From the NCBI GenBank assembly GCA_016292145.1, contig JAEFBA010000001.1, forward strand, positions 1-64,000: a DNA stretch of 64,000 nt. Direction: 5' to 3'. The notes beneath the pieces were generated by a model, which was given only the letters and a program-made list of their open reading frames with translations, did not search any database and was not told where the DNA came from. Numbering within the stretch: position 1 is the first letter of the stretch; every line of letters starts with the position of its first letter. This document shows positions 1 through 64,000 of the stretch, piece by piece. This DNA is from Saccharofermentans sp. Lineage in GTDB: Bacteria > Bacillota > Clostridia > Saccharofermentanales > Saccharofermentanaceae. Both the position numbers and the translations under genes were made by a program.

Positions 1-2
1 AA

Positions 3-59
3 GGCGAAGGAACTTCTCATCCGGATTATAAACAGGCAAAAGAACGGCTGTCTTCATGA
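3..59 (+). CDS. possible 3' end of a CDS truncated at the window edge (...GEGTSHPDYKQAKERLSS*)
   Basis: Open frame from the window start to TGA; protein-like composition, but too short to identify. Confidence 0.25.
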   Translation, partial: GEGTSHPDYKQAKERLSS

Positions 60-243
60 CCGACTTCTTCCAAACACCTTTCCCTTAAACAGCAAGCACA
101 ATTTCAGAGTTTAAGATTTTAAACAAGCTATTTTACTATATTTAATTTATAAATAATAGGCTTGCCGCGGGTGTGGAACCTTAACATTACATTAAAAAGG
201 GCTGAAAGACATGTTCTACCTGATGGATTAGCATATTAAGGAC

Positions 244-475
244 AAACGGACGGCAAAACCATCGGCGGTGCCGTTCATTCCGCCGTTCAAAAAGACATTT
301 TAAGCCCAAACGAACGGCAAAACCAACGGCGGTGCCTGGCATTCCGCCTGGAATTCGACTGTTTTCACCCCAAACTCCAGGCAAATCATTCGGCGGCGCC
401 TGGCATTCCGCCTGGAATTCGACTGTTTTCACCCCAAACTCCAGGCAAAACATCCGGCGGCGCCTGAAGTTTTGC
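244..475. repeat. tandem ~64-bp structured repeat units (270-333, 334-397, 398-461, plus partial flanking units)
   Basis: Units begin GCCGTTCATTCCGCCGTTC or GCCTGGCATTCCGCCTGGA at exact 64-bp spacing; each has an inverted pair (GCCGTTC/GAACGGC or GCCTGGA/TCCAGGC). Confidence 0.9.
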
Positions 476-499
476 CCGATATTTTTCAGTCTGCAGTTT

Positions 500-1291
500 T
501 TACTCTTCTTTCCATAACAATGCATTATCCGGAATCATATCGTTGAAAGCCGATAACACCTGACTAACAAAGTAATCCTTATCAAAATTATATTTGTCAT
601 AAACAAACACATAGATTACTTCCCTGCCCGGCCTATAGTTCTCTTTCGAGAAGCCATATATTTTGCTGCTTGTTCTGGCAAAATAATCGAGCTTGTCACT
701 CATACCAAATATCTCAAGATAAGCACATCTGTCAATCTCGTAGAAGTTGACCAGGCAATCGGGATTGATTGTTTCGTCTATATCCTTGAGGTATAACTCA
801 GTCTCGTATTTAAAAGGAATACCGAGATCTTTTAGCAGATCAAGGCCCATCAATTCATTCTTTGACTTCAGATCGCCATGTTCACTGGTTGTTGGATTAT
901 TGGGAGTGTACTTACCTAATTTGCCCGGACGAGCATTGTAGTATTCGTTATTCATTCGGTGCGGATCAAAATACTGAGATATAGGAAACTTAACCTTAGG
1001 AGGCGCAAACCTGAACCTGGAATACCATTCGTTTAAAAGTGAATCATACTCAGCTTTTAGATTTTGGTACTCATTGATCGGTTCTATATAGTTCTTGCCT
1101 ACTTTCGATCTGGAACTAAGGACACGCGGATGCCGTGTGGTAATTTTAGGAATGGCCGGGTCAAAGGTAATAACTATGAATCGTTTTCCATCCTTCTCAA
1201 TTAAATATCCCTTCACCATCTTCTCCAACTTCAGCCTTCTGTACTCCAGTTTTACCGCTAACACTTTCATGGGGAATTCGATTTTGTTCAT
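500..1291 (-). CDS. hypothetical protein with PD-(D/E)XK nuclease-like segment
   Basis: 263-aa ORF; segment SKNELMGLDLLKDLGIPFKYETELYL...INPDCLVNFY...CAYLEIFGM resembles the E...PD...ExG pattern of solo PD-(D/E)XK proteins. Confidence 0.5.
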   Translation of the reverse strand: MNKIEFPMKVLAVKLEYRRLKLEKMVKGYLIEKDGKRFIVITFDPAIPKITTRHPRVLSSRSKVGKNYIEPINEYQNLKAEYDSLLNEWYSRFRFAPPKVKFPISQYFDPHRMNNEYYNARPGKLGKYTPNNPTTSEHGDLKSKNELMGLDLLKDLGIPFKYETELYLKDIDETINPDCLVNFYEIDRCAYLEIFGMSDKLDYFARTSSKIYGFSKENYRPGREVIYVFVYDKYNFDKDYFVSQVLSAFNDMIPDNALLWKEE

Positions 1292-1400
1292 GGCAACGTT
1301 CTCCTTGGGGATTTTCCCACATTATGAATGGCAGAACGGGGCTTGTGCGCACGACTTGATTGAAATTTAAAATATGGGCTCGAAAATGAGACTTTTCGGC

Positions 1401-1426
1401 AAAAATTGAGACTAGTCTCAATTTTT
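1401..1426. repeat. 26-bp perfect palindrome AAAAATTGAGACTAGTCTCAATTTTT
   Basis: Sequence equals its own reverse complement. Confidence 0.9.
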
Positions 1427-1438
1427 CAGAGGTCGGAA

Positions 1439-1590
1439 ATCAGCGCCGGTCCGAATTCAGCGCTGGCAAAAAAATCAGCGACGGTCCGAATTCAGCTCCG
1501 GCAATAAATCTGCTTAGGCGGACCTCAGCGCCAACCGGAACTCAGCGCCGACCGGACCTTATCGCCGGCCGAACTCAGGAACTCAGAGCA
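1439..1590. repeat. degenerate ~35-bp direct repeats (ATCAGCGCCGGTCCGAATTCAGCGCTGGCAAAAAA-like)
   Basis: Two clear units at 1439 and 1474, followed by decaying copies of TCAGCGCC...CCGG. Confidence 0.7.
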
Positions 1591-1627
1591 CTACGCCTCA
1601 AAGGCAACGCCTAAAAGCGCATCGCCG

Positions 1628-1760
1628 CAAACAAACGCGCAAGCACTTGTTACACGCACGCATGCACGCACGCATGCACGCACGCAAACGTTCACGCAAG
1701 CACTTGTCACACGCACGCATGCACTTGTTACGCTCACGCAAGCACTTGTTAAGTTAATGT
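1628..1760. repeat. low-complexity array of ACGCACGCATGC and ACGCAAGCACTTGT motifs
   Basis: Direct visual repetition of both motifs. Confidence 0.8.
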
Positions 1761-1835
1761 TAAGGTCTGTTTTATTGCGCCTGAAATTCAATAATGCTAA
1801 TATTTCTTTATCTCAATAAATGGAGGGTAATACTA

Positions 1836-2492
1836 ATGTTTTGCACTAATTGCGGTTTTAAATTTGAAGATGGTAATTTATTCTGCCCCAACTGTGGAAC
1901 AAAGGTCGAGTCGATAGCTCAGCCCGTTGCTGAGCCTGCACCTGTTGCTGCACCTGTTGAAGCTGCTCCTGTTCAGGCTGCACCTGTCGAGGCAGAACTC
2001 GTTCAGGCTGCACCTGTTGAGGCAGTTGCTCCCGTTGCAGTTCCTGTTGCTGCAGCTGCTGTTGCAGCGGCTCCTGTAGCACCTGCACCTGCTCCGGCAC
2101 CGGCACCCGCGCCCACAGCTACTCCCGTTCAGCCTGTTCAGCCGGTTCAGCCCGTATATGCGGCTACACCAGTTTATGCTCAGGCTACACCCGTACAGCC
2201 TGTAGGAACTGTCGGCACTAATGACAGCCTTGGCAAGACTGTACTTGTCCTTGGTATTGTGGCTGTTGCTTGCTGCATTATATGGTTCTTCTCGATCGCT
2301 TCAATCATCTGCGGCGCTATCGGTCTTTCGAAGGCAAAGAAGTTCGCGGAAGAGTGCGGTCAGCTTTATGGCGTTGCTAAGGTTGGTAAGTACCTCTCAT
2401 TGGGCGGACTTATCGGCGGTTGCGTAATCACAGGCATCGTTGCACTCGAAGTTATGGTTACTTGCATCTCTTACTTAGGCCAATCATACTGA
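1836..2492 (+). CDS. zinc-ribbon protein with Ala/Pro-rich linker and C-terminal membrane (DUF4190-like) region
   Basis: CxxC pairs MFCTNCGFKFEDGNLFCPNCG; APVEAAPVQ linker; hydrophobic VLVLGIVAVACCIIWF; GGAGGG RBS before ATG 1836. Confidence 0.65.
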   Translation: MFCTNCGFKFEDGNLFCPNCGTKVESIAQPVAEPAPVAAPVEAAPVQAAPVEAELVQAAPVEAVAPVAVPVAAAAVAAAPVAPAPAPAPAPAPTATPVQPVQPVQPVYAATPVYAQATPVQPVGTVGTNDSLGKTVLVLGIVAVACCIIWFFSIASIICGAIGLSKAKKFAEECGQLYGVAKVGKYLSLGGLIGGCVITGIVALEVMVTCISYLGQSY

Positions 2493-2517
2493 TACAAAGC
2501 ATTACAAAGCAAAGTGA

Positions 2518-2550
2518 AAGGGGCTGCCCACCGGCAACCCCTTCTTTATT
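2518..2550 (+). terminator. intrinsic terminator
   Basis: AAGGGGCTGCC-CACC-GGCAACCCCTT followed by T-rich CTTTATT; could act on both strands. Confidence 0.7.
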
Positions 2551-2552
2551 GC

Positions 2553-3446
2553 TTATTTTCTCAATGTTTTCAGGAACTCTTCGTACGGGACATCGCAGGA
2601 ATAGTGAAGCGTCGAATGCATCGATTTGATCTGCATCGGCGTGCGCCAGTCTCCGAAATCCTGCTCGAGACGTTTCTCGTAGCCGGTCTGGCAAGGTATC
2701 ATGCGGTCCTCAAAAGGCAGATCGACCGTGCCGTCGAACCATTCCCTGTTCCAGATGAATCTCTTGTTGCCGGGGAATACAGTCACATAGCCGAGGCGCT
2801 TTGTTTCCGGGCCGACCTTGGTGGCGGTTTTAATGAATTTCCTGCAGATCTTGTCTGATGACGTGAATATGCTGCAGACCTTCCAAACGGCCTGAGCGAG
2901 CCTGCGCTTGGAGGTTTTGCGCGCGCCGTATAAAGATAATGCTCTGTCTGTCTGATAGCACTCGAAAAGGAACTTCAGGCGCTTCAGCCTGACCGTCTGC
3001 ATGGCAAAAGCGAGCTTGCCGTCCGGCACGTTATAGGCCGGGAAGATATCGACGAAGATGCCGCGGTTGCCGCCCGGGTTGTTCTCGATCTCCCATTCGG
3101 TGAAGCATGCGGTATCGCTTTTCCTGACCTTGAAAAGCCAGGGATAAAAGCCCTCTTCGGTCTCCCAGGTCTGAAGGAAGAACGGCGGCTTCAATTCGTC
3201 TTTGGCGACCTTGCAGAATTTCTCCAGGTCGTCCCTGTACATCTGGACGTCAAGGTCGTCATCCCACGGAATAAAACCTTTATGACGGACAGCGCCAAGG
3301 AGCGTGCCGCCGTCTGCATAATACGTGATGTTGTGCTTTTTGCAGACACGGTCGATCTCGTCCAGGATCTCCATCTGGACGGACCAGAGCTTTTTCATGT
3401 CAGCCGAGACTTTATAGCCGTCTCTAATCTCTTCTTCGAGGTTCAT
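2553..3446 (-). CDS. LicD family phosphotransferase
   Basis: YYADGGTLLGAVRHKGFIPWDDDLDV and FVDIFPAYNVPD, LicD signatures. Confidence 0.9.
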   Translation of the reverse strand: MNLEEEIRDGYKVSADMKKLWSVQMEILDEIDRVCKKHNITYYADGGTLLGAVRHKGFIPWDDDLDVQMYRDDLEKFCKVAKDELKPPFFLQTWETEEGFYPWLFKVRKSDTACFTEWEIENNPGGNRGIFVDIFPAYNVPDGKLAFAMQTVRLKRLKFLFECYQTDRALSLYGARKTSKRRLAQAVWKVCSIFTSSDKICRKFIKTATKVGPETKRLGYVTVFPGNKRFIWNREWFDGTVDLPFEDRMIPCQTGYEKRLEQDFGDWRTPMQIKSMHSTLHYSCDVPYEEFLKTLRK

Positions 3447-3466
3447 TTCATGTTCCTTATTTGGCC

Positions 3467-4360
3467 TTAAGCCTTAAGATTCTTAAGGTAGTCGCGGTAA
3501 TCGGTATCAACAGAGAAATTGAGACCGGAATGCAGCGATGTGCCCTTGACGAACTGGTGCCAGTCGCCGAACTGCGACGTCAGCACTTCGTCGTACATCT
3601 GAGGTCCCAAAATGGTTATGTCCTCGAAAGGAAGCTCAACGGTCTTGTCGAACCAGGTCCTGTCCCACACGAGCTTTTTGTTGCCGGGATCGAACGAGAT
3701 TACGCTGACTCGCCTGGTCTTATTCTTTTCGAGTTTACAGAGCTCCAAATACTGTCTGCAAAGCTTTTCCGGGCTCGTGAAGATGGAATGGAGCTTCCAC
3801 AAAAGCTGCTGCTTGGCCTTATATTTAGTCTTCTTGACGCCGAACCTGGTGATGGCCCTGTCTATCTGATAGCAGCTGTAGATCTTTCTGATCTTCTTTA
3901 ATTTCTTTACCTGTTTCGCGAAAACAGCATCGTCGTCAGGCACGTTATAGATCGGGAAGATATCGACAAAGATGCCTCTGTGACCTTCGGGACTCATCTC
4001 GAGCTCCCAGTCAGTAAAGCAGGTCGTTCCGCTCTTTCTGACCTTCAAGTGGAAAGGCGGATAGCCGGGCTCGGTCTCGCATGTCTGAAGGAAGTATGGT
4101 TCCTTCAATTCGTCCTTGCAGTATTCGATGAATTTCTCATAGTCGTCGATGTGCATGTCGAGATCGAAATCATCGTCCCACGGGATAAAGCCCTTATGTC
4201 TTACGGCGCCCAAGAGCGTGCCGCCGTCGGCAATGACGGTCAGATTATGTCTTTTGCAGATCTGATCGATCTGGTCGTAGATATCCAGGAACTCCGCCCA
4301 GAGCTTCTTCATGTCAGAAGAAATGAGATAATCGCATCTTACCTCTTCGTTAAGGTTCAT
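3467..4360 (-). CDS. LicD family phosphotransferase (paralog of previous)
   Basis: VIADGGTLLGAVRHKGFIPWDDDFDLDM, FVDIFPIYNVPD; same length (297 aa) as its neighbour. Confidence 0.9.
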   Translation of the reverse strand: MNLNEEVRCDYLISSDMKKLWAEFLDIYDQIDQICKRHNLTVIADGGTLLGAVRHKGFIPWDDDFDLDMHIDDYEKFIEYCKDELKEPYFLQTCETEPGYPPFHLKVRKSGTTCFTDWELEMSPEGHRGIFVDIFPIYNVPDDDAVFAKQVKKLKKIRKIYSCYQIDRAITRFGVKKTKYKAKQQLLWKLHSIFTSPEKLCRQYLELCKLEKNKTRRVSVISFDPGNKKLVWDRTWFDKTVELPFEDITILGPQMYDEVLTSQFGDWHQFVKGTSLHSGLNFSVDTDYRDYLKNLKA

Positions 4361-5415
4361 AAGCTGTATGTCTCCTTTAAGATCTGAACGGTATGAGTAA
4401 AGCCCGCTTCAGCGTCAAAGCAGCCTCTCCAGCCGAGTCCTATAAGGCTCGTGCTCTCGAGCGATGAATTGCTCATGGGATTAAAGCCCTTGCGCTCTTC
4501 ATCAGTCGGCAGCTCCATGCGGAGATTAACGCCCGCGCTCTTTACAAGGATCTCAGCCATCTGCTTTATGCTTATGATCGAATCAGGATTAGAGATGTTA
4601 TACGCATGGCAGTTCTCACCGCAGAGAAGGACTTTGAGCATTGCAGATGCGCAGTCCAGGCAATAGCAATAACTTCTGATCTGTGCGCCGTCGCTCTTCA
4701 TTACGATGTCTTCGCCCTTTGCAACAGCATAAGACCACGCTGAAGCCACTCTGTTATCGTAAGGTGAAGCCGTAGGACCGTAGATGTGGCCGGGGCGTAC
4801 GATAACTGACTCGACGCCGTATTCGTCGGCATATGAAGCGCACAATGTCTCTGCTGCCCTCTTGCCTACGGAATATGAATTTCTCGCCTTCAGAAGGTCG
4901 ATATATCCGTACTGGCCTTCCTTGTAAGGCTCCGTGCCTTCCTTCTCGCCGTAGACTTCGCTCGAGCTGATATAAAGGATCCTCTTGGTGCCCTGGTCTT
5001 TCGCGTAATCCAAAAGATACTTCATGCCGAGGAAGTTGCTCATCATGGTCTCGACGGGCTCTTTTACGATCATGTTGGGTGATGCGTTGCTCGCACCGTG
5101 AATGATGTAATCGGAATGAACACTGATAACGTTATCGGTCTTGGATGCATCGTAAACAACGAATGTGAAATCATCACGGTTTACGAGGTCGCCGAATCTG
5201 CCGGACATTTCTTCAGGCCATCTGCCTGCAGCGAGGACCTGTATCTTCTTATCGTGCGTATCGTTGTAGCGGAATATGATATCTACGACGGCAGAACAAA
5301 CGAGGCCTGCAGCGCCGGTGATCATAAGTGACTTCCCTGCAAGATCATCTAACTCGGGAACGACTTCAATGACCTTATCAATGTCTTCTATCCACTTCTT
5401 GTTATCGTAAAGCAT
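4357..5415 (-). CDS. NAD-dependent epimerase/dehydratase (extended SDR)
   Basis: MITGAAGLVCSAVV Rossmann motif; SSSEVYG; YSVGKRAAE (YxxxK). Confidence 0.85.
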   Translation of the reverse strand: MLYDNKKWIEDIDKVIEVVPELDDLAGKSLMITGAAGLVCSAVVDIIFRYNDTHDKKIQVLAAGRWPEEMSGRFGDLVNRDDFTFVVYDASKTDNVISVHSDYIIHGASNASPNMIVKEPVETMMSNFLGMKYLLDYAKDQGTKRILYISSSEVYGEKEGTEPYKEGQYGYIDLLKARNSYSVGKRAAETLCASYADEYGVESVIVRPGHIYGPTASPYDNRVASAWSYAVAKGEDIVMKSDGAQIRSYCYCLDCASAMLKVLLCGENCHAYNISNPDSIISIKQMAEILVKSAGVNLRMELPTDEERKGFNPMSNSSLESTSLIGLGWRGCFDAEAGFTHTVQILKETYSL

Positions 5416-5424
5416 CTTAATTCC

Positions 5425-6138
5425 TCACTTAAGCCAGTCAGAACGCTTTGCAGCGAGCAAAGCCTTGAAGATATCGATGTCTTCAACGGTCGTAAGCTTG
5501 ATGTTCTTCTCGGAACCTGCTGAGAAATATACCTGCTCGCCCATCTCGATCTTCAATGTGCAGGAAGCGACGGAATTCGTGATGCCTGCTTCCAGAGCTC
5601 TTCTGTGAAGGTCGCAGATGTCGCCGATGCGGAAAGCCTGAGGTGTCTGAGTTCTCTTAAGTCTGTCTCTGGGATAGCTTCCGACAGATACAAGGCCGTC
5701 TTCGGTCTGCATCATTGCCTCAGCGCAAGGGATAACGGTGATCGCGTTGCCGTACTGCTGGGCAACTCTGATGTTGTCTGAGATGATCTCAGCGCTGACC
5801 ATCGGACGGATCGCATCGTGAATGAGGACTAAGTCTGTGGGCTCGAAATGCTTTTCGAGCTCCATGACACCGTTCCTTATTGAATCCTGGCCGTTCTTGC
5901 CGCCCGGAACAACATACTTGAGCTTGGTGATGTTGAACTGCTTGGCATATGCCCAGAGGACCTGGTCCCAGCCTTCGATGCAGACGACTGCGATGCAGTC
6001 GATCTCCGGGTGATTCTCGAAAGCTTCGAGTGTATAAACGATTACAGGTCTCTCGTTAACAGTGATGAACTGCTTCGGGATGTCCTGATGCATTCTGTTT
6101 CCGGAACCGCCGGCGATCAATAATGCTACGTTACTCAT
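5425..6138 (-). CDS. IspD/TarI-like cytidylyltransferase
   Basis: MSNVALLIAGGSGNRMHQDIPKQF, VLIHDAIRPMVS, RTQTPQAFR; start reset to 6138 (CGGAGG RBS). Confidence 0.85.
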   Translation of the reverse strand: MSNVALLIAGGSGNRMHQDIPKQFITVNERPVIVYTLEAFENHPEIDCIAVVCIEGWDQVLWAYAKQFNITKLKYVVPGGKNGQDSIRNGVMELEKHFEPTDLVLIHDAIRPMVSAEIISDNIRVAQQYGNAITVIPCAEAMMQTEDGLVSVGSYPRDRLKRTQTPQAFRIGDICDLHRRALEAGITNSVASCTLKIEMGEQVYFSAGSEKNIKLTTVEDIDIFKALLAAKRSDWLK

Positions 6139-6139
6139 T

Positions 6140-7036
6140 TTATTCCTCCGTATTGATCTTAAACTCTGCGCAGCTGTGAATGACACGGTCCTTCTCAGGC
6201 GGGAGTCTCATATAGTCTTTATAAAGGTTCTTCAGATATGAATCGTAATCTGAAGGTATCTTAAACATCTCACCGTTAAATTCTACCTCAATTAAGTCAG
6301 TAAAAAGAGACTTCTTAAATACTTCGCGGTTATAGCTTATCGCTGAAGGGACCGCAACGACGCCGGTCTCTTTCTTCGTGTGATCTAACTTGGAGCAGAT
6401 CTTAAGATAGAATCTCATGCCGAAGAAGATATTAAGAAGTCCGCCCATCCTGCGTCTTGCGGCATAGTATTTCCTGACTTCCTCATCAGTCCTGCCCTTC
6501 TCAAGGATAATGGGCGACGGATATTTGTAGTCGCCGATAAAGCTCGATGCGTGGAACGCGAAATCATAGAACTTGCCGATGAATTTCCTCTTTGAAGCTG
6601 ATGCGGGAACGTCCTCAATGATGAACACGTCGATAAACACACGCCTGTATTCGGCGGGGAGTCCTGCATAGACAACTTCGGTGAACACGGAATTCTTAAG
6701 GAAAAGCTTAGGCTTCTTGTTGGTATATTTGCCGTCCAGAGGCTCAACGAGATCATATTTATCAGTCATCTCGGAAAGCACAGCCTTCCTGAATTTAACG
6801 TATTCGGAGCGGAGCATCATGATGTCGAGATCATCGTCCCACGGGATAAAGCCCTTGTGACGGACGGCGCCGAGCATTGAACCGCCTGACAGAAGGAACG
6901 TGATGTCATGCTTCTCGCACACGCGCTTGATATCCATGAGCATGTCAAAAAGCGTCTGATGGAGAAGTTCGATCTGGGAATCCGAGAATACGAATTCGCT
7001 GAAGACTTTGGAATAGATGTCCTTCTGTTTTCTCAT
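6140..7036 (-). CDS. LicD family phosphotransferase
   Basis: FLLSGGSMLGAVRHKGFIPWDDDLDIMM; FIDVFIIEDVPAS; start reset to ATG 7036 with upstream AGGTGGGG. Confidence 0.85.
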   Translation of the reverse strand: MRKQKDIYSKVFSEFVFSDSQIELLHQTLFDMLMDIKRVCEKHDITFLLSGGSMLGAVRHKGFIPWDDDLDIMMLRSEYVKFRKAVLSEMTDKYDLVEPLDGKYTNKKPKLFLKNSVFTEVVYAGLPAEYRRVFIDVFIIEDVPASASKRKFIGKFYDFAFHASSFIGDYKYPSPIILEKGRTDEEVRKYYAARRRMGGLLNIFFGMRFYLKICSKLDHTKKETGVVAVPSAISYNREVFKKSLFTDLIEVEFNGEMFKIPSDYDSYLKNLYKDYMRLPPEKDRVIHSCAEFKINTEE

Positions 7037-7046
7037 CTTCCCCACC

Positions 7047-7865
7047 TTATGATTTGCGCAAAAGCGTCTTATACAAGAACTTGCGCAGCCAGTTGGGCGC
7101 AAGGGCACCTGCATATCTCATGTTCATTCGCTTGAAGTACTGCCACTTTGTTATAAAGCCCGTATCTCTCATGTACTTGAAAAGGGCTTTTACGGATTCT
7201 GCATACTTCTTGCCGCCCCTTCTCTTATACATGTCAGCGCCGGCGCGCATCCAAAGGAGCGATTCCTTGATGTTATAGCCTCTGAAGCCGTGCTGAAGAA
7301 CACGGACCCAAAGATAATAATCTTCAATGTGCGAAGGAATATAACCGCCGGACTCAATAATAGCGGTCTTCTTGTACATGATGCAGGGATGGTTGAAAGG
7401 GCATCTCTTTTTGCAGTACTCGTATACGTCTTCAGGCTCCTGAGGCATCTCGCGCCTGGATTCAATGACATCTTTTGTCTCAATGAATTCCTCGATCGTG
7501 CCGGATACAAGATCCACGTCGTCTCTTGATTCGAAGATCTTAAGCTGCCTCTCGCATCTGTCAGGATAAGAGATATCGTCAGAATCCATTCTGGCGACCA
7601 GTTCGTTCTTGCAGAGCTTGATGCCGATATTGAGAGCGTTTGCCAGGCCGCCGTTCTTTTCGAGCCTTACGACATGGAGCACATCGGGATGAGCCTTAAC
7701 ATTCTCATCGATGACCGTGTCCAATTCTTCATTTAAGGGACCGTCGCAGATAAGTACAAAATCGTTAGTCTGAACTGTCTGATTCCAGATACTGTCCAAA
7801 GCCTCACGGAGAAATTCTGCTTTTTCCTTGTGATAAACACTCATCAGAACAGAATAATTATCCAT
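7047..7865 (-). CDS. glycosyltransferase family 2
   Basis: YSVLMSVYHKEKAEFLREALDSIWNQT; ARMDSDDISYPDR. Confidence 0.85.
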   Translation of the reverse strand: MDNYSVLMSVYHKEKAEFLREALDSIWNQTVQTNDFVLICDGPLNEELDTVIDENVKAHPDVLHVVRLEKNGGLANALNIGIKLCKNELVARMDSDDISYPDRCERQLKIFESRDDVDLVSGTIEEFIETKDVIESRREMPQEPEDVYEYCKKRCPFNHPCIMYKKTAIIESGGYIPSHIEDYYLWVRVLQHGFRGYNIKESLLWMRAGADMYKRRGGKKYAESVKALFKYMRDTGFITKWQYFKRMNMRYAGALAPNWLRKFLYKTLLRKS

Positions 7866-7944
7866 TTGCGCGGTTCCCTCTTTTACAAAGTCTCATTAGA
7901 TAATAACAAATAATCTAATAAAGACAAAATAATAAAGAGGCAAT

Positions 7945-8310
7945 TCAGGCAGGAGATACCGCTTTTGTCGCAACAACAGGGATCCCCGTCCCCGCACAGT
8001 CCGGGATAAGGACGTCGCCGATCGCGACAGGAGCCCTGCACGAAGCCTTATTTACCGCTTCCATGACCTCGAAGATCTTCTCCTTCGGCACAGGCTCTTT
8101 GGTCTTGCAGCTTATCCGGTCAACTTCGCCGCCTTCCACCCTGATGGTGGTTGTCACGGTCCTTACGGGAGTCCTCACCTCATTGCAGGCGTATAAATAG
8201 CCGCGTTTACAGGTATTTCCTTCAACGGAGATGATATCGTCACCTTGCATCGTGACTGTTATACGGCATCCCATGGGACAGTTGATACATGTAAGTTCAC
8301 GCTTTTCCAT
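7945..8310 (-). CDS. DUF1667 domain protein
   Basis: LTCINCPMGCRITV...GNTCKRGYLYACNEVRTPVRTVTTTIRV cysteine pattern; next to two flavoprotein genes as is typical. Confidence 0.8.
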   Translation of the reverse strand: MEKRELTCINCPMGCRITVTMQGDDIISVEGNTCKRGYLYACNEVRTPVRTVTTTIRVEGGEVDRISCKTKEPVPKEKIFEVMEAVNKASCRAPVAIGDVLIPDCAGTGIPVVATKAVSPA

Positions 8311-8311
8311 A

Positions 8312-9565
8312 TCAGTTCTCCGTTATCCTTATCAGTATCTCAGAAGGCGCCTGTTCCAGATCTTCATTCTTAAGAATCACCTGCTCCATCTCGCCGGGCG
8401 TGATTATCGGCTTTCTTCTGTGGATCTTCGATACGCCGTCGAAAAGAACATCGATATAAGAATCCCTGTAAACACCGCCGGATCTGAATCTGATGATCAG
8501 ATCTCCTTCCAGTTCAGAAGTTCTGACAGAAGAAGGCACGGTATAACGTACGCCGGCTCCGTTCTTTACCTTTATCACCGGTCCGCTGCCATTGCCCTTG
8601 TTCTTAACATATCTTGCAGCGCTCCTGCCTGCTCTTCCGGATTCTTCAGAGACATAATCGACCAAGTCATGCACGTGAAGGACATTGCCACAGGCAAAGA
8701 CGCCCGGTATCGAAGTCTCAAAGGACTCATTTACCACAGGGCCGTTGGTTGCAGGATTGATCTCAACGCCTGCTTCCCTTGAGAGTTCATTCTCCGGGAT
8801 AAGGCCGCAGGAAAGAAGCAAGGTATCACAGGAGATCTCCTGCTCAGTGCCGGGAATCGGCTTCGCACGCTCATCGACTTCAGCGATAACGACTGAAGTC
8901 ACTCTCTCCTTGCCCTTGATATCAATAACTGTATGGGACAGCAAAAGCGGGATGTCGAAGTCATCAAGACACTGGACTATATTACGCTTAAGGCCGCCGG
9001 AATAAGGCATCAGCTCGCATACGGCCTTTACCTTAGCGCCTTCCAAAGTCATGCGTCGGGCCATAATAAGTCCGATATCACCGGAACCCAGGATAACGAC
9101 TTCCTTACCGGGCATATAGCCTTCGATATTTACAAGGCGCTGAGCCGTTCCTGCTGTGAAAACACCGGCAGGACGAAGGCCCGGGATATTAAGTGCGCCT
9201 CTTGGCCTCTCACGGCACCCCATACATAGAACGACAGCGCCGCACTCTACGGTAAATACGCCTTCTTTGCTGTTTACGGCAGTAACAGAGTTTGAAGATA
9301 CATCCAGCACCATCGTATCAAGCATATAGCGGATGCCAAGTTCATCTAACTGTGATTCGAACCTTGCAGCATATTCAGGTCCTGTGAGTTCCTCATTGAA
9401 TGTGTGAAGGCCGAAGCCGTTATGTATGCACTGGTTTAAGATCCCGCCGAGCTCGTGATCGCGCTCTAAGATCAGGATATCAAGAGTATTGTCTTCCTTT
9501 GCCGCAGCTATCGCAGCCGCAAGACCGGCAGGACCGCCGCCGACGATTACGATATCAGCCTTCAT
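8312..9565 (-). CDS. FAD/NAD(P)-dependent oxidoreductase (GlpB-like partner)
   Basis: DIVIVGGGPAGLAAAIAA dinucleotide-binding motif; GIPGVFACGNVLHVHDLVD. Confidence 0.75.
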   Translation of the reverse strand: MKADIVIVGGGPAGLAAAIAAAKEDNTLDILILERDHELGGILNQCIHNGFGLHTFNEELTGPEYAARFESQLDELGIRYMLDTMVLDVSSNSVTAVNSKEGVFTVECGAVVLCMGCRERPRGALNIPGLRPAGVFTAGTAQRLVNIEGYMPGKEVVILGSGDIGLIMARRMTLEGAKVKAVCELMPYSGGLKRNIVQCLDDFDIPLLLSHTVIDIKGKERVTSVVIAEVDERAKPIPGTEQEISCDTLLLSCGLIPENELSREAGVEINPATNGPVVNESFETSIPGVFACGNVLHVHDLVDYVSEESGRAGRSAARYVKNKGNGSGPVIKVKNGAGVRYTVPSSVRTSELEGDLIIRFRSGGVYRDSYIDVLFDGVSKIHRRKPIITPGEMEQVILKNEDLEQAPSEILIRITEN

Positions 9566-11000
9566 CTTTGGTCCTCCCTATAACGATCTGTGAATCACCG
9601 CCGCTCTTAGTTATAGAATCAAGCGGCAGGCCCGTCTCCCTGCTTAAGATCTCCATAACACGCGGTGAGCAGAAACCACCCTGGCATCTGCCCATGCCTG
9701 CTCTGGTACGTCTCTTAACACCGTCAAGAGACTTGGCGCCCAAAGGACGTCTTATTGAATCTATGATCTCGCCTTCGGTAATGGTCTCGCAGCGGCATAT
9801 GATACGCCCGTATTCAGGATGCTCGCTGATAAGGGCGGCACGATCTTCCGCCGGAAGTTCAAACGGTTTGATGACATCCCTGCAGATGCCGTTCCAGGTG
9901 TCTTTCTTAGTAAGACCGAGCTTTGCAGATATGAGTGAAGCCATATATTCGCCAATTGCCGGACAGGCAGTAAGGCCGGGTGATTCGATGCCGACGCAGT
10001 CAAAGAAGCCGGGGCATCCTTCAGCTTCTTCAAGGATAAATTCACCGCCGTCTTCGTGTGCCCTAAGTCCGGAAAAGCCCGTGATCACCTGCTTTAACGG
10101 CAGTCCTTTAACATTCTTTACCGCGCCTTCCTGAACTTTAGAAAGACCTTCGGAAGTAACGGGCGCCTCATCTTTATCGTCAGTATCGATTGCCGTCGGT
10201 CCGACTAAAGTGTTGCCGTGAACCGTGGGTGTTACGAGAATACCCTTACCCATTTTCGTAGGCTGGGGGAAGATAATATGCTCAACAAAACCGTCCAGCG
10301 AACGGTCAAGGAGCATATAATCGCCTCTTCTTGCCGTAATGTGATATTTCCTGTCCGATACGAGATTATGCAGTTCATCTGCGTGGCACCCTGCTGCGTT
10401 CAGCACTGCGCGGGCGCTATATGTGTCTTTATCAGTTACAACTGTCCATAAATCACCAGTGCGGCGTATATCATTAACTTTGGTATCGAACTTGAAGATA
10501 ACGCCGTTCTGCTCAGCGCATTCTCCCATGGCGATGTTAAGCCTGAACGGACAGATAACGCCAGCCGTAGGAGCATAAAGAGCACAGACAACATCATCGG
10601 AGATGTTAGGCTCTATCTTCTTAACCCCATCTTTCCCGAGTATCTTAAGACCGGGAACGCCGTTAGTGATCCCGCGTTCATAGAGTTCATCTATGCCTTC
10701 ACGGTTTGCTTCATCAGTACATACGACAAGAGAACCGATCCTCTTAAACGGGATATCGAGATCTTCGCAAAGAGATGTCATCATCTCATTGCCTCTTATA
10801 TTCATCTTCGCCTTGAGAGTGCCGGGCTTTGCATCATAGCCCGCATGAACTATGCCGCTGTTAGCCTTGGAAGTGCCGCAGCAGATATCCTCGTCCTTCT
10901 CGATAACGAGCACAGAACAGTTATAGCGCGAGAGCTCTCTTGCTGCCGCACATCCTGTTACGCCTGCTCCGATGATGATCACGTCAAATGAATTGTCCAT
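9555..11000 (-). CDS. FAD-dependent oxidoreductase, GlpA-like, with C-terminal BFD-type Cys motif
   Basis: FDVIIIGAGVTGCAAARELSRY; IICRCETITEGEI...RTRAGMGRCQGGFCSPRV. Confidence 0.8.
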   Translation of the reverse strand: MDNSFDVIIIGAGVTGCAAARELSRYNCSVLVIEKDEDICCGTSKANSGIVHAGYDAKPGTLKAKMNIRGNEMMTSLCEDLDIPFKRIGSLVVCTDEANREGIDELYERGITNGVPGLKILGKDGVKKIEPNISDDVVCALYAPTAGVICPFRLNIAMGECAEQNGVIFKFDTKVNDIRRTGDLWTVVTDKDTYSARAVLNAAGCHADELHNLVSDRKYHITARRGDYMLLDRSLDGFVEHIIFPQPTKMGKGILVTPTVHGNTLVGPTAIDTDDKDEAPVTSEGLSKVQEGAVKNVKGLPLKQVITGFSGLRAHEDGGEFILEEAEGCPGFFDCVGIESPGLTACPAIGEYMASLISAKLGLTKKDTWNGICRDVIKPFELPAEDRAALISEHPEYGRIICRCETITEGEIIDSIRRPLGAKSLDGVKRRTRAGMGRCQGGFCSPRVMEILSRETGLPLDSITKSGGDSQIVIGRTKDEG

Positions 11001-11053
11001 AAGCCTTTGCACCAATAATCAGGAAAGCCGTTACGTCAATTCAATTATATCAA

Positions 11054-12481
11054 TTATTTGCAGTCTGCGTCGTGCATTTCTTTCGCACGCTCGCTGTCAA
11101 AGCCCTCTGTGCTTTCTTTCTGGAACAAGATCTTGATGGTCTCGAAAATGATCTGGAAATCGAGTAAGACGCTGTAGTCAGCGATATATGTGAGGTCGAG
11201 CTTCAACTTATCCAATGCTGAAGTATTGTACTTGCCGTAAACCTGCGCATAGCCTGTAAGTCCGCCCTTGACCTTCTCTCTGAACTTGAATTCGGGGATG
11301 TCCTGGGTGTACTTGATGACGTGCTCATAACGCTCAGGTCTGGGGCCTACGATGCTCATGTCACCTGCGAAGATATTAAAGAGCTGAGGGAGCTCGTCTA
11401 CCCTGCATGCACGGATGATGCTGCCGACATGCGTGATCCTGTCGTCTTTCTCGCCTGCCGGATGCGGACGTCCGTCCTTCTCGGCATCAACGATCATGGA
11501 ACGGAACTTCAGGATCATGAAGTGCTTGCCATCCTTGGTTACACGCTCCTGCTTGAAGAATACGGGACCGTGGTCTTCGATCTTAATTGCAAGTGCCGTA
11601 ATGAGGAAGATCGGGCTGAATACGATAAGCGCAAGACCGGAAAGGATGATATCTATGGTCCTCTTCGCAAATCTCTGGCCGAAGCTCATGCCAAAGTTGC
11701 GGCTCAAATACAAAGGTGTATCGATAACGTTGATACTGTCTGAGCATTTAAGGATGATATCAGCGATCTTGGGAACGACATAAACTCTGATGTCTTTATC
11801 AAAGCACATCTTAATGATCTTATTCTCAACAGTCGAAGGTACGTCGTTGATAAGGACGCTGGAGCTCTCATTTATAACTTTTTCAAGATCGACACCGGGA
11901 TCATCGAACTTGACCCTGTCTACGACCTGATACTTATGAGGAAGGCATGCAAGCTTATCTTCAATATTATTCGGGTGATAGCCGTAGATTAGCGTGATAT
12001 TCAAAGGTGGAATGATCTTCCTGTATATGAAGTTCATGATTATGACCAGTACACCCAGAACTATGGACTGTCCTAATGCAAGGAGCAGATATCTCCAGGC
12101 AAACTGAGGCATATATCTGAAGTTGTTCTGGATCGTGGCAGATACCAGTATCTCTGCAACTGCGGTGGTAAAAAGGCATAAAGCAACACTTACCGTCTGC
12201 TTCGCGATCCTCTCGACGCCGATCGAGAAAGCCCTGAAGAACCTTCCGAATATGATGAACATCAGGATATAGATGATCGCTGACATCGCAATGTTGCCCT
12301 TGCCGAGCAAACGATCAGTATTGTTGTTCTGATTGATTACGTAATCCAGCCATACCAGCATGAAGCTCAGTGTGGAAAGTGCCGTAAGAAGCACCGCGCA
12401 GATACCGCGGTATATATATCTTGAGCCCTGACTCTTAGTCTTGGCCTTCTTAGCTGAAACGCTGTTATTATCTTTACTCAT
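11054..12481 (-). CDS. exopolysaccharide sugar-phosphate transferase (polyprenyl glycosylphosphotransferase)
   Basis: KRTIDIILSGLALIVFSPIFLITALAIKIEDHGPVFFKQERV; KFRSM; DELPQLFNIFAGDMSIVGPRPE. Confidence 0.9.
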   Translation of the reverse strand: MSKDNNSVSAKKAKTKSQGSRYIYRGICAVLLTALSTLSFMLVWLDYVINQNNNTDRLLGKGNIAMSAIIYILMFIIFGRFFRAFSIGVERIAKQTVSVALCLFTTAVAEILVSATIQNNFRYMPQFAWRYLLLALGQSIVLGVLVIIMNFIYRKIIPPLNITLIYGYHPNNIEDKLACLPHKYQVVDRVKFDDPGVDLEKVINESSSVLINDVPSTVENKIIKMCFDKDIRVYVVPKIADIILKCSDSINVIDTPLYLSRNFGMSFGQRFAKRTIDIILSGLALIVFSPIFLITALAIKIEDHGPVFFKQERVTKDGKHFMILKFRSMIVDAEKDGRPHPAGEKDDRITHVGSIIRACRVDELPQLFNIFAGDMSIVGPRPERYEHVIKYTQDIPEFKFREKVKGGLTGYAQVYGKYNTSALDKLKLDLTYIADYSVLLDFQIIFETIKILFQKESTEGFDSERAKEMHDADCK

Positions 12482-12542
12482 CAGTTCTCCATAAAACAAA
12501 CACAAATATCAACGCTATTATACACTAAATCTTTTTAATCAA

Positions 12543-12573
12543 TAAAAAATCGGTGCCCAATAATCGGGCACCG
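12543..12573 (-). terminator. intrinsic terminator after the PEP mutase gene
   Basis: Minus strand CGGTGCCC-GATTATT-GGGCACCG-ATTTTTT. Confidence 0.85.
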
Positions 12574-12603
12574 TTTGTCGCGTTAATCAGATATTTGCCA
12601 AAA

Positions 12604-13899
12604 TCAGATCTCGTCGATCAGTGTGATGATCTCCTTGATGGACATAAGTCTGTCATCGACTTCTTTTGCTCTGTGATACTTGAGGATGTCCTCAGCTGTC
12701 TTCTGCATTGCAGGGAAAGCTGATCTTGTAAGCTGGTTAGCATAGATAACTATGTTTACGCCGTGAGCAGCAAGCTCTTCTTCCGTGATCGTATTGAATG
12801 AAGAAGGAACAACAACGATAGGTGTTGTCTTATCGAATGCTCTGAACTTGTCGCAGAATTCAAGGATCTCTGCAGGATCCTTCTTGCGGCTGTGGATCAT
12901 GATGCCGTCAGCGCCAGCCTCAACGAATGCCTTTGCTCTTGCAAGAGCATCTTCCATGCCCTGCTCCAGGATAAGGCTCTCGATACGTGCGATGATCATG
13001 AAGTCATCAGTGAGCTGTGCTCTCTTGCCTGCAGCGATCTTGGCGCTCATCTCTTCGATGGTAGCCTGTGTCTGCTTGACTTCAGTACCGAACAGAGAGT
13101 TCTTCTTTAAGCCCTTCTTATCTTCGATGATAACAGCGGAAACGCCCATTCTCTCAAGTGAACGGACTGTATAAACGAAGTGCTCGGTAAGTCCGCCTGT
13201 ATCTCCGTCGAAGATGATCGGCTTTGTCGTAACTTCCATGATATCGTCGATCGTTCTGAATCTTGAAGTCATGTCTACGAGCTCGATATCAGGCTTGCCC
13301 TTTGCTGTGGAATCGCAAAGAGATGAGATCCACATAGCATCGAACTGCTCGAGCTTGCCGTCGTGCTCTACTACAGTCTTCTCAACGATAAGACCTGTAA
13401 GACCGCTGTGAGCTTCCATCGTCTTAACGATAGGTGTCATCTTGATAAGCTGTCTTAAACGCTTACGGCGGTATTCAGGCATGGCGAGCTTTTCTCTAAG
13501 CTGCATGTCGATCTTCTTGACCTTCTCGTTATATGTATAAGGAACGTCGATGAGTTCGCCGCCGTATTCCTTGAGGAGCTCTTCCACATGATCACGGATA
13601 GCGCTCTCAGGACCGTTCTTCCAGTTATCGCCGTGAATGACATAGTCAGGCTTGATCGAAGCGATAACGTCGTTATACATAAAGTCATTCTGAATGACGA
13701 CTTCGTCAACGCCGTCAAGTTCCTTATAAAGCTTGATCCTCTCTTCAAGCGAGATCGTAGGGAATCTATTGTATTTGATGAGAGCCTCATCAGTAAGAGC
13801 GCCTACGACAACGCGGCCATTCTCTTTAGCCTTCTCAATGATGTTCAGATGTCCTTCATGGATAACATCGGTGCAGAAACAAGTGTATACAGTCTTCAT
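12604..13899 (-). CDS. pepM: cytidylyltransferase-phosphoenolpyruvate mutase fusion
   Basis: N-terminal HEGHLNIIEKAKENGRVVVG...KPDYVIHGDNW; C-terminal PEP mutase signature EDKKGLKKNS and DGDTGG. Confidence 0.9.
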   Translation of the reverse strand: MKTVYTCFCTDVIHEGHLNIIEKAKENGRVVVGALTDEALIKYNRFPTISLEERIKLYKELDGVDEVVIQNDFMYNDVIASIKPDYVIHGDNWKNGPESAIRDHVEELLKEYGGELIDVPYTYNEKVKKIDMQLREKLAMPEYRRKRLRQLIKMTPIVKTMEAHSGLTGLIVEKTVVEHDGKLEQFDAMWISSLCDSTAKGKPDIELVDMTSRFRTIDDIMEVTTKPIIFDGDTGGLTEHFVYTVRSLERMGVSAVIIEDKKGLKKNSLFGTEVKQTQATIEEMSAKIAAGKRAQLTDDFMIIARIESLILEQGMEDALARAKAFVEAGADGIMIHSRKKDPAEILEFCDKFRAFDKTTPIVVVPSSFNTITEEELAAHGVNIVIYANQLTRSAFPAMQKTAEDILKYHRAKEVDDRLMSIKEIITLIDEI

Positions 13900-13902
13900 G
13901 AT

Positions 13903-15042
13903 TCAATTCTCCTTATAGATAACAGGGATCTGAATGTTATTCGTTCTCAAGGCTTCCCCGAAGACTTCGAAAAAGTCATTTATGTCCTTTACGTCGATCG
14001 CACCCAGAGCACAGAGTCTGAATGTGTTCGTGGAAGAGATCTTGCCGGGATAGATCGTAAAGCCTCTCTCGTAGCAGTAATCGTGGACCTTCTCAAAGCT
14101 CCAGTTCGGATCATCGGGATAGATCGCGGTGCTTACAAGACCTGCGCGGTCTTCAGGCTTAATGACCTGCTTAAAGCCGAGCTTATCAAGACCTTCGTTG
14201 ATGGCATTGAAAACTCTGGTGTGGCGTGCCCATTTGCCTTCCTCGCCTTCAGCCCAATATTCCTTAATGCCCTGAAGCGCTGCATAGATCGTCTGGACCG
14301 GAGGCGTAAAGTGCATCTCGCCGGTCTTTTCAAAGCAGTCGTACTGAAGGAAGAGATTGCAATAGTAGCTTCTCTTGGGATAATCCTTGGACTTCTCGAT
14401 GATGGCTCTGTTGCCTACGACAAAAGAAAGACCGGTCATTGCCATAAGACCCTTCTGGGCAGAAGCCATGCAGAAATCGATATTGTCCTCTTCGATGTTG
14501 ATGGGACGCATAGCGTATGTGCTTGTTGTATCAACAGTAAGGATAGCGCCGTATTTGTGAGCAAGAGCGCCGATCTCTCTTATCGGATTCAAGATACCCG
14601 TACCCGTCTCATTATGAGTCGTGTGAACGAGCTTGATGTCAGGATTATTCTTCAGTGTCTCCTCGACCTGCGCAAGATCAGGCTTACGGTCAACAGGGAA
14701 CTTCAGATCGATATGGGGAAGTCCGTAGTATTCGCAGATCTCAACGGCTCTCGTGCTGTAAGCACCGTTATTTACGACAAGGACCTTGCCGCCTTCAGGA
14801 AGCAGCGAATTGATGCAGACATCGATATTGATCGTGCCTGAACCGCAGAAAAGTACTGAAGTATATTTCTCAAGATCACCGTGAACGATCCTTACGAGAT
14901 CTTCACGAAGGCCCTTCATCAGTGATGCGAATTCTTTCTCTCTCGGACAGATATCCGGAACTACCTGTGCCATCTTAACCGTATCAGTCGTTGTGGACGG
15001 ACCGGGATTTAAGAGGACATTGCGCTTAACTATCGGCTCCAT
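13903..15042 (-). CDS. PhnW-like 2-aminoethylphosphonate aminotransferase (class V)
   Basis: NVLLNPGPSTTTDTVKMAQVVPDICPREKEF; SAQKGLMAMTGLSF PLP-lysine region; GGGAGG RBS before ATG 15042. Confidence 0.85.
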   Translation of the reverse strand: MEPIVKRNVLLNPGPSTTTDTVKMAQVVPDICPREKEFASLMKGLREDLVRIVHGDLEKYTSVLFCGSGTINIDVCINSLLPEGGKVLVVNNGAYSTRAVEICEYYGLPHIDLKFPVDRKPDLAQVEETLKNNPDIKLVHTTHNETGTGILNPIREIGALAHKYGAILTVDTTSTYAMRPINIEEDNIDFCMASAQKGLMAMTGLSFVVGNRAIIEKSKDYPKRSYYCNLFLQYDCFEKTGEMHFTPPVQTIYAALQGIKEYWAEGEEGKWARHTRVFNAINEGLDKLGFKQVIKPEDRAGLVSTAIYPDDPNWSFEKVHDYCYERGFTIYPGKISSTNTFRLCALGAIDVKDINDFFEVFGEALRTNNIQIPVIYKEN

Positions 15043-15132
15043 AAACAGCCTCCCCATGTTCAATTTACAAGTAAACCGAACACAATATTAGCACAATGGA
15101 TAATAAAAACAATAATATTTTGAGGCACAAGC

Positions 15133-15167
15133 GTTCATTTTTGGTCAAAAATCGTCAAAAAATGAAC
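15133..15167. promoter_or_regulatory. inverted repeat GTTCATTTTT...AAAAATGAAC upstream of phnW-like/pepM genes
   Basis: 10-bp arms with a 15-bp centre, located between the LicC-like stop and the PhnW-like start. Confidence 0.45.
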
Positions 15168-15179
15168 TTTTGACACAAA

Positions 15180-16076
15180 TTATACGTCGTAACTCTTGTC
15201 TATGGCCTTCAATTCCTTGAATGAATCGATCTCGACGATGTCCTCATCAAAGCATTCCTTGACCGCAACTTTATAGTTGTCCTTGCGGTAAACAAGGGGA
15301 ACCTGCTCCCAGTATCTCTCGCGTCCGCCGGGTGTCTGGAATACGTCATCGATATCCTGTGAGAGCTTGTGACCGTCAGCTTCATTCCAGTAAGAGATTC
15401 CTACCATCTGCCAGCAGTCAAGGCCTCCCACCTTCTCTTCCGTGATGATGCCGTCCTTAACGGTAAAGCACCAGTCATCCGTACGATCCTTCTTTATCGC
15501 GAGGAAGTCAGAAGAATAGTGATATTTCTTGATTATCTCCGGATTGCTGCATACAAGGTCAGCCTCCAGAACATATGCATTCGAGAGCAGATATCTTGCG
15601 ACAAGAGCACTCGAAATGTTATTTGCATCATTATACGAAGGGTTCTCTAAGAACTTTATCATCGGATACTTATAAAGGAGCTGGTCGAACTGCTCAGCTA
15701 AATATCCTCTTACGATATAGATCTCTTCAATGCCTGCAGAAAGACATGCATCGATAAGGGTATCGATAATGCGCTTGCCGTTAACTCTTACGAGCGGCTT
15801 AGGAGTATTAAGAGTGATGGGTACCATTCTGGAACCGAATCCGGCTGCAATAAAAACAGCTCTCTTGGCTCTGTATGGCTCTAAAGCATCCAAACCTTTC
15901 TTAGTGATCTTGCTCTTATCTATAAAGCCCTGGTCTGCAAGTTCCTTGCTGAGCTTATTGACTGTCCCGAGAGAATAACCTGTGATCTTTTCCAGATCTC
16001 TTTGGGAATAAGCTTTATCGGAAGTTGCCAAAGCCTCTAAGATATCGAATTGCTTTTTTGTAAGTTCAGTTGCCAT
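15180..16076 (-). CDS. winged-HTH + LicC/PntC-like nucleotidyltransferase fusion
   Basis: N-terminal LTKKQFDILEALATSDKAYSQRDLEKITGYSLGTVNKLSKEL; then RAVFIAAGFGSRMVPITLNTPKPLVRVNGKRIID. Confidence 0.85.
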   Translation of the reverse strand: MATELTKKQFDILEALATSDKAYSQRDLEKITGYSLGTVNKLSKELADQGFIDKSKITKKGLDALEPYRAKRAVFIAAGFGSRMVPITLNTPKPLVRVNGKRIIDTLIDACLSAGIEEIYIVRGYLAEQFDQLLYKYPMIKFLENPSYNDANNISSALVARYLLSNAYVLEADLVCSNPEIIKKYHYSSDFLAIKKDRTDDWCFTVKDGIITEEKVGGLDCWQMVGISYWNEADGHKLSQDIDDVFQTPGGRERYWEQVPLVYRKDNYKVAVKECFDEDIVEIDSFKELKAIDKSYDV

Positions 16077-16086
16077 ATAAGCCTCC

Positions 16087-18372
16087 TTAAGAGTTACCTA
16101 ATATCTTATGATACAGTAAATCGATCGAATTTCTATCAAGTGCTATAGGATGGTTCTTTAACCTGTCTACATTAACAGAAGACGCGAGCAATATAAACTC
16201 CTCTTCCGTAGCTTCAGGCGTCGACATGTTAAGTCCGGAATACAAATCTTCAAGATATTCGCAGACCTTATGAGGATCACTGTAGCCGAATGTCTCAGCT
16301 ATATAATCCATGACAGACTTTAAATAGTCCTCTCCTCTGGGGTCGATGCATTTGTCCATGTTTTCGAGCATCCACGGGAACAATGACTTAACGCAGAGCA
16401 TCGCAGAATGTCCGTGAGCAAGACCATAAAGAGACGTAAGCTTATAGCACATCGCATGTCCTGCAGTAGTCTGCGTGATATTGATCGCTTTGCCGGCCTT
16501 ATAAGCTGCCATGAGCATCTCAAGATTTGCCTCATCGTCGTTAGCAAGATATCCGTCCATGTTATCAAGGATCAGATGAATTGCTTCACTCGCATAAGCC
16601 TTGCTCTCACCGGTGCTGTTAACAGACCATATCGATTCAACAGAATGGCACAGGCTGTCTAACATCGTGCACTTTCTCTGATAAAGCGGCAGCGTCTTAA
16701 GAAGGCTGCTGTCCATGAGAACCGTCTTAGGAATAATGCTCTCGTGAGTGACCGACTGCTTTGCGCCGTTATAGTAAATTACAGCATATCTTGTAGCTTC
16801 AGAACCGGAACCTGCAGTCGTAGGAACAGCAAGGAACGGAATATCGTTGGGCTTTATCTTCTGCTTAAGGAAATTTACAGATTGATCCATGTTCGAAAAG
16901 AGCTTAATGCACTTTGCAACGTCCATTGCAGAACCGCCGCCTATCGCAATAAGCGCTTCGCAGGATTCCTTGTTAAATAGCGAGACGCCTTCTACAACGA
17001 AATCGTAAACCGGGTTAGGCGTGAAATCGCTGAACCTTACGATCTTTACGCCGAGTCTCGCCTCAACACTGTCGAAATAGCTCTTGATCGGCATAGCATC
17101 CAGAGCGGCACCACATACGAGCATTATCGATCTTGCGCCTGTTGAAGCTATCCACTTATCGAGCTTTTCATAGTTGTTCTCAGCAGTGATTATCCCGTCT
17201 ATTGCCTTCCAGGCATTTAATTCATTGACTCTGTTTTCAGGATCCGTGATCTCGCCGCTGAAAGTGTTTTCGATGGACTTATACTTGGCATCTGCAGAAT
17301 AAGGGAATTCGACAAGCTTTCCGCCGTATTCAGCAAGGAGCTTAATTACCTCTTCCCTTATGGGTTTCTGGTAACCAGTAACCCAGTTATCGCCATGGAC
17401 TACGATGTCAGGCTTATATTTCCTGATGTTGTCAGCATAAGAGAGCGTATCCTGGTCGACTACCCTGTAAACGCCAGCGATATTTGCCACAAGGGCTTTT
17501 CGCTCGGATCTCGGTACAATCGGAGCACGCTTATAGCTTGCAACAACTTCATCGGAAAGAACGCCGACCGTGAGCTTACCGAGCATTGCGGCCTTCTTGA
17601 TTATAGAGATGTGTCCGCCGTGGATAACGTTCGTTGACAAGGACAAATAAACGGATCTGTTCTCTACTTCCTTAAGCCTTGCCGACACGACAGCAAGATC
17701 ATCAGGATTATCGATCTCTGAGCACAGTCTGTCCTTAACATCCAGAGCTGCAATATTGCATGCACCATCCAGTTCATTAAGAGCGTTCTCGGCATAGCAC
17801 TTGCGGTTATCGTTTTCGCAGAATTCGATTATCTTATCAAGCCAGATCTTCCAGTCATCTTTCTTGAGCTTATATAGCGCCTGGGCTTCCATCGCGTTTT
17901 CGAAAAAGTTAATGCCCACCTTTTGGACGAAGCCGTCCTTGATCACGGCCTTAAAGTCCTTTTCGGGCAGCGGGATCGTAGATGAAACTTTCATGCAGCT
18001 GGTCTCACATTCGATGATGTCTGATAAGACTGACCATTCGAAAACGAGGTCTCCGTGCATTAGGATGATATCGTCATCCAAATATTCCCTGGCACAGTAA
18101 ATACTGTAGATATAGTTGGTTTCAGCATACAAAGGGTTGTTAACGAACGTGATGTTCATGGGGAGCCCTAAGAAGTTACAGTAATCGATAAGGACCTGGT
18201 CGAAATATCCGGTCGTCATTACGACATCGGTTATGCCAAGGCTCAAAAGAAGTTTTAATTGTCTTGATAGGATAGTCTCTGTGGCAGATACTTCCGTCAT
18301 GCACTTAGGGTGTTCAGATGTCAGAACGCCCATTCTGTGGCCCAGGCCGGAATTAAGAATTAATGCCTTCAC
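16087..18372 (-). CDS. three-domain fusion: LicC-like nucleotidyltransferase + HxGH cytidylyltransferase + iron-containing alcohol dehydrogenase (candidate phosphonoacetaldehyde reductase)
   Basis: MKALILNSGLGHRMGVLTSEHPKCMTEV; NVIHGGHISIIKKAAMLGKLTVGVLSDE...KPDIVVHGDNW; AIGGGSAMDVAKCIKLF...PTTAGSGSEATRYAV...GLAHGHSAM. Confidence 0.85.
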   Translation of the reverse strand: MKALILNSGLGHRMGVLTSEHPKCMTEVSATETILSRQLKLLLSLGITDVVMTTGYFDQVLIDYCNFLGLPMNITFVNNPLYAETNYIYSIYCAREYLDDDIILMHGDLVFEWSVLSDIIECETSCMKVSSTIPLPEKDFKAVIKDGFVQKVGINFFENAMEAQALYKLKKDDWKIWLDKIIEFCENDNRKCYAENALNELDGACNIAALDVKDRLCSEIDNPDDLAVVSARLKEVENRSVYLSLSTNVIHGGHISIIKKAAMLGKLTVGVLSDEVVASYKRAPIVPRSERKALVANIAGVYRVVDQDTLSYADNIRKYKPDIVVHGDNWVTGYQKPIREEVIKLLAEYGGKLVEFPYSADAKYKSIENTFSGEITDPENRVNELNAWKAIDGIITAENNYEKLDKWIASTGARSIMLVCGAALDAMPIKSYFDSVEARLGVKIVRFSDFTPNPVYDFVVEGVSLFNKESCEALIAIGGGSAMDVAKCIKLFSNMDQSVNFLKQKIKPNDIPFLAVPTTAGSGSEATRYAVIYYNGAKQSVTHESIIPKTVLMDSSLLKTLPLYQRKCTMLDSLCHSVESIWSVNSTGESKAYASEAIHLILDNMDGYLANDDEANLEMLMAAYKAGKAINITQTTAGHAMCYKLTSLYGLAHGHSAMLCVKSLFPWMLENMDKCIDPRGEDYLKSVMDYIAETFGYSDPHKVCEYLEDLYSGLNMSTPEATEEEFILLASSVNVDRLKNHPIALDRNSIDLLYHKILGNS

Positions 18373-18482
18373 GCTAATGCCTCAAATCTTTTTTATGCTT
18401 GTTGAATTATAGCATAAGTAAGACTTAAGCAAGCATCTTCCTCTATCCGGGATTACGGATGACGGTTACAGTTCAGATTATC

Positions 18483-20840
18483 TTATTCCTTGAACTTGAC
18501 CCTGATGTAATTCAGGACACAGGACTTACCGGATTTATTTGTAACCTTGAACTCACAATCATTAAGCGTCTCGGTTACCGTAAACTCATATTCAATCCTG
18601 TTATCAGTATACGTAACTGCCTTACCCTCTACAGGCTTCATTTCTCCGCCCTGTTTATAGGTAACGCCAAATTCCGTCCCTTCAAGGCCGGTTCCTTCAA
18701 TTTCCATAATATAAGTGCCGGGAACCAGGGTCATGTATGGTCCGAAGGAGACGCCGTCAGCATCAAGTTCACGCGTTCCTTTATTGTCAGATGCGCCGGA
18801 TACAAACCGGGAACTGAAGAAGTCACTGTGATAAACGTATTTCTTGGTTATCAGTAAACTGTCGATATGGCAGTAAGAAGAACCGTTGTTATGTGCGGTT
18901 ATCTTCAATGTCTTCGTTTGCTCACCGAGTTTGAACTTCAAGACCACATGATCACCGCTTCTTGATACGACAGTACCAGAGATCTCCTGAGGTCTGTTCC
19001 AAGTAGTCTTTTTATAATCCTTTACGATCACGGGATTATACTCAACACCAAAATCACCCTGATCAAGATCTGATCCTTGTACCGTCACATAGTACCAATC
19101 CGGATAAAGCTCAACATTTCTGGTCTTATATTCCTTACCGGGAGCGATAGTATAATTGTCGGAAATAGTAATATTTCCTATCAGGCCGTAGAGTTCATCG
19201 TAACTGCTGAACCCGTAAACATAGTACCTCTTTACGAGTTTTTCACTGTCAAAGACATCCCAGTTCACTTCTTCAGGTGTCTCATAGATAATGTGCTGGT
19301 CAGGAACATACTTTATCAGTCTGCTGTCACGTCTTTGAGCTTCAGATAATACCCAGAAAACTTTTCCTTCGGGATGCTCACAGACATGGGATTTTTTCTG
19401 AAGCCATTCAAATGTGCGGTCGTTGTTTTCGCCTTCATTTAATTCATCGCTGCTTATCCAGACATCAAGATATCCGTTTGAAAGTTCAGTTAAGACATTG
19501 CCGTTCCAGAAAGTGGCATAGCCGTCCCTGTAACCGTTCTCTGTGAGGAATACTGCGATCTTCTTAAGCTCAGCAAGGTCATCCCTCTCGGATAGAGTCT
19601 TATACCTGCAAGCACCTGTAATCAACATCAATCCGCAAAACATGATCACGGGTAAATATCTCATATTGATCTTGTTCCTGATCTCTTCAAACAAAAAGAA
19701 AGTACAAGGGAGAGTCATCCATATAAGGACAAGGCTGTGCCGGTCTTTGAAGATGATATCCGAAAAGATGAAAACAAGAACATATACCAGATATGAAGCA
19801 AGTGTCAGCAATGAGAATCTGAAATACAGATCTTTCTTTTTTCTCTTTAATCCCACGATAAGTGAGACAACGAAAAGCGCAAACCATACAAAGCAGACGA
19901 TGTTATGAACGAGATTTTCGGAAAAGACCTTACCTTCCGTATATCCGAAATTCTGGAAATAAAACGCTATAACATCTTTTAACCTGTTAATGTTGAACGA
20001 TTTGAAATTGATATCATAGCTAAAGTAATCATAGTAAAGATGAAGTACGGTCGAGTTGATAATAAACCCGGCAAGGCCAAAGACGAAGGCCAAAACAGAA
20101 CCCAATAAAGGTGATGAGTCTGCTTTTATTGATGCTTTAACACATTTTCCGATGCTCTTTTCACCATTCTTATAGTTTTCGATACTATCCAAAACAAGAA
20201 GAATAACAGCCGTAACAAGAACAGGAAGATAAACGATAAGTATCTGCCTCGGGCCCCCAAGGCCTGACAGAAAAGCCAATAAACAAAGGACTGTAAGAAG
20301 AATGAAGGATAAAAGTTTCTTCCCTTTTAGATTCCTCAGGCTCTCAAGTATCGCAACCGTCATGATCGAGATCACGATGTGAGGATAGTAATATGCGCCC
20401 TTTAGCACGATCTCGAAATAATGAACTGAGGTCGGAATGAGCAACATTGCAAGTCCCAACCAGGCATATTTCTTCAGTTTGAAAACTCTGAAAAGCCAAT
20501 ATGCGGATACGAGCATAGTTACGGTCAGCAGTATATCGGATACGATTCTGATATTATGCCAGTTATTGAAGAACTTAAAAAAGAAAGCATAAACGATCTG
20601 CGTATTAAAGACTCTGAGTTCTGTCGAATAGAACCAGTTCGGAGTAATGAGGCGGTTCTCTTCTGCGAGCATTTTTGCAAGCATTAACTCACTCGTATCG
20701 TCAGAATTTAAAAACCTCTCGATATTAACGTTCAGAAACCAGAACAGAAAACAAAAGCACAGACAGAACAGGATAAAGGATACGACTGTAAATATCCTTT
20801 CGTTTCTGTCGTTGCTTTTGAGACTGTTAATAGGTGTCAT
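18483..20840 (-). CDS. multi-TM GT-C-like membrane protein with duplicated C-terminal beta-rich module
   Basis: Many hydrophobic segments over the first ~450 aa; soluble C-terminal half with two related modules. Confidence 0.6.
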   Translation of the reverse strand: MTPINSLKSNDRNERIFTVVSFILFCLCFCFLFWFLNVNIERFLNSDDTSELMLAKMLAEENRLITPNWFYSTELRVFNTQIVYAFFFKFFNNWHNIRIVSDILLTVTMLVSAYWLFRVFKLKKYAWLGLAMLLIPTSVHYFEIVLKGAYYYPHIVISIMTVAILESLRNLKGKKLLSFILLTVLCLLAFLSGLGGPRQILIVYLPVLVTAVILLVLDSIENYKNGEKSIGKCVKASIKADSSPLLGSVLAFVFGLAGFIINSTVLHLYYDYFSYDINFKSFNINRLKDVIAFYFQNFGYTEGKVFSENLVHNIVCFVWFALFVVSLIVGLKRKKKDLYFRFSLLTLASYLVYVLVFIFSDIIFKDRHSLVLIWMTLPCTFFLFEEIRNKINMRYLPVIMFCGLMLITGACRYKTLSERDDLAELKKIAVFLTENGYRDGYATFWNGNVLTELSNGYLDVWISSDELNEGENNDRTFEWLQKKSHVCEHPEGKVFWVLSEAQRRDSRLIKYVPDQHIIYETPEEVNWDVFDSEKLVKRYYVYGFSSYDELYGLIGNITISDNYTIAPGKEYKTRNVELYPDWYYVTVQGSDLDQGDFGVEYNPVIVKDYKKTTWNRPQEISGTVVSRSGDHVVLKFKLGEQTKTLKITAHNNGSSYCHIDSLLITKKYVYHSDFFSSRFVSGASDNKGTRELDADGVSFGPYMTLVPGTYIMEIEGTGLEGTEFGVTYKQGGEMKPVEGKAVTYTDNRIEYEFTVTETLNDCEFKVTNKSGKSCVLNYIRVKFKE

Positions 20841-20845
20841 AAGAT

Positions 20846-22516
20846 TTAGCTGAGCTTTCCTGATAATTCAGCCATGATCTCTGATTCAACAGCCGTGGCA
20901 TTTTCCCTGTTATCTGCTACAACGCTTACGTAAGTCTTGAGCTTAGGCTCAGTGCCTGAAGGTCTTACGACTACGGAAATATCCTTTGTGTAGAACTTAA
21001 GCACATCAGACTTCGGAAGGCCGTTCAAGCCCTTGCTGTAATCTTCTGTCTTAACGACTTCCCGGCCGGCAATAGAATCAAGACCCTGATGGAAAGCTTC
21101 CATAATGGATCCCATCTTCTCCATTCCGGCAGAACCCGGGAATTCAAATGAATGAAGTGTATTCAGGCAATATCCGTACTCCTTATAGAGCTCGTTTAAT
21201 TTATCGATAAGGCTGATGCCTCTTGTCTTATAGAATGCGAACATCTCAGCAATGATGAATGCTGCATTTACGGCATCCTTATCTCTTACATAAGAGCCTG
21301 TAAGATAGCCGTAGGATTCTTCAAAGCCGCAAATATAGTCAGCTTCCCTGCCCTTTGCTTCCATTCTGCCGATTACTTCACCGATGAACTTAAAGCCTGT
21401 AAGAACATTAATCGTCTCAACGCCGTAATGGCTTGCGATCTTCTCAGCAAGGTCCATCGTAACGATAGTCTTAATGAATACCGGATGTTCAGGCATCTTG
21501 TTGTGCTTGATCCTCTGGCTGCATATATAATCCAAGAGCAGTATTCCGACTTCATTGCCTGACAGCAGCTGATACTCACCGCTCTCAGTCTTTACTGCGA
21601 TACCGCATCTGTCAGCGTCAGGATCGGTCGCGAAAAGAAGATCCGCACCTGTCTTCTCACAATACTGAAGTCCAAGCTCCATCGCTTCCCTGATCTCAGG
21701 ATTCGGATAAGGGCATGTCGGGAAGTTCCCGTCAGGATTCCTCTGCTCTTCAACAACGATGATATTTGTAAATCCGGACTCTTCCAACGCCCTTGTAACA
21801 GGCTTTAAGCCGGTACCGTTCAAAGGCGAATAAACGATCGTTACGTTCTTGTCGATCTCATCACCGAAGAGAACTGACTGGCTCTTAACTGCTTCAATAA
21901 AGCTGTCCATAACCGAATCAGGAATATACTCGATCTTGCCTTCTTCAACGGCCTTGTCGAAATCCATGGACTTAACATCAGCGAAGATATCGAGCTTCTC
22001 GATCTCAGATAAGATCTTAGCCGCAGCTTCTGTTGTGATCTGGCATCCGTCAGCGCCGTAGACCTTATAGCCGTTATATTTAGCGGGGTTGTGGGATGCT
22101 GTTATCATGATACCCTGTGATGCCTTAAGATCTCTTATTGCAAAGCTTACAGTCGGAACAGGATTCAATGTCGGCCAGATCCAGACCTTAAGGCCGTTTG
22201 CAGCAAATACTGATGCAGCGACCTTAGCGAAAAGGTCAGACTTGATACGGCTGTCATATCCGACAACTACAGAAGGCTGTCCATCAACGGTCTTCAGAAG
22301 ATAATCCGATAAACCCTGGCTTGCCTTAGCTACAACATAGATATTCATTCTGTTGGTGCCGGCACCGATCGTGCCTCTTAATCCGCCCGTACCGAACGCA
22401 AGGTTTCTGTAGAAAGCGTCTTCTGCTGCGACATCGTCCATCGCGTTTAACTCTGCTAAGAGTTCCTTGTCGGTTACTTCCGTGAGCCAGCGCTTATATT
22501 CAGCTTTGTAGTCCAT
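20846..22516 (-). CDS. phospho-sugar mutase (phosphoglucomutase/phosphomannomutase)
   Basis: GTGGLRGTIGAGTNRMN; ITASHNPAKYNGYKVYG; ATDPDADRCG; RPSGTEPKLKTY. Confidence 0.95.
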   Translation of the reverse strand: MDYKAEYKRWLTEVTDKELLAELNAMDDVAAEDAFYRNLAFGTGGLRGTIGAGTNRMNIYVVAKASQGLSDYLLKTVDGQPSVVVGYDSRIKSDLFAKVAASVFAANGLKVWIWPTLNPVPTVSFAIRDLKASQGIMITASHNPAKYNGYKVYGADGCQITTEAAAKILSEIEKLDIFADVKSMDFDKAVEEGKIEYIPDSVMDSFIEAVKSQSVLFGDEIDKNVTIVYSPLNGTGLKPVTRALEESGFTNIIVVEEQRNPDGNFPTCPYPNPEIREAMELGLQYCEKTGADLLFATDPDADRCGIAVKTESGEYQLLSGNEVGILLLDYICSQRIKHNKMPEHPVFIKTIVTMDLAEKIASHYGVETINVLTGFKFIGEVIGRMEAKGREADYICGFEESYGYLTGSYVRDKDAVNAAFIIAEMFAFYKTRGISLIDKLNELYKEYGYCLNTLHSFEFPGSAGMEKMGSIMEAFHQGLDSIAGREVVKTEDYSKGLNGLPKSDVLKFYTKDISVVVRPSGTEPKLKTYVSVVADNRENATAVESEIMAELSGKLS

Positions 22517-22517
22517 C

Positions 22518-23555
22518 TTATATCTCCTGTTTTGTATTGTTTTCGATTATATCAGCGATCTTCGAATACTCATTCTCATAGATCTTATCTGACCATTCAA
22601 AAGCGTCCATCTTCTCAATTACCTTGCCGATATCCTTAAGCTCATCGACCTTTATCGATATAGCAAGCCTTCTGTCCTTGAGCTGGTTAATGGTCATGGT
22701 ATCTTCAGCAGTATCGTCACGCTCAAGAAGAGCCGTTCTTACGCCTGCCGTAACGAACTCTGATACTGTAGACCAGCCTGCCTTTGCGATGCAGTAATCA
22801 GCGGCCGCAACATAATCCTGCGTGTTGTTCGTCTTAGGATCCAGATATTCGACATTGTCTCCAATCAGCTTAAGCGCTCTCGTTACGATAAAAGAGTAAG
22901 GGAGCTTGCTTACGTCGATATCGAAATCGAATCCTGAATTGCTCGCGCCGCACGTTATAACAACGATTGGCTTATCGTGAGCATCTCTTATTGCCTTTAC
23001 CTTAGCAGGATCAAAAGGCCTTGCTGAGAATCCGACTTCGAACCCTTCCCCTAAGAACTTCCTTGATGCTTCGTTGGCAAGATCGAAAAAGATTACCTTA
23101 TCAGCCTGTCTGTAGGCATCTTTATAGCTGTTTACGAGTTTTTCGGGTACAAAAGGTTCGTACTGCTCGATCCAGGTGAAGTTCGTCATGAGAAAGCTTC
23201 TGATGCCCTTTTTCTTTGCGGCGATAACGGCCCATGGGCAGATATCGATAACATAAGCATCAGCGTCTTCGCTCTCTTCGATCAGACGGTCCCACTTTGA
23301 GATGTGCTCTCTGATCTTTTCAATAGTTGCTTCGCTGTCGATGATAAGAGAGCCGGGGATAACGACCAGGCCCGCATCGGTGTTCTCAACCTTGATCTCA
23401 GCCTTGTGCTCAAGGTAGTTATCAGTTACTTCAGCCTGCAGCTTTCCTGTGACAACAGTAACTTTGTGGCCTCTTCTGATAAGTTCCCTCATGACAGGAA
23501 GCTCTCTCATAAGATGGCCGAAACCGTGATCGGTAATATAGTAAACAAATTTCAT
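22518..23555 (-). CDS. GT-B-like glycosyltransferase
   Basis: MKFVYYITDHGFGHLMRELPVMRELIRRGHKVTVVTGK; resembles MurG-like and L-arabinokinase N-terminal domains. Confidence 0.6.
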   Translation of the reverse strand: MKFVYYITDHGFGHLMRELPVMRELIRRGHKVTVVTGKLQAEVTDNYLEHKAEIKVENTDAGLVVIPGSLIIDSEATIEKIREHISKWDRLIEESEDADAYVIDICPWAVIAAKKKGIRSFLMTNFTWIEQYEPFVPEKLVNSYKDAYRQADKVIFFDLANEASRKFLGEGFEVGFSARPFDPAKVKAIRDAHDKPIVVITCGASNSGFDFDIDVSKLPYSFIVTRALKLIGDNVEYLDPKTNNTQDYVAAADYCIAKAGWSTVSEFVTAGVRTALLERDDTAEDTMTINQLKDRRLAISIKVDELKDIGKVIEKMDAFEWSDKIYENEYSKIADIIENNTKQEI

Positions 23556-23557
23556 GA

Positions 23558-24532
23558 TCAACAACTTACATCAAGTATCTGTGCCTGGCCGTGGAGCTTC
23601 ATTTCGATGCTGTTTGCAGGCACAAAGATGCAGTCTCCTTTAAAGAAATTAAGCATAAAGCCGTCTGCTGCTATTATTCCGCAACCGTCAACGCAGAGCA
23701 ATGCATGGAATGAATTTTCCTCAGTCTTGTAAGATGCCAGTTCCCTGTTTACCTCAGTATTAAGAAGGAGCCTTTCGACCTGGAAATACTTGCAGCGGCA
23801 TAACAATTCGCTCGCGCAGCCGTTCCTGTATCTTAAGACTCTCATAGGCTGTCTGGGCGCTGCAGAAGCCTTAAGGTTTGCAACCTCCAGGCCCTTTTCT
23901 ATGTTCAGTTCGCGCTGCTCACCGTTCTTGTCGACACGGTCATAGTCGTAAAGGCGGTATGTGACATTGGAATTCTCCTGGATCTCTGCGACAAGGCAGC
24001 CTGCGCCTATTGCGTGGACCGTTCCGGATTCGATGAAGAACAGGTCATTCTTTTTTACCGGCACGTGATTTAAGAGATTTCCTACCGTACCGTCATCTAT
24101 TGCCTGCCTTACTTCATCAGCTTCGACATCACGGTTAAAGCCGTAGACAAGTGAAGCATCCTTCTTGGCATCAAGTACATACCAGAGCTCGGTCTTGCCG
24201 AGCTGACCCTCATTTGCGAGGCTGTATTCATCGTCAGGATGGACCTGCACTGACAGATCCTTATTGGCATCGATGAGCTTAATAAGGATCGGAAAGTGTC
24301 CCCCTGCAACCGTCGAAGCGTGTGTTCCGATATACTCAGGATGAGCTTTCAGGACTTCTCTTAAGGTCTCGCCTGTAGTAAGTACAGAACAGCCGTCGCG
24401 GTGCGTGGAACAAACCCATGCCTCTGCAAAAGGATCGGCGTCGATTCCGAACTTGAAGTCGTCATTAAGCCTCGAACCACCCCAGAGGTAGTCCTTAGAT
24501 GCGGGCTTTAATAAGAACGGCTTGTTATCCAT
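23558..24532 (-). CDS. manA: class I mannose-6-phosphate isomerase
   Basis: WGGSRLNDDF; PILIKLIDANKDLSVQVHPDDEYS; GKTELWYVLDA; SGTVHAIGAGCLVAEIQENS. Confidence 0.93.
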   Translation of the reverse strand: MDNKPFLLKPASKDYLWGGSRLNDDFKFGIDADPFAEAWVCSTHRDGCSVLTTGETLREVLKAHPEYIGTHASTVAGGHFPILIKLIDANKDLSVQVHPDDEYSLANEGQLGKTELWYVLDAKKDASLVYGFNRDVEADEVRQAIDDGTVGNLLNHVPVKKNDLFFIESGTVHAIGAGCLVAEIQENSNVTYRLYDYDRVDKNGEQRELNIEKGLEVANLKASAAPRQPMRVLRYRNGCASELLCRCKYFQVERLLLNTEVNRELASYKTEENSFHALLCVDGCGIIAADGFMLNFFKGDCIFVPANSIEMKLHGQAQILDVSC

Positions 24533-24545
24533 CGGTCACTCCTGA

Positions 24546-25859
24546 TCAAAGTTCGTACTTGTGTTTATCTGCTACGTTGATGTCTTCGCCTAACTGGACT
24601 TCGATGAGCTGTATGCCCTCATCGCCTGCGAAAACAGTATGCTTGCAGCCTGCAGCCATCGTGATGACATCGCCGGGCCTTACGAGCTGCTCCATTCCGT
24701 CAACGACAGTACGGCCGGAGCCTGAGATAACGGTCCAGACTTCATCACGCTTATCGTGGCTGTGATAGTTCATCTTATTGCCGGGATTAAGAGTTACCTT
24801 AACGGTCATTGAAGACTCTTCGATATCAAGAACTCTGTAAGAGCCCCAGCTCTTCTCGGCAAACATTACACGCTGGTCGATCTCATCGACAAACGGCTTG
24901 ATATAAGAACTCTGTTCCTTATCGGATACAAGGATACCCTCAGGGCTTGCAGAGATAACAACGTCTTTTAAGCCCATAGCAATGATCGGAATGCCGAGCT
25001 CATTTACGATATGAACATTGGAGCACTTATCGTTAAGAGCGCCGTCACCGATGACAGGATCTACCATGGCCTCTGTAAGAGTATTCCATGTTCCGAGATC
25101 CTTCCATTCGCCGTTATATCTGAGAACGTCGATCGAAGTCTCAGCCTCAACTACAGCGTAGTCGAATGAGATCTTCTTTAAGTTTGCATAGTTAGCGAAA
25201 AGCTCATCGTAATCATCGGTTCCAAGAAGCTCCTTGCTCTTGTCCAAAACATAAGAGAGCTTATAAGCAAATACGCCGCCGTTCCAGAGAGCGCCGCCGT
25301 CGATATATTCCTGAGCCTTCTCTGCAGTAGGCTTCTCCGTAAAGCCCCAGCCGTCAGATCCGTCCTCATTCTTTATAGGCTTGATATAGCCGTACTTCTC
25401 GGACGGATAAGTAGGTTCGATGCCCATGAGGGTCAGATTTTTCGCGCCCTTGGAAGCTGCTTCATAGAGCCTGTTTACGCACTCGAAATAAGAATCCTCA
25501 ACATAAGGATCTACAGGGCATACAACTACAGCCTCATCTCTCGGCACGTTCATTACGCAGTTAAGATATGCAGTTGCAAGAGCGATTGCAGCGAAGGTAT
25601 CTCTTCTGCAGGGCTCAACGGAAACACCGACGTCCATACCGAGCTGGTTATGGATGGCGGAGACCTGTGATTTGGATGTTGCGATGGTGACAACAGCATC
25701 TGGATCTACTGCCTTGATCTGGCCGTAGATACGCTGGACCATTGATTCATATTCGCCGTTCTCTTTCTTAAAGATCTTGATGAACTGCTTAGAGCGGATA
25801 TCGTTCGACAAAGGCCAGAGCCTTTTGCCGGAACCGCCTGAAAGAAGGATTATGTTCAT
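24546..25859 (-). CDS. manC: mannose-1-phosphate guanylyltransferase with cupin domain
   Basis: IILLSGGSGKRLWPLSNDIRSKQF; GYIKPI; FTEKPTAEKAQEY; WNGGVFAYK; NYHSHDKRDEVWTVISG. Confidence 0.93.
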   Translation of the reverse strand: MNIILLSGGSGKRLWPLSNDIRSKQFIKIFKKENGEYESMVQRIYGQIKAVDPDAVVTIATSKSQVSAIHNQLGMDVGVSVEPCRRDTFAAIALATAYLNCVMNVPRDEAVVVCPVDPYVEDSYFECVNRLYEAASKGAKNLTLMGIEPTYPSEKYGYIKPIKNEDGSDGWGFTEKPTAEKAQEYIDGGALWNGGVFAYKLSYVLDKSKELLGTDDYDELFANYANLKKISFDYAVVEAETSIDVLRYNGEWKDLGTWNTLTEAMVDPVIGDGALNDKCSNVHIVNELGIPIIAMGLKDVVISASPEGILVSDKEQSSYIKPFVDEIDQRVMFAEKSWGSYRVLDIEESSMTVKVTLNPGNKMNYHSHDKRDEVWTVISGSGRTVVDGMEQLVRPGDVITMAAGCKHTVFAGDEGIQLIEVQLGEDINVADKHKYEL

Positions 25860-25862
25860 AGA

Positions 25863-26807
25863 TTACCTTTCTGCCCTCATCGGGTTCTCGAGGAAGTCCT
25901 TATAAGCAAGCCTGATGCCGTCTTCCAATTCAGTCTTGTATGTCCAGCCGAGCTTTGTTGCCTTGGATACATCAAGAAGCTTTCTGGGAGTTCCGTTAGG
26001 CTTTGTCGTATCCCACTCGATCTTGCCCTCATAGCCTACGACTTTGGCAACGAGCTCTGTAAGCTCTTTGATAGTAAGTTCCTTGCCGGTTCCTGCGTTT
26101 ACTGTCTCATCACCGCTGTAGTTATTCATGAGGAATACGCAGAGGTTGGCAAGATCGTCAACATATAAGAATTCACGCAAAGGTGAACCGTCGCCCCAGC
26201 ATGTTACGGATTCCTTGCCCTCGACCTTAGCTTCGTGGAAGCGGCGGATAAGCGCAGGAAGCACATGGCTGTGTTCAGGATGGTAGTTATCGTTAGGTCC
26301 GTAAAGGTTAGTAGGCATTACGGAAATAAAGTCTGTGCCGTACTGGCCGTTTAGATATTCGCAGTACTTAAGACCTGAGATCTTTGCAAGAGCGTAAGCT
26401 TCGTTGGTCTGCTCAAGGCTGGAAGTCAGAAGGCATGACTCCGGCATAGGCTGGGGAGCCATTCTCGGATAGATGCATGAGCTTCCGAGGAATTCTAATT
26501 TCTTGCAGCCGTTCTTCCACGCGCTGTGGATGACGTTCATCTCGAGGATCATGTTATCGTACATGAAGTCAGCCTTAGCCTTGGCATTTCCCATGATGCC
26601 GCCGACTTTTGCAGCAGCGAGGAATACATATTCAGGCTTCTCCTCTTCGAAGAATTTCTCGACCTGATCCTGTCTTGTGAGATCAAGCTCTTTATGTGTT
26701 CTTAAAACGAGATTGTGATATCCCTGACGCTCAAGTTCTCTAACGATAGCTGAGCCTACCATGCCCTTATGGCCGGCAACGTAGATCTTTGCATTTTTGT
26801 CCATCAT
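25863..26807 (-). CDS. fcl: GDP-L-fucose synthase
   Basis: YVAGHKGMVGSAIVRELERQGY; FLGSSCIYPRMAPQPMPE; PTNLYGPNDNYHPEHSHVLPALI. Confidence 0.95.
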   Translation of the reverse strand: MMDKNAKIYVAGHKGMVGSAIVRELERQGYHNLVLRTHKELDLTRQDQVEKFFEEEKPEYVFLAAAKVGGIMGNAKAKADFMYDNMILEMNVIHSAWKNGCKKLEFLGSSCIYPRMAPQPMPESCLLTSSLEQTNEAYALAKISGLKYCEYLNGQYGTDFISVMPTNLYGPNDNYHPEHSHVLPALIRRFHEAKVEGKESVTCWGDGSPLREFLYVDDLANLCVFLMNNYSGDETVNAGTGKELTIKELTELVAKVVGYEGKIEWDTTKPNGTPRKLLDVSKATKLGWTYKTELEDGIRLAYKDFLENPMRAER

Positions 26808-26808
26808 A

Positions 26809-27852
26809 TCAGAGCGCCTCTTTCATTGCTTTCTGCTGCTTAGCGAGCATTCTGTCATGCTTTGCCATGATCTCGATAAGTTCTTCGTAAGTTGTCTTCT
26901 GGGGATTCCAGCCGAGAACGGTCTTAGCCTTTGTAGGATCGCCCCAGAGATTGTCAACGTCTGTAGGTCTGAACCATGCGGGATTTACGCATACGAGCAT
27001 CTTGCCTGTCTTAGCGTCATAGCCCTTCTCGTCAACACCTGTGCCTTCCCAGCGGATCTCAATGCCGTTAGCCTTGAAAGCCTTCTCCGTAAAGTCACGA
27101 ACCGTGTGCTGCTCGCCTGTTGCGATAACGAAGTCATCAGGTGTCTCCTGCTGCATTATGAGCCACATGCACTCTACATAGTCCTTTGCATATCCCCAGT
27201 CACGGAGTGAATCCATGTTGCCGAGCTCCAAGTGGTCCTGAAGACCTTCAGCGATCCTTCCTGCTGCAAGTGTGATCTTCCTTGTAACGAAGTTCTCACC
27301 GCGTCTTTCAGACTCGTGGTTAAAGAGGATGCCGTTAACAGCGAACATGCCGTAAGCCTCACGGTATTCCTTGATCATCCAGAAGCCGTACTGCTTAGCA
27401 ACAGCATAAGGGCTGTACGGATGGAAAGGTGTTGTCTCTCTCTGGGGAACTTCCTCGACCTTGCCGAAGAGCTCTGATGTGGAAGCCTGATAGATCTTGC
27501 AGGTCTTCTCTAAGCCCAGCATCCTCATTGCTTCGAGAAGTCTTAAAACGCCGATGGCATCGACATCTCCGGAATACTCAGGAACGTCGAAGCTTACCTG
27601 AACGTGGCTCTGAGCAGCAAGGTTATAGATCTCATCAGGCATAACTTCCTTGATGATGCGGATAAGAGAAGTCGAATCGGTAAGGTCACCGTCATGGAGC
27701 TTGATCTTGTCCATGATATGCTCGATACGGCCTGTGTTTGCGATACTTGCTCTTCTTGTAATGCCGTGGACTTCATAGCCCTTCTCCAAAAGGAACTCTG
27801 CAAGGTATGAGCCGTCCTGACCTGTGATGCCTGTGATCAATGCTTTTTTCAT
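26809..27852 (-). CDS. gmd: GDP-mannose 4,6-dehydratase
   Basis: [56 protein letters not shown]. Confidence 0.97.
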
Positions 27853-27910
27853 TTATCTAATTCCTCCAATTAGTAATCGGTTATCACAATATAGTTCAAA
27901 TACTTCACCA

Positions 27911-27960
27911 TAATAAAATAAGCGGACCGCCCGAAGAATTCATCTTTTTGCAGTCCGCTT
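27911..27960 (-). terminator. intrinsic terminator downstream of the AraC-type gene
   Basis: Minus strand AAGCGGAC...GTCCGCTTATTTTATT. Confidence 0.7.
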
Positions 27961-27979
27961 ACATTATATAGCTTTTTTG

Positions 27980-28846
27980 TTACCACTGCTCCCGGTAAAC
28001 TGTAGGAGATACTCCCTCTACTTCTTTGAAAACCCGTGAAAAATAATGCGGCGCGCCTATTCCGACTTCATATCCGATCTCCTCGACGCTCTTATTCGTA
28101 AATCTCAAGAGCTGCTTGGCATGCGTGATCCTGACAGATAACAGGTACGAAGTAATCGTCATGCCGAACTGTTCCTTGAATGAATGGGTCAGATAATGCT
28201 TGGATATGAAGAACTTGGCACAAAGGCCGTCTAAAGATATCTTCGATTCATAATTCTCATCAAGATATGCCTTTACCTCAAGAACGCTCGCTTTCTTTAC
28301 GGGCAGCGCCTTATCTTCAGGGTGCCAGGACTCAGCCATTATGAGCCTTAAGAGCATGGACAGCTTCTCATTTATGAGCATATCTCTTAAATGCTCGCCG
28401 CTCTTGGCAATACCGATCAGTTCTCTTATCACATTAACGAATATCTCAGTATCAGAGGGCGCGAAAACAGGCCTGCCGCCTCTCTCGCAATACTTGTTAT
28501 AGATCGATGAGAGCGTCGGACCGTAGAAATGGCACCAGGACAGTGTCCAAAGATCATCAGGATCAGGCTGGTGTGAATATGGCTTGCGGCAATCAATAAA
28601 AACACATGAGCCTTTTGAGAGCTCATATTCCCTGCCGTTATATTTCAGAAGCCCGGAACCCTTTTCGACGATGAAGAAAAGATAGGACTGAAGGTTGGAT
28701 CTTGAGGATGTATGAGGCTTTAACGCTTCAAGTCTTCCGATCTCCTGAAGATGGAACAGAGAGTTCCTTGCAAAGGTAGACGCAGTATAAAGAACGCGGT
28801 CGGAGTCTACGATCTTTGACTTACTGTTGGTAAATAAACTCTCCAT
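27980..28846 (-). CDS. AraC family transcriptional regulator
   Basis: N-terminal cupin-like region; C-terminal ISLDGLCAKFFISKHYLTHSFKEQFGMTITSYLLSVRITHAKQLL...HYFSRVFKEVEGVSPTVYR. Confidence 0.93.
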   Translation of the reverse strand: MESLFTNSKSKIVDSDRVLYTASTFARNSLFHLQEIGRLEALKPHTSSRSNLQSYLFFIVEKGSGLLKYNGREYELSKGSCVFIDCRKPYSHQPDPDDLWTLSWCHFYGPTLSSIYNKYCERGGRPVFAPSDTEIFVNVIRELIGIAKSGEHLRDMLINEKLSMLLRLIMAESWHPEDKALPVKKASVLEVKAYLDENYESKISLDGLCAKFFISKHYLTHSFKEQFGMTITSYLLSVRITHAKQLLRFTNKSVEEIGYEVGIGAPHYFSRVFKEVEGVSPTVYREQW

Positions 28847-28863
28847 CTGTTAGTCTCCGATAC

Positions 28864-30093
28864 TTATGCCTTAAACTTTAACCTGTTCTTCAACCGTTCG
28901 ATCAGCTTATCCTTCCGGGAATTATTATACTTGCAAAGCAATGCCAGAGAATATGCCAGGAAGATATAATTGTTATCAATGAAAGATTCACAGAGCATAA
29001 CTACGAAAAAGCAGAAAAGAAGCACGAGCAAAAGCCCGGATTTCTTATCTTTATTGCCGGAGACGGTCTTAAATACCGTAAATACCATCGCAAGATAACC
29101 TAAAAGAAGAACAAAGCCTCCCTGGATAAGTATGTCAAAGAAAAGATTATGCGCATTTCTGTTGATCCCGTGCCACGTAATGATCCAGCCGTTATCAAAG
29201 TTGCCGTAACCGATTATGGGGTGCCTGGATATCATTTTCAGGCAGCTCTCCCAGATATAGGTCCTGCCTGAAAACGTCAGATCCTTATGAAGCACTTCCC
29301 GGATAATGTGAGCAAGAGGCGGTATCAAGCCCGCATAAACGATAAGGAACATACAAAAAACATAAGCAACAAGCAGCGTCTTTACGTTGATGAGCTTTTC
29401 CCTGACCTTTGTCTTGTGGATGAATAAAACATAAATGAGCATTACAAAATAGCTTCCGATTCCGGTGCCTGACATCGTAAGAAGATTAGTAAAGCCGCCT
29501 GCTGCCAGAGCTGTAATCCGAAGGATCTTATTGATCTTTTTATCAGGCAGAAGATATGCTGTCGCGATAGCCAGCAAGGACGGGAGCGATAACCTGTTAT
29601 CAACTTCCAGAAAATTCATTCGGTCTATCTGCCTGAACTGACCGTCAGCAGAATATGTTTCCATGGTGCTTATTCCCTCCGGCTTTAATACGAGGAACAC
29701 CAGGTTGATCAGAATTATCACGGTAAAATACCATGCGCACGCTTCCAAAAAGCAGTTATCTTTCCTGTAAAGCTCATAAGATACAAGGAATAGAATTGCG
29801 AACAGATGTATCGCCGCGCGGAACAAAAGCTTATAATCGCCTCCGTGCAGAACGGCCACGACAACGCCTGTCAGAATAAAAACAAATGCACCTGCCGTTA
29901 TGGCGTTTTTAAGATTTTTAAAGCTGATCGTCGCAGACATGATTATCGCAGCAAGGAACACCAGGCAGTGAATTGGAAACATTTGTGTATAAACAAAAGA
30001 AACAACAGGCAGTACCTCAAATGCCCTTGGCGTAAACAGGATCACCAGGAAGAACATAAGGAGAATAAATTCGATGAAATTACTTCTTCTCAT
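28864..30093 (-). CDS. Wzy-like O-antigen polymerase/ligase
   Basis: Polytopic; SGRTYIWESCLKMISRHPIIGYGNFDNGW...NAHNLFFDILIQGGF typical of Wzy/WaaL proteins. Confidence 0.8.
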   Translation of the reverse strand: MRRSNFIEFILLMFFLVILFTPRAFEVLPVVSFVYTQMFPIHCLVFLAAIIMSATISFKNLKNAITAGAFVFILTGVVVAVLHGGDYKLLFRAAIHLFAILFLVSYELYRKDNCFLEACAWYFTVIILINLVFLVLKPEGISTMETYSADGQFRQIDRMNFLEVDNRLSLPSLLAIATAYLLPDKKINKILRITALAAGGFTNLLTMSGTGIGSYFVMLIYVLFIHKTKVREKLINVKTLLVAYVFCMFLIVYAGLIPPLAHIIREVLHKDLTFSGRTYIWESCLKMISRHPIIGYGNFDNGWIITWHGINRNAHNLFFDILIQGGFVLLLGYLAMVFTVFKTVSGNKDKKSGLLLVLLFCFFVVMLCESFIDNNYIFLAYSLALLCKYNNSRKDKLIERLKNRLKFKA

Positions 30094-30096
30094 CTT

Positions 30097-30849
30097 TTAC
30101 CACTCATTCCTTAACATATGCTTCAGGTTCCAGATAAAAGCCTTAAGCTTGATCAAAGGGCTTTTCCTGATTATGCCGTTCTTTATCCTTACATTGTAGT
30201 TATCAAGGATTGTTTTGTAATAAGCTTTATTGGATGTTCCTTCAACTGAATATACACAGACCACTCTGTTCTCGTGATAAAATTTATACCCTTTAAGATA
30301 AGCCTGAAGGAAGAAATCATAATCAGCGCAGATCTTAAACCGGCTGTCAAACATTATCTCATCGAAGACTTTTCTTCTCGTAAAAGTCGCCTGATGGCAG
30401 AAGAACTTAAAATCTTTAAGAGCTTCGAGATCTTTGTCTGCAATATCAAGCTTTTTCCGGTCTCCCTTAATGCGGTAACTGTCACCGTAGACAACATCGA
30501 TTCCGTCATGATCATTATCTGCGAAAATATCTTTCAACACATCAGCATCTGCAAATGTATCATCTGCATTCATATAGATGAGCCACTCGCCATTGCAGCA
30601 TCTTACTGCCTTATTCATTGCATCATAGATGCCGTTGTCTTTCTCGGAGATAAGATTTAATAAAATGCCTTTCTCCTCAAACTCCGGCTTATATCTTTCA
30701 ACGATCTTAAGCGTGTTATCCTTTGATGCTCCGTCAATGATAACATATTCAAAATCTTTATAAGTCTGCTCAAGAACTGACTTCAACGTATTCCCGATCG
30801 AAGCTTCAGCGTTATAGCAGACTGTGATCACACTTACCTTGGTTCCCAT
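30097..30849 (-). CDS. glycosyltransferase family 2
   Basis: VSVITVCYNAEASIGNTLKSVLEQTYKDFEYVIIDGASKDNT; NADDTF. Confidence 0.92.
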   Translation of the reverse strand: MGTKVSVITVCYNAEASIGNTLKSVLEQTYKDFEYVIIDGASKDNTLKIVERYKPEFEEKGILLNLISEKDNGIYDAMNKAVRCCNGEWLIYMNADDTFADADVLKDIFADNDHDGIDVVYGDSYRIKGDRKKLDIADKDLEALKDFKFFCHQATFTRRKVFDEIMFDSRFKICADYDFFLQAYLKGYKFYHENRVVCVYSVEGTSNKAYYKTILDNYNVRIKNGIIRKSPLIKLKAFIWNLKHMLRNEW

Positions 30850-30861
30850 ATTTTTCCTTTA

Positions 30862-31860
30862 TCAGATCTCAAAAGAAGACTTATCAGGCAGGATGCTTTC
30901 AAATGCATCTTTCAAGTCTTTCTGAGCCTTGCTTATGTCATTCCCTGAAAACTCGTCGTTAATACAGAGGATACTCTTTTTCTGATTCTTTATCGTGCTT
31001 ATGAGGAATGAATTATCCCCGTCTGTGACAGGAATGAATGTCCTCTTGTTTTGCGAAGTGGGAACGAAATTCCCGCTCACAAGTCTCCAGTATCTTATAA
31101 GCCAGTGGCTTATGTTTTCCTTATTTCTGAATTTGCTGTGAACAGTTGAATTCATAAGTTCAGGATAAAGGTTCCACATGTCGTCGAATTCTTTTTTCAA
31201 ATATGCGACAGGCGTGTGATAGTCACGAAAACCCGTGAACTTATTCCATGGCTTAGTAAGTTCCAATGTTCTTATAACTGACTTGATATCCTTCATGTTA
31301 TACCACTGAGAACGGTTCTTCTTTAAGACTTCACGTTTACTGAAGTTCTCATTGATCACCCTCACGTTATTTGCAAGGATATAATCGAAATCCTCAGAAG
31401 GTTCTATTGCATCCAAAGCAGCAAAATCACAGGGCTTTCCGGCCTTGAAAAAGTCCGTCTCTTTTACTTCATCAAGAATGAAGAAGTCATCGTTAAACAG
31501 AATGAACCTGTCAGATAAGCCTTCGATCTTATTGATGCCAAGCTCAATTGCATTAGAATTAAATGTGGGAAGCGCATCTTCCGGCATATAGTCTTTATGG
31601 TCAACAAGCTTAAGTTTAGGATGATCCGGATTAAGCCACTCCAGCCTCTGGCCGCAAGTAACGAAATATACCTTATTTACCCAAGGAGCAAACTTTTCGA
31701 CACCTCTGAACCAGTAACGCATAAGATCCCAGTCGCGGTATCTTTGAACTCCGGCATTAGCCTCGGATGTCTTGATTCCGAGATATTCATTTCTGGTTTT
31801 CTGCCATTCCGGATCGTTACCGTCGACCCATGTAACTATGAAATCAATCTTATCGCTCAT
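30862..31860 (-). CDS. Stealth family capsular polysaccharide phosphotransferase
   Basis: IDFIVTWVDGNDPEWQKTRNEY; RYRDWDLMRYWFRGVEKFAPWVNKVYFVTCGQ; RFILFNDDFFIL. Confidence 0.92.
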   Translation of the reverse strand: MSDKIDFIVTWVDGNDPEWQKTRNEYLGIKTSEANAGVQRYRDWDLMRYWFRGVEKFAPWVNKVYFVTCGQRLEWLNPDHPKLKLVDHKDYMPEDALPTFNSNAIELGINKIEGLSDRFILFNDDFFILDEVKETDFFKAGKPCDFAALDAIEPSEDFDYILANNVRVINENFSKREVLKKNRSQWYNMKDIKSVIRTLELTKPWNKFTGFRDYHTPVAYLKKEFDDMWNLYPELMNSTVHSKFRNKENISHWLIRYWRLVSGNFVPTSQNKRTFIPVTDGDNSFLISTIKNQKKSILCINDEFSGNDISKAQKDLKDAFESILPDKSSFEI

Positions 31861-32999
31861 ATCCCTGCCGCCTTAATATAAAACTTCTCCAAAACTTTTA
31901 TCTGCGCACTTATATCATAACCTTTTTCTGTAAATAATGACTTCATGTCACTTCTGGTCTTATATTCATCAAGAGCTGATTCGATCTTATCTGCCCAAGT
32001 CTTTGCATCTTTATCAAGGCCAAGGCTCACCGCCTTTTCCGTAACAAATGAAGCAGGAGAAACCGTATCAGAAACAATGCATATAAGATCAGATGCCTGA
32101 GCCTCAAGCAAAGCGATGCTTAATCCCTCATAAAGCGACGGGAAAAGGAATACGTCAGCTGCCTGAAGCAAGCGGTCTACATCATTCCTGTTTCCGAGGA
32201 ACCGAACTTTGCCTGATAAACCCATCCCGCTGACCATATCTCTTATCCTGTATTCGTCCTCGCCCTTACCGACCAATATCAGTCTGTATGCTTCATCACG
32301 CGAACAAAGCTCACTGAAGATTTCGATGACCTTGTCGTGATTCTTCTGTGTACGGAACTGTCCTACGTGAATGATAACTTTCTTCCCTTCAATGCCCAAT
32401 TCCTTACGGACTTCGTCGCGGATCGCTTCATCATAGCTGTACTTTGATGATTCGACAGCATTTGTAAGGAGCAGATAATTATCGCCACTGCATCTCTTCT
32501 TACCGAAAAGCCATTTTCCGGCTTCGGGAGAACATGCGACATAATATTCCGCATAGCGTCTTAACAGGTGCTTCTCATACTTGAGATATGCCCTGTGCAG
32601 ATGATCTTTAAGTCCCTTGGGGTTATCGAGCTGGTCAGTGTTGTGGCTGTGCGCGATCCTCGCCTTTATACCATGCTTCTTAGCGGCTTTGAGGGCTTCT
32701 TCACCTATTGCATCCATATGAGTATGTACTATGTCGTACTTATGCTCTTTAAAGAACTCCTCAAGCTCTTTGTTATGGATCTTTCTGTCTATTCCTCTTG
32801 CCGTTATCTGATAGAACCTGCAGCCTAATGACTCCAGATATTTCTTATCATCGGAAGTGTCCGGAGTCTTATCGAATATGAGAAAATCAATATGGAACAT
32901 CTCACGATCAATATTCTTCACGATGTTGATCATGACATTCTCTGTGCCGCCCTTTTTCAAAGGACATCCGAAAACAAACAGTATCCTTAAAGGGTTCAT
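31857..32999 (-). CDS. glycosyltransferase family 4
   Basis: GCPLKKGGTENVMINIVKNI; VIIHVGQFRTQKNHDKVIEIF; FLFPSLYEGLSIALLEAQAS. Confidence 0.9.
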   Translation of the reverse strand: MNPLRILFVFGCPLKKGGTENVMINIVKNIDREMFHIDFLIFDKTPDTSDDKKYLESLGCRFYQITARGIDRKIHNKELEEFFKEHKYDIVHTHMDAIGEEALKAAKKHGIKARIAHSHNTDQLDNPKGLKDHLHRAYLKYEKHLLRRYAEYYVACSPEAGKWLFGKKRCSGDNYLLLTNAVESSKYSYDEAIRDEVRKELGIEGKKVIIHVGQFRTQKNHDKVIEIFSELCSRDEAYRLILVGKGEDEYRIRDMVSGMGLSGKVRFLGNRNDVDRLLQAADVFLFPSLYEGLSIALLEAQASDLICIVSDTVSPASFVTEKAVSLGLDKDAKTWADKIESALDEYKTRSDMKSLFTEKGYDISAQIKVLEKFYIKAAGI

Positions 33000-34180
33000 A
33001 TCAGTTCCTCGTAAAGCTTCATATATGCCTCGTAAGTCTTATCCTTTGAGAACCTGAAGGAGCTGTTATCTATCCTCTTTCCGGAATCACAGATAAGGCC
33101 GATCTTCTCTGCAACACTCTTAAGATCATGAGGTTCGACAATATATCCGTCATTATTTGTCATGGTCTCAGGGATGCCCGTACAGTTATATGCTACAACA
33201 GGCGTTCCGCAGGCAATCGCTTCTACATTAGGAAGGCCAAAAGTCTCCTCAACGCTCGCATTGAAAAGCACATTTGCAGCGCTGTAAACTTCAGCTAATT
33301 CCTTAGGACCGTCTGTCCTTCCGATACCTGTCATGTTATCAGGCAGCGACGCCTTCTGCTTATCATTAAGACCTACCAGAACTATTCTGTATCTGTCGTC
33401 TAAGATCCTTGATAATTCAATAAAGTCAGAAAGACCCTTTCTGGTATCCCATGTGCTCGCAACGCCTAATACGACGCGCTTGTCACCAATATTGTATTTG
33501 ATCCTGAAATTGCCCGTAGAAGGCTTAAAGACATTTGTATCAATGCCGTTGTAGATAACTCCGGACGGGATGTCTTTAAGGAACGAATCCTTAAGTTCGC
33601 CAAAGAGCCAATTGGAAACGCATACGAGATTAAGGTTCTTAACCGAGTGGAACATCTTATTCTTCTCTGCGAAGTTCTTTGTCGAATTATCGCAGATAAG
33701 ACTAGCCGGATATGCCTTCTTCTGAGGGCAGCTGCTGCATCCGGTGAGCTTCCATTTATCACATCCGGCCATGCTGTAATAGCAGCAGTGACCGGTATAA
33801 GCCCAGCAGTCATGGAGAGTCCAGACAACAGGCTTATCAGCTTCTGCCAGATACTCAAAGAGCATCGGAACATTTATGTAGTATCCGTGCAGATTATGAA
33901 GATGAATGATATCCGGATCGTAATCTTTGATCTGCTTAATGAGTTTTGCCGTAGCGCCTTTTGAATAATGGCCTGCCTTATCAGTAAATCTCGTAAAAAT
34001 GCCGTCAGCATAAACGGATAAGGAGTTCCCTATCCTGAATGACGGAACATCACCGGGAACATCATTTCTCGCAAAAGCAACTGCACCTTCATTCCCGCGC
34101 GCTTTTAACGTGCGGTAGATATCGACGGCGATCTTGCCGGTGCTCAAATTTCCGAATGTGTTTATCTGAAGTACTTTCAC
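32996..34180 (-). CDS. glycosyltransferase family 4
   Basis: HLHNLHGYYINVPMLFEYLAEADKPVVWTLHDCWAYTGHCCYY; FNASVEETFGLPNVEAIACGTPVVAYNCTGIPE. Confidence 0.92.
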   Translation of the reverse strand: MKVLQINTFGNLSTGKIAVDIYRTLKARGNEGAVAFARNDVPGDVPSFRIGNSLSVYADGIFTRFTDKAGHYSKGATAKLIKQIKDYDPDIIHLHNLHGYYINVPMLFEYLAEADKPVVWTLHDCWAYTGHCCYYSMAGCDKWKLTGCSSCPQKKAYPASLICDNSTKNFAEKNKMFHSVKNLNLVCVSNWLFGELKDSFLKDIPSGVIYNGIDTNVFKPSTGNFRIKYNIGDKRVVLGVASTWDTRKGLSDFIELSRILDDRYRIVLVGLNDKQKASLPDNMTGIGRTDGPKELAEVYSAANVLFNASVEETFGLPNVEAIACGTPVVAYNCTGIPETMTNNDGYIVEPHDLKSVAEKIGLICDSGKRIDNSSFRFSKDKTYEAYMKLYEELI

Positions 34181-34197
34181 GCTTTTTACCCGGTCTG

Positions 34198-35475
34198 TCA
34201 GAGCTTAGAGATAACATCAATGTATTTCTCTATGCTTATGTCTTTTGTAAGATTCTTAACAAGATAGTCGTGGCCTTTGGTTCCCATATCAGCAAGTTCC
34301 CTGCTGTCAGCGTTATCGATGAACCATCTGATGTTATCTTCGACAGCCTTATAATCACCCGGTTCAGATACTCTGCCGCAGCCGATCTCAGTTATCAGCA
34401 TCTCGATCTCGGAACCCTTTTCGAGCACTGCAAGAACAGGCTTTGCTACGCCTGCGATACCATAGAATTTGCTCGGGCAAGAAACACCCTTGATTCCCTT
34501 GGCATTGACGCACCAGTGTACATCAGCGGCGTTAAGACTGTAGATGAGCTTGTCCTTGTCCTGGTAAGGGATGAACTTAACTGAATCCATCTTGTGCCCG
34601 TTAACGTATGAAGTGAGCTTATCAAGGACGCTTCCGGCTCCGACGAACGCGAAAACAACGTCCCTTCCGTCAGGCGTTTTGCATCCGTTAAATTTCTCAA
34701 TGACCTTGATAAGGCCTTCGAGATCATAATAAAGGCCGATATTGCCCGAATACATGATGATGAACTTGTTCTCAAGGCCGTACTTTGCCTTGAATTCATT
34801 GACGCCCGGTTCCTCCCGGGACAAAGGATAGATCTGCTTCTCGTCGATCCAGTTGTTGATCATGGTATGATTAGGAACATTTTCACCTGCGAACCTGTTC
34901 TTCAATGTATCGACAAGGTCTCTTCCGACCGTGATAACGAGATCTGACTTCCTGCAGGACTTCTTATCAAGGCTCATGGCGATCTTCATGACAGGCTTCA
35001 TCTTCACATAGCCCGTGGCTTCGATCTGCTCAGGATTAAAGTCCTGGATGCAGTAGATGAACTTAGGGTGCCCGCCATTTGCTGTCCTGATCTTTTTCTT
35101 GCCGTAAAGACCTAACATGCCGCCCATTACGGGAGGCTGGGATATCGTAAAGACATAGTCCTGACAGCCTGCTTTCTTAGTAGCCTTCTTTGCCTGTGTG
35201 TAATAAGCAAGCAGGTTCTTGATCCTGCTCTTCTTGCTTGTTTTCGAGAACTCCGGAACAGGGACTCTTAAGATCCTAACTCCGTTCAATTCTTCTTCGT
35301 AGATCTTCTTCTCTTTATACTCTTCGGAGATCACGCCTGTATATGACGGAACCGTACAGATGACGGTTACATCAAAATCATCCTTCATGCCTTCAGCCAT
35401 ATCCTGAAGGATCTGGCCTGTTGAAGCGGCATCAGGTGCATAGTAATGAGCGTAGATAAGGAGTTTCTTCTTCAT
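34198..35475 (-). CDS. glycosyltransferase family 4
   Basis: KKKLLIYAHYYAPDAASTGQILQDMAEGM; FIIMYSGNIGLYYDLEGLIKVIEKF; start reset to ATG 35475. Confidence 0.88.
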   Translation of the reverse strand: MKKKLLIYAHYYAPDAASTGQILQDMAEGMKDDFDVTVICTVPSYTGVISEEYKEKKIYEEELNGVRILRVPVPEFSKTSKKSRIKNLLAYYTQAKKATKKAGCQDYVFTISQPPVMGGMLGLYGKKKIRTANGGHPKFIYCIQDFNPEQIEATGYVKMKPVMKIAMSLDKKSCRKSDLVITVGRDLVDTLKNRFAGENVPNHTMINNWIDEKQIYPLSREEPGVNEFKAKYGLENKFIIMYSGNIGLYYDLEGLIKVIEKFNGCKTPDGRDVVFAFVGAGSVLDKLTSYVNGHKMDSVKFIPYQDKDKLIYSLNAADVHWCVNAKGIKGVSCPSKFYGIAGVAKPVLAVLEKGSEIEMLITEIGCGRVSEPGDYKAVEDNIRWFIDNADSRELADMGTKGHDYLVKNLTKDISIEKYIDVISKL

Positions 35476-36056
35476 CAGGACTCTCCGACTTTTCTGATGC
35501 ATCTTGCAGGGTTGCCGACGATGACGGAACCTGCTTCGAATTTTCCTGATACAACGGCACCCGCGCCTACAACGCAGCCGTCGCCAAGCTCAGTGCCTTT
35601 GAGGATTATCGCGTTGCAGCCGATAAAGCAGTTCTTGCCGATCTTGATGGGCTTAGAAGGAACAAGGTCACTGTCGCCGCCGTTCTTATCTGCAAGGAGC
35701 TTATTCCTTGTCTCAGCTTCGATCGGATGGAAATCATTATCGAGGATCTTCGTATTGCCGCCAATGGCAGTATTATCACCGATCTCGATGCCTTTTCTGG
35801 CATAGATCGTAACACCGCTCATGCCAACATTGTCACCGATCCTGATATATGCTCCGGGAGCACGCGTAACGATTATCGTTCTGCTGTAAAGTCCGACGAG
35901 ATTGGAGAGGAATGACGACTTGACGGTAACGTTGTTTCCGATGGTGAGCTCGGCACCCTTCTTGTTGAAGATAACGGGAACACCCTTCAAAAGAAGGCCC
36001 TTGCCGTACTTAACTCTAGTAGCTTTCATTACAAGCTTATACCAGTTGCTGCTCAT
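35475..36056 (-). CDS. hexapeptide-repeat acyltransferase
   Basis: Left-handed beta-helix repeats IGDNVGMSGVTIYARKGIEIGDNTAIGG...IGKNCFIGCNAIILKGTELGDGCVVGAGAVVSG. Confidence 0.9.
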   Translation of the reverse strand: MSSNWYKLVMKATRVKYGKGLLLKGVPVIFNKKGAELTIGNNVTVKSSFLSNLVGLYSRTIIVTRAPGAYIRIGDNVGMSGVTIYARKGIEIGDNTAIGGNTKILDNDFHPIEAETRNKLLADKNGGDSDLVPSKPIKIGKNCFIGCNAIILKGTELGDGCVVGAGAVVSGKFEAGSVIVGNPARCIRKVGES

Positions 36057-36086
36057 GTCCCCTCCTTGATATGCCCGGTCCTATGA

Positions 36087-37529
36087 TTACTTTGCGCCTC
36101 TTCCGGTAAATACAACACCGATGGTCTTTATGAGTATCTTAAGATCAAGGCCGAGACTCCAGTTGGAGATATACTCCGTATCGAGTCTAACCACTTCTTC
36201 GAAATCAGTGATCTCGGATCTTCCTGATACCTGCCACATACCGGTAATGCCGGGCTTAACGGCCATTCTGGCACGGTGATGGTAATGATATTTCTCATAT
36301 TCGTCGATCGTAGGAGGTCTCGTGCCGACAGTCGACATAGAACCTGTAAGAACGTTGAAGAACTGCGGGAATTCATCAAGGCTCGTCCTTCTTATGAATT
36401 CACCGATACCGGTCTTTCTTGTACCGTCAGGAAGGACTTTGTTGCCGATGATACGGGGGTCAAAATCCATCTTGAACATCATGCCGTCTTTCACGAGATT
36501 ATCGTCCATCAGCTCCTGCTTCATATCTTCTGCGTCCATTCTCATCGAACGGATCTTATAGATCCAGATATGCTGGCCGTTCTTGCCGACCCTCTTCTGC
36601 TTGAACAGGATCGGTCCCGGTGACTGGATCTTGATAACAGGTCCTAAGATTATCATGATGAGAACCGCTATTATGCTTCCGATTATGCCTGCGAAAATAT
36701 CGAACAACCTCTTTATGAGGATCTGAACAGGAGTAGCATAATTAACTGCAGTCGTAAGAACCGATGTGCCGCCGATCTTCTCGGAGAACCTCTTAACGCC
36801 TGTCCTTCCCATATACGGAACATGATAATGAGTAGGAACCGCCATTACCGCGCATGAATCCATAAGCCTTACGACCTGACGGTCATTGATGGGCGCATCG
36901 ATATATACGGAATCGACCCATTCCTTCGCGATATACTGGGTAACCTTCTTCATATCAGATACGACCGGAATGCCGTGAACACTCATGATATTGGAACTCT
37001 CAAGAAGAACTATTCCGACGATATCGTAGCCCGCGCGGTTATCGCTCAGGAGCTGCGAGATGATCTGGTCAGCATTCTTCTCTGATACGACAACGAGCAT
37101 ATTGTTGCGTTCTCTTTTAAACTTGCTGTGCTGCAGGAAAGCCTTCCAAAGGCATCTGAAGCCATAACCTGCAACGCAATATGCAAGTGCCGAGCCTCCA
37201 AGAACGAGTCTCGAATAATATACATCCTGCTGGGCAGCGAAAAGATAGAAAAGCACTACTGCAAATACATAAAGGCAGTGCTTGCCGAATTCGATCAGTT
37301 CCTTAATATAACTGCGCTTGATTACATCATGAAGAGAATTGTTCAATACGATGATCAAAAGGTCCGTAAGGAAGAGCAATATGCCGAGATTCCTGTATTT
37401 CTGCGAGAAATAAACAAAATCATGGAAACGCAGATAATATACGAGAATATAGGAAATCTGAAGGATCGCAAGATCCAACACCATAAAGTCTATATGCTTT
37501 GACCAGCCTTGTGCATTACGTTTGTACAA
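36087..37529 (-). CDS. undecaprenyl-phosphate sugar phosphotransferase
   Basis: N-terminal TM segments; KRLFDIFAGIIGSIIAVLIMIILGPVIKIQSPGPILFKQKRVGKNG; DEFPQFFNVLTGSMSTVGTRPPT. Confidence 0.93.
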   Translation of the reverse strand: MYKRNAQGWSKHIDFMVLDLAILQISYILVYYLRFHDFVYFSQKYRNLGILLFLTDLLIIVLNNSLHDVIKRSYIKELIEFGKHCLYVFAVVLFYLFAAQQDVYYSRLVLGGSALAYCVAGYGFRCLWKAFLQHSKFKRERNNMLVVVSEKNADQIISQLLSDNRAGYDIVGIVLLESSNIMSVHGIPVVSDMKKVTQYIAKEWVDSVYIDAPINDRQVVRLMDSCAVMAVPTHYHVPYMGRTGVKRFSEKIGGTSVLTTAVNYATPVQILIKRLFDIFAGIIGSIIAVLIMIILGPVIKIQSPGPILFKQKRVGKNGQHIWIYKIRSMRMDAEDMKQELMDDNLVKDGMMFKMDFDPRIIGNKVLPDGTRKTGIGEFIRRTSLDEFPQFFNVLTGSMSTVGTRPPTIDEYEKYHYHHRARMAVKPGITGMWQVSGRSEITDFEEVVRLDTEYISNWSLGLDLKILIKTIGVVFTGRGAK

Positions 37530-37542
37530 CTAAAAAACCTCA

Positions 37543-37569
37543 ATAAAAAGCCCTGATTATACTTCAGGG
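37543..37569 (-). terminator. intrinsic terminator overlapping the stop codon of the LoaP-like gene
   Basis: Minus strand CCCTGA-AGTATAA-TCAGGG-CTTTTTATTG. Confidence 0.7.
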
Positions 37570-38070
37570 AATCTTCTCGATGATCTCAAGACCTACTTTG
37601 ATCTCACGCGGACCGCCCATGAAATCAGCCCTGATGATCGCTATACGCTTATGACGGTTAACCTTTAGAATGCTTCCTTCGAGTCCGTGCAAAGGTCCGT
37701 ATTTGATCGTGATCTTATCCCCTTCGATCACACCTACAGATTCCTGGGCAATATAGTCGTCTCCGATAAGGATCCTCAGGAACCTCTCTTCATCCGCTGA
37801 TATTGAACTGTAACCACTCTCGGTTCCAAGTATCTTCGTAAAAGCATTTATCTTCTTCAAGCGAAGATAAAAGCTCTCTACGTCATTTGTCTGGAAGAAA
37901 ATGTATCCCGGGAAAAGCGGAGTAGTTACTTTGGTCCACTCGCCCTTGAAACATTTTCTCCGTTCAAACAAAGGAACGAAGATCTCTTCATCATCAGCTT
38001 TGACTTCGAGCTTCAATCTGTCAGCCAGTTTACGCTCATCGCCCGTGCGCACTTGAACTACGTACCACAT
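37564..38070 (-). CDS. NusG-like antiterminator (LoaP/UpxY type)
   Basis: MWYVVQVRTGDERKLADRLK NGN domain; VTTPLFPGYIFFQT; C-terminal KOW-like GDKITIKYGPLHGLEGSILKVNRHKR. Confidence 0.88.
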   Translation of the reverse strand: MWYVVQVRTGDERKLADRLKLEVKADDEEIFVPLFERRKCFKGEWTKVTTPLFPGYIFFQTNDVESFYLRLKKINAFTKILGTESGYSSISADEERFLRILIGDDYIAQESVGVIEGDKITIKYGPLHGLEGSILKVNRHKRIAIIRADFMGGPREIKVGLEIIEKIP

Positions 38071-38165
38071 GACGATATTTTATCATTAAACCCAAAAGTA
38101 TTATAAATAAGAAAAACGGGCTATTTTGTAAGGGTTTTGGTGATATTGTGTAAGAAAAATGAAAG

Positions 38166-38194
38166 AATCCCCCACATTTTGACTGTGGGGGATT
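38166..38194. terminator. 11-bp perfect-stem hairpin between wzz-like and LoaP-like genes
   Basis: AATCCCCCACA-TTTTGAC-TGTGGGGGATT; moderately T-rich on both sides. Confidence 0.7.
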
Positions 38195-38220
38195 TAATTC
38201 TTAAAATGCGTTGATTTTTA

Positions 38221-39750
38221 TCAGATTATGATAGCTCCGATGATCTTCGTGCCCGCATTGTTGATGAGGTCGATCTCGTTTGCGATATTCTTGCTGAGAG
38301 ATACTTTTCGCTGTTCGAGAAGAACAACACCGTCATAATCAGGAATCACCTTAAGGATGTCAGGATCACTGAAAAGATCCGGCTTGAAATCACCCTTAAT
38401 GCCGAGCTTCTTGACTGTCTCTTCCATTGCCTTCTTTTCGCCGGTACCGGTAATGAGAACCTTGTCAAGGCCCTTGGTGATATTGCTGTAGTTATTTGCG
38501 ATAAGCTTGGTATTGTTCTCCGCACTCATCACTGAATCGTCTTCGGATCTTACGTCGATAAATTCAGTATACTTGCATCTCTTTCCTGTGGGCTTCATGA
38601 CACCGATCTTCTTAACAGACTTGAACTTCCCGAAGAACTGGGCCTGCGTAGTGATCTTCTTTCCGAACACATAAGCGAGAACAAGGATAACGGCAACGAC
38701 AGCAAATCCTGCGACAAAGCCGATCACGCCATACTTGAGGCCCGGCTTAACGGTTCCCCAGAAGCTTACATTCTCTGCATTATCTGCTGCCGGAACGCCT
38801 GCTTCACCGTACAGATCCTCAGATGCAAAATACTCAAGGATCTCTTCCTTGCCGGAAACACCGAGATCTTTTGCGATCTGGTCAAGGGCATCATTAAAGC
38901 CGATTATCTGCTTCTGCAAAGTCTCGATCCTTGTTGTCTGATTTGCCTGGTTATCTCTGATACCTGCATCGACCTTGATGTTATCCTGAACCGCAACAAG
39001 AGTGATCTTGTGGTCGGCAATATTTGTCTTAAGCTGCGGGAAAGATGCGCTGACCTTCTCCTCGATAAGAGCAGCGATATCACCGGTGAATTCATTTGAA
39101 GTTCCGATGATCTTGGCTGTAAAAGAAGCCGCCTTGCTTACACCGTTCTCAGTCGAGAATATCGTGGAATCTGAAACGGCGCTTTCGAAAGAAATGACTT
39201 CCTTGATGTAATCGGACTTCAGATCATGCTCCTTGGCATAATCATCAAGATAAGTTCCGCTGCTTATCGCATTCTGATAAGCATTGACCAGCGCGCGGTC
39301 GACACCTGCAGTAGCATTATCCTTAAGCGTGATAACATACTGAACCTTCGTCTCATATACGTTCTCGGCGTCGATCTGCATATATACGGAATCGGAAAGA
39401 TAACGTCTCTGGTGATCGATCTGCGAATTGATCTTTGTGATCGTATTCGCGAGGTCTTTAGCTCTGCCGACCTTCTGCTTGCGGAGCTGATACTCAACAT
39501 CAGATTCACCTTCATTCTGAGCGCTAATGTTGAGCACGTTGCTGCCTGAGGCAGAGCCGCCCGTTCTTGTTATCTTGTATGCGAAAAGCGCACCGCCGAG
39601 CAATACAGCCACGATAAGAATGATGCCGAGATTTCTCAGCAACGCATAAAGCAGGTCCTTAAGACTTAACATTGAATCATTCGCATCAGGATCCAGCATC
39701 AGAACGACATTATCATTGATCCCGGACTGCTCTCTTTTATTCGAATCCAT
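38221..39750 (-). CDS. Wzz/YveK-like chain-length protein with degenerate BY-kinase-like C-terminal region
   Basis: LKDLLYALLRNLGIILIVAVLLGGALFAYKI; second TM GVIGFVAGFAVVAVILVLAYVFG; C-terminal KVLITGTGEKKAMEE...DGVVLLEQRKVSLSKNIANEIDLINNAGTKIIGAIII. Confidence 0.8.
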   Translation of the reverse strand: MDSNKREQSGINDNVVLMLDPDANDSMLSLKDLLYALLRNLGIILIVAVLLGGALFAYKITRTGGSASGSNVLNISAQNEGESDVEYQLRKQKVGRAKDLANTITKINSQIDHQRRYLSDSVYMQIDAENVYETKVQYVITLKDNATAGVDRALVNAYQNAISSGTYLDDYAKEHDLKSDYIKEVISFESAVSDSTIFSTENGVSKAASFTAKIIGTSNEFTGDIAALIEEKVSASFPQLKTNIADHKITLVAVQDNIKVDAGIRDNQANQTTRIETLQKQIIGFNDALDQIAKDLGVSGKEEILEYFASEDLYGEAGVPAADNAENVSFWGTVKPGLKYGVIGFVAGFAVVAVILVLAYVFGKKITTQAQFFGKFKSVKKIGVMKPTGKRCKYTEFIDVRSEDDSVMSAENNTKLIANNYSNITKGLDKVLITGTGEKKAMEETVKKLGIKGDFKPDLFSDPDILKVIPDYDGVVLLEQRKVSLSKNIANEIDLINNAGTKIIGAIII

Positions 39751-39942
39751 CTATTATCTCCTGTAATTTTAAATATAAATATTATAAACTCCGCACGTAA
39801 TCTCTACAAACGCACAACCTTGCCTATACTGCCGCACGTCATCAGACATACTATCGGCAAAATGCCAAAAAGGACTAAGCTCTTCCTTCAGTCCGGACTA
39901 ATTGTGTTATTATTCAAAATAGCAAAGATACCGGAGGCGCAA

Positions 39943-41259
39943 ATGGAAAAATCCTCATTATCCGAACAGGAATTCGGCTTTATCACAAAGCTCATTTCAA
40001 TAGACAGCACAGGCTCTTCGCCTGAGAAAAATGATACTTACGGAGATCTTCCCTACGGCATAAAACCTTTTTCCGCACTGAAGTTTTTTCTGGATACGGC
40101 AGCAAAAGACGGCATGCGCACAGGAACCATAGATAACCGCGTAGGCTGGTGCGAGATCGGTCCCGAAGGCGCGGATCTGATTGGAATCGTATGTCATCTG
40201 GACGTAGTCCCTTCAGGCGACGGATGGGATACTCCCCCGTTCAAGTTAACTCTTAAAGACGGCATTCTCTACGGCCGCGGGATCGTTGACGACAAAGGCC
40301 CTGCAGCAGCAAGTTATATCGCCATGAAGAGGCTTCTGGACAGCGGTTGTAAGCTCTCCAAGAGAGTCCGTCTTATCCTCGGAACCGACGAAGAAAGAAC
40401 ATGTTCCTGCGTTGAGACCTATGCCGTGAAAGGCGAGATCCCTTCTTTCTCGATAACGCCTGATGCGGAATTCCCTGTCATCTATGCCGAGAAAGGCATA
40501 ATGAATATCAAGATCTCAGACGATTCGCCTTCCAAGGTTACTGCCTCAGCAGGTTCAGCCGCAAACATGGTCCCAGCGAAGAGCACATGCACGATAAACG
40601 GAAAAGAATACAAGGCCATGGGCAAGACCGCTCACGCTTCCAAGCCCGAACTCGGAGTAAATGCGATTTTCGAGATGATAAAGATGCTAAATAACGATTC
40701 TGCTGATTACTCGGATTCTCCGATATTGAGCTTTATCGCAAACGAACTCGTCGGTAAGACGGCTGCCGAATACACAGGCTGCGACATCACAGATGAATCA
40801 GGCTCCGTAACCGCAAACCCTTCTATCTTAAAGTGCGGCGAAGACGGCGAATCCCTTATCATCGACATCAGGTGCCCTGTAAGCTACCAGATGGATTCGA
40901 TCACATCTTTCATCGCCATGAAGGCTGCAAACTACGGTCTTTCCGTGGAAGTCACGACCCAGATGGAGCATCTTTACAAGGCAAAAGATCTTCCTGAGAT
41001 CTCACTTCTCACAGACATCTGGAAAGAAAACATGCCTTTATACAGCGGCTTTAAGCCCGAATATCTGGATATCTATACAGAGCCTATCGCGATCGGCGGC
41101 GGCACTTACGCAAGACATATGCCGAATACGATCGCATTCGGCATACAGACACCGTGGCAGGAAGACCAGTGCCACCAGACCAACGAATGCCGCGCGCTTA
41201 AAGATCTTGAGACCGACATAAAGGTCCTCACCGAAGCGATAAAGGCACTCGCAGAATAA
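39943..41259 (+). CDS. M20 family dipeptidase (PepV-like)
   Basis: IGIVCHLDVVPSGDGWDTPPFKLTLKDGILYGRGIVDDKGPAAAS; GTDEERTC; GGAGG RBS before ATG 39943. Confidence 0.88.
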   Translation: MEKSSLSEQEFGFITKLISIDSTGSSPEKNDTYGDLPYGIKPFSALKFFLDTAAKDGMRTGTIDNRVGWCEIGPEGADLIGIVCHLDVVPSGDGWDTPPFKLTLKDGILYGRGIVDDKGPAAASYIAMKRLLDSGCKLSKRVRLILGTDEERTCSCVETYAVKGEIPSFSITPDAEFPVIYAEKGIMNIKISDDSPSKVTASAGSAANMVPAKSTCTINGKEYKAMGKTAHASKPELGVNAIFEMIKMLNNDSADYSDSPILSFIANELVGKTAAEYTGCDITDESGSVTANPSILKCGEDGESLIIDIRCPVSYQMDSITSFIAMKAANYGLSVEVTTQMEHLYKAKDLPEISLLTDIWKENMPLYSGFKPEYLDIYTEPIAIGGGTYARHMPNTIAFGIQTPWQEDQCHQTNECRALKDLETDIKVLTEAIKALAE

Positions 41260-41290
41260 CGTTTTCGATTTCTGAAATACCGGACAAACA

Positions 41291-41328
41291 AAAAGCGCTG
41301 ACCGTTAAGATCAGCGCTTGATTTTTGC
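41291..41328. terminator. bidirectional intrinsic terminator
   Basis: AAGCGCTGA...TCAGCGCTT with T-rich tails on both strands between convergent genes. Confidence 0.85.
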
Positions 41329-41338
41329 TTATTTGTTT

Positions 41339-42634
41339 TTACAGTACTCGCCTGATGTGCGCGACATTCTTTGCGCTCGAGAAGTTATCTTCAACGACGC
41401 CGTACTTAGAACCCTTTGCGTGAACGTACTTGCCGCCGCCGATATAGATAGCTGAGTGCTCCATCGTTCCGTCACCGTTACGGTCGAAGCAGATGATATC
41501 GCCGCACTGGATGTCGTCCTTGGATACCTCTTTACCCTTCTTGGACTGCGATGTTGCGCCGTGAGGAAGCGAGATATTGTAGTATTGCTTGAAACAGTAC
41601 ATAACGAATCCTGAACAGTCGAATCCCTTTGAAGGAGATGAACCGCCGGCGACATACTTGCATCCGATAAAGCTTCTTACGTACTTAGCGAAATCACCTG
41701 ACTTATCGCCTACCTTCGATGATGATGAGCTGCTGCTACTGCTGCTGCTCGAAGATGACGAGGATGAAGATCCGCCGCCACCTCCGCCGCTTGAAGGAGC
41801 TTTGGACGATGTAAGGCTTGCCTTGACGTAATAACCTGAACTCGACTTATACCAGCCGTTGTCAGTCTCCGCAACTACGGATATCTTAGCGCCGGACTTA
41901 AGTGTCGAGAGCAATGAATATGAGATGCCCGGACCGGATCTTGTATTGAGAGCGCAGGTAGCATAAACGGTCTTGGAGACCTTTGTCTCTTTGACTTTAC
42001 CATTGCTTGACTTCGAGGAAGATGATGAAGATGAAGAGCTTGCCTTCTTCTTCGGCTTAGGTGTCGGTTTGGGTGTAGGAGTGTTCGTAGGAACGGGTGT
42101 AATGAGAGTTGCAGAAAGATCGTCATTTCTGAGATAACCGGTCGTGCCGTCTGCAAGTTTTACAAGAGACCATTCCTTCGTATATGAGATCCTTCTGAAA
42201 GAATCGCCGATCTTAAGCTTTATCTCAGGAACAGGCTCATCCTTCTTTGTCTTTACATCTGAAGCATTAGGCAGCTTAGGAGATACCAGTGAAGTATCGA
42301 CCTTAAGCCAGTATGTAGCACCGTCATAAGTAACAGGATCCGAAGGATCGTTGCCGTAGTCGATCTTAACATCAGCAAATGACGTTGTTGCAACAAAAGT
42401 ATAATCCTTGATGCTGACATTCGGATTGCCGAGACTTACGGTAACAAGTCCCGTCTCCAAAGGTTCGTCATCCATTAACTGCTTCTGGAAAAAGTCCACA
42501 GTTCCCGGTGCCAGGAGCGAAGGGCTCTGAAGACGCGCATCATTTTGTGATCCGCATTCATAAATGCAGATTGAACCGATAGCGACTACTGCCGCTAATG
42601 ACGCAGATATAATGTTGAACACTCTGTAGTTCAA
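41339..42634 (-). CDS. C40 (NlpC/P60) peptidase with SH3-like domains and poly-Ser linkers
   Basis: SFIGCKYVAGGSSPSKGFDCSGFVMYCF; HSAIYIGGGKYVHA; YATCALNTRSGPGISYSLLSTLKSGAKISVV. Confidence 0.93.
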   Translation of the reverse strand: MNYRVFNIISASLAAVVAIGSICIYECGSQNDARLQSPSLLAPGTVDFFQKQLMDDEPLETGLVTVSLGNPNVSIKDYTFVATTSFADVKIDYGNDPSDPVTYDGATYWLKVDTSLVSPKLPNASDVKTKKDEPVPEIKLKIGDSFRRISYTKEWSLVKLADGTTGYLRNDDLSATLITPVPTNTPTPKPTPKPKKKASSSSSSSSSKSSNGKVKETKVSKTVYATCALNTRSGPGISYSLLSTLKSGAKISVVAETDNGWYKSSSGYYVKASLTSSKAPSSGGGGGGSSSSSSSSSSSSSSSSSSKVGDKSGDFAKYVRSFIGCKYVAGGSSPSKGFDCSGFVMYCFKQYYNISLPHGATSQSKKGKEVSKDDIQCGDIICFDRNGDGTMEHSAIYIGGGKYVHAKGSKYGVVEDNFSSAKNVAHIRRVL

Positions 42635-42859
42635 TTAGGACCTTCTCTCTTGGTTGCCCGATTTTATGTACTGTCATTCTACCATCTATGTCCCCGATAA
42701 TTCCCGTATTTTTAAGCAAATTCAAGGCAGATGAATAAAAATGCCACAAATTTGTAACATAAAGCGGGCTTTTTTCGAGGTTTTCGAAGAATATTCGAAA
42801 AGAATATCCGGAAATAAAAACAGCCTCCGCCAGATGACGGAGACCGGGATTAATCAATT

Positions 42860-42935
42860 TGGTGGCTCACTGGAGGTTCGAACTCCAGACCCCTTGATTA
42901 AAAGTCAAGTGCTCTACCGGCTGAGCTAGTGAACC
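42860..42935 (-). tRNA. tRNA-Lys (TTT)
   Basis: Cloverleaf GGTTCAC.../GTGAGCC-ACCA; anticodon loop CTTTTAA; CCA encoded. Confidence 0.95.
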
Positions 42936-42938
42936 ATT

Positions 42939-43013
42939 TGGCTGGGGTGGCAGGATTTGAACCTACGAATGCGGGAGTCAAAGACCCGTGCCTTACCCCT
43001 TGGCTACACCCCA
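42939..43013 (-). tRNA. tRNA-Gln (TTG)
   Basis: TGGGGTG.../CACCCCA-GCCA; anticodon loop CTTTGAC; GTTCGAATC T-arm. Confidence 0.93.
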
Positions 43014-43036
43014 GTGATAAGAGGCAATTAAAAAAT

Positions 43037-43114
43037 TGGGGTGGGATATGGGATTCGAACCCATGATATCTAGTGCCACAAACTAGCGCTCTAACCAACT
43101 GAACTAATCCCACC
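43037..43114 (-). tRNA. tRNA-His (GTG)
   Basis: Extra G-1 paired with C73; loop TTGTGGC; CCA encoded. Confidence 0.95.
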
Positions 43115-43275
43115 ATGACAGCCAATTGCCTCAAAAGTATAATGTTAAGTGCGTTTTAAGTCAAGCAGTTTATTGCACCATAAAATAAAGATGTGTAATA
43201 TACGTTAGTTACTGATATTATTCAGTTGACTACTATCTGATGCAAGTGTATTATATGCGGAATTATACAATCTGT

Positions 43276-43289
43276 TGCATAAATATTCA
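43276..43289. promoter_or_regulatory. candidate ARG box (ArgR operator)
   Basis: TGCATAAATATTCA matches TGAATAATTATTCA at 12/14 positions, just upstream of argJ. Confidence 0.45.
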
Positions 43290-43323
43290 TTTGCTGCAGA
43301 TTCTTATTTAAGAGGTTTTAATT

Positions 43324-44577
43324 ATGGAAGAAGAATTAACTAAATCCTATATAACAATGCCTAAGGGATTTAAGGCAAACGGCGTATCGGCCGGCATGAA
43401 GTGTGCAGATCCCGCAAATATCAACGAGAACGATCCCAAGTCTTCTTACCTTGATGTCGGTATGATCTGTTCAGACACCTTGTGCAACGTTGCAGGCGTT
43501 TACACATCCAATCTCGTAAAGGGTCATTCTCTCGTCAGATCAATTAACATCATCGAGAACACCGGCAAAGCCCGTGCGATCATTACCAACAGCAAAGTCG
43601 CTAATGCAGGCGTTGGCGCGATTGGCGTTGAAGACGCTTCCAAAGTCGCTAAAGCTGCATCATCCGTTCTCGGCTGCGATGCATCTGAGATCCTCACCGC
43701 ATCAACAGGCGTTATCGGATCAAGACTTCCTCTTGATAAGATGCTTCCCGTCATCCCTTCTCTCGTAAACGGCCTTTCTTCTTCCGAAGAAGCCGCTCAC
43801 AACGCTGAGTATGCCATGATGACAACCGATACGGTTCCCAAGGAAGTATCCGCACAGATCGAACTTACCGGCGGCAAGACAGTTACCATCTCCGGCATTG
43901 CTAAAGGTTCCGGCATGATCCACCCTAACCTCGCCACCATGATCAGCATCTTTACTACCGACTGCGGCATCGATTCAGTTTCTCTGAAGAAGATGCTCCA
44001 GAAGGCTGTTAAATATACTTTTAACCGCGTTTCGGTCGACGGTGACACATCCGTCTGCGATATGGTCGTTATCCTCGCTAACGGTGCCTCAGGCGTCTCC
44101 CTGGAAGAAGGCAGTGAAGATTATCAGCTCGTTGAGAACGCGTTCTGCGGGCTCGCTGAGGACATTGCAAGGATGATCGCTGCAGACGGTGAAGGCGCTA
44201 CAAAGTTTGTTGAGATTGAAGTTCACGGTGCTAAGGACGAGAAAGACGCCAAGCTCATCGTTACTTCCGTCGCAAGGTCTCCTCTCTGCAAGACAGCATT
44301 CTTCGGTGAAGACGCAAATATCGGCCGTATCCTCACAGCCGTCGGCTACTCCGGCGCAATGTTCGATCCCGAGAAGGTCGACATTCATTTAAACGGAATG
44401 CTCATGTACAAGGACGGCGCAGCCGTTGCTTTCGATGAGGACGAAGCCGCCAAGCTGCTCTCCGAGCACGACCTCAAGGTAGACATCACCCTCTACGAAG
44501 GCGACGCTTACGACAGAATGTTCACCTGCGACTTCTCCTACGACTACGTAAAGATCAACGGAAGCTACAGGACATAA
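43324..44577 (+). CDS. argJ: bifunctional glutamate N-acetyltransferase/amino-acid acetyltransferase
   Basis: AIITNSKVANAGVG; GSGMIHPNLATMISIFTTD autoprocessing site region; DGDTSVCDMVV. Confidence 0.95.
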   Translation: MEEELTKSYITMPKGFKANGVSAGMKCADPANINENDPKSSYLDVGMICSDTLCNVAGVYTSNLVKGHSLVRSINIIENTGKARAIITNSKVANAGVGAIGVEDASKVAKAASSVLGCDASEILTASTGVIGSRLPLDKMLPVIPSLVNGLSSSEEAAHNAEYAMMTTDTVPKEVSAQIELTGGKTVTISGIAKGSGMIHPNLATMISIFTTDCGIDSVSLKKMLQKAVKYTFNRVSVDGDTSVCDMVVILANGASGVSLEEGSEDYQLVENAFCGLAEDIARMIAADGEGATKFVEIEVHGAKDEKDAKLIVTSVARSPLCKTAFFGEDANIGRILTAVGYSGAMFDPEKVDIHLNGMLMYKDGAAVAFDEDEAAKLLSEHDLKVDITLYEGDAYDRMFTCDFSYDYVKINGSYRT

Positions 44578-44603
44578 GCTATAGTTTTTTCAGAGTAATA
44601 TTC

Positions 44604-44640
44604 AGGCAGCCTTCTTAAAAGAACGGCTGCCTTTTTTATT
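44604..44640 (+). terminator. intrinsic terminator downstream of argJ
   Basis: AGGCAGCC...GGCTGCCTTTTTTATT. Confidence 0.9.
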
Positions 44641-44644
44641 GCAG

Positions 44645-44815
44645 ACGGTGCCAGAATTTTAAAACCAACGGCAAAACATGCGGCGGTGCCGTTCATTCCG
44701 TTCAAAACGGCATTTTCGGGCCAAACCAACGGCAAAACCAGCGGCAACGCCGTTCATTCCGCCGTTCAAACAGGCGTTTTGGGTCAAACGAACGGCAAAA
44801 CCACCAACAACGCTT
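44645..44815. repeat. second locus of the ~64-bp structured repeat family
   Basis: GCCGTTCATTCC...AACGGCAAAACCAGCGGC and GCCGTTCATTCCGCCGTTC...GAACGGCAAAACC units at 44688 and 44749. Confidence 0.85.
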
Positions 44816-44828
44816 ACATACCACTGAT

Positions 44829-44863
44829 AAAACACCCCGCAAGGATCAACCTCACGGGGTGTG
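44829..44863 (-). terminator. intrinsic terminator downstream of tig
   Basis: Minus strand CACCCCGTGAGG...CTTGCGGGGTGTTTTAT. Confidence 0.8.
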
Positions 44864-44886
44864 TAATAACTAAATTCTGGAAGAGA

Positions 44887-46215
44887 TTACTCTTCTGTCT
44901 TAGCCTCTTCAGCGGGTGCCTCAGGCTCCTTGGGCTCAACCTTGACTGCCTTGGATGCGAGATACTCAACTGTCTTACGAGCGCGGATGGAATCCTTGAT
45001 GAATGCGGAATCTTCGCCGATGGACTTCTTTACTTCCTCAACGTCGATCTTGTATGTGTTAGCGATCTGTGAGAGCTCTTCGTTGTAGTCCTCTTCTGTA
45101 ACCTCAGGATTGATCTTCTCTGTGATCTTCTCGATAACGAGTGAAGACTTAACTCTTACGCGTGCCATGGGCTCTAACGACTTCTTGAACTCGTCCATGC
45201 TCTGGCCGACATACTGGAGGTACATGTCAAGAGCGATGCCCTGGTTGGACATACGAGCTGCCTGATCGTCAGCCATCTGCTCTACTTCGTTCTGAACCAT
45301 TGATTCCGGGATGTCGATCTCGCAGTTGTCGCATACGGCACGAACTGTCTCGTTCTCGAAAGCTGCCTTGTTGTCCTTGTCAGCTCTCTCCTGCTGCTTT
45401 GCTCTTACGTCAGCCTTGAGCTCGTCAAGAGTATCGAACTCGGAAACGTCCTTTGCGAACTCGTCATCGAGCTCAGGAACTACTTCTGTCTTGATTGCGT
45501 GGATCTTTACGTTGAATGTAGCATCAGCGCCCTTGAGGTCTTCTGCATGATAGTCTTCAGGGAACTTAACTTCGATAGTGAATTCTTCACCTTCGCTGTG
45601 GCCTGCTACCTGCTCCTCGAAGCCGGGGATGAAGGACTTGGAACCGAGCTTTAAGTTATAACCCTCGCCCTTGCCGCCTTCGAAAGCGACACCGTCCTTG
45701 AAGCCTTCGTAGTCGATAGTAACTGTGTCGCCTTCCTGAGCTGCACGGTCAGTAACTTCCTCGAGAGAAGCATTTCTCTTTCTCATGCGCTCGATCTCAG
45801 CGTCAACGTCCTCATCTGTAACAACCTGATCCTTGAAGGGAACTTCAACGCCCTCATACTGACCAAGCTCGAATTCAGGCTTAACGTAAACTGTGACAGT
45901 GTACTTGATTCCGTTCTCGTTGATGTCAGTAACGTCCATCTCAGGTCTGGAGACAACCTTGAGGTCGTGCTCCTTAACTGCTTCAGGATACTGAGTATTT
46001 GCGATCTCATTCATAGCGTCCTCATAAAGTACGCCCTCGCCATAATACTGGCAGACAAGCTGATAAGGAACCTTGCCCTTACGGAAGCCGGGAACCTGGA
46101 AACGGTTCTTGTTCTTGTTGTAAGCCTTCTTTAAGGCTTCGTTCCACTCTTCCTTGCTTGACTCAAGGCTGATTACTACCTGAGAGTGTTCTTTCTTCTC
46201 AATTGTGGATGCCAT
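44887..46215 (-). CDS. tig: trigger factor
   Basis: VPGFRKGKVPYQLVCQYYGEGVLYEDA; PPIase-like GDTVTIDYEGFKDGVAFEGGKGEGYNLKLGSKSFIPGFEEQVAG. Confidence 0.97.
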   Translation of the reverse strand: MASTIEKKEHSQVVISLESSKEEWNEALKKAYNKNKNRFQVPGFRKGKVPYQLVCQYYGEGVLYEDAMNEIANTQYPEAVKEHDLKVVSRPEMDVTDINENGIKYTVTVYVKPEFELGQYEGVEVPFKDQVVTDEDVDAEIERMRKRNASLEEVTDRAAQEGDTVTIDYEGFKDGVAFEGGKGEGYNLKLGSKSFIPGFEEQVAGHSEGEEFTIEVKFPEDYHAEDLKGADATFNVKIHAIKTEVVPELDDEFAKDVSEFDTLDELKADVRAKQQERADKDNKAAFENETVRAVCDNCEIDIPESMVQNEVEQMADDQAARMSNQGIALDMYLQYVGQSMDEFKKSLEPMARVRVKSSLVIEKITEKINPEVTEEDYNEELSQIANTYKIDVEEVKKSIGEDSAFIKDSIRARKTVEYLASKAVKVEPKEPEAPAEEAKTEE

Positions 46216-46295
46216 GTTATATATCCTCCAAAATAATTATTATTATTTTATAGCCGAGTATGAATTGTATCACAGCACGGCGAAAGATTGCAATA

Positions 46296-46820
46296 TTATA
46301 ATACGGTTACTTGTATTCCCTTTAAGACATCTAATGTTGCCTGATGAAGATCAGGAGCAAAAGAAGCCGTAAGAGATGAATCTACGATGACTTCAGCCTC
46401 AGGAGCGGCAGCCTTTGCGATAACTGCGTTTGAAACTACGCAGATGTTGGAGACAAGGCCGCAGACTTCGATGGAAGAAATCTCAGATGCGTTCTCCTTA
46501 AGGTATTCAGCGAGCTCGACGCTGCCGAATGTGAGCTTCTCGAAGCACTTTTTGCCTTCGAGGAGGGGCTTTAACTCATCGCAGAGTCCCCAGCCGTCGG
46601 AACCTTTGATGCAATGAGGCACAGGCAGGTTCTTTCCCTCCTGTGTTTCCATGTAGTTCTCGAAATGAGTATCAAGCGTATAGACTATCTCGTCGCCTGA
46701 TCCTTCAAATTCCCTGATCTTTGAGATGATGCCGGGAATGATCTTGTCAGCACCTTCAAAACCGAGTGCTCCGTCGATAAAATCCTTCTGCATGTCTACG
46801 ACAACAAGAACCTTACGCAT
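46296..46820 (-). CDS. isochorismatase-family cysteine hydrolase
   Basis: VLVVVDMQKDFIDGALG; HCIKGSDGW; VCGLVSNICVVSNAV. Confidence 0.9.
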   Translation of the reverse strand: MRKVLVVVDMQKDFIDGALGFEGADKIIPGIISKIREFEGSGDEIVYTLDTHFENYMETQEGKNLPVPHCIKGSDGWGLCDELKPLLEGKKCFEKLTFGSVELAEYLKENASEISSIEVCGLVSNICVVSNAVIAKAAAPEAEVIVDSSLTASFAPDLHQATLDVLKGIQVTVL

Positions 46821-46844
46821 AAGATTACCTCCTTCGGGTATTAA

Positions 46845-46873
46845 AAAAGCTGCCGCCTGTCAGCAGCAGCTTT
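46845..46873 (-). terminator. intrinsic terminator after tRNA-Arg
   Basis: Minus strand AGCTGC...GCAGCTTTTTTAAT. Confidence 0.65.
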
Positions 46874-46878
46874 GTGTA

Positions 46879-46955
<77 letters not shown>

Positions 46956-47064
46956 GTATAAAGCATTGGTCTCCCAATAGCCTAATAATGATATTACTTG
47001 AAGCCTTGAATGTCAATCACGATTTGTATAGAATACTTGCGATTAAAAAATATGGGGAATAAAC

Positions 47065-47811
47065 ATGAGCAATTATAATCCTGATGCACAGCTGTTGAAG
47101 GAGCTGGCTCTTATCAACTGCAGAGAACTTGGCGGAATGCCGCTTAAAGGCGGCAACACATTCAGAAGCGGGCTTTTCATAAGGTCCGGTTCACCGCACT
47201 ACCTTAAGCCTAAAGAAGTCACCGAAGTTAAAGAATACGGGATCAAGACCGTCATTGACTTAAGAGGCGTTGAAGAGATAGCCCAGGCCGGAAACCCTTT
47301 TATCAAAGATCCGGATGTCGATTATTACAACATCCCGCTCCTTAACGGCAATCCCAACGATACCAAGGATCAGACGATGGAATATCTGAGGACTCACGTT
47401 CTCGGTGATTACTACATCATAATCGCTGAAGAGATGGGCGACCGCCTCGCTGAGATCATGAGGGTTCTTTTAGACTGCAAGGGCACTGCCCTGTTCCACT
47501 GCCACCACGGCAAGGACAGGACCGGAGTCGTCGCCGCTATCCTCTATCTTATAAGCGGAGCTTCCAGAAAAGACATCATTACCAACTACAAGATCTCATA
47601 CGAATATCTTAAGGATTTCCTCGTACCCTATATGCGCAGGATGCCTGATGACCTAAAGCATGCATTAAGGTCCGATGAACAGAATATGGTCATGTTCCTG
47701 GATTATATCGACAGAAAATGGAATGGCGACGTCTGCAATCTTCTTATTGCTAACGGTCTTACTTCACATGAGACAGACCTGCTCAGAGCCAAGTGCGTTA
47801 AGAAGCCTTAA
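47065..47811 (+). CDS. protein tyrosine/serine phosphatase
   Basis: INCRELGGMPLKGG; active-site HCHHGKDRTGVVAAI (CX5R). Confidence 0.92.
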   Translation: MSNYNPDAQLLKELALINCRELGGMPLKGGNTFRSGLFIRSGSPHYLKPKEVTEVKEYGIKTVIDLRGVEEIAQAGNPFIKDPDVDYYNIPLLNGNPNDTKDQTMEYLRTHVLGDYYIIIAEEMGDRLAEIMRVLLDCKGTALFHCHHGKDRTGVVAAILYLISGASRKDIITNYKISYEYLKDFLVPYMRRMPDDLKHALRSDEQNMVMFLDYIDRKWNGDVCNLLIANGLTSHETDLLRAKCVKKP

Positions 47812-49107
47812 CCTACGCTCTCACCCAGATCGATACGGGTAACATTTCCGAAGTCATCAAATCTGAAGGCCAGCGTGAACTCGCCGTCTACGTTTTTGAA
47901 TGAGCTCTGATAGTTGCACTCATCGAACATCGGATATACAAGAAGGAGCTCCGAAACATTCATACCGACATAGATGTCCTCTCCGAGCGTGAAGTCACCC
48001 TGGTTACGGACGACTACGGAAAAGAGCTTTCCTACAGACCACCTGCCGTCTTTGATGTCAGCAGTAAATCTTAATGTAACGCCCTTGTATGCAAGCGCGA
48101 CGATATCATTGGAAACTGTTGAGAGAACAGGCTCGCCCAGAAGTCTGTAGATCTCGCTCTGGCTGTATGTTGAGCCCATTCTCAGCTTGCTTACGCCGTT
48201 CTTGTAAAGGCTTATCTCGCTGATCGTGGACGGGATATGATCCAAGATGCAGAATCCGTTGGTGTCCTTATATACTTTGAGAGATACACTTTTCGAGGTA
48301 AACGAATCGTTATAATCGGTGAAGACTTCGGGGATCCTGTATAAGACATGGGTCGGCGACAGGATCTTCAGTTCATAATCCTTGGTGCTGGTCTTAACCT
48401 TCATTTTGTAGTATTCGACGATGGAATTCGCCTTCGCCTGGATGACGGAATTCAAGTAGATATCGGAATTGTATGAAGACCTGATCACCGCTTCGAGGCC
48501 GTCGACATTGCCTTCATCGATCATATCGAAATAGTGATTCATAAAAGCATATGCAAACATCGAATCATTTACATATTTGCCGCCTATGGAAAATTCGCCG
48601 TCATTATCAGCCAGGATGAATCTTACGGGAGGTGCCTTTGAATCCCTGTCCTTGGAATAGACAAGCTCAACGACATCCATATCACCGTATTCATCAATGG
48701 TCTTGTATTGCTCACCGGCATTTGCATCGATCTCATTGAAAAAGACATTCTTTTCCGATTCGGTCAGAAACCTGAATGAATCAGGCGTGCCGTGGACCTG
48801 TGAATTCTTGCGCAGCACAGAACAGTATTCTGCAAAAACAGAATATGACAGGCCGTCGAGCTGGCTTTCCGGTATCTTGGAGAAAGCGTCTGACACATTG
48901 CGTTCGTCTGATATTGCAACGACAACGATCCTGGCAAGTTCGGATTTGGAAAGTTCCTTCTGTGCTGCCTTAAAGCCTTTGGAAAGGCCGGTAAAGAAAT
49001 TGCATCCTGTAAGACAGACAGACATTCCCATTACCAGGCAAATGCACATGATAACAGCGAGGATCTTATGTGCTGATCCCTTGAAAAGCTTCAAGCTGTT
49101 ACCCTTT
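47808..49107 (-). CDS. hypothetical lipoprotein (start approximate)
   Basis: Hydrophobic ILAVIMCICLVMGMSVCLTGC lipobox; the track start at 49184 overlaps rlmB, so an internal TTG start is more plausible. Confidence 0.6.
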
Positions 49108-49119
49108 CTGTACAACTCC

Positions 49120-49989
49120 TCAAACCTCTTTATGTCTCTTTGCCTGTGCCTCGAAAAGCACGACACCTGCTGCAACAGCAGCATTTAAGCTGTTTACGTG
49201 CCCTGACATCGGAATCGATACCGTAAAGTCACAGCATTTCCTTACGCCGTCTCTCATTCCGTCGCCTTCGCTGCCTATGACCACTACAAGATTACCTGAA
49301 TAATCCGCATCGTGGTACTCATAATCAGCATTCATATCCGTACCGCAGACCCAGAAGTTTTCCTTCTCCTTAAGTCTCGTAAGTGTCTGAGCAAGATTCG
49401 TTACCCTTGCTACAGGAACATACTCGATAGCGCCTGCAGAAGCCTTGGCTACCATCGAATCCAGAGTAACGGAACGCCTCTCCGGAATGATGACACCGTC
49501 AACGCCGCAGCAGTCTGAGATCCTTAAGATAGAACCCAGATTATAGGCATCCTTGATCTCATCTAATGCAACGAGCAAGGCAGGTCTGCCCTCGTCCCTG
49601 CACTTACCGATTATCTCATCAAGATCGGCATATTTATGAGGTGCAACTGAGGCAATAACGCCCTGGTGATTGTGAGTAGCACTCATCTTATCAAGGATCT
49701 GTCTTGTTGCCCTTGTAACGATGATCCCGCGCTTATTTGCTTCGTCTAAGATCCTGATAAGGCCGTGGTCCAAAGGCTTGTCGCCATCAGGCTTTAAGAT
49801 CCATATCTTATTGAAATCTCTTCCTGCGGCAAGCGCTTCAGTTACGGCATTTCTGCCTTCCAGCTTATCCGTGGCACCTGCGTCTGCAAATGCGTTATCC
49901 TCACGGTCACGCTTGAATTCGGGCCTTGCCTGTTTTGCAGGTCTGCCGGGCTTTCTGTCCTGATTAAAACGTCTCTTACCTTTGTCCAA
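49120..49989 (-). CDS. rlmB: 23S rRNA (guanosine-2'-O-)-methyltransferase, RlmB/SpoU family
   Basis: EGRNAVTEALAAGRDFNKIWI; LLVALDEIKDAYNLGSILRISDCCGVDGVI; IGSEGDGM; IPMSGHVNSLNAAVAAGVVLFE. Confidence 0.95.
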   Translation of the reverse strand: MDKGKRRFNQDRKPGRPAKQARPEFKRDREDNAFADAGATDKLEGRNAVTEALAAGRDFNKIWILKPDGDKPLDHGLIRILDEANKRGIIVTRATRQILDKMSATHNHQGVIASVAPHKYADLDEIIGKCRDEGRPALLVALDEIKDAYNLGSILRISDCCGVDGVIIPERRSVTLDSMVAKASAGAIEYVPVARVTNLAQTLTRLKEKENFWVCGTDMNADYEYHDADYSGNLVVVIGSEGDGMRDGVRKCCDFTVSIPMSGHVNSLNAAVAAGVVLFEAQAKRHKEV

Positions 49990-49992
49990 AGC

Positions 49993-50436
49993 TTATTCCT
50001 TCTTTTCTTCTGTTTCTGCCGGAGGAGTCTTTTTAATAACGCCGTCGCAGATGTCAAAACTCTTGTAGATCAGATATTCCATCCTGGGCTCTTCGTTGTT
50101 GAGGAAGAGATATCCCAAAAGGGCTTCAAATCCTGTTGCGTACATGTAATCAGCATGATTCGCATTTTTCGAGACCGCGTGAGGATTGGAATTCTTACCT
50201 CTTCTGAAATAATCAGTCTCCTTCTCCGTCAGCTCGTCCTGCAAAATCCTTATGCTGTTTGCCTGCGCTTCGGCAGACACATAGCGCACCGTGTTGTTAT
50301 GCATCTTGTTATTGCTCCCGGCTCCGAGCGAAGCTGATTTGCAGCGGGCATAGAGCTCGTATATCGAATCTCCGATATAGGCCAATACCAGAGGCGATAC
50401 TTCGCGAAGATCCTGTGCAATAAACGGTTTGATCAT
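49993..50436 (-). CDS. mrnC: Mini-ribonuclease 3
   Basis: LVLAYIGDSIYELYAR; RRGKNSNPHAVSKNANHADYMYATGFEALLGYLFL. Confidence 0.93.
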   Translation of the reverse strand: MIKPFIAQDLREVSPLVLAYIGDSIYELYARCKSASLGAGSNNKMHNNTVRYVSAEAQANSIRILQDELTEKETDYFRRGKNSNPHAVSKNANHADYMYATGFEALLGYLFLNNEEPRMEYLIYKSFDICDGVIKKTPPAETEEKKE

Positions 50437-51845
50437 CAGTTAGCCTTCTCGATCTTAAAGCCGCCGGGTACGTCCTTAACGGTGTAACCCTTTGACTGGA
50501 TCTCGTCTCTGATCTGATCAGCCAGAGCGTAATCCTTAGCCTTCTTTGCTTCAGCTCTCTTATTGGCAAGTTCTGTGATCTCTTCAGGGATTGCATCCTC
50601 AAGATCCAAAAGGATTCCGAGAACACCTGTGAGTTCTAAGATCTTATCTCTTGCGGCCGTGAGCGTTGCTGCTGATACCTTTGCCTCCTGAGCGCTCGTA
50701 TTTGTCTGGCGGACAAGATTGAAGATATCGGTAATTGCATCGGCACTGTTCAAGTCATCATCCATGTGAGCGATGAAGCTGTCGCCTGCTGCCTTGATGG
50801 CGTCCTCCAGGACCTTATCTGCTTCAGGATCGCCGGCAAGATCGCCGTTGCCAAGAACGAAGTTAGCATTTCTTACGCAGTTGGAGATCCTTCCGAGGCT
50901 CGTCTGTGCAGCTGCAAGAAGCTCATCGGAGAAATTGATGGGGCTTCTGTAGTGGCCGAGCAGGATGAAGAATCTGATTACGTTGTAAGGATACTTCTTA
51001 ACGATATCCCTGATCGTGAAGAAGTTGCCCAAAGACTTGCTCATCTTCTCGCCGTCGATATTGACGAAAGCGTTGTGGACAAAATAGTTGCAGAATGCGC
51101 AGCCGTTTGCAGCCTCACTCTGGGCGATCTCATTCTCGTGGTGCGGGAAGATAAGATCCTGTCCGCCGCCGTGGATATCGATCGTATCACCAAGATACTG
51201 CTTGATCATGGCAGAGCACTCGATGTGCCAGCCCGGTCTGCCTTCGCCCCAGGGTGATCCCCATGAAGGCTCGCCTTCTTTCTTGAACTTCCAGACAGCG
51301 AAATCGCCGGGATTCTTCTTGCCTTCGTAAGATGCCTTGCGCTCACCGCCGCCTGCCTCAAGCTCATCGAGCTTATAGTGTGAGAGCTTGCCGTAATCAG
51401 CCTTCTTGGAAACGTCATAGTAAACGCCGTCACCTTCGATGATGTAGGTGTAGCCGTTCGCTTCCATAGCCTTGATGAGACCTATTATGGCCTTCATAGA
51501 CTGGGTTGCTCTGGGCTGGTATGTCTGACGCTTGATGTTAAGGCCGTCTGCGTCAACATAGTATTCCTTGATGAAGCGGTCAGCGAGCTGCTCTACTGTG
51601 ATGCCTTCCTCGTTGGCGCGCTTGATCATCTTGTCGTCGATATCGGTAAAGTTCTGTACGAACGTTACATCATAGCCTCTGTATTCAAGATATCTTGCGA
51701 GGGTATCGAAAGTAACAAAAGGTCTGGCATTGCCAAGATGGAAATAGTTATAGACCGTAGGGCCGCACGCATACATCTTGACCTTGCCTTCTTCAATAGG
51801 CTTGAAATCTTCCTTGTATCTTGTGAGTGTGTTGTAAAGCTTCAT
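50436..51845 (-). CDS. cysS: cysteine--tRNA ligase
   Basis: [74 protein letters not shown]. Confidence 0.97.
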
Positions 51846-51895
51846 ATATAAATTCTCCTTTTCGTGTTAAATCATTAAGCCGGTCAGTTCATGAT

Positions 51896-52015
51896 TCAAC
51901 ATCGGCAGGATCTGAGATTTATCAATTTCAGGTATAAAAAAACAGCACCAGCCACATTATCAGAGGCCGGGCCGGAAGATGCGTAATCATATGCACCAAT
52001 ATATTGTTCCATCAT
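51896..52015 (-). CDS. possible 39-aa short ORF in the cysS leader (ends ...RSCRC)
   Basis: AAGGAG just upstream of ATGATG; translation MMEQYIGAYDYASSGPASDNVAGAVFLYLKLINLRSCRC*. Confidence 0.3.
   Translation of the reverse strand: MMEQYIGAYDYASSGPASDNVAGAVFLYLKLINLRSCRC
51936..51980 (-). terminator. intrinsic terminator upstream of cysS
   Basis: Minus strand CGGC-CCGGCC-loop-GGCTGG-T-GCTG followed by TTTTTTT. Confidence 0.75.
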
Positions 52016-52024
52016 ATTCTCCTT

Positions 52025-52195
52025 AAAAACCCCCGAAGCATAGCGGACTCTGATTGACACCCGGAAATCCAGGGCGGTGCTCAGGTATCAGATCTCAATA
52101 GTCCAACTTACAAGGCTTTACATCAAAAAGACAGGCCCAAGCTCCTTATTACGTCATGTAGGTCCAATTTAGAGGCCACCATGTTCGAGTTATCT
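52025..52195 (-). ncRNA. candidate structured leader/ncRNA between purB and cysS
   Basis: Bulged hairpin GGAC..TCTGAT..CACC/GGTG..ATCAGA..GTCC lying between the purB terminator and the downstream terminator. Confidence 0.4.
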
Positions 52196-52205
52196 ATATT
52201 TTAAT

Positions 52206-52256
52206 ATAAAAAGCGGGATATGCCAAACTGCGATCACGCCAGCCGGAATATCCCGC
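52206..52256 (-). terminator. intrinsic terminator downstream of purB
   Basis: Minus strand GCGGGATAT...ATATCCCGCTTTTTAT. Confidence 0.85.
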
Positions 52257-52288
52257 ATAAGTTACTGTTTGTTGCGCTTACTTGTCTC

Positions 52289-53731
52289 TTATACTTTCAG
52301 CTCTACTTCACTTACCTCAAGGTCATCCTTGTGCGCTTCGATCAACGGTCTGACACACTCTGTAAGGAATGCGTCGACCTGCTCGGGACATCGTCCGATG
52401 TAAAGCTTGGGATCCCTGAGCTTCAAGAGTTCATCCATTGTCATGCCGAACTTCGGGTCAGCTGCGATCCTCTCGAGAAGATCATTGGGCTTGCCTTCAT
52501 TCTTAACAACAGAACCCGCCTGCATGGAGAGCTGACGGATCTCCTCGTGGAGTTCCTGACGGTTTCCGCCCTTCTTCGTAGCTTCCATCATGATGTTCTC
52601 TGTCATCATGAAAGGCAGCTCATCATTAATGTGCTTCTCGATCATCTTGGGATATACGACAAGACCGGAAACAACATTTGTATAGATGCCGAGGATAGCG
52701 TCAACTGCGAGGAATGCCTCAGGTACTGAGATCCTCTTATTTGCAGAGTCATCCAATGTTCTCTCGAACCACTGCTCTGAAGATGTCATTGCAGGATTAA
52801 GAACATCAGCGATCACATATCTTGAAAGAGATGCGATTCTCTCTGATCTCATAGGATTTCTCTTATAAGCCATTGCGGAAGATCCGATCTGGTTCTTCTC
52901 GAAAGGCTCTTCGATCTCCTTTAAGTGCTGGAGAAGTCTGATATCGTTAGAGAACTTGTGAGCGCTCTGTGCGATGGCAGCAAGTGCAGAAAGGACAGTG
53001 TAATCGATCTTTCTGGAATATGTCTGGCCGGATACATAGTAGGACTGCTCAAAGCCCATCTTCTCGCAGATCTTCTTGTCGAGTGCAACGCACTTTTCGT
53101 GGTCACCGTCGAAAAGATCATAGAAAGAAGCCTGTGTGCCTGTAGTACCCTTGCAGCCGAGGAGCTTCAGCGAAGCTATAGCATTTTCTACTGTCTCAAG
53201 ATCGAAAACAAGATCCTGGAGCCAGAGTGTTGCCCTCTTGCCTACCGTTACGAGCTGTGCAGGCTGGAAATGGGTAAATCCCAATGTCGGCATAGCCTTG
53301 TATTCGTCAGCAAAATCAGCAAGCTTTGCGATAACAACTACAAGTCTCTTCTTAATGAGCTCTAAAGCTTCTCTCATTATGATGATGTCTGTGTTGTCAC
53401 CTACATAGCAGGATGTAGCGCCAAGGTGAATGATACGGTCAGCACCGGAACCTGCGACCTGCTTGCCGTATGAATGAACATGAGCCATTACGTCATGACG
53501 GCGGATCTTCTCTTCGGCTGCGGCATCTTCGTAATCGATGTCATCCTTGTGAGCCTTAAGATCAGCGATCTGCTCATCAGTAATATCAAGACCTAATTCC
53601 TTCTCAGCTTCAGCCAATGCAATCCAGAGAAGTCTCCATGTACGGAACTTCTTATCAGGCGAGAAGATGTACTGCATCTCGCGGCTGGCATAGCGGGAGT
53701 TTAAAGGGCTCTCGTATGTATCTTTGCTCAT
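52289..53731 (-). CDS. purB: adenylosuccinate lyase
   Basis: HLGATSCYVGDNTD; GCKGTTGTQASF; QIGSSAMAYKRNPMRSERI. Confidence 0.95.
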   Translation of the reverse strand: MSKDTYESPLNSRYASREMQYIFSPDKKFRTWRLLWIALAEAEKELGLDITDEQIADLKAHKDDIDYEDAAAEEKIRRHDVMAHVHSYGKQVAGSGADRIIHLGATSCYVGDNTDIIIMREALELIKKRLVVVIAKLADFADEYKAMPTLGFTHFQPAQLVTVGKRATLWLQDLVFDLETVENAIASLKLLGCKGTTGTQASFYDLFDGDHEKCVALDKKICEKMGFEQSYYVSGQTYSRKIDYTVLSALAAIAQSAHKFSNDIRLLQHLKEIEEPFEKNQIGSSAMAYKRNPMRSERIASLSRYVIADVLNPAMTSSEQWFERTLDDSANKRISVPEAFLAVDAILGIYTNVVSGLVVYPKMIEKHINDELPFMMTENIMMEATKKGGNRQELHEEIRQLSMQAGSVVKNEGKPNDLLERIAADPKFGMTMDELLKLRDPKLYIGRCPEQVDAFLTECVRPLIEAHKDDLEVSEVELKV

Positions 53732-53733
53732 TA

Positions 53734-55020
53734 TTAAAGATCCTCCAACAATTTATCAACTGCTGTGATTTTAGCACAGATCGTGAGGATTCTGACGGCC
53801 TTCTCGATATCTTCGATTCCGGGGAATGAAGGAGCAAGTCTGATATTCGAATCAGAAGGATCCTTGCCGTAAGGATAGCTTGCGCCTGCAGGAGTAAGAG
53901 CTACGCCTGCTTCCTTGCACATTGCAACGACCTTTGTTGCAGTTCCGGGCATAGCGTAGAAGCTTACGAAATAACCGCCCTTAGGGTTTGTCCAGTGCCA
54001 GAGATCGTCAAAACCGAGCTCTTCTTCAAGAACGTTCTTGCAAGCTTCGAACTTCGGACGGAGGATTGCCGCATGCTTCATCATGTGAGCATAAACAGAC
54101 TCGCTGTCAGGAAGGAATCTTGCATGAGCTAACTGGTTGACTTTATTCGTGCAGATAGCCTGTGCATTCAAATACTTCTTTGCCCAAGTCATGTTGTCCT
54201 TATTCGCAGCAAAGCATGAGATACCGCCGCCTGCGAAAGTGATCTTGGATGATGAAGCGAACTCATATACCCTGTTGGCATGTCCATAGCTCTCGCAAAG
54301 TGAGAGCATGTCAGGGAGCCTGCCCCATGTGCTTCTGTCCTCATAGAGGTGGTGGCATACATAAGCGTTATCCCAGAAGATCCTGAAGTCAGGTGCTGCT
54401 GTCTCCATTTTCGCGAGCCTCTCGCAAACTTCTGCTGAATAAACAACGCCGTCCGGATTGCTGTAGCAAGGAACACACCAGATACCCTTAACGTTCTCAT
54501 CCTTAACGAGTTCTTCAACAACGTCCATGTCAGGGCCGTTCTCAGTCATGGGAACAGCGATGAGCTCAAAGCCCATTGTCTCTGTAACTCTGAAGTGTCT
54601 GTCATATCCGGGTGCCGGGCAGAGCCACTTTCTTCCCTCTACCTGTGACCAGGGCTTGGGAGAATCAACTTCACCGAAGACCATAGAACGCATAATCGCA
54701 TCATACATCTGGTTCAAAGATGAGGAATTACCCATGAAGATATTATCTTTATCTGTTCCGAGGAGCTCAGCGAAAACGGCTCTGATCTCTTCGATGCCGG
54801 GAGCGATACCGTAGTTCCTGGTATCTTCGTTCTTGGCAGTCTTGAAACCGTCCTTGAGCGTGTCATATATATCGTTGGAAAGGTCAAGCTGTACAGGAGA
54901 CGGCTTGCCGCGGGTCATATCGAGCGTAAGATTCAGTGCCTTGCACTTCTCATAGCGTTCGTTCAGCTCTTCCCTGACTTTGAGGAGCTCTTCTTTTGTC
55001 ATCTCACGGTAACCCTTCAT
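53734..55020 (-). CDS. PLP-dependent aminotransferase (type Ic aspartate aminotransferase-like)
   Basis: LTLDMTRGKPSPVQLDLS; GNSSSLNQMYDAIMRS; SSSKITFAGGGISCFA; start reset to ATG 55020 (AGGAAGG RBS). Confidence 0.85.
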   Translation of the reverse strand: MKGYREMTKEELLKVREELNERYEKCKALNLTLDMTRGKPSPVQLDLSNDIYDTLKDGFKTAKNEDTRNYGIAPGIEEIRAVFAELLGTDKDNIFMGNSSSLNQMYDAIMRSMVFGEVDSPKPWSQVEGRKWLCPAPGYDRHFRVTETMGFELIAVPMTENGPDMDVVEELVKDENVKGIWCVPCYSNPDGVVYSAEVCERLAKMETAAPDFRIFWDNAYVCHHLYEDRSTWGRLPDMLSLCESYGHANRVYEFASSSKITFAGGGISCFAANKDNMTWAKKYLNAQAICTNKVNQLAHARFLPDSESVYAHMMKHAAILRPKFEACKNVLEEELGFDDLWHWTNPKGGYFVSFYAMPGTATKVVAMCKEAGVALTPAGASYPYGKDPSDSNIRLAPSFPGIEDIEKAVRILTICAKITAVDKLLEDL

Positions 55021-55279
55021 GATAGCCAACCTTCCTAAAAATGAAATTTTTGATTTGTAATCTTGCATTTTCGGCATGGGCCACCCTGCCCAAAGCCTCA
55101 ACAATTATAGTTTATTAGGAAATTAAAGCAATAAACAAAAATCGAAAAATGGCATTTCTTCTTCTCGAAAATGCATTTTTAGACAAATTCGGCACGTTGC
55201 ACAACCAGGATCTTAAGTCCTGGTGGTTATTTGGATGAAAATCAGGGGCAGAAACCCACCAATTCCCTATGGTTATCTG

Positions 55280-56041
55280 TCATTTCACCTCATACTCGGC
55301 GTCGACATAAACCACATAGCCGTCATAAGATTGGCAAACGATCTTTACCGGCTCAGACGGATCATCCAGCCTGTACGCCTTACGGATCTCGACCGAACAG
55401 CCTGGCTTAACTGCCTCTATCTCATAATCGATGCCGGAATCTTCTATGTTTGTGTCATATATCTCTTGGCCGTTCTGGGATACTTCGTCATAGACCGTCG
55501 ACAGATATGTGATGTCGCTGCCGGTGCCGTTATAAAACTCATAAACAACAAGCGCCGCAGGCTGTCCGTCGGTATCGGTAACCGGAGTCACCTCTTTGAC
55601 TCCGACCTTTACGCTGTTTTTACGCACATTATCGGAAATGATATTTCCAATTACTATTCCCGCAACAACAAGCGCGCAGATCCAGCTTAAGACCAGCCAT
55701 AAGATGCCTTTTTTGCGTGTCTTCTTATTCTTTATGGCTTTGACTGCATACACAGATGCCGCGACAGCGAAGTTAAGGTAAACGATCAAAGTCGAGTATA
55801 TGATCGCGTTAATAAACAAACCATAGGCTACGGCCTGTCCGATATAATCGATACCTGTGCCGCCGGTATAATCAAACGGGTAAAAATCGCAGATAAGGTG
55901 GAGTATTCCAAAGACGATCGCAATGAGCGCGAACTTCTTCGCGACCTTCTCAGGCTTTCTGTAATTACGGAATCTGATCTCTTCAACCACTGTGATAATC
56001 ACAATGATCAAGGCAAAAACATAAGGCAAAATTACGACCAT
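55280..56041 (-). CDS. hypothetical membrane protein with extracytoplasmic C-terminal domain
   Basis: Several N-terminal hydrophobic segments; Lys-rich loop KAIKNKKTRKKG; C-terminal beta-rich region. Confidence 0.6.
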   Translation of the reverse strand: MVVILPYVFALIIVIITVVEEIRFRNYRKPEKVAKKFALIAIVFGILHLICDFYPFDYTGGTGIDYIGQAVAYGLFINAIIYSTLIVYLNFAVAASVYAVKAIKNKKTRKKGILWLVLSWICALVVAGIVIGNIISDNVRKNSVKVGVKEVTPVTDTDGQPAALVVYEFYNGTGSDITYLSTVYDEVSQNGQEIYDTNIEDSGIDYEIEAVKPGCSVEIRKAYRLDDPSEPVKIVCQSYDGYVVYVDAEYEVK

Positions 56042-56097
56042 GCTCCACTCCGTAAATCTTCAGAATTCTTTATTCTTAAAATTATAACATCAGGCGT

Positions 56098-56472
56098 TCA
56101 AAACGGCACAAGCTCGGTCCGTTCTATGTTCCCCCTTTTATCGTGTGTGACCATGCACACCTCGAAAACAACATTCCTGTCATAAAGGTTGTTTTCCGCA
56201 AGATAATACCCTGCAGTCCTCATAACCTTGAGCCTTTTCGCGCCCTTAACAGATTCCGCCGAATCGGGATAAGCCCCTTTGTTGAGCCTGGTCCTGACCT
56301 CAATGATATGGATGTCTCCGCCCTTTTCCGCAATGATATCGATCTCGCCGACATTATGGACGCTGTAGTTGCGTTTAAGGATCGTAAACCCGTTGTCTTC
56401 AAGAAGTTTTACCGCGGATTCTTCGCCTTTGGCTCCGATAAACTGTCTATATGTCATTTTTCGTTCTTTCAT
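56098..56472 (-). CDS. YraN/UPF0102 family nuclease-like protein
   Basis: GAKGEESAVKLLEDNGFTILKRNYSVHNVGEIDIIAEKGGDIHIIEVRTR. Confidence 0.93.
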   Translation of the reverse strand: MKERKMTYRQFIGAKGEESAVKLLEDNGFTILKRNYSVHNVGEIDIIAEKGGDIHIIEVRTRLNKGAYPDSAESVKGAKRLKVMRTAGYYLAENNLYDRNVVFEVCMVTHDKRGNIERTELVPF

Positions 56473-56572
56473 ATTACTCTTTGTCAGTCTAATTTTTTTG
56501 ATAATTCTTATAATTGTTGTAAAGAATACTTTAGTGCCTTAAAATCAAGGTATCAAATGCTAAGGATAGATT

Positions 56573-58243
56573 ATGGCTTCGGGTAATCCAGATATAAATG
56601 CTTTCTTTGATACACTCGACGAATGTGTCGACTGCAGGTTTAACGACCGCTTTTTCAAGTATGCCGACTATCTTTCGATAGCCAAGATCGAAGATACCCA
56701 GATAATCAGCGGCCGCCCGGTATCCAAGAATGTTGACTTCTTATCCGATAATGTCGGCCAGGAATTCTTTGAAATAACGCTTGGGAGCCCTGATTCCGTC
56801 ATCACCGTGATCAGATTCACTTACAAGCAGTTCCCTCCCCAGCAGACAGTTGAACAGCTGGAGTTCAGCAAGATCTTCAGATCCGCTGTTGCCAACAAGA
56901 TAGCCGTCAGCCGTTTAAGCACCCAGTATTCATTTCTTTACAACAACGATATTGAGTTCGGCATGTATAACCATAACTTCCTCAGGAATAAGCTCGAAGA
57001 GATCTTCGCGAACGGCACTGCCATAAAATACTCGGTCGCTTTCATCAACATCAAACACGTAAACCAGTTAAACAAATACTTCGGTTCGGATATTGCAGGT
57101 TCGGCGATCAAGCACTTCGGAGCCAAACTGAACGATTTTCCGGACGAAGGCAGAGGCGAATACGCCATCCACCTGGGCGGCGATAACTTCATAGTTATCC
57201 TTACTACTTCCAGGCTCCCTGAACTTGAGCACTTTATCTCATCGGTACCCGTTACACTCACGTACGAGGGGGATAAGTTCGAGCATTTCTTCAGCTGCAG
57301 GGCCGGCATTACGACGATCCGTACAAGCCACCGCTTCGGTCCTCAGGTCATGGGCGAATGTGCACAGGCTTTAAGCTACTCCAAGAAGAAAAACATCGAT
57401 ATCGTATATTATTCCGAAGAGATAAACGAGAAGAACCTCAACAACACTGAGACTCTTACACGTGCCCTTAATGAGCATAAATTCCTTATATACTACCAGC
57501 CTGTTATCAGCCTGAAAGACAAACCGCATCTCCATGCAGCAGAAGCTCTTGCAAGATGGCCTTTGGACGGAAAGATAATGGCTCCCCAGGAATTCATTAC
57601 TCTTGCAACTGACTCAGGAATAGTTACCAAGATCGATTTCTATGTTCTCGAGAATGTCTGTAAGAACATCAAGACCTGGCAGTCGCAGGGCATCCCGCTC
57701 GTTCCTATATCGGTCAACTTCTCCGGCCGCCATCTCTTCAATGCTTCGATCGCTGCAGATATCCTTGCCGTTATCGACAAGTACGAAGTAGATCACCATC
57801 TCATCGGCATCGAATTCTCGGAGCCTGATTTCACACAGAGAGTGCCGATCCTTCAGGATGTTACCCATACCTTATCCGAAGCCGGGATACTCGTTACTCT
57901 GGACAGATTCAGCACCGGCCAGTCCACGCTTACTCTCCTTCACGACATGGAGGCAAGCTATGTTAAGATCGCCGCTGACAGATTCGATCCTGAAGACGCA
58001 AGAGGACGCATCATCACCAACGACATGATCAACCTCGCCAACAGCTTAGGCTATAAGGTAATCTGCGAAGGCGTCACATCCCAGAAGCAGGTCGATGACC
58101 TCATGATGTGCGGCTGCAATCTCTACCAGTCCTTCTTCTATGACAAGCCGCTATCCGAGAGATTCTTCGTTAACAGACTCCAGAATCCGTCTTACGAGAA
58201 CGAAGTCTCCATCCCGGCATCAAGCGAAGAGCCTGTTACTTAA
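56573..58243 (+). CDS. degenerate GGDEF-EAL domain protein
   Basis: HLGGDNF in place of GGDEF; EALARWP; SVNFSGRH; LDRFSTGQST in place of DDFGTGYSS; KIAADRF in place of KID. Confidence 0.9.
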   Translation: MASGNPDINAFFDTLDECVDCRFNDRFFKYADYLSIAKIEDTQIISGRPVSKNVDFLSDNVGQEFFEITLGSPDSVITVIRFTYKQFPPQQTVEQLEFSKIFRSAVANKIAVSRLSTQYSFLYNNDIEFGMYNHNFLRNKLEEIFANGTAIKYSVAFINIKHVNQLNKYFGSDIAGSAIKHFGAKLNDFPDEGRGEYAIHLGGDNFIVILTTSRLPELEHFISSVPVTLTYEGDKFEHFFSCRAGITTIRTSHRFGPQVMGECAQALSYSKKKNIDIVYYSEEINEKNLNNTETLTRALNEHKFLIYYQPVISLKDKPHLHAAEALARWPLDGKIMAPQEFITLATDSGIVTKIDFYVLENVCKNIKTWQSQGIPLVPISVNFSGRHLFNASIAADILAVIDKYEVDHHLIGIEFSEPDFTQRVPILQDVTHTLSEAGILVTLDRFSTGQSTLTLLHDMEASYVKIAADRFDPEDARGRIITNDMINLANSLGYKVICEGVTSQKQVDDLMMCGCNLYQSFFYDKPLSERFFVNRLQNPSYENEVSIPASSEEPVT

Positions 58244-58306
58244 CGGGTCCTAATCACTGATTTTGTGCTATATTATTTCTAATTTTCATTTATAAGAGGT
58301 ATTACT

Positions 58307-59497
58307 ATGATTTCCAAGAAAATGGCTGAAGCTCTTAAGGGCGGCTCCGAGATCCGTAAGATGTTCGAAGAAGGCGGCAGACTTAAGGCTATCTACGGCG
58401 CAGAAAATGTATATGACTTCTCTATCGGCAATCCTGACCTGGAGCCTCCGAAGGAAGTCTTCGATGCTCTTAAGGACCTGGCCGAGAACCCCACTCCCGG
58501 TATGCACGGCTATATGCCTAATGCAGGTTATCCTTCCACACGCAAGATCGTAGCAGAGAAGCGCGGCAAGGAAGCAGGCATGGAGATCGGTCCTGAAGCT
58601 GTCTGCATGACAGTCGGTGCCGCATCCGCCATGAACGACGTCCTCCATTCCATCCTTGATGCTGATGACGAAGTAATCCTTCTTGCTCCCTACTTCATGG
58701 AATACAACGGCTATGTTGCAAACCATAACGGCAAGGTCGTCATCGTACAGACTGACGACAAATTCATGCCCGTCATCTCCGATATCGAGAAGGCAATCAC
58801 ATCCAGGACCAAGGCGATCATCGTAAACTCACCTAACAATCCTTCCGGTGTCGTATATCCGGCTGAGCTCCTTACAGAACTCAACGATATGCTCAAGAAG
58901 CAGGATCACACGATCTATGTAATCTCAGACGAGCCTTATATCGATCTGGCTTACGACGGAGCTGAAGTCCCCTGCGCACTCAAGTATATCGACAACCTCA
59001 TCATCTGCTTCTCATGGAGCAAGTCCTTGTCACTTCCCGGCGAGAGAATCGGTTATACGCTCGTATCACCTAAGTGTGCCGACTTTGAAGAACTCACCGG
59101 TGCTATCGTTCTTTCCAACAGAACATTGGGCAGCGTTAACGCTCCTGCTATCTGGCAGAAAGTAATCGAAAAGGCCATCTACGCAAAAGTCGACGTTGCA
59201 AACTACGAGAACAGAAGAAACCTTCTTTACTCCAACATCGTTGATGCAGGCTTTGATGCAGTTAAGCCCAACGGCGCGCTATACATCTTCATGAATACCC
59301 CTAAGGGATTGACCGACGAAGAGTTTGCCAAGATCTGCGCTAAACAGAATCTCCTTCTCGTTAAGGGATCGAGCTTTGCACGTCCCGGCTATTGCCGTCT
59401 CGCATTCTGCGTTTCCGAAGTCTCGATAAGGAATTCCAGAAAGGCATTCTTCGCAGTAGCTGAAGAACTCGGCATCAGCCACAGAGCAGCTCTTTAA
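58307..59497 (+). CDS. pyridoxal-phosphate-dependent class I aminotransferase
   Basis: FSIGNPDLEPPKEV; VNSPNNPSGVVYP; FSWSKSLSLPGERIGYTLV. Confidence 0.93.
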   Translation: MISKKMAEALKGGSEIRKMFEEGGRLKAIYGAENVYDFSIGNPDLEPPKEVFDALKDLAENPTPGMHGYMPNAGYPSTRKIVAEKRGKEAGMEIGPEAVCMTVGAASAMNDVLHSILDADDEVILLAPYFMEYNGYVANHNGKVVIVQTDDKFMPVISDIEKAITSRTKAIIVNSPNNPSGVVYPAELLTELNDMLKKQDHTIYVISDEPYIDLAYDGAEVPCALKYIDNLIICFSWSKSLSLPGERIGYTLVSPKCADFEELTGAIVLSNRTLGSVNAPAIWQKVIEKAIYAKVDVANYENRRNLLYSNIVDAGFDAVKPNGALYIFMNTPKGLTDEEFAKICAKQNLLLVKGSSFARPGYCRLAFCVSEVSIRNSRKAFFAVAEELGISHRAAL

Positions 59498-60180
59498 GAG
59501 TCTGAAGGTATAAGGGTAACAATAAAGCGCCAGCTGTTGCCTTTTTCCCTCGCACAGGTTATCAGCGTGATCATTACTGGATGATCGGCTGAAGTACCTA
59601 CATAGTTTTGAAGATCATAGGGTGAACAGTAGTAAGTACCGTTCACCCTATAATTTTGCTCCAAACCATCGGGTGTGGTTATCGTGACGGCATCACCATT
59701 TTTGATCAGAGGGAGCTTATCAAAGACCGTATGAGTTATCGTATTCCTGTGTCCTACTATAATGCTGTTGCCTTTCTGTCCCGGTCTTGCAGAATCCTTC
59801 ATGAGTATCACGCCATAGCGCATGGCAAGGTTGGTATTCTCTTCCCAGACAGGCTCTTCGATATCCAATTCAGGTATATTGATTATCCCTATCAGATGGA
59901 GATCCTCTGTCCCGCCGGCTCCTTTGCAATACCCTGCTATCTCAAACAAACCTTCCCCAAACGATCCGCCGTCCGCATTCTCTTCACCGTTTACGGACAA
60001 GAAATCTCCTGCGGGGACTTCATAGACAGCATCACCAGAATCATCTCTTGAGAGCACTTCGTCCTTTACCGTGTTCCTTAGATAAGACTTCGCATACTCT
60101 TCCACGAACAATAAGAGTGCTGCGACAGATAAGCCTGTAAGAACGACAGCTGACAACGGTCTTAAATAACGGCTCTTCAT
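59494..60180 (-). CDS. sortase
   Basis: N-terminal TM; IIVGHRNTITHTVF (catalytic His) and MITLITCAREKGNSWRFIV (TLITC...R). Confidence 0.93.
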   Translation of the reverse strand: MKSRYLRPLSAVVLTGLSVAALLLFVEEYAKSYLRNTVKDEVLSRDDSGDAVYEVPAGDFLSVNGEENADGGSFGEGLFEIAGYCKGAGGTEDLHLIGIINIPELDIEEPVWEENTNLAMRYGVILMKDSARPGQKGNSIIVGHRNTITHTVFDKLPLIKNGDAVTITTPDGLEQNYRVNGTYYCSPYDLQNYVGTSADHPVMITLITCAREKGNSWRFIVTLIPSDS

Positions 60181-63100
60181 TATTCTTTCCTTCTGATCCT
60201 CTTTCTTTTGATCTCGCCTGTGATCACATAAGCTCCGGCGCCGGCCGAGACAACAAATACGATTAATCCGATAACCGTTTTGCCGCTAAGGATCTCTCCC
60301 GACATCGGAATGTCCGTAACTGCCAGGCTCTGATCTTTGTTATTCAGGTCTTCGTGGGAAAGCACCCTGATATCTTCTGTCTGCACGCCTGATGCAACCT
60401 CTTCTTCAGTTGACATGTCATAGATATTCTCGAGGACTACAACAGTGTCACCGCTTTCCAAACCGGTTGACTTGAACTTAATGGTTACATCTACGGTGCC
60501 CGAAGGCTCTGACGGCTCGAACTGCTGCAAAGATACGACTTCGGTTCCTTTATTGGTTACTTCAGTACCGTCAGTTAATCTAAGAACAGCCTTTGCATAA
60601 TAGGTACGGCCCGGTTCCAGATTCTCATAACTGACATGGTCAACTATCGTAACCGTGGAATTCTTAAGGAACGATTTATCTCCTTTTACAGTTGTCGCCC
60701 GGGTCCGGCAGGACGGCCTTCTTAATGTCTGGCCTTCGTCATTAATGTCCTCATGCGCGGCGATATCTCTGCCTCCGTCATAAGTCTTCAATGATTCGAA
60801 AACAACCAGCTCGATCATATCCGTCGGAACTTTCACATTCTCGAACGGCACTATTACATACCCTGAAGATTCTTCGGGCCTGAATATCACTGTCTTCGTG
60901 TAAGTATTGCCATCGGAATCCAAATAGGGCTCTCCGGTGGATCTGTCCATCAGGGTTCCCGTCAGGACATATCTGTCACCCGGATTAAGACCTTCGAAAA
61001 CAACGCTGTCATTGATTCCCACGTTCTCAGACAACGCCAGTACTCCTGTCCCGGTCCTGCTGTCAGAAGCTGAGGTGGATATACAAGGCTTGATCGAAAC
61101 AGTCTGATCTTCGTCCTCAAGATCATTATGCTTAGCGATCGCGATATCTCTGAAATAAAGAGTCTCAAAGCATACGACCGATAAAGACGAACCGCCTTCC
61201 CCGAATACCCGGGAGAACAGAAAACTGCTGTCTATTGTAAACTTTACAACTGCTTCTCCGGTTACTACTTCTCTGCCCTTCTGATCCAGAGACACCTCAC
61301 CTGTTGTCCTGTCAGCCTTGAAAACAACACTTTCTCTATACTCGTTGCCGCCCTGATCCTTAAGGACCTCGCCGGTCGCTTTGTCCAAAAGGCATCCCGA
61401 GATCTTATATTCGTAGCCCGCTGTAAGATTCTCGAAATGGACCACATCGGTAAGTTCAATGCTGCTTCCGCAGTTGATACTGTGCAAGCCCCGGCTGTCA
61501 GTAAGAGTTGTCGATATCTTCGGATTGATATCGATCTTATTTACAGCCTTTACCGTTACCACTTTGTTGTCATTCTTCTCTGTAAGCTTAACGGTCCTGG
61601 TATTACCTTCTGTACCATCGTCCCAGAAGAGCTTATATGCCGGCTCTATCTTCTCTTCTATCCTGTACCATCCGGTCGGGATATTAGAGAAACTGACCGC
61701 TCCGTTCTTATCTGTCCTGCCGTTTGCAAGAACGGAATCATCCCACGAAGGCTCTTCGTTGGTACCGCCGTAAGTAAGAGTGAATTCAACATTCGAAGTG
61801 ATGCCGTCTTCCGAAGTCTTTATGACCTTAATCGAACTTTCCAATCTGTCATTGGTAATGTTCTCATTTAAGGTTTCTGTGGTAACATTTATCTCCTTGT
61901 ACCATTTCCCGTCTTTTCCGTCCGTGAATCCTTCAGGGACTTCATATACATACCTGGTCTCAGTTTCATGATATGTATGATCAGGACGCACTTCGACAAG
62001 AAAGTATCGTCCGACTGGTATTCCTGACAGCTCAGGAGAAACTGTCCCGCCTGCTTTCCACTGTACGATTCCATCTTTATCTGACACTCCTTCTGCAAGT
62101 TTTACTGTCTTATCTTTGTTCCAAAGCTCGAAAACAAACCCGTCCCTGGTATCGTCTTCATCTGCAACTGCCTTAAGGAGCTTTAAAGCTCCTGAATGCT
62201 TGTTGTTCTCGCATTTGAATGAATAAGTCTTAGCAGATGCCGGGCTGTCAGTCTTAAAGACATACTGATAGCTTGCTTCGCCTGTCTTCGTCCAGCCGGA
62301 ATCATTGGAGAATTCATATTCGATCACGGTTCCGTCTGCACATTTAAACGGCTCGCCCTTATCAAAGGTCTCTGTTATCACGTATTCAGTGCCGTACTTA
62401 AGAGGAAAAGAATCCGTGCCTTCCCACTTATCGCCTGAGGCATCGTACCAGTTCCATTTACCGTCTGCATATTTATATGTGGCAACCGCAACGCCTCTTT
62501 CAGTGACGGTAAATACAACAGACGATGTATCAAATGACGTGGACGTGGTCTTTTCGAGCTTTATGCTGCTGGCATCTGTAAAAAGGCCTGCGCCCTTTCC
62601 CCTGCCTGCTTCTGACTCTGAAGTCTTCATGTTTGTTACGAGCATCACATCAGAACCTGAAGTATAGGCATACCCGTCCTTTACGAATGAATAGAGAGAG
62701 CTTCCGCCTTTCTTCTTTATCGAATACTCAAGCCGGCCCTCCGAACCGTCACCTCCGGTTATCCTTATCAGGATCTCATAGACATCGGGGTCTGAGAACT
62801 TATATACCGCAGGAACATTCCCGTCCTGATCCTTTAAGCTCTTCTTAGATCCGTCAGGCAGGATAAGCCCGTCAGGGATCGTGGTCTCTTTGATATAAAG
62901 AGCATCTTCAAATGAGCTTCCCGACTGGTCTTTAGGCGTCAGGCGGTATTTCTGCTTTGCAAAGCCGGACCCTGTCAGCAGGTAGAAATCGTTATAGATC
63001 CCGTCATTGTCGTCATCTCTTAATTCGCCTGCGATATTGTTAAGTTCCTGATCCTTATATACGGTAAATACAGCTCCTGTATAATTGATGCCTGAAGGAT

Positions 63101-63917
63101 CCCTTTTATCAAGGTAAAAGCCCGCATAAGCATCGTCAGTCAAGCCGGTCGCCCTAAGGCCCATAAAGCCCGTAAAACTTCCCTTTCCGGCTTCGGAAGA
63201 ACTGCTGGATAAAGACTTTTTGCAGAAATAACCCGTGGTCGAGCTTGCTGTCCACTGCATGGGGACGCCGTCTTCTATGCCGGCATAAATGGTTATGTGC
63301 TGGGCATTATTCTTGTCCTTGTTGTCATTCCACCACAAGATCATGTCGCCGGGCTTAAATCCATAGGTATTGATGATGTCGATCCACTCGTCATCCTGTA
63401 TGCCGCTCCTGCCATTCTTCTCAAAGCTCGAAAATCTATTCTCCGTGGGCGTAATTCCCCTGTTCTTTAACAAAGAATCCTTAAAGCTCGACTTAATGCC
63501 GGCAAATCCCGGTCTGAAGAAGCCGTACTTGTCAGGATTGGCTCCTCCGGAGTAAGACAGAGTCTTCTTGCCGTATGAACCCGACGTGCCTGTGATCTTT
63601 GCAGTCTTAAGGGCCACGCTGTAAGCAAGGCTTACAGAACCTGCGCAGTCTATGCCGTTCCAGCCTCCGCCGCCCCACTGGTATTTGACGCCTGACATTT
63701 TCGAGCATGCGGCAAGGATCTCATCGCGGAAGCTTTTTGCACTTGCATACCCGGCCTTCTTCGTATTAGCTTCAGACACAAGGGCATTCGAGCTTAATAC
63801 GGCGGCATTAACGGTCTTTGTCCCAATAAAAAACGGCAGCGAGCAAACTGCAAGCGCTGCCGTCATTATTATTGCCAGCAATCTGGCAAACCATTCCGGT
63901 AATCCTTTATTCTTCAC
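60180..63917 (-). CDS. large surface-anchored protein: NlpC/P60-like N-terminus, SpaA-like modules, three VaFE-type repeats, C-terminal sorting signal
   Basis: GVKYQWGGGGWNGIDCAGSVSLAY; SpaA-like modules; VaFE-type repeats containing VVFESL...HEDINDEGQT; tail DIPMSGEILSGKTVIGLIVFVVSAGAGAYVITGEIKRKRIRRKE; adjacent sortase. Confidence 0.85.
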   Translation of the reverse strand: MKNKGLPEWFARLLAIIMTAALAVCSLPFFIGTKTVNAAVLSSNALVSEANTKKAGYASAKSFRDEILAACSKMSGVKYQWGGGGWNGIDCAGSVSLAYSVALKTAKITGTSGSYGKKTLSYSGGANPDKYGFFRPGFAGIKSSFKDSLLKNRGITPTENRFSSFEKNGRSGIQDDEWIDIINTYGFKPGDMILWWNDNKDKNNAQHITIYAGIEDGVPMQWTASSTTGYFCKKSLSSSSSEAGKGSFTGFMGLRATGLTDDAYAGFYLDKRDPSGINYTGAVFTVYKDQELNNIAGELRDDDNDGIYNDFYLLTGSGFAKQKYRLTPKDQSGSSFEDALYIKETTIPDGLILPDGSKKSLKDQDGNVPAVYKFSDPDVYEILIRITGGDGSEGRLEYSIKKKGGSSLYSFVKDGYAYTSGSDVMLVTNMKTSESEAGRGKGAGLFTDASSIKLEKTTSTSFDTSSVVFTVTERGVAVATYKYADGKWNWYDASGDKWEGTDSFPLKYGTEYVITETFDKGEPFKCADGTVIEYEFSNDSGWTKTGEASYQYVFKTDSPASAKTYSFKCENNKHSGALKLLKAVADEDDTRDGFVFELWNKDKTVKLAEGVSDKDGIVQWKAGGTVSPELSGIPVGRYFLVEVRPDHTYHETETRYVYEVPEGFTDGKDGKWYKEINVTTETLNENITNDRLESSIKVIKTSEDGITSNVEFTLTYGGTNEEPSWDDSVLANGRTDKNGAVSFSNIPTGWYRIEEKIEPAYKLFWDDGTEGNTRTVKLTEKNDNKVVTVKAVNKIDINPKISTTLTDSRGLHSINCGSSIELTDVVHFENLTAGYEYKISGCLLDKATGEVLKDQGGNEYRESVVFKADRTTGEVSLDQKGREVVTGEAVVKFTIDSSFLFSRVFGEGGSSLSVVCFETLYFRDIAIAKHNDLEDEDQTVSIKPCISTSASDSRTGTGVLALSENVGINDSVVFEGLNPGDRYVLTGTLMDRSTGEPYLDSDGNTYTKTVIFRPEESSGYVIVPFENVKVPTDMIELVVFESLKTYDGGRDIAAHEDINDEGQTLRRPSCRTRATTVKGDKSFLKNSTVTIVDHVSYENLEPGRTYYAKAVLRLTDGTEVTNKGTEVVSLQQFEPSEPSGTVDVTIKFKSTGLESGDTVVVLENIYDMSTEEEVASGVQTEDIRVLSHEDLNNKDQSLAVTDIPMSGEILSGKTVIGLIVFVVSAGAGAYVITGEIKRKRIRRKE

Positions 63918-64000
63918 GATGCAGCCTCCGATTCTTCAGTCACGCACGTAAGCGATCCGTCAACTATGCTGAAACGGTAGATATTGTCCGACAGCCTGTC
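63914..64000 (-). CDS. 3' end of an unidentified CDS truncated by the window
   Basis: Open frame ...DRLSDNIYRFSIVDGSLTCVTEESEAAS* with 4-nt overlap with the next start. Confidence 0.5.
   Translation of the reverse strand, partial: DRLSDNIYRFSIVDGSLTCVTEESEAAS

Follow-up and report, generated by a model that had tools for sequence, protein, structure and literature searches.

A recurrent nucleotidyltransferase-cytidylyltransferase-alcohol dehydrogenase fusion as a probable hydroxyethylphosphonate branch module of surface phosphonoglycan pathways

Nucleotidyl activation dominates bacterial phosphonate pathways, and the reason for several nucleotidyltransferases per cluster has been left open (Rice et al. 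2019, PMC6697681). Two of them can be joined to PEP mutase (PepM, Ppm) in a single chain: the NT-CT-Ppm triple fusion is represented by 42 proteins, 2.8% of Ppm (Rice et al. 2019, PMC6697681). PntC family members tested so far use AEP, and in PntC both Glu104 and Glu196 are positioned to contact the AEP amine; the product of the Fom1 CyTase is the CMP derivative of hydroxyethylphosphonate, CMP-HEP (PMC6697681). Polysaccharide-bound HEP has been described in marine organic matter (PMC9381506). In the sulfoacetaldehyde reductase BkTauF, T257 and F265 are essential for activity (PMC6616044).

The window analysed here, 64,000 nucleotides from the rumen bacterium Saccharofermentans sp., harbors a gene (16087-18372; 761 aa, GTG start) in which a LicC/PntC-type nucleotidyltransferase (NT) and a Fom1-type cytidylyltransferase (CT) are followed by a metal-type alcohol dehydrogenase (ADH). 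An earlier note had proposed a three-domain fusion in one open reading frame at this place, leaving the strand unstated. The gene lies on the minus strand, the plus strand of the interval being riddled with stop codons, and Pfam bears out the domain order, with matches to NTP_transf_3 (9.7e-7, residues 3-115), CTP_transf_like (2e-12, residues 248-342), Fe-ADH (PF00465, 8e-35, residues 394-554) and ADH_Fe_C (2e-17). The motifs quoted in the note are all present: SGLGHRM from residue 8, HGGH at 251-254 and HGDNW at 326-330, and in the ADH part GGGSAMD at 478-484 and GLAHGHSAM at 650-658. A PEP mutase domain (PF13714) has no match anywhere in the 761 residues. Most relatives start with ATG. An AlphaFold2 model made with 30 homologues (mean pLDDT 87.8, pTM 0.53) predicts three folded domains, their mutual placement being without confidence. 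Its pLDDT drops below 50 at residues 372-390, a flexible stretch between CT and ADH (linker at 17200-17247, minus strand, about residues 376-391). Substrate channelling by proximity within such a chain is possible.

The source of the window is a draft genome, 84.9% complete and in 150 contigs, and the earlier note had allowed for a sequencing or assembly artefact. An assembly error or frameshift is nevertheless a negligible explanation in view of independent copies of the fusion: the NT-CT-ADH order recurs in one open reading frame, across many assemblies, at 15 of the 80 best loci among about 85,000 species genomes scanned, and the full-length fusion is present in 16 of 115 family genomes searched, with one more partial copy. 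Those 15 loci include a non-MAG record, that of the cultured isolate Ruminococcaceae bacterium YRB3002. The dN/dS ratio is low along the whole chain, far below 1 for NT, CT and ADH each where dS could be estimated.

The fusion gene stands in a same-strand series that places it beside the AEP pathway. It is followed after 10 nt by LicC2 (15180-16076, minus strand), an HTH plus LicC/PntC-type nucleotidyltransferase that keeps the equivalent of PntC E104 (VLEADL) and is the probable AEP cytidylyltransferase. Next come the AEP transaminase (AEPT; 13903-15063, minus strand; TIGR03301 above cut-off) and, 3 nt further, CT-PepM (12604-13899, minus strand), which combines an N-terminal cytidylyltransferase-like domain with PEP mutase (TIGR02320 above cut-off); the genome yielded no other PepM. 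Ppd is encoded outside the window, elsewhere in the genome (C143). Judged by this context, the fusion gene represents the HEP arm of the operon and its neighbours the AEP arm, a relationship missed by the earlier note. The rest of the window contains a bacterial sugar transferase, glycosyltransferases, GDP-fucose-type genes, a Wzy-like ligase, a Stealth protein and three LicD-family transferases, all of the latter on the minus strand (2553-3446; 3467-4360, a candidate acceptor-side enzyme for a CMP-phosphonate; 6140-7114, with the match at 6218-6919). These sugar-transfer and LicD genes identify the locus as a polysaccharide cluster. A set of three LicD transferases in one cluster is consistent with two or more CMP-activated head groups. 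Immediately upstream of the fusion, a membrane protein of 785 aa (18483-20840, minus strand), which has no Pfam or NCBIfam match, is kept in the closest relatives (L010, L011, L015).

The ADH domain (16090-17199, minus strand, about residues 392-761) has intact metal ligands, D572, H576, H639 and H653, which align with those of FucO. The earlier note proposed that it is of the phosphonoacetaldehyde reductase type, an assignment favoured by gene neighbourhood, sequence relatives, active-site residues and the survey of genomes. Segatella copri DSM 18205 has three consecutive genes for NT-CT-PepM, Ppd and an ADH, the last of which, annotated as phosphonoacetaldehyde reductase, is 44% identical to the ADH of the window; among the PepM plasmid records none besides S. 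copri has another named phosphonoacetaldehyde reductase. A CDP-glycerol glycerophosphotransferase-family gene (L161:12282-13475) follows the reductase in S. copri and is a possible acceptor-side alternative to LicD. The closest solved structure, by both sequence and fold, is BkTauF 6jko (Foldseek E 1.9e-24, TMt 0.85), whose T257 and F265 correspond to T635 and Y643. This Thr and Tyr pair is invariant in the 80 of 80 family ADHs covering the site, and recurs in four divergent ADHs (24-30% identity) that adjoin CT-PepM. Several PepM-linked ADHs (among L163, L165, L166, L161 and L027) have Gln at the second metal-ligand position, like BkTauF, and in the L166 protein Leu replaces one metal His in the alignment.

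Metal-ADHs are promiscuous and difficult to annotate, and none of the curated ADH families claims this domain, TIGR03405 and ErcA scoring equally and far below their cut-offs; it might thus be an ordinary fermentative dehydrogenase of the propanediol, butanol or ethanol type joined to the nucleotidyltransferases by chance. Such an accident is very improbable, given that the ADH adjoins NT-CT-PepM in dozens of genomes. The comparison with propanediol- and butanol-type enzymes called for in the earlier note was run in part: the domain groups with PepM-linked ADHs (support 100), including the annotated S. copri reductase, apart from E. coli FucO, EutG and YqhD and from the other two metal-ADHs of the genome. 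FucO, EutG and YqhD, moreover, have Leu/Asp and His at the pocket positions. Taken together, operon, annotated relative and Thr/Tyr pocket make the domain very probably a phosphonoacetaldehyde reductase.

Domains were mapped on each of the 80 loci that gave the best matches in the genome scan. There, 63 loci encode NT-CT-PepM in one open reading frame, 15 encode NT-CT-ADH, and at two NT-CT and ADH are encoded by neighbouring genes. Downstream of NT-CT-PepM there is typically an ADH (55 loci, main cluster) and Ppd (51), often with LicD near (30), and AEPT is mostly missing in the vicinity. The earlier note had found two nucleotidyltransferases in one chain hard to explain. Their history accounts for the pairing, since NT and CT were already joined in the NT-CT-PepM triple fusion. 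On this reading of the architectures, the two met before the fusion gene existed, and the ADH, usually the next gene, took the place of PepM. The direction, loss of PepM and then fusion, is suggested by the prevalence of NT-CT-PepM and by the existence of intermediates. NT-CT|ADH and NT|ADH both occur as adjacent-gene states, and in L043 and L081 the ADH starts almost immediately after the NT-CT stop codon. Two genomes (G008 and G052) have no Fom1-like CT, with NT near ADH and a separate CT-PepM close by; at these loci (L135, L136) NT and ADH are separate genes, with LicD between them in L136. A 619-aa open frame in G008 that resembled an NT-ADH fusion lacking CT is actually two genes split by TAA. 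Other families encode NT, CT-PepM and ADH in three separate genes.

On the concatenated NT, CT and ADH tree the fusions need five state changes, of which at least three are forced by well-supported branches. A single fusion clade is rejected with the three domains together (lnL difference 165, AU p = 3.8e-8), and is not rejected on NT alone (p = 0.11); the trees come from fast searches, with branch support from SH-aLRT alone and ambiguous rooting. The lineage of the window has as its sister the unfused NT-CT|ADH arrangement of G070. Linkers vary in length and sequence between fusion lineages, and a search in them for a remnant of PepM found short, variable segments with no clear PepM derivation. 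The concatenated tree and the differing linkers indicate that the fusion arose more than once. The literature searched contained no account of NT-CT-ADH. The architecture is a real, recurrent and repeatedly evolved rearrangement of known phosphonate-nucleotidyltransferase fusions.

The distribution of the partner enzymes was followed in 43 genomes of the family, searched for PepM, AEPT and Ppd. All except G055 have a single PepM, and Ppd is present in 41 of the 43. AEPT occurs in none of the 18 NT-CT-PepM genomes; in the 17 genomes with the fusion (16 full-length, one partial) PepM is encoded apart, as CT-PepM, and 15 of them have AEPT. It is lacking in the fusion genomes G049 and G084 and in six unfused genomes without PepM in the chain. 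The association of AEPT with architecture (Fisher p = 4e-8) is a strong pattern among related genomes, which provide only 2-3 phylogenetically independent pairs, a number without power. The fusion thus looks like a HEP branch beside the AEP pathway, with PepM and Ppd shared. Our reading is that a HEP operon may shed PepM and become a branch module once PepM and phosphonoacetaldehyde (PnAA) are available from an AEP operon.

Both nucleotidyltransferases of the chain have intact motifs. The NT domain (17659-18372, minus strand, residues 1-238) keeps D108, E195, E219, D221, R13 and K23, among which D108 and D221 are the conserved metal-binding Asp/Glu of PntC (PF12804, 9.7e-7). The PntC consensus GXG(T/S)RX4-8PK reads GLGHRMGVLTSEHPK in NT, with His replacing T/S; relatives have S, H or T. 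The CT domain (17248-17658, minus strand, residues 239-375; HxGH at 251-254, HGDNW at 326-330) has the Fom1 CyTase (5x3d) as its best PDB match (3e-38, 52% identical across 123 aa). In Fom1, PYTPG is followed by a GIS stretch; the fusion CT lacks this stretch and reads PYSADAKY, and it is missing likewise from the NT-CT-PepM relatives and from CT-PepM of the window. Across 80 proteins the catalytic motifs of NT and CT are invariant or nearly so. Judged by dN/dS ratios of about 0.03-0.05, both domains are under purifying selection. The suggestion in the earlier note that one might be inactive is contradicted by these intact motifs and ratios, which rule out a dead domain; its other suggestion, that one acts on a non-phosphonate headgroup, is one to which nothing points.

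The substrate of NT can be approached through the residues that contact the AEP amine in PntC. In a profile alignment with Tde-PntC, E196 corresponds to E195 of NT and is kept, whereas E104 corresponds to H106. His106 is found in 132 of 132 NTs examined, and LicC2-type proteins have Glu at this position (in five, the pattern search stopped short of the site). Through this change NT would better accommodate an amine-free substrate such as HEP than AEP, which fits, without proving, a preference for HEP; with E195 retained, NT may also accept an amine substrate. A further fusion of about 600 aa, in which a LicC-like nucleotidyltransferase (38-43% identical to NT over 120 aa) is joined to a class I/II aminotransferase fold, occurs at L144:1534-3336 and in many family genomes; the copies checked have Glu at the H106 position, and the architecture resembles FrbH. 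A division of labour in which NT produces CMP-AEP and CT produces CMP-HEP, with both head groups activated by one chain, is unlikely. The AEP use of tested PntC family members (PMC6697681) and the AEPT of most fusion genomes speak for it; all 18 NT-CT-PepM genomes, however, are without AEPT and hence without obvious AEP, and the PntC-like LicC2 beside AEPT in the window keeps the Glu where NT has His.

A more serious competitor, tentative though still plausible, is that CT makes CMP-HEP as in Fom1, with NT serving separately on another phosphonate or phospho-group, or in binding or regulation. The likeness of CT to Fom1 argues for CT as the CMP-HEP maker: its identity to the Fom1 CyTase is 52%, compared with 39% for the CT on the window's own PepM, and the Fom1-like type goes with ADH, the other with AEPT, in most sampled loci. 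PepM-fused CTs fall into at least two types (window 12604-13899, loci L145-L160), a Fom1-like one (SYKR, HGDDWxxGFQ) that accompanies NT and ADH and another (RYNRFP, HGDNWxxGPESAIR) that accompanies AEPT and LicC2; AEP clusters, too, contain both kinds of nucleotidyltransferase. However, G008 and G052 retain NT and ADH without a Fom1-like CT, and no locus with sufficient flank had a Fom1-like CT and ADH without NT. The invariant motifs of NT and the strong selection on it also speak against this competitor. NT is the slightly better candidate, because it remains with ADH even where no Fom1-like CT is present. The chance that NT makes CMP-HEP is put at even, CT in this role is a lesser possibility, and the remainder falls to both or neither. 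A bolder proposal, advanced tentatively, is that NT represents a HEP-specific PntC/LicC substrate class (Glu-to-His106) tied to the reductase, the CT that accompanies PepM in both HEP and AEP pathways having a second, undescribed step.

The fusion is likely to serve a surface phosphonoglycan pathway as its HEP branch module, derived from the known NT-CT-PepM|ADH operon. Of this proposal, the sequences themselves show the domain make-up, the intact motifs of catalysis, the purifying selection, the gene context, the intermediate states and more than one origin; which substrates are used, in what order, with or without channelling, and which nucleotidyltransferase transfers CMP is what we infer. 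CT-PepM in the window and Ppd elsewhere in the genome would produce PnAA, the ADH domain would reduce it to HEP with NAD(P)H, and a nucleotidyltransferase domain of the same chain would convert HEP to CMP-HEP, from which a LicD-type transferase may place HEP onto the glycan. In parallel, AEPT and LicC2 would draw on the same PnAA pool to yield AEP and CMP-AEP. Genomes with a second PepM, usually the one of an AEP operon, would have lost the PepM domain from the chain, and NT-CT then joined to ADH. The core idea of the earlier note, reduction of PnAA to HEP followed by its CMP derivative, is probably correct, with operon context, homology, active-site residues and survey pointing the same way. 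The fusion is found mainly in genomes where PepM is already provided by an AEP pathway, and the proposal predicts that many rumen clostridia carry HEP on surface glycans, some of them HEP and AEP. If NT is HEP-specific and CT has such a second step, phosphonyl tailoring of each head group would involve two distinct nucleotidyl transfers, with the fusion acting at the branch point in competition with the AEP transaminase for the shared PnAA pool. A natural experiment separating the roles is offered by lineages that have kept NT with the reductase although CT, PepM or both have left the chain.

Among known systems, the NT-CT-Ppm triple fusions (Rice et al. 2019, PMC6697681) share with the fusion an N-terminus in which NTP_transf_3 precedes CTP_transf_like, and the NT-CT-PepM loci found here are 66-77% (NT) and 58-72% (CT) identical to it. 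They end in PEP mutase, whereas the fusion has instead the alcohol dehydrogenase that is usually the next gene. Fom1 CyTase (5x3d), of the fosfomycin pathway, has HxGH in common with the fusion CT and is 52% identical over 123 aa. In Fom1 this domain is fused to PepM and belongs to an antibiotic context; in the fusion it is joined to ADH, PepM being a separate gene, in a surface-polymer context, and the GIS stretch of Fom1 is absent. BkTauF (6jko/6jkp) has the metal-ADH fold, the essential Thr and an aromatic residue at F265 in common with the ADH of the window, at 23% identity over the structural alignment. It differs in its Q196 ligand, which is His in the window ADH, and is a stand-alone enzyme of taurine metabolism with a sulfonate substrate, sulfoacetaldehyde being the sulfonate analogue of PnAA. 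Phosphonoacetaldehyde reductase (PhpC; AlpJ, cd08182) is assigned the conversion of PnAA to HEP, the reaction proposed for the ADH, and the S. copri homologue carries its name. Like the fusion, Tde-PntC (6pd1/6pd2; Rice et al. 2019), PntC fused to AEP transaminase, joins an enzyme making a phosphonate from PnAA to a LicC-like cytidylyltransferase. The partner there is a transaminase yielding AEP, and in the fusion a reductase that would yield HEP; Glu104 of Tde-PntC is replaced by His106, and the fusion has an extra Fom1-type CT domain.
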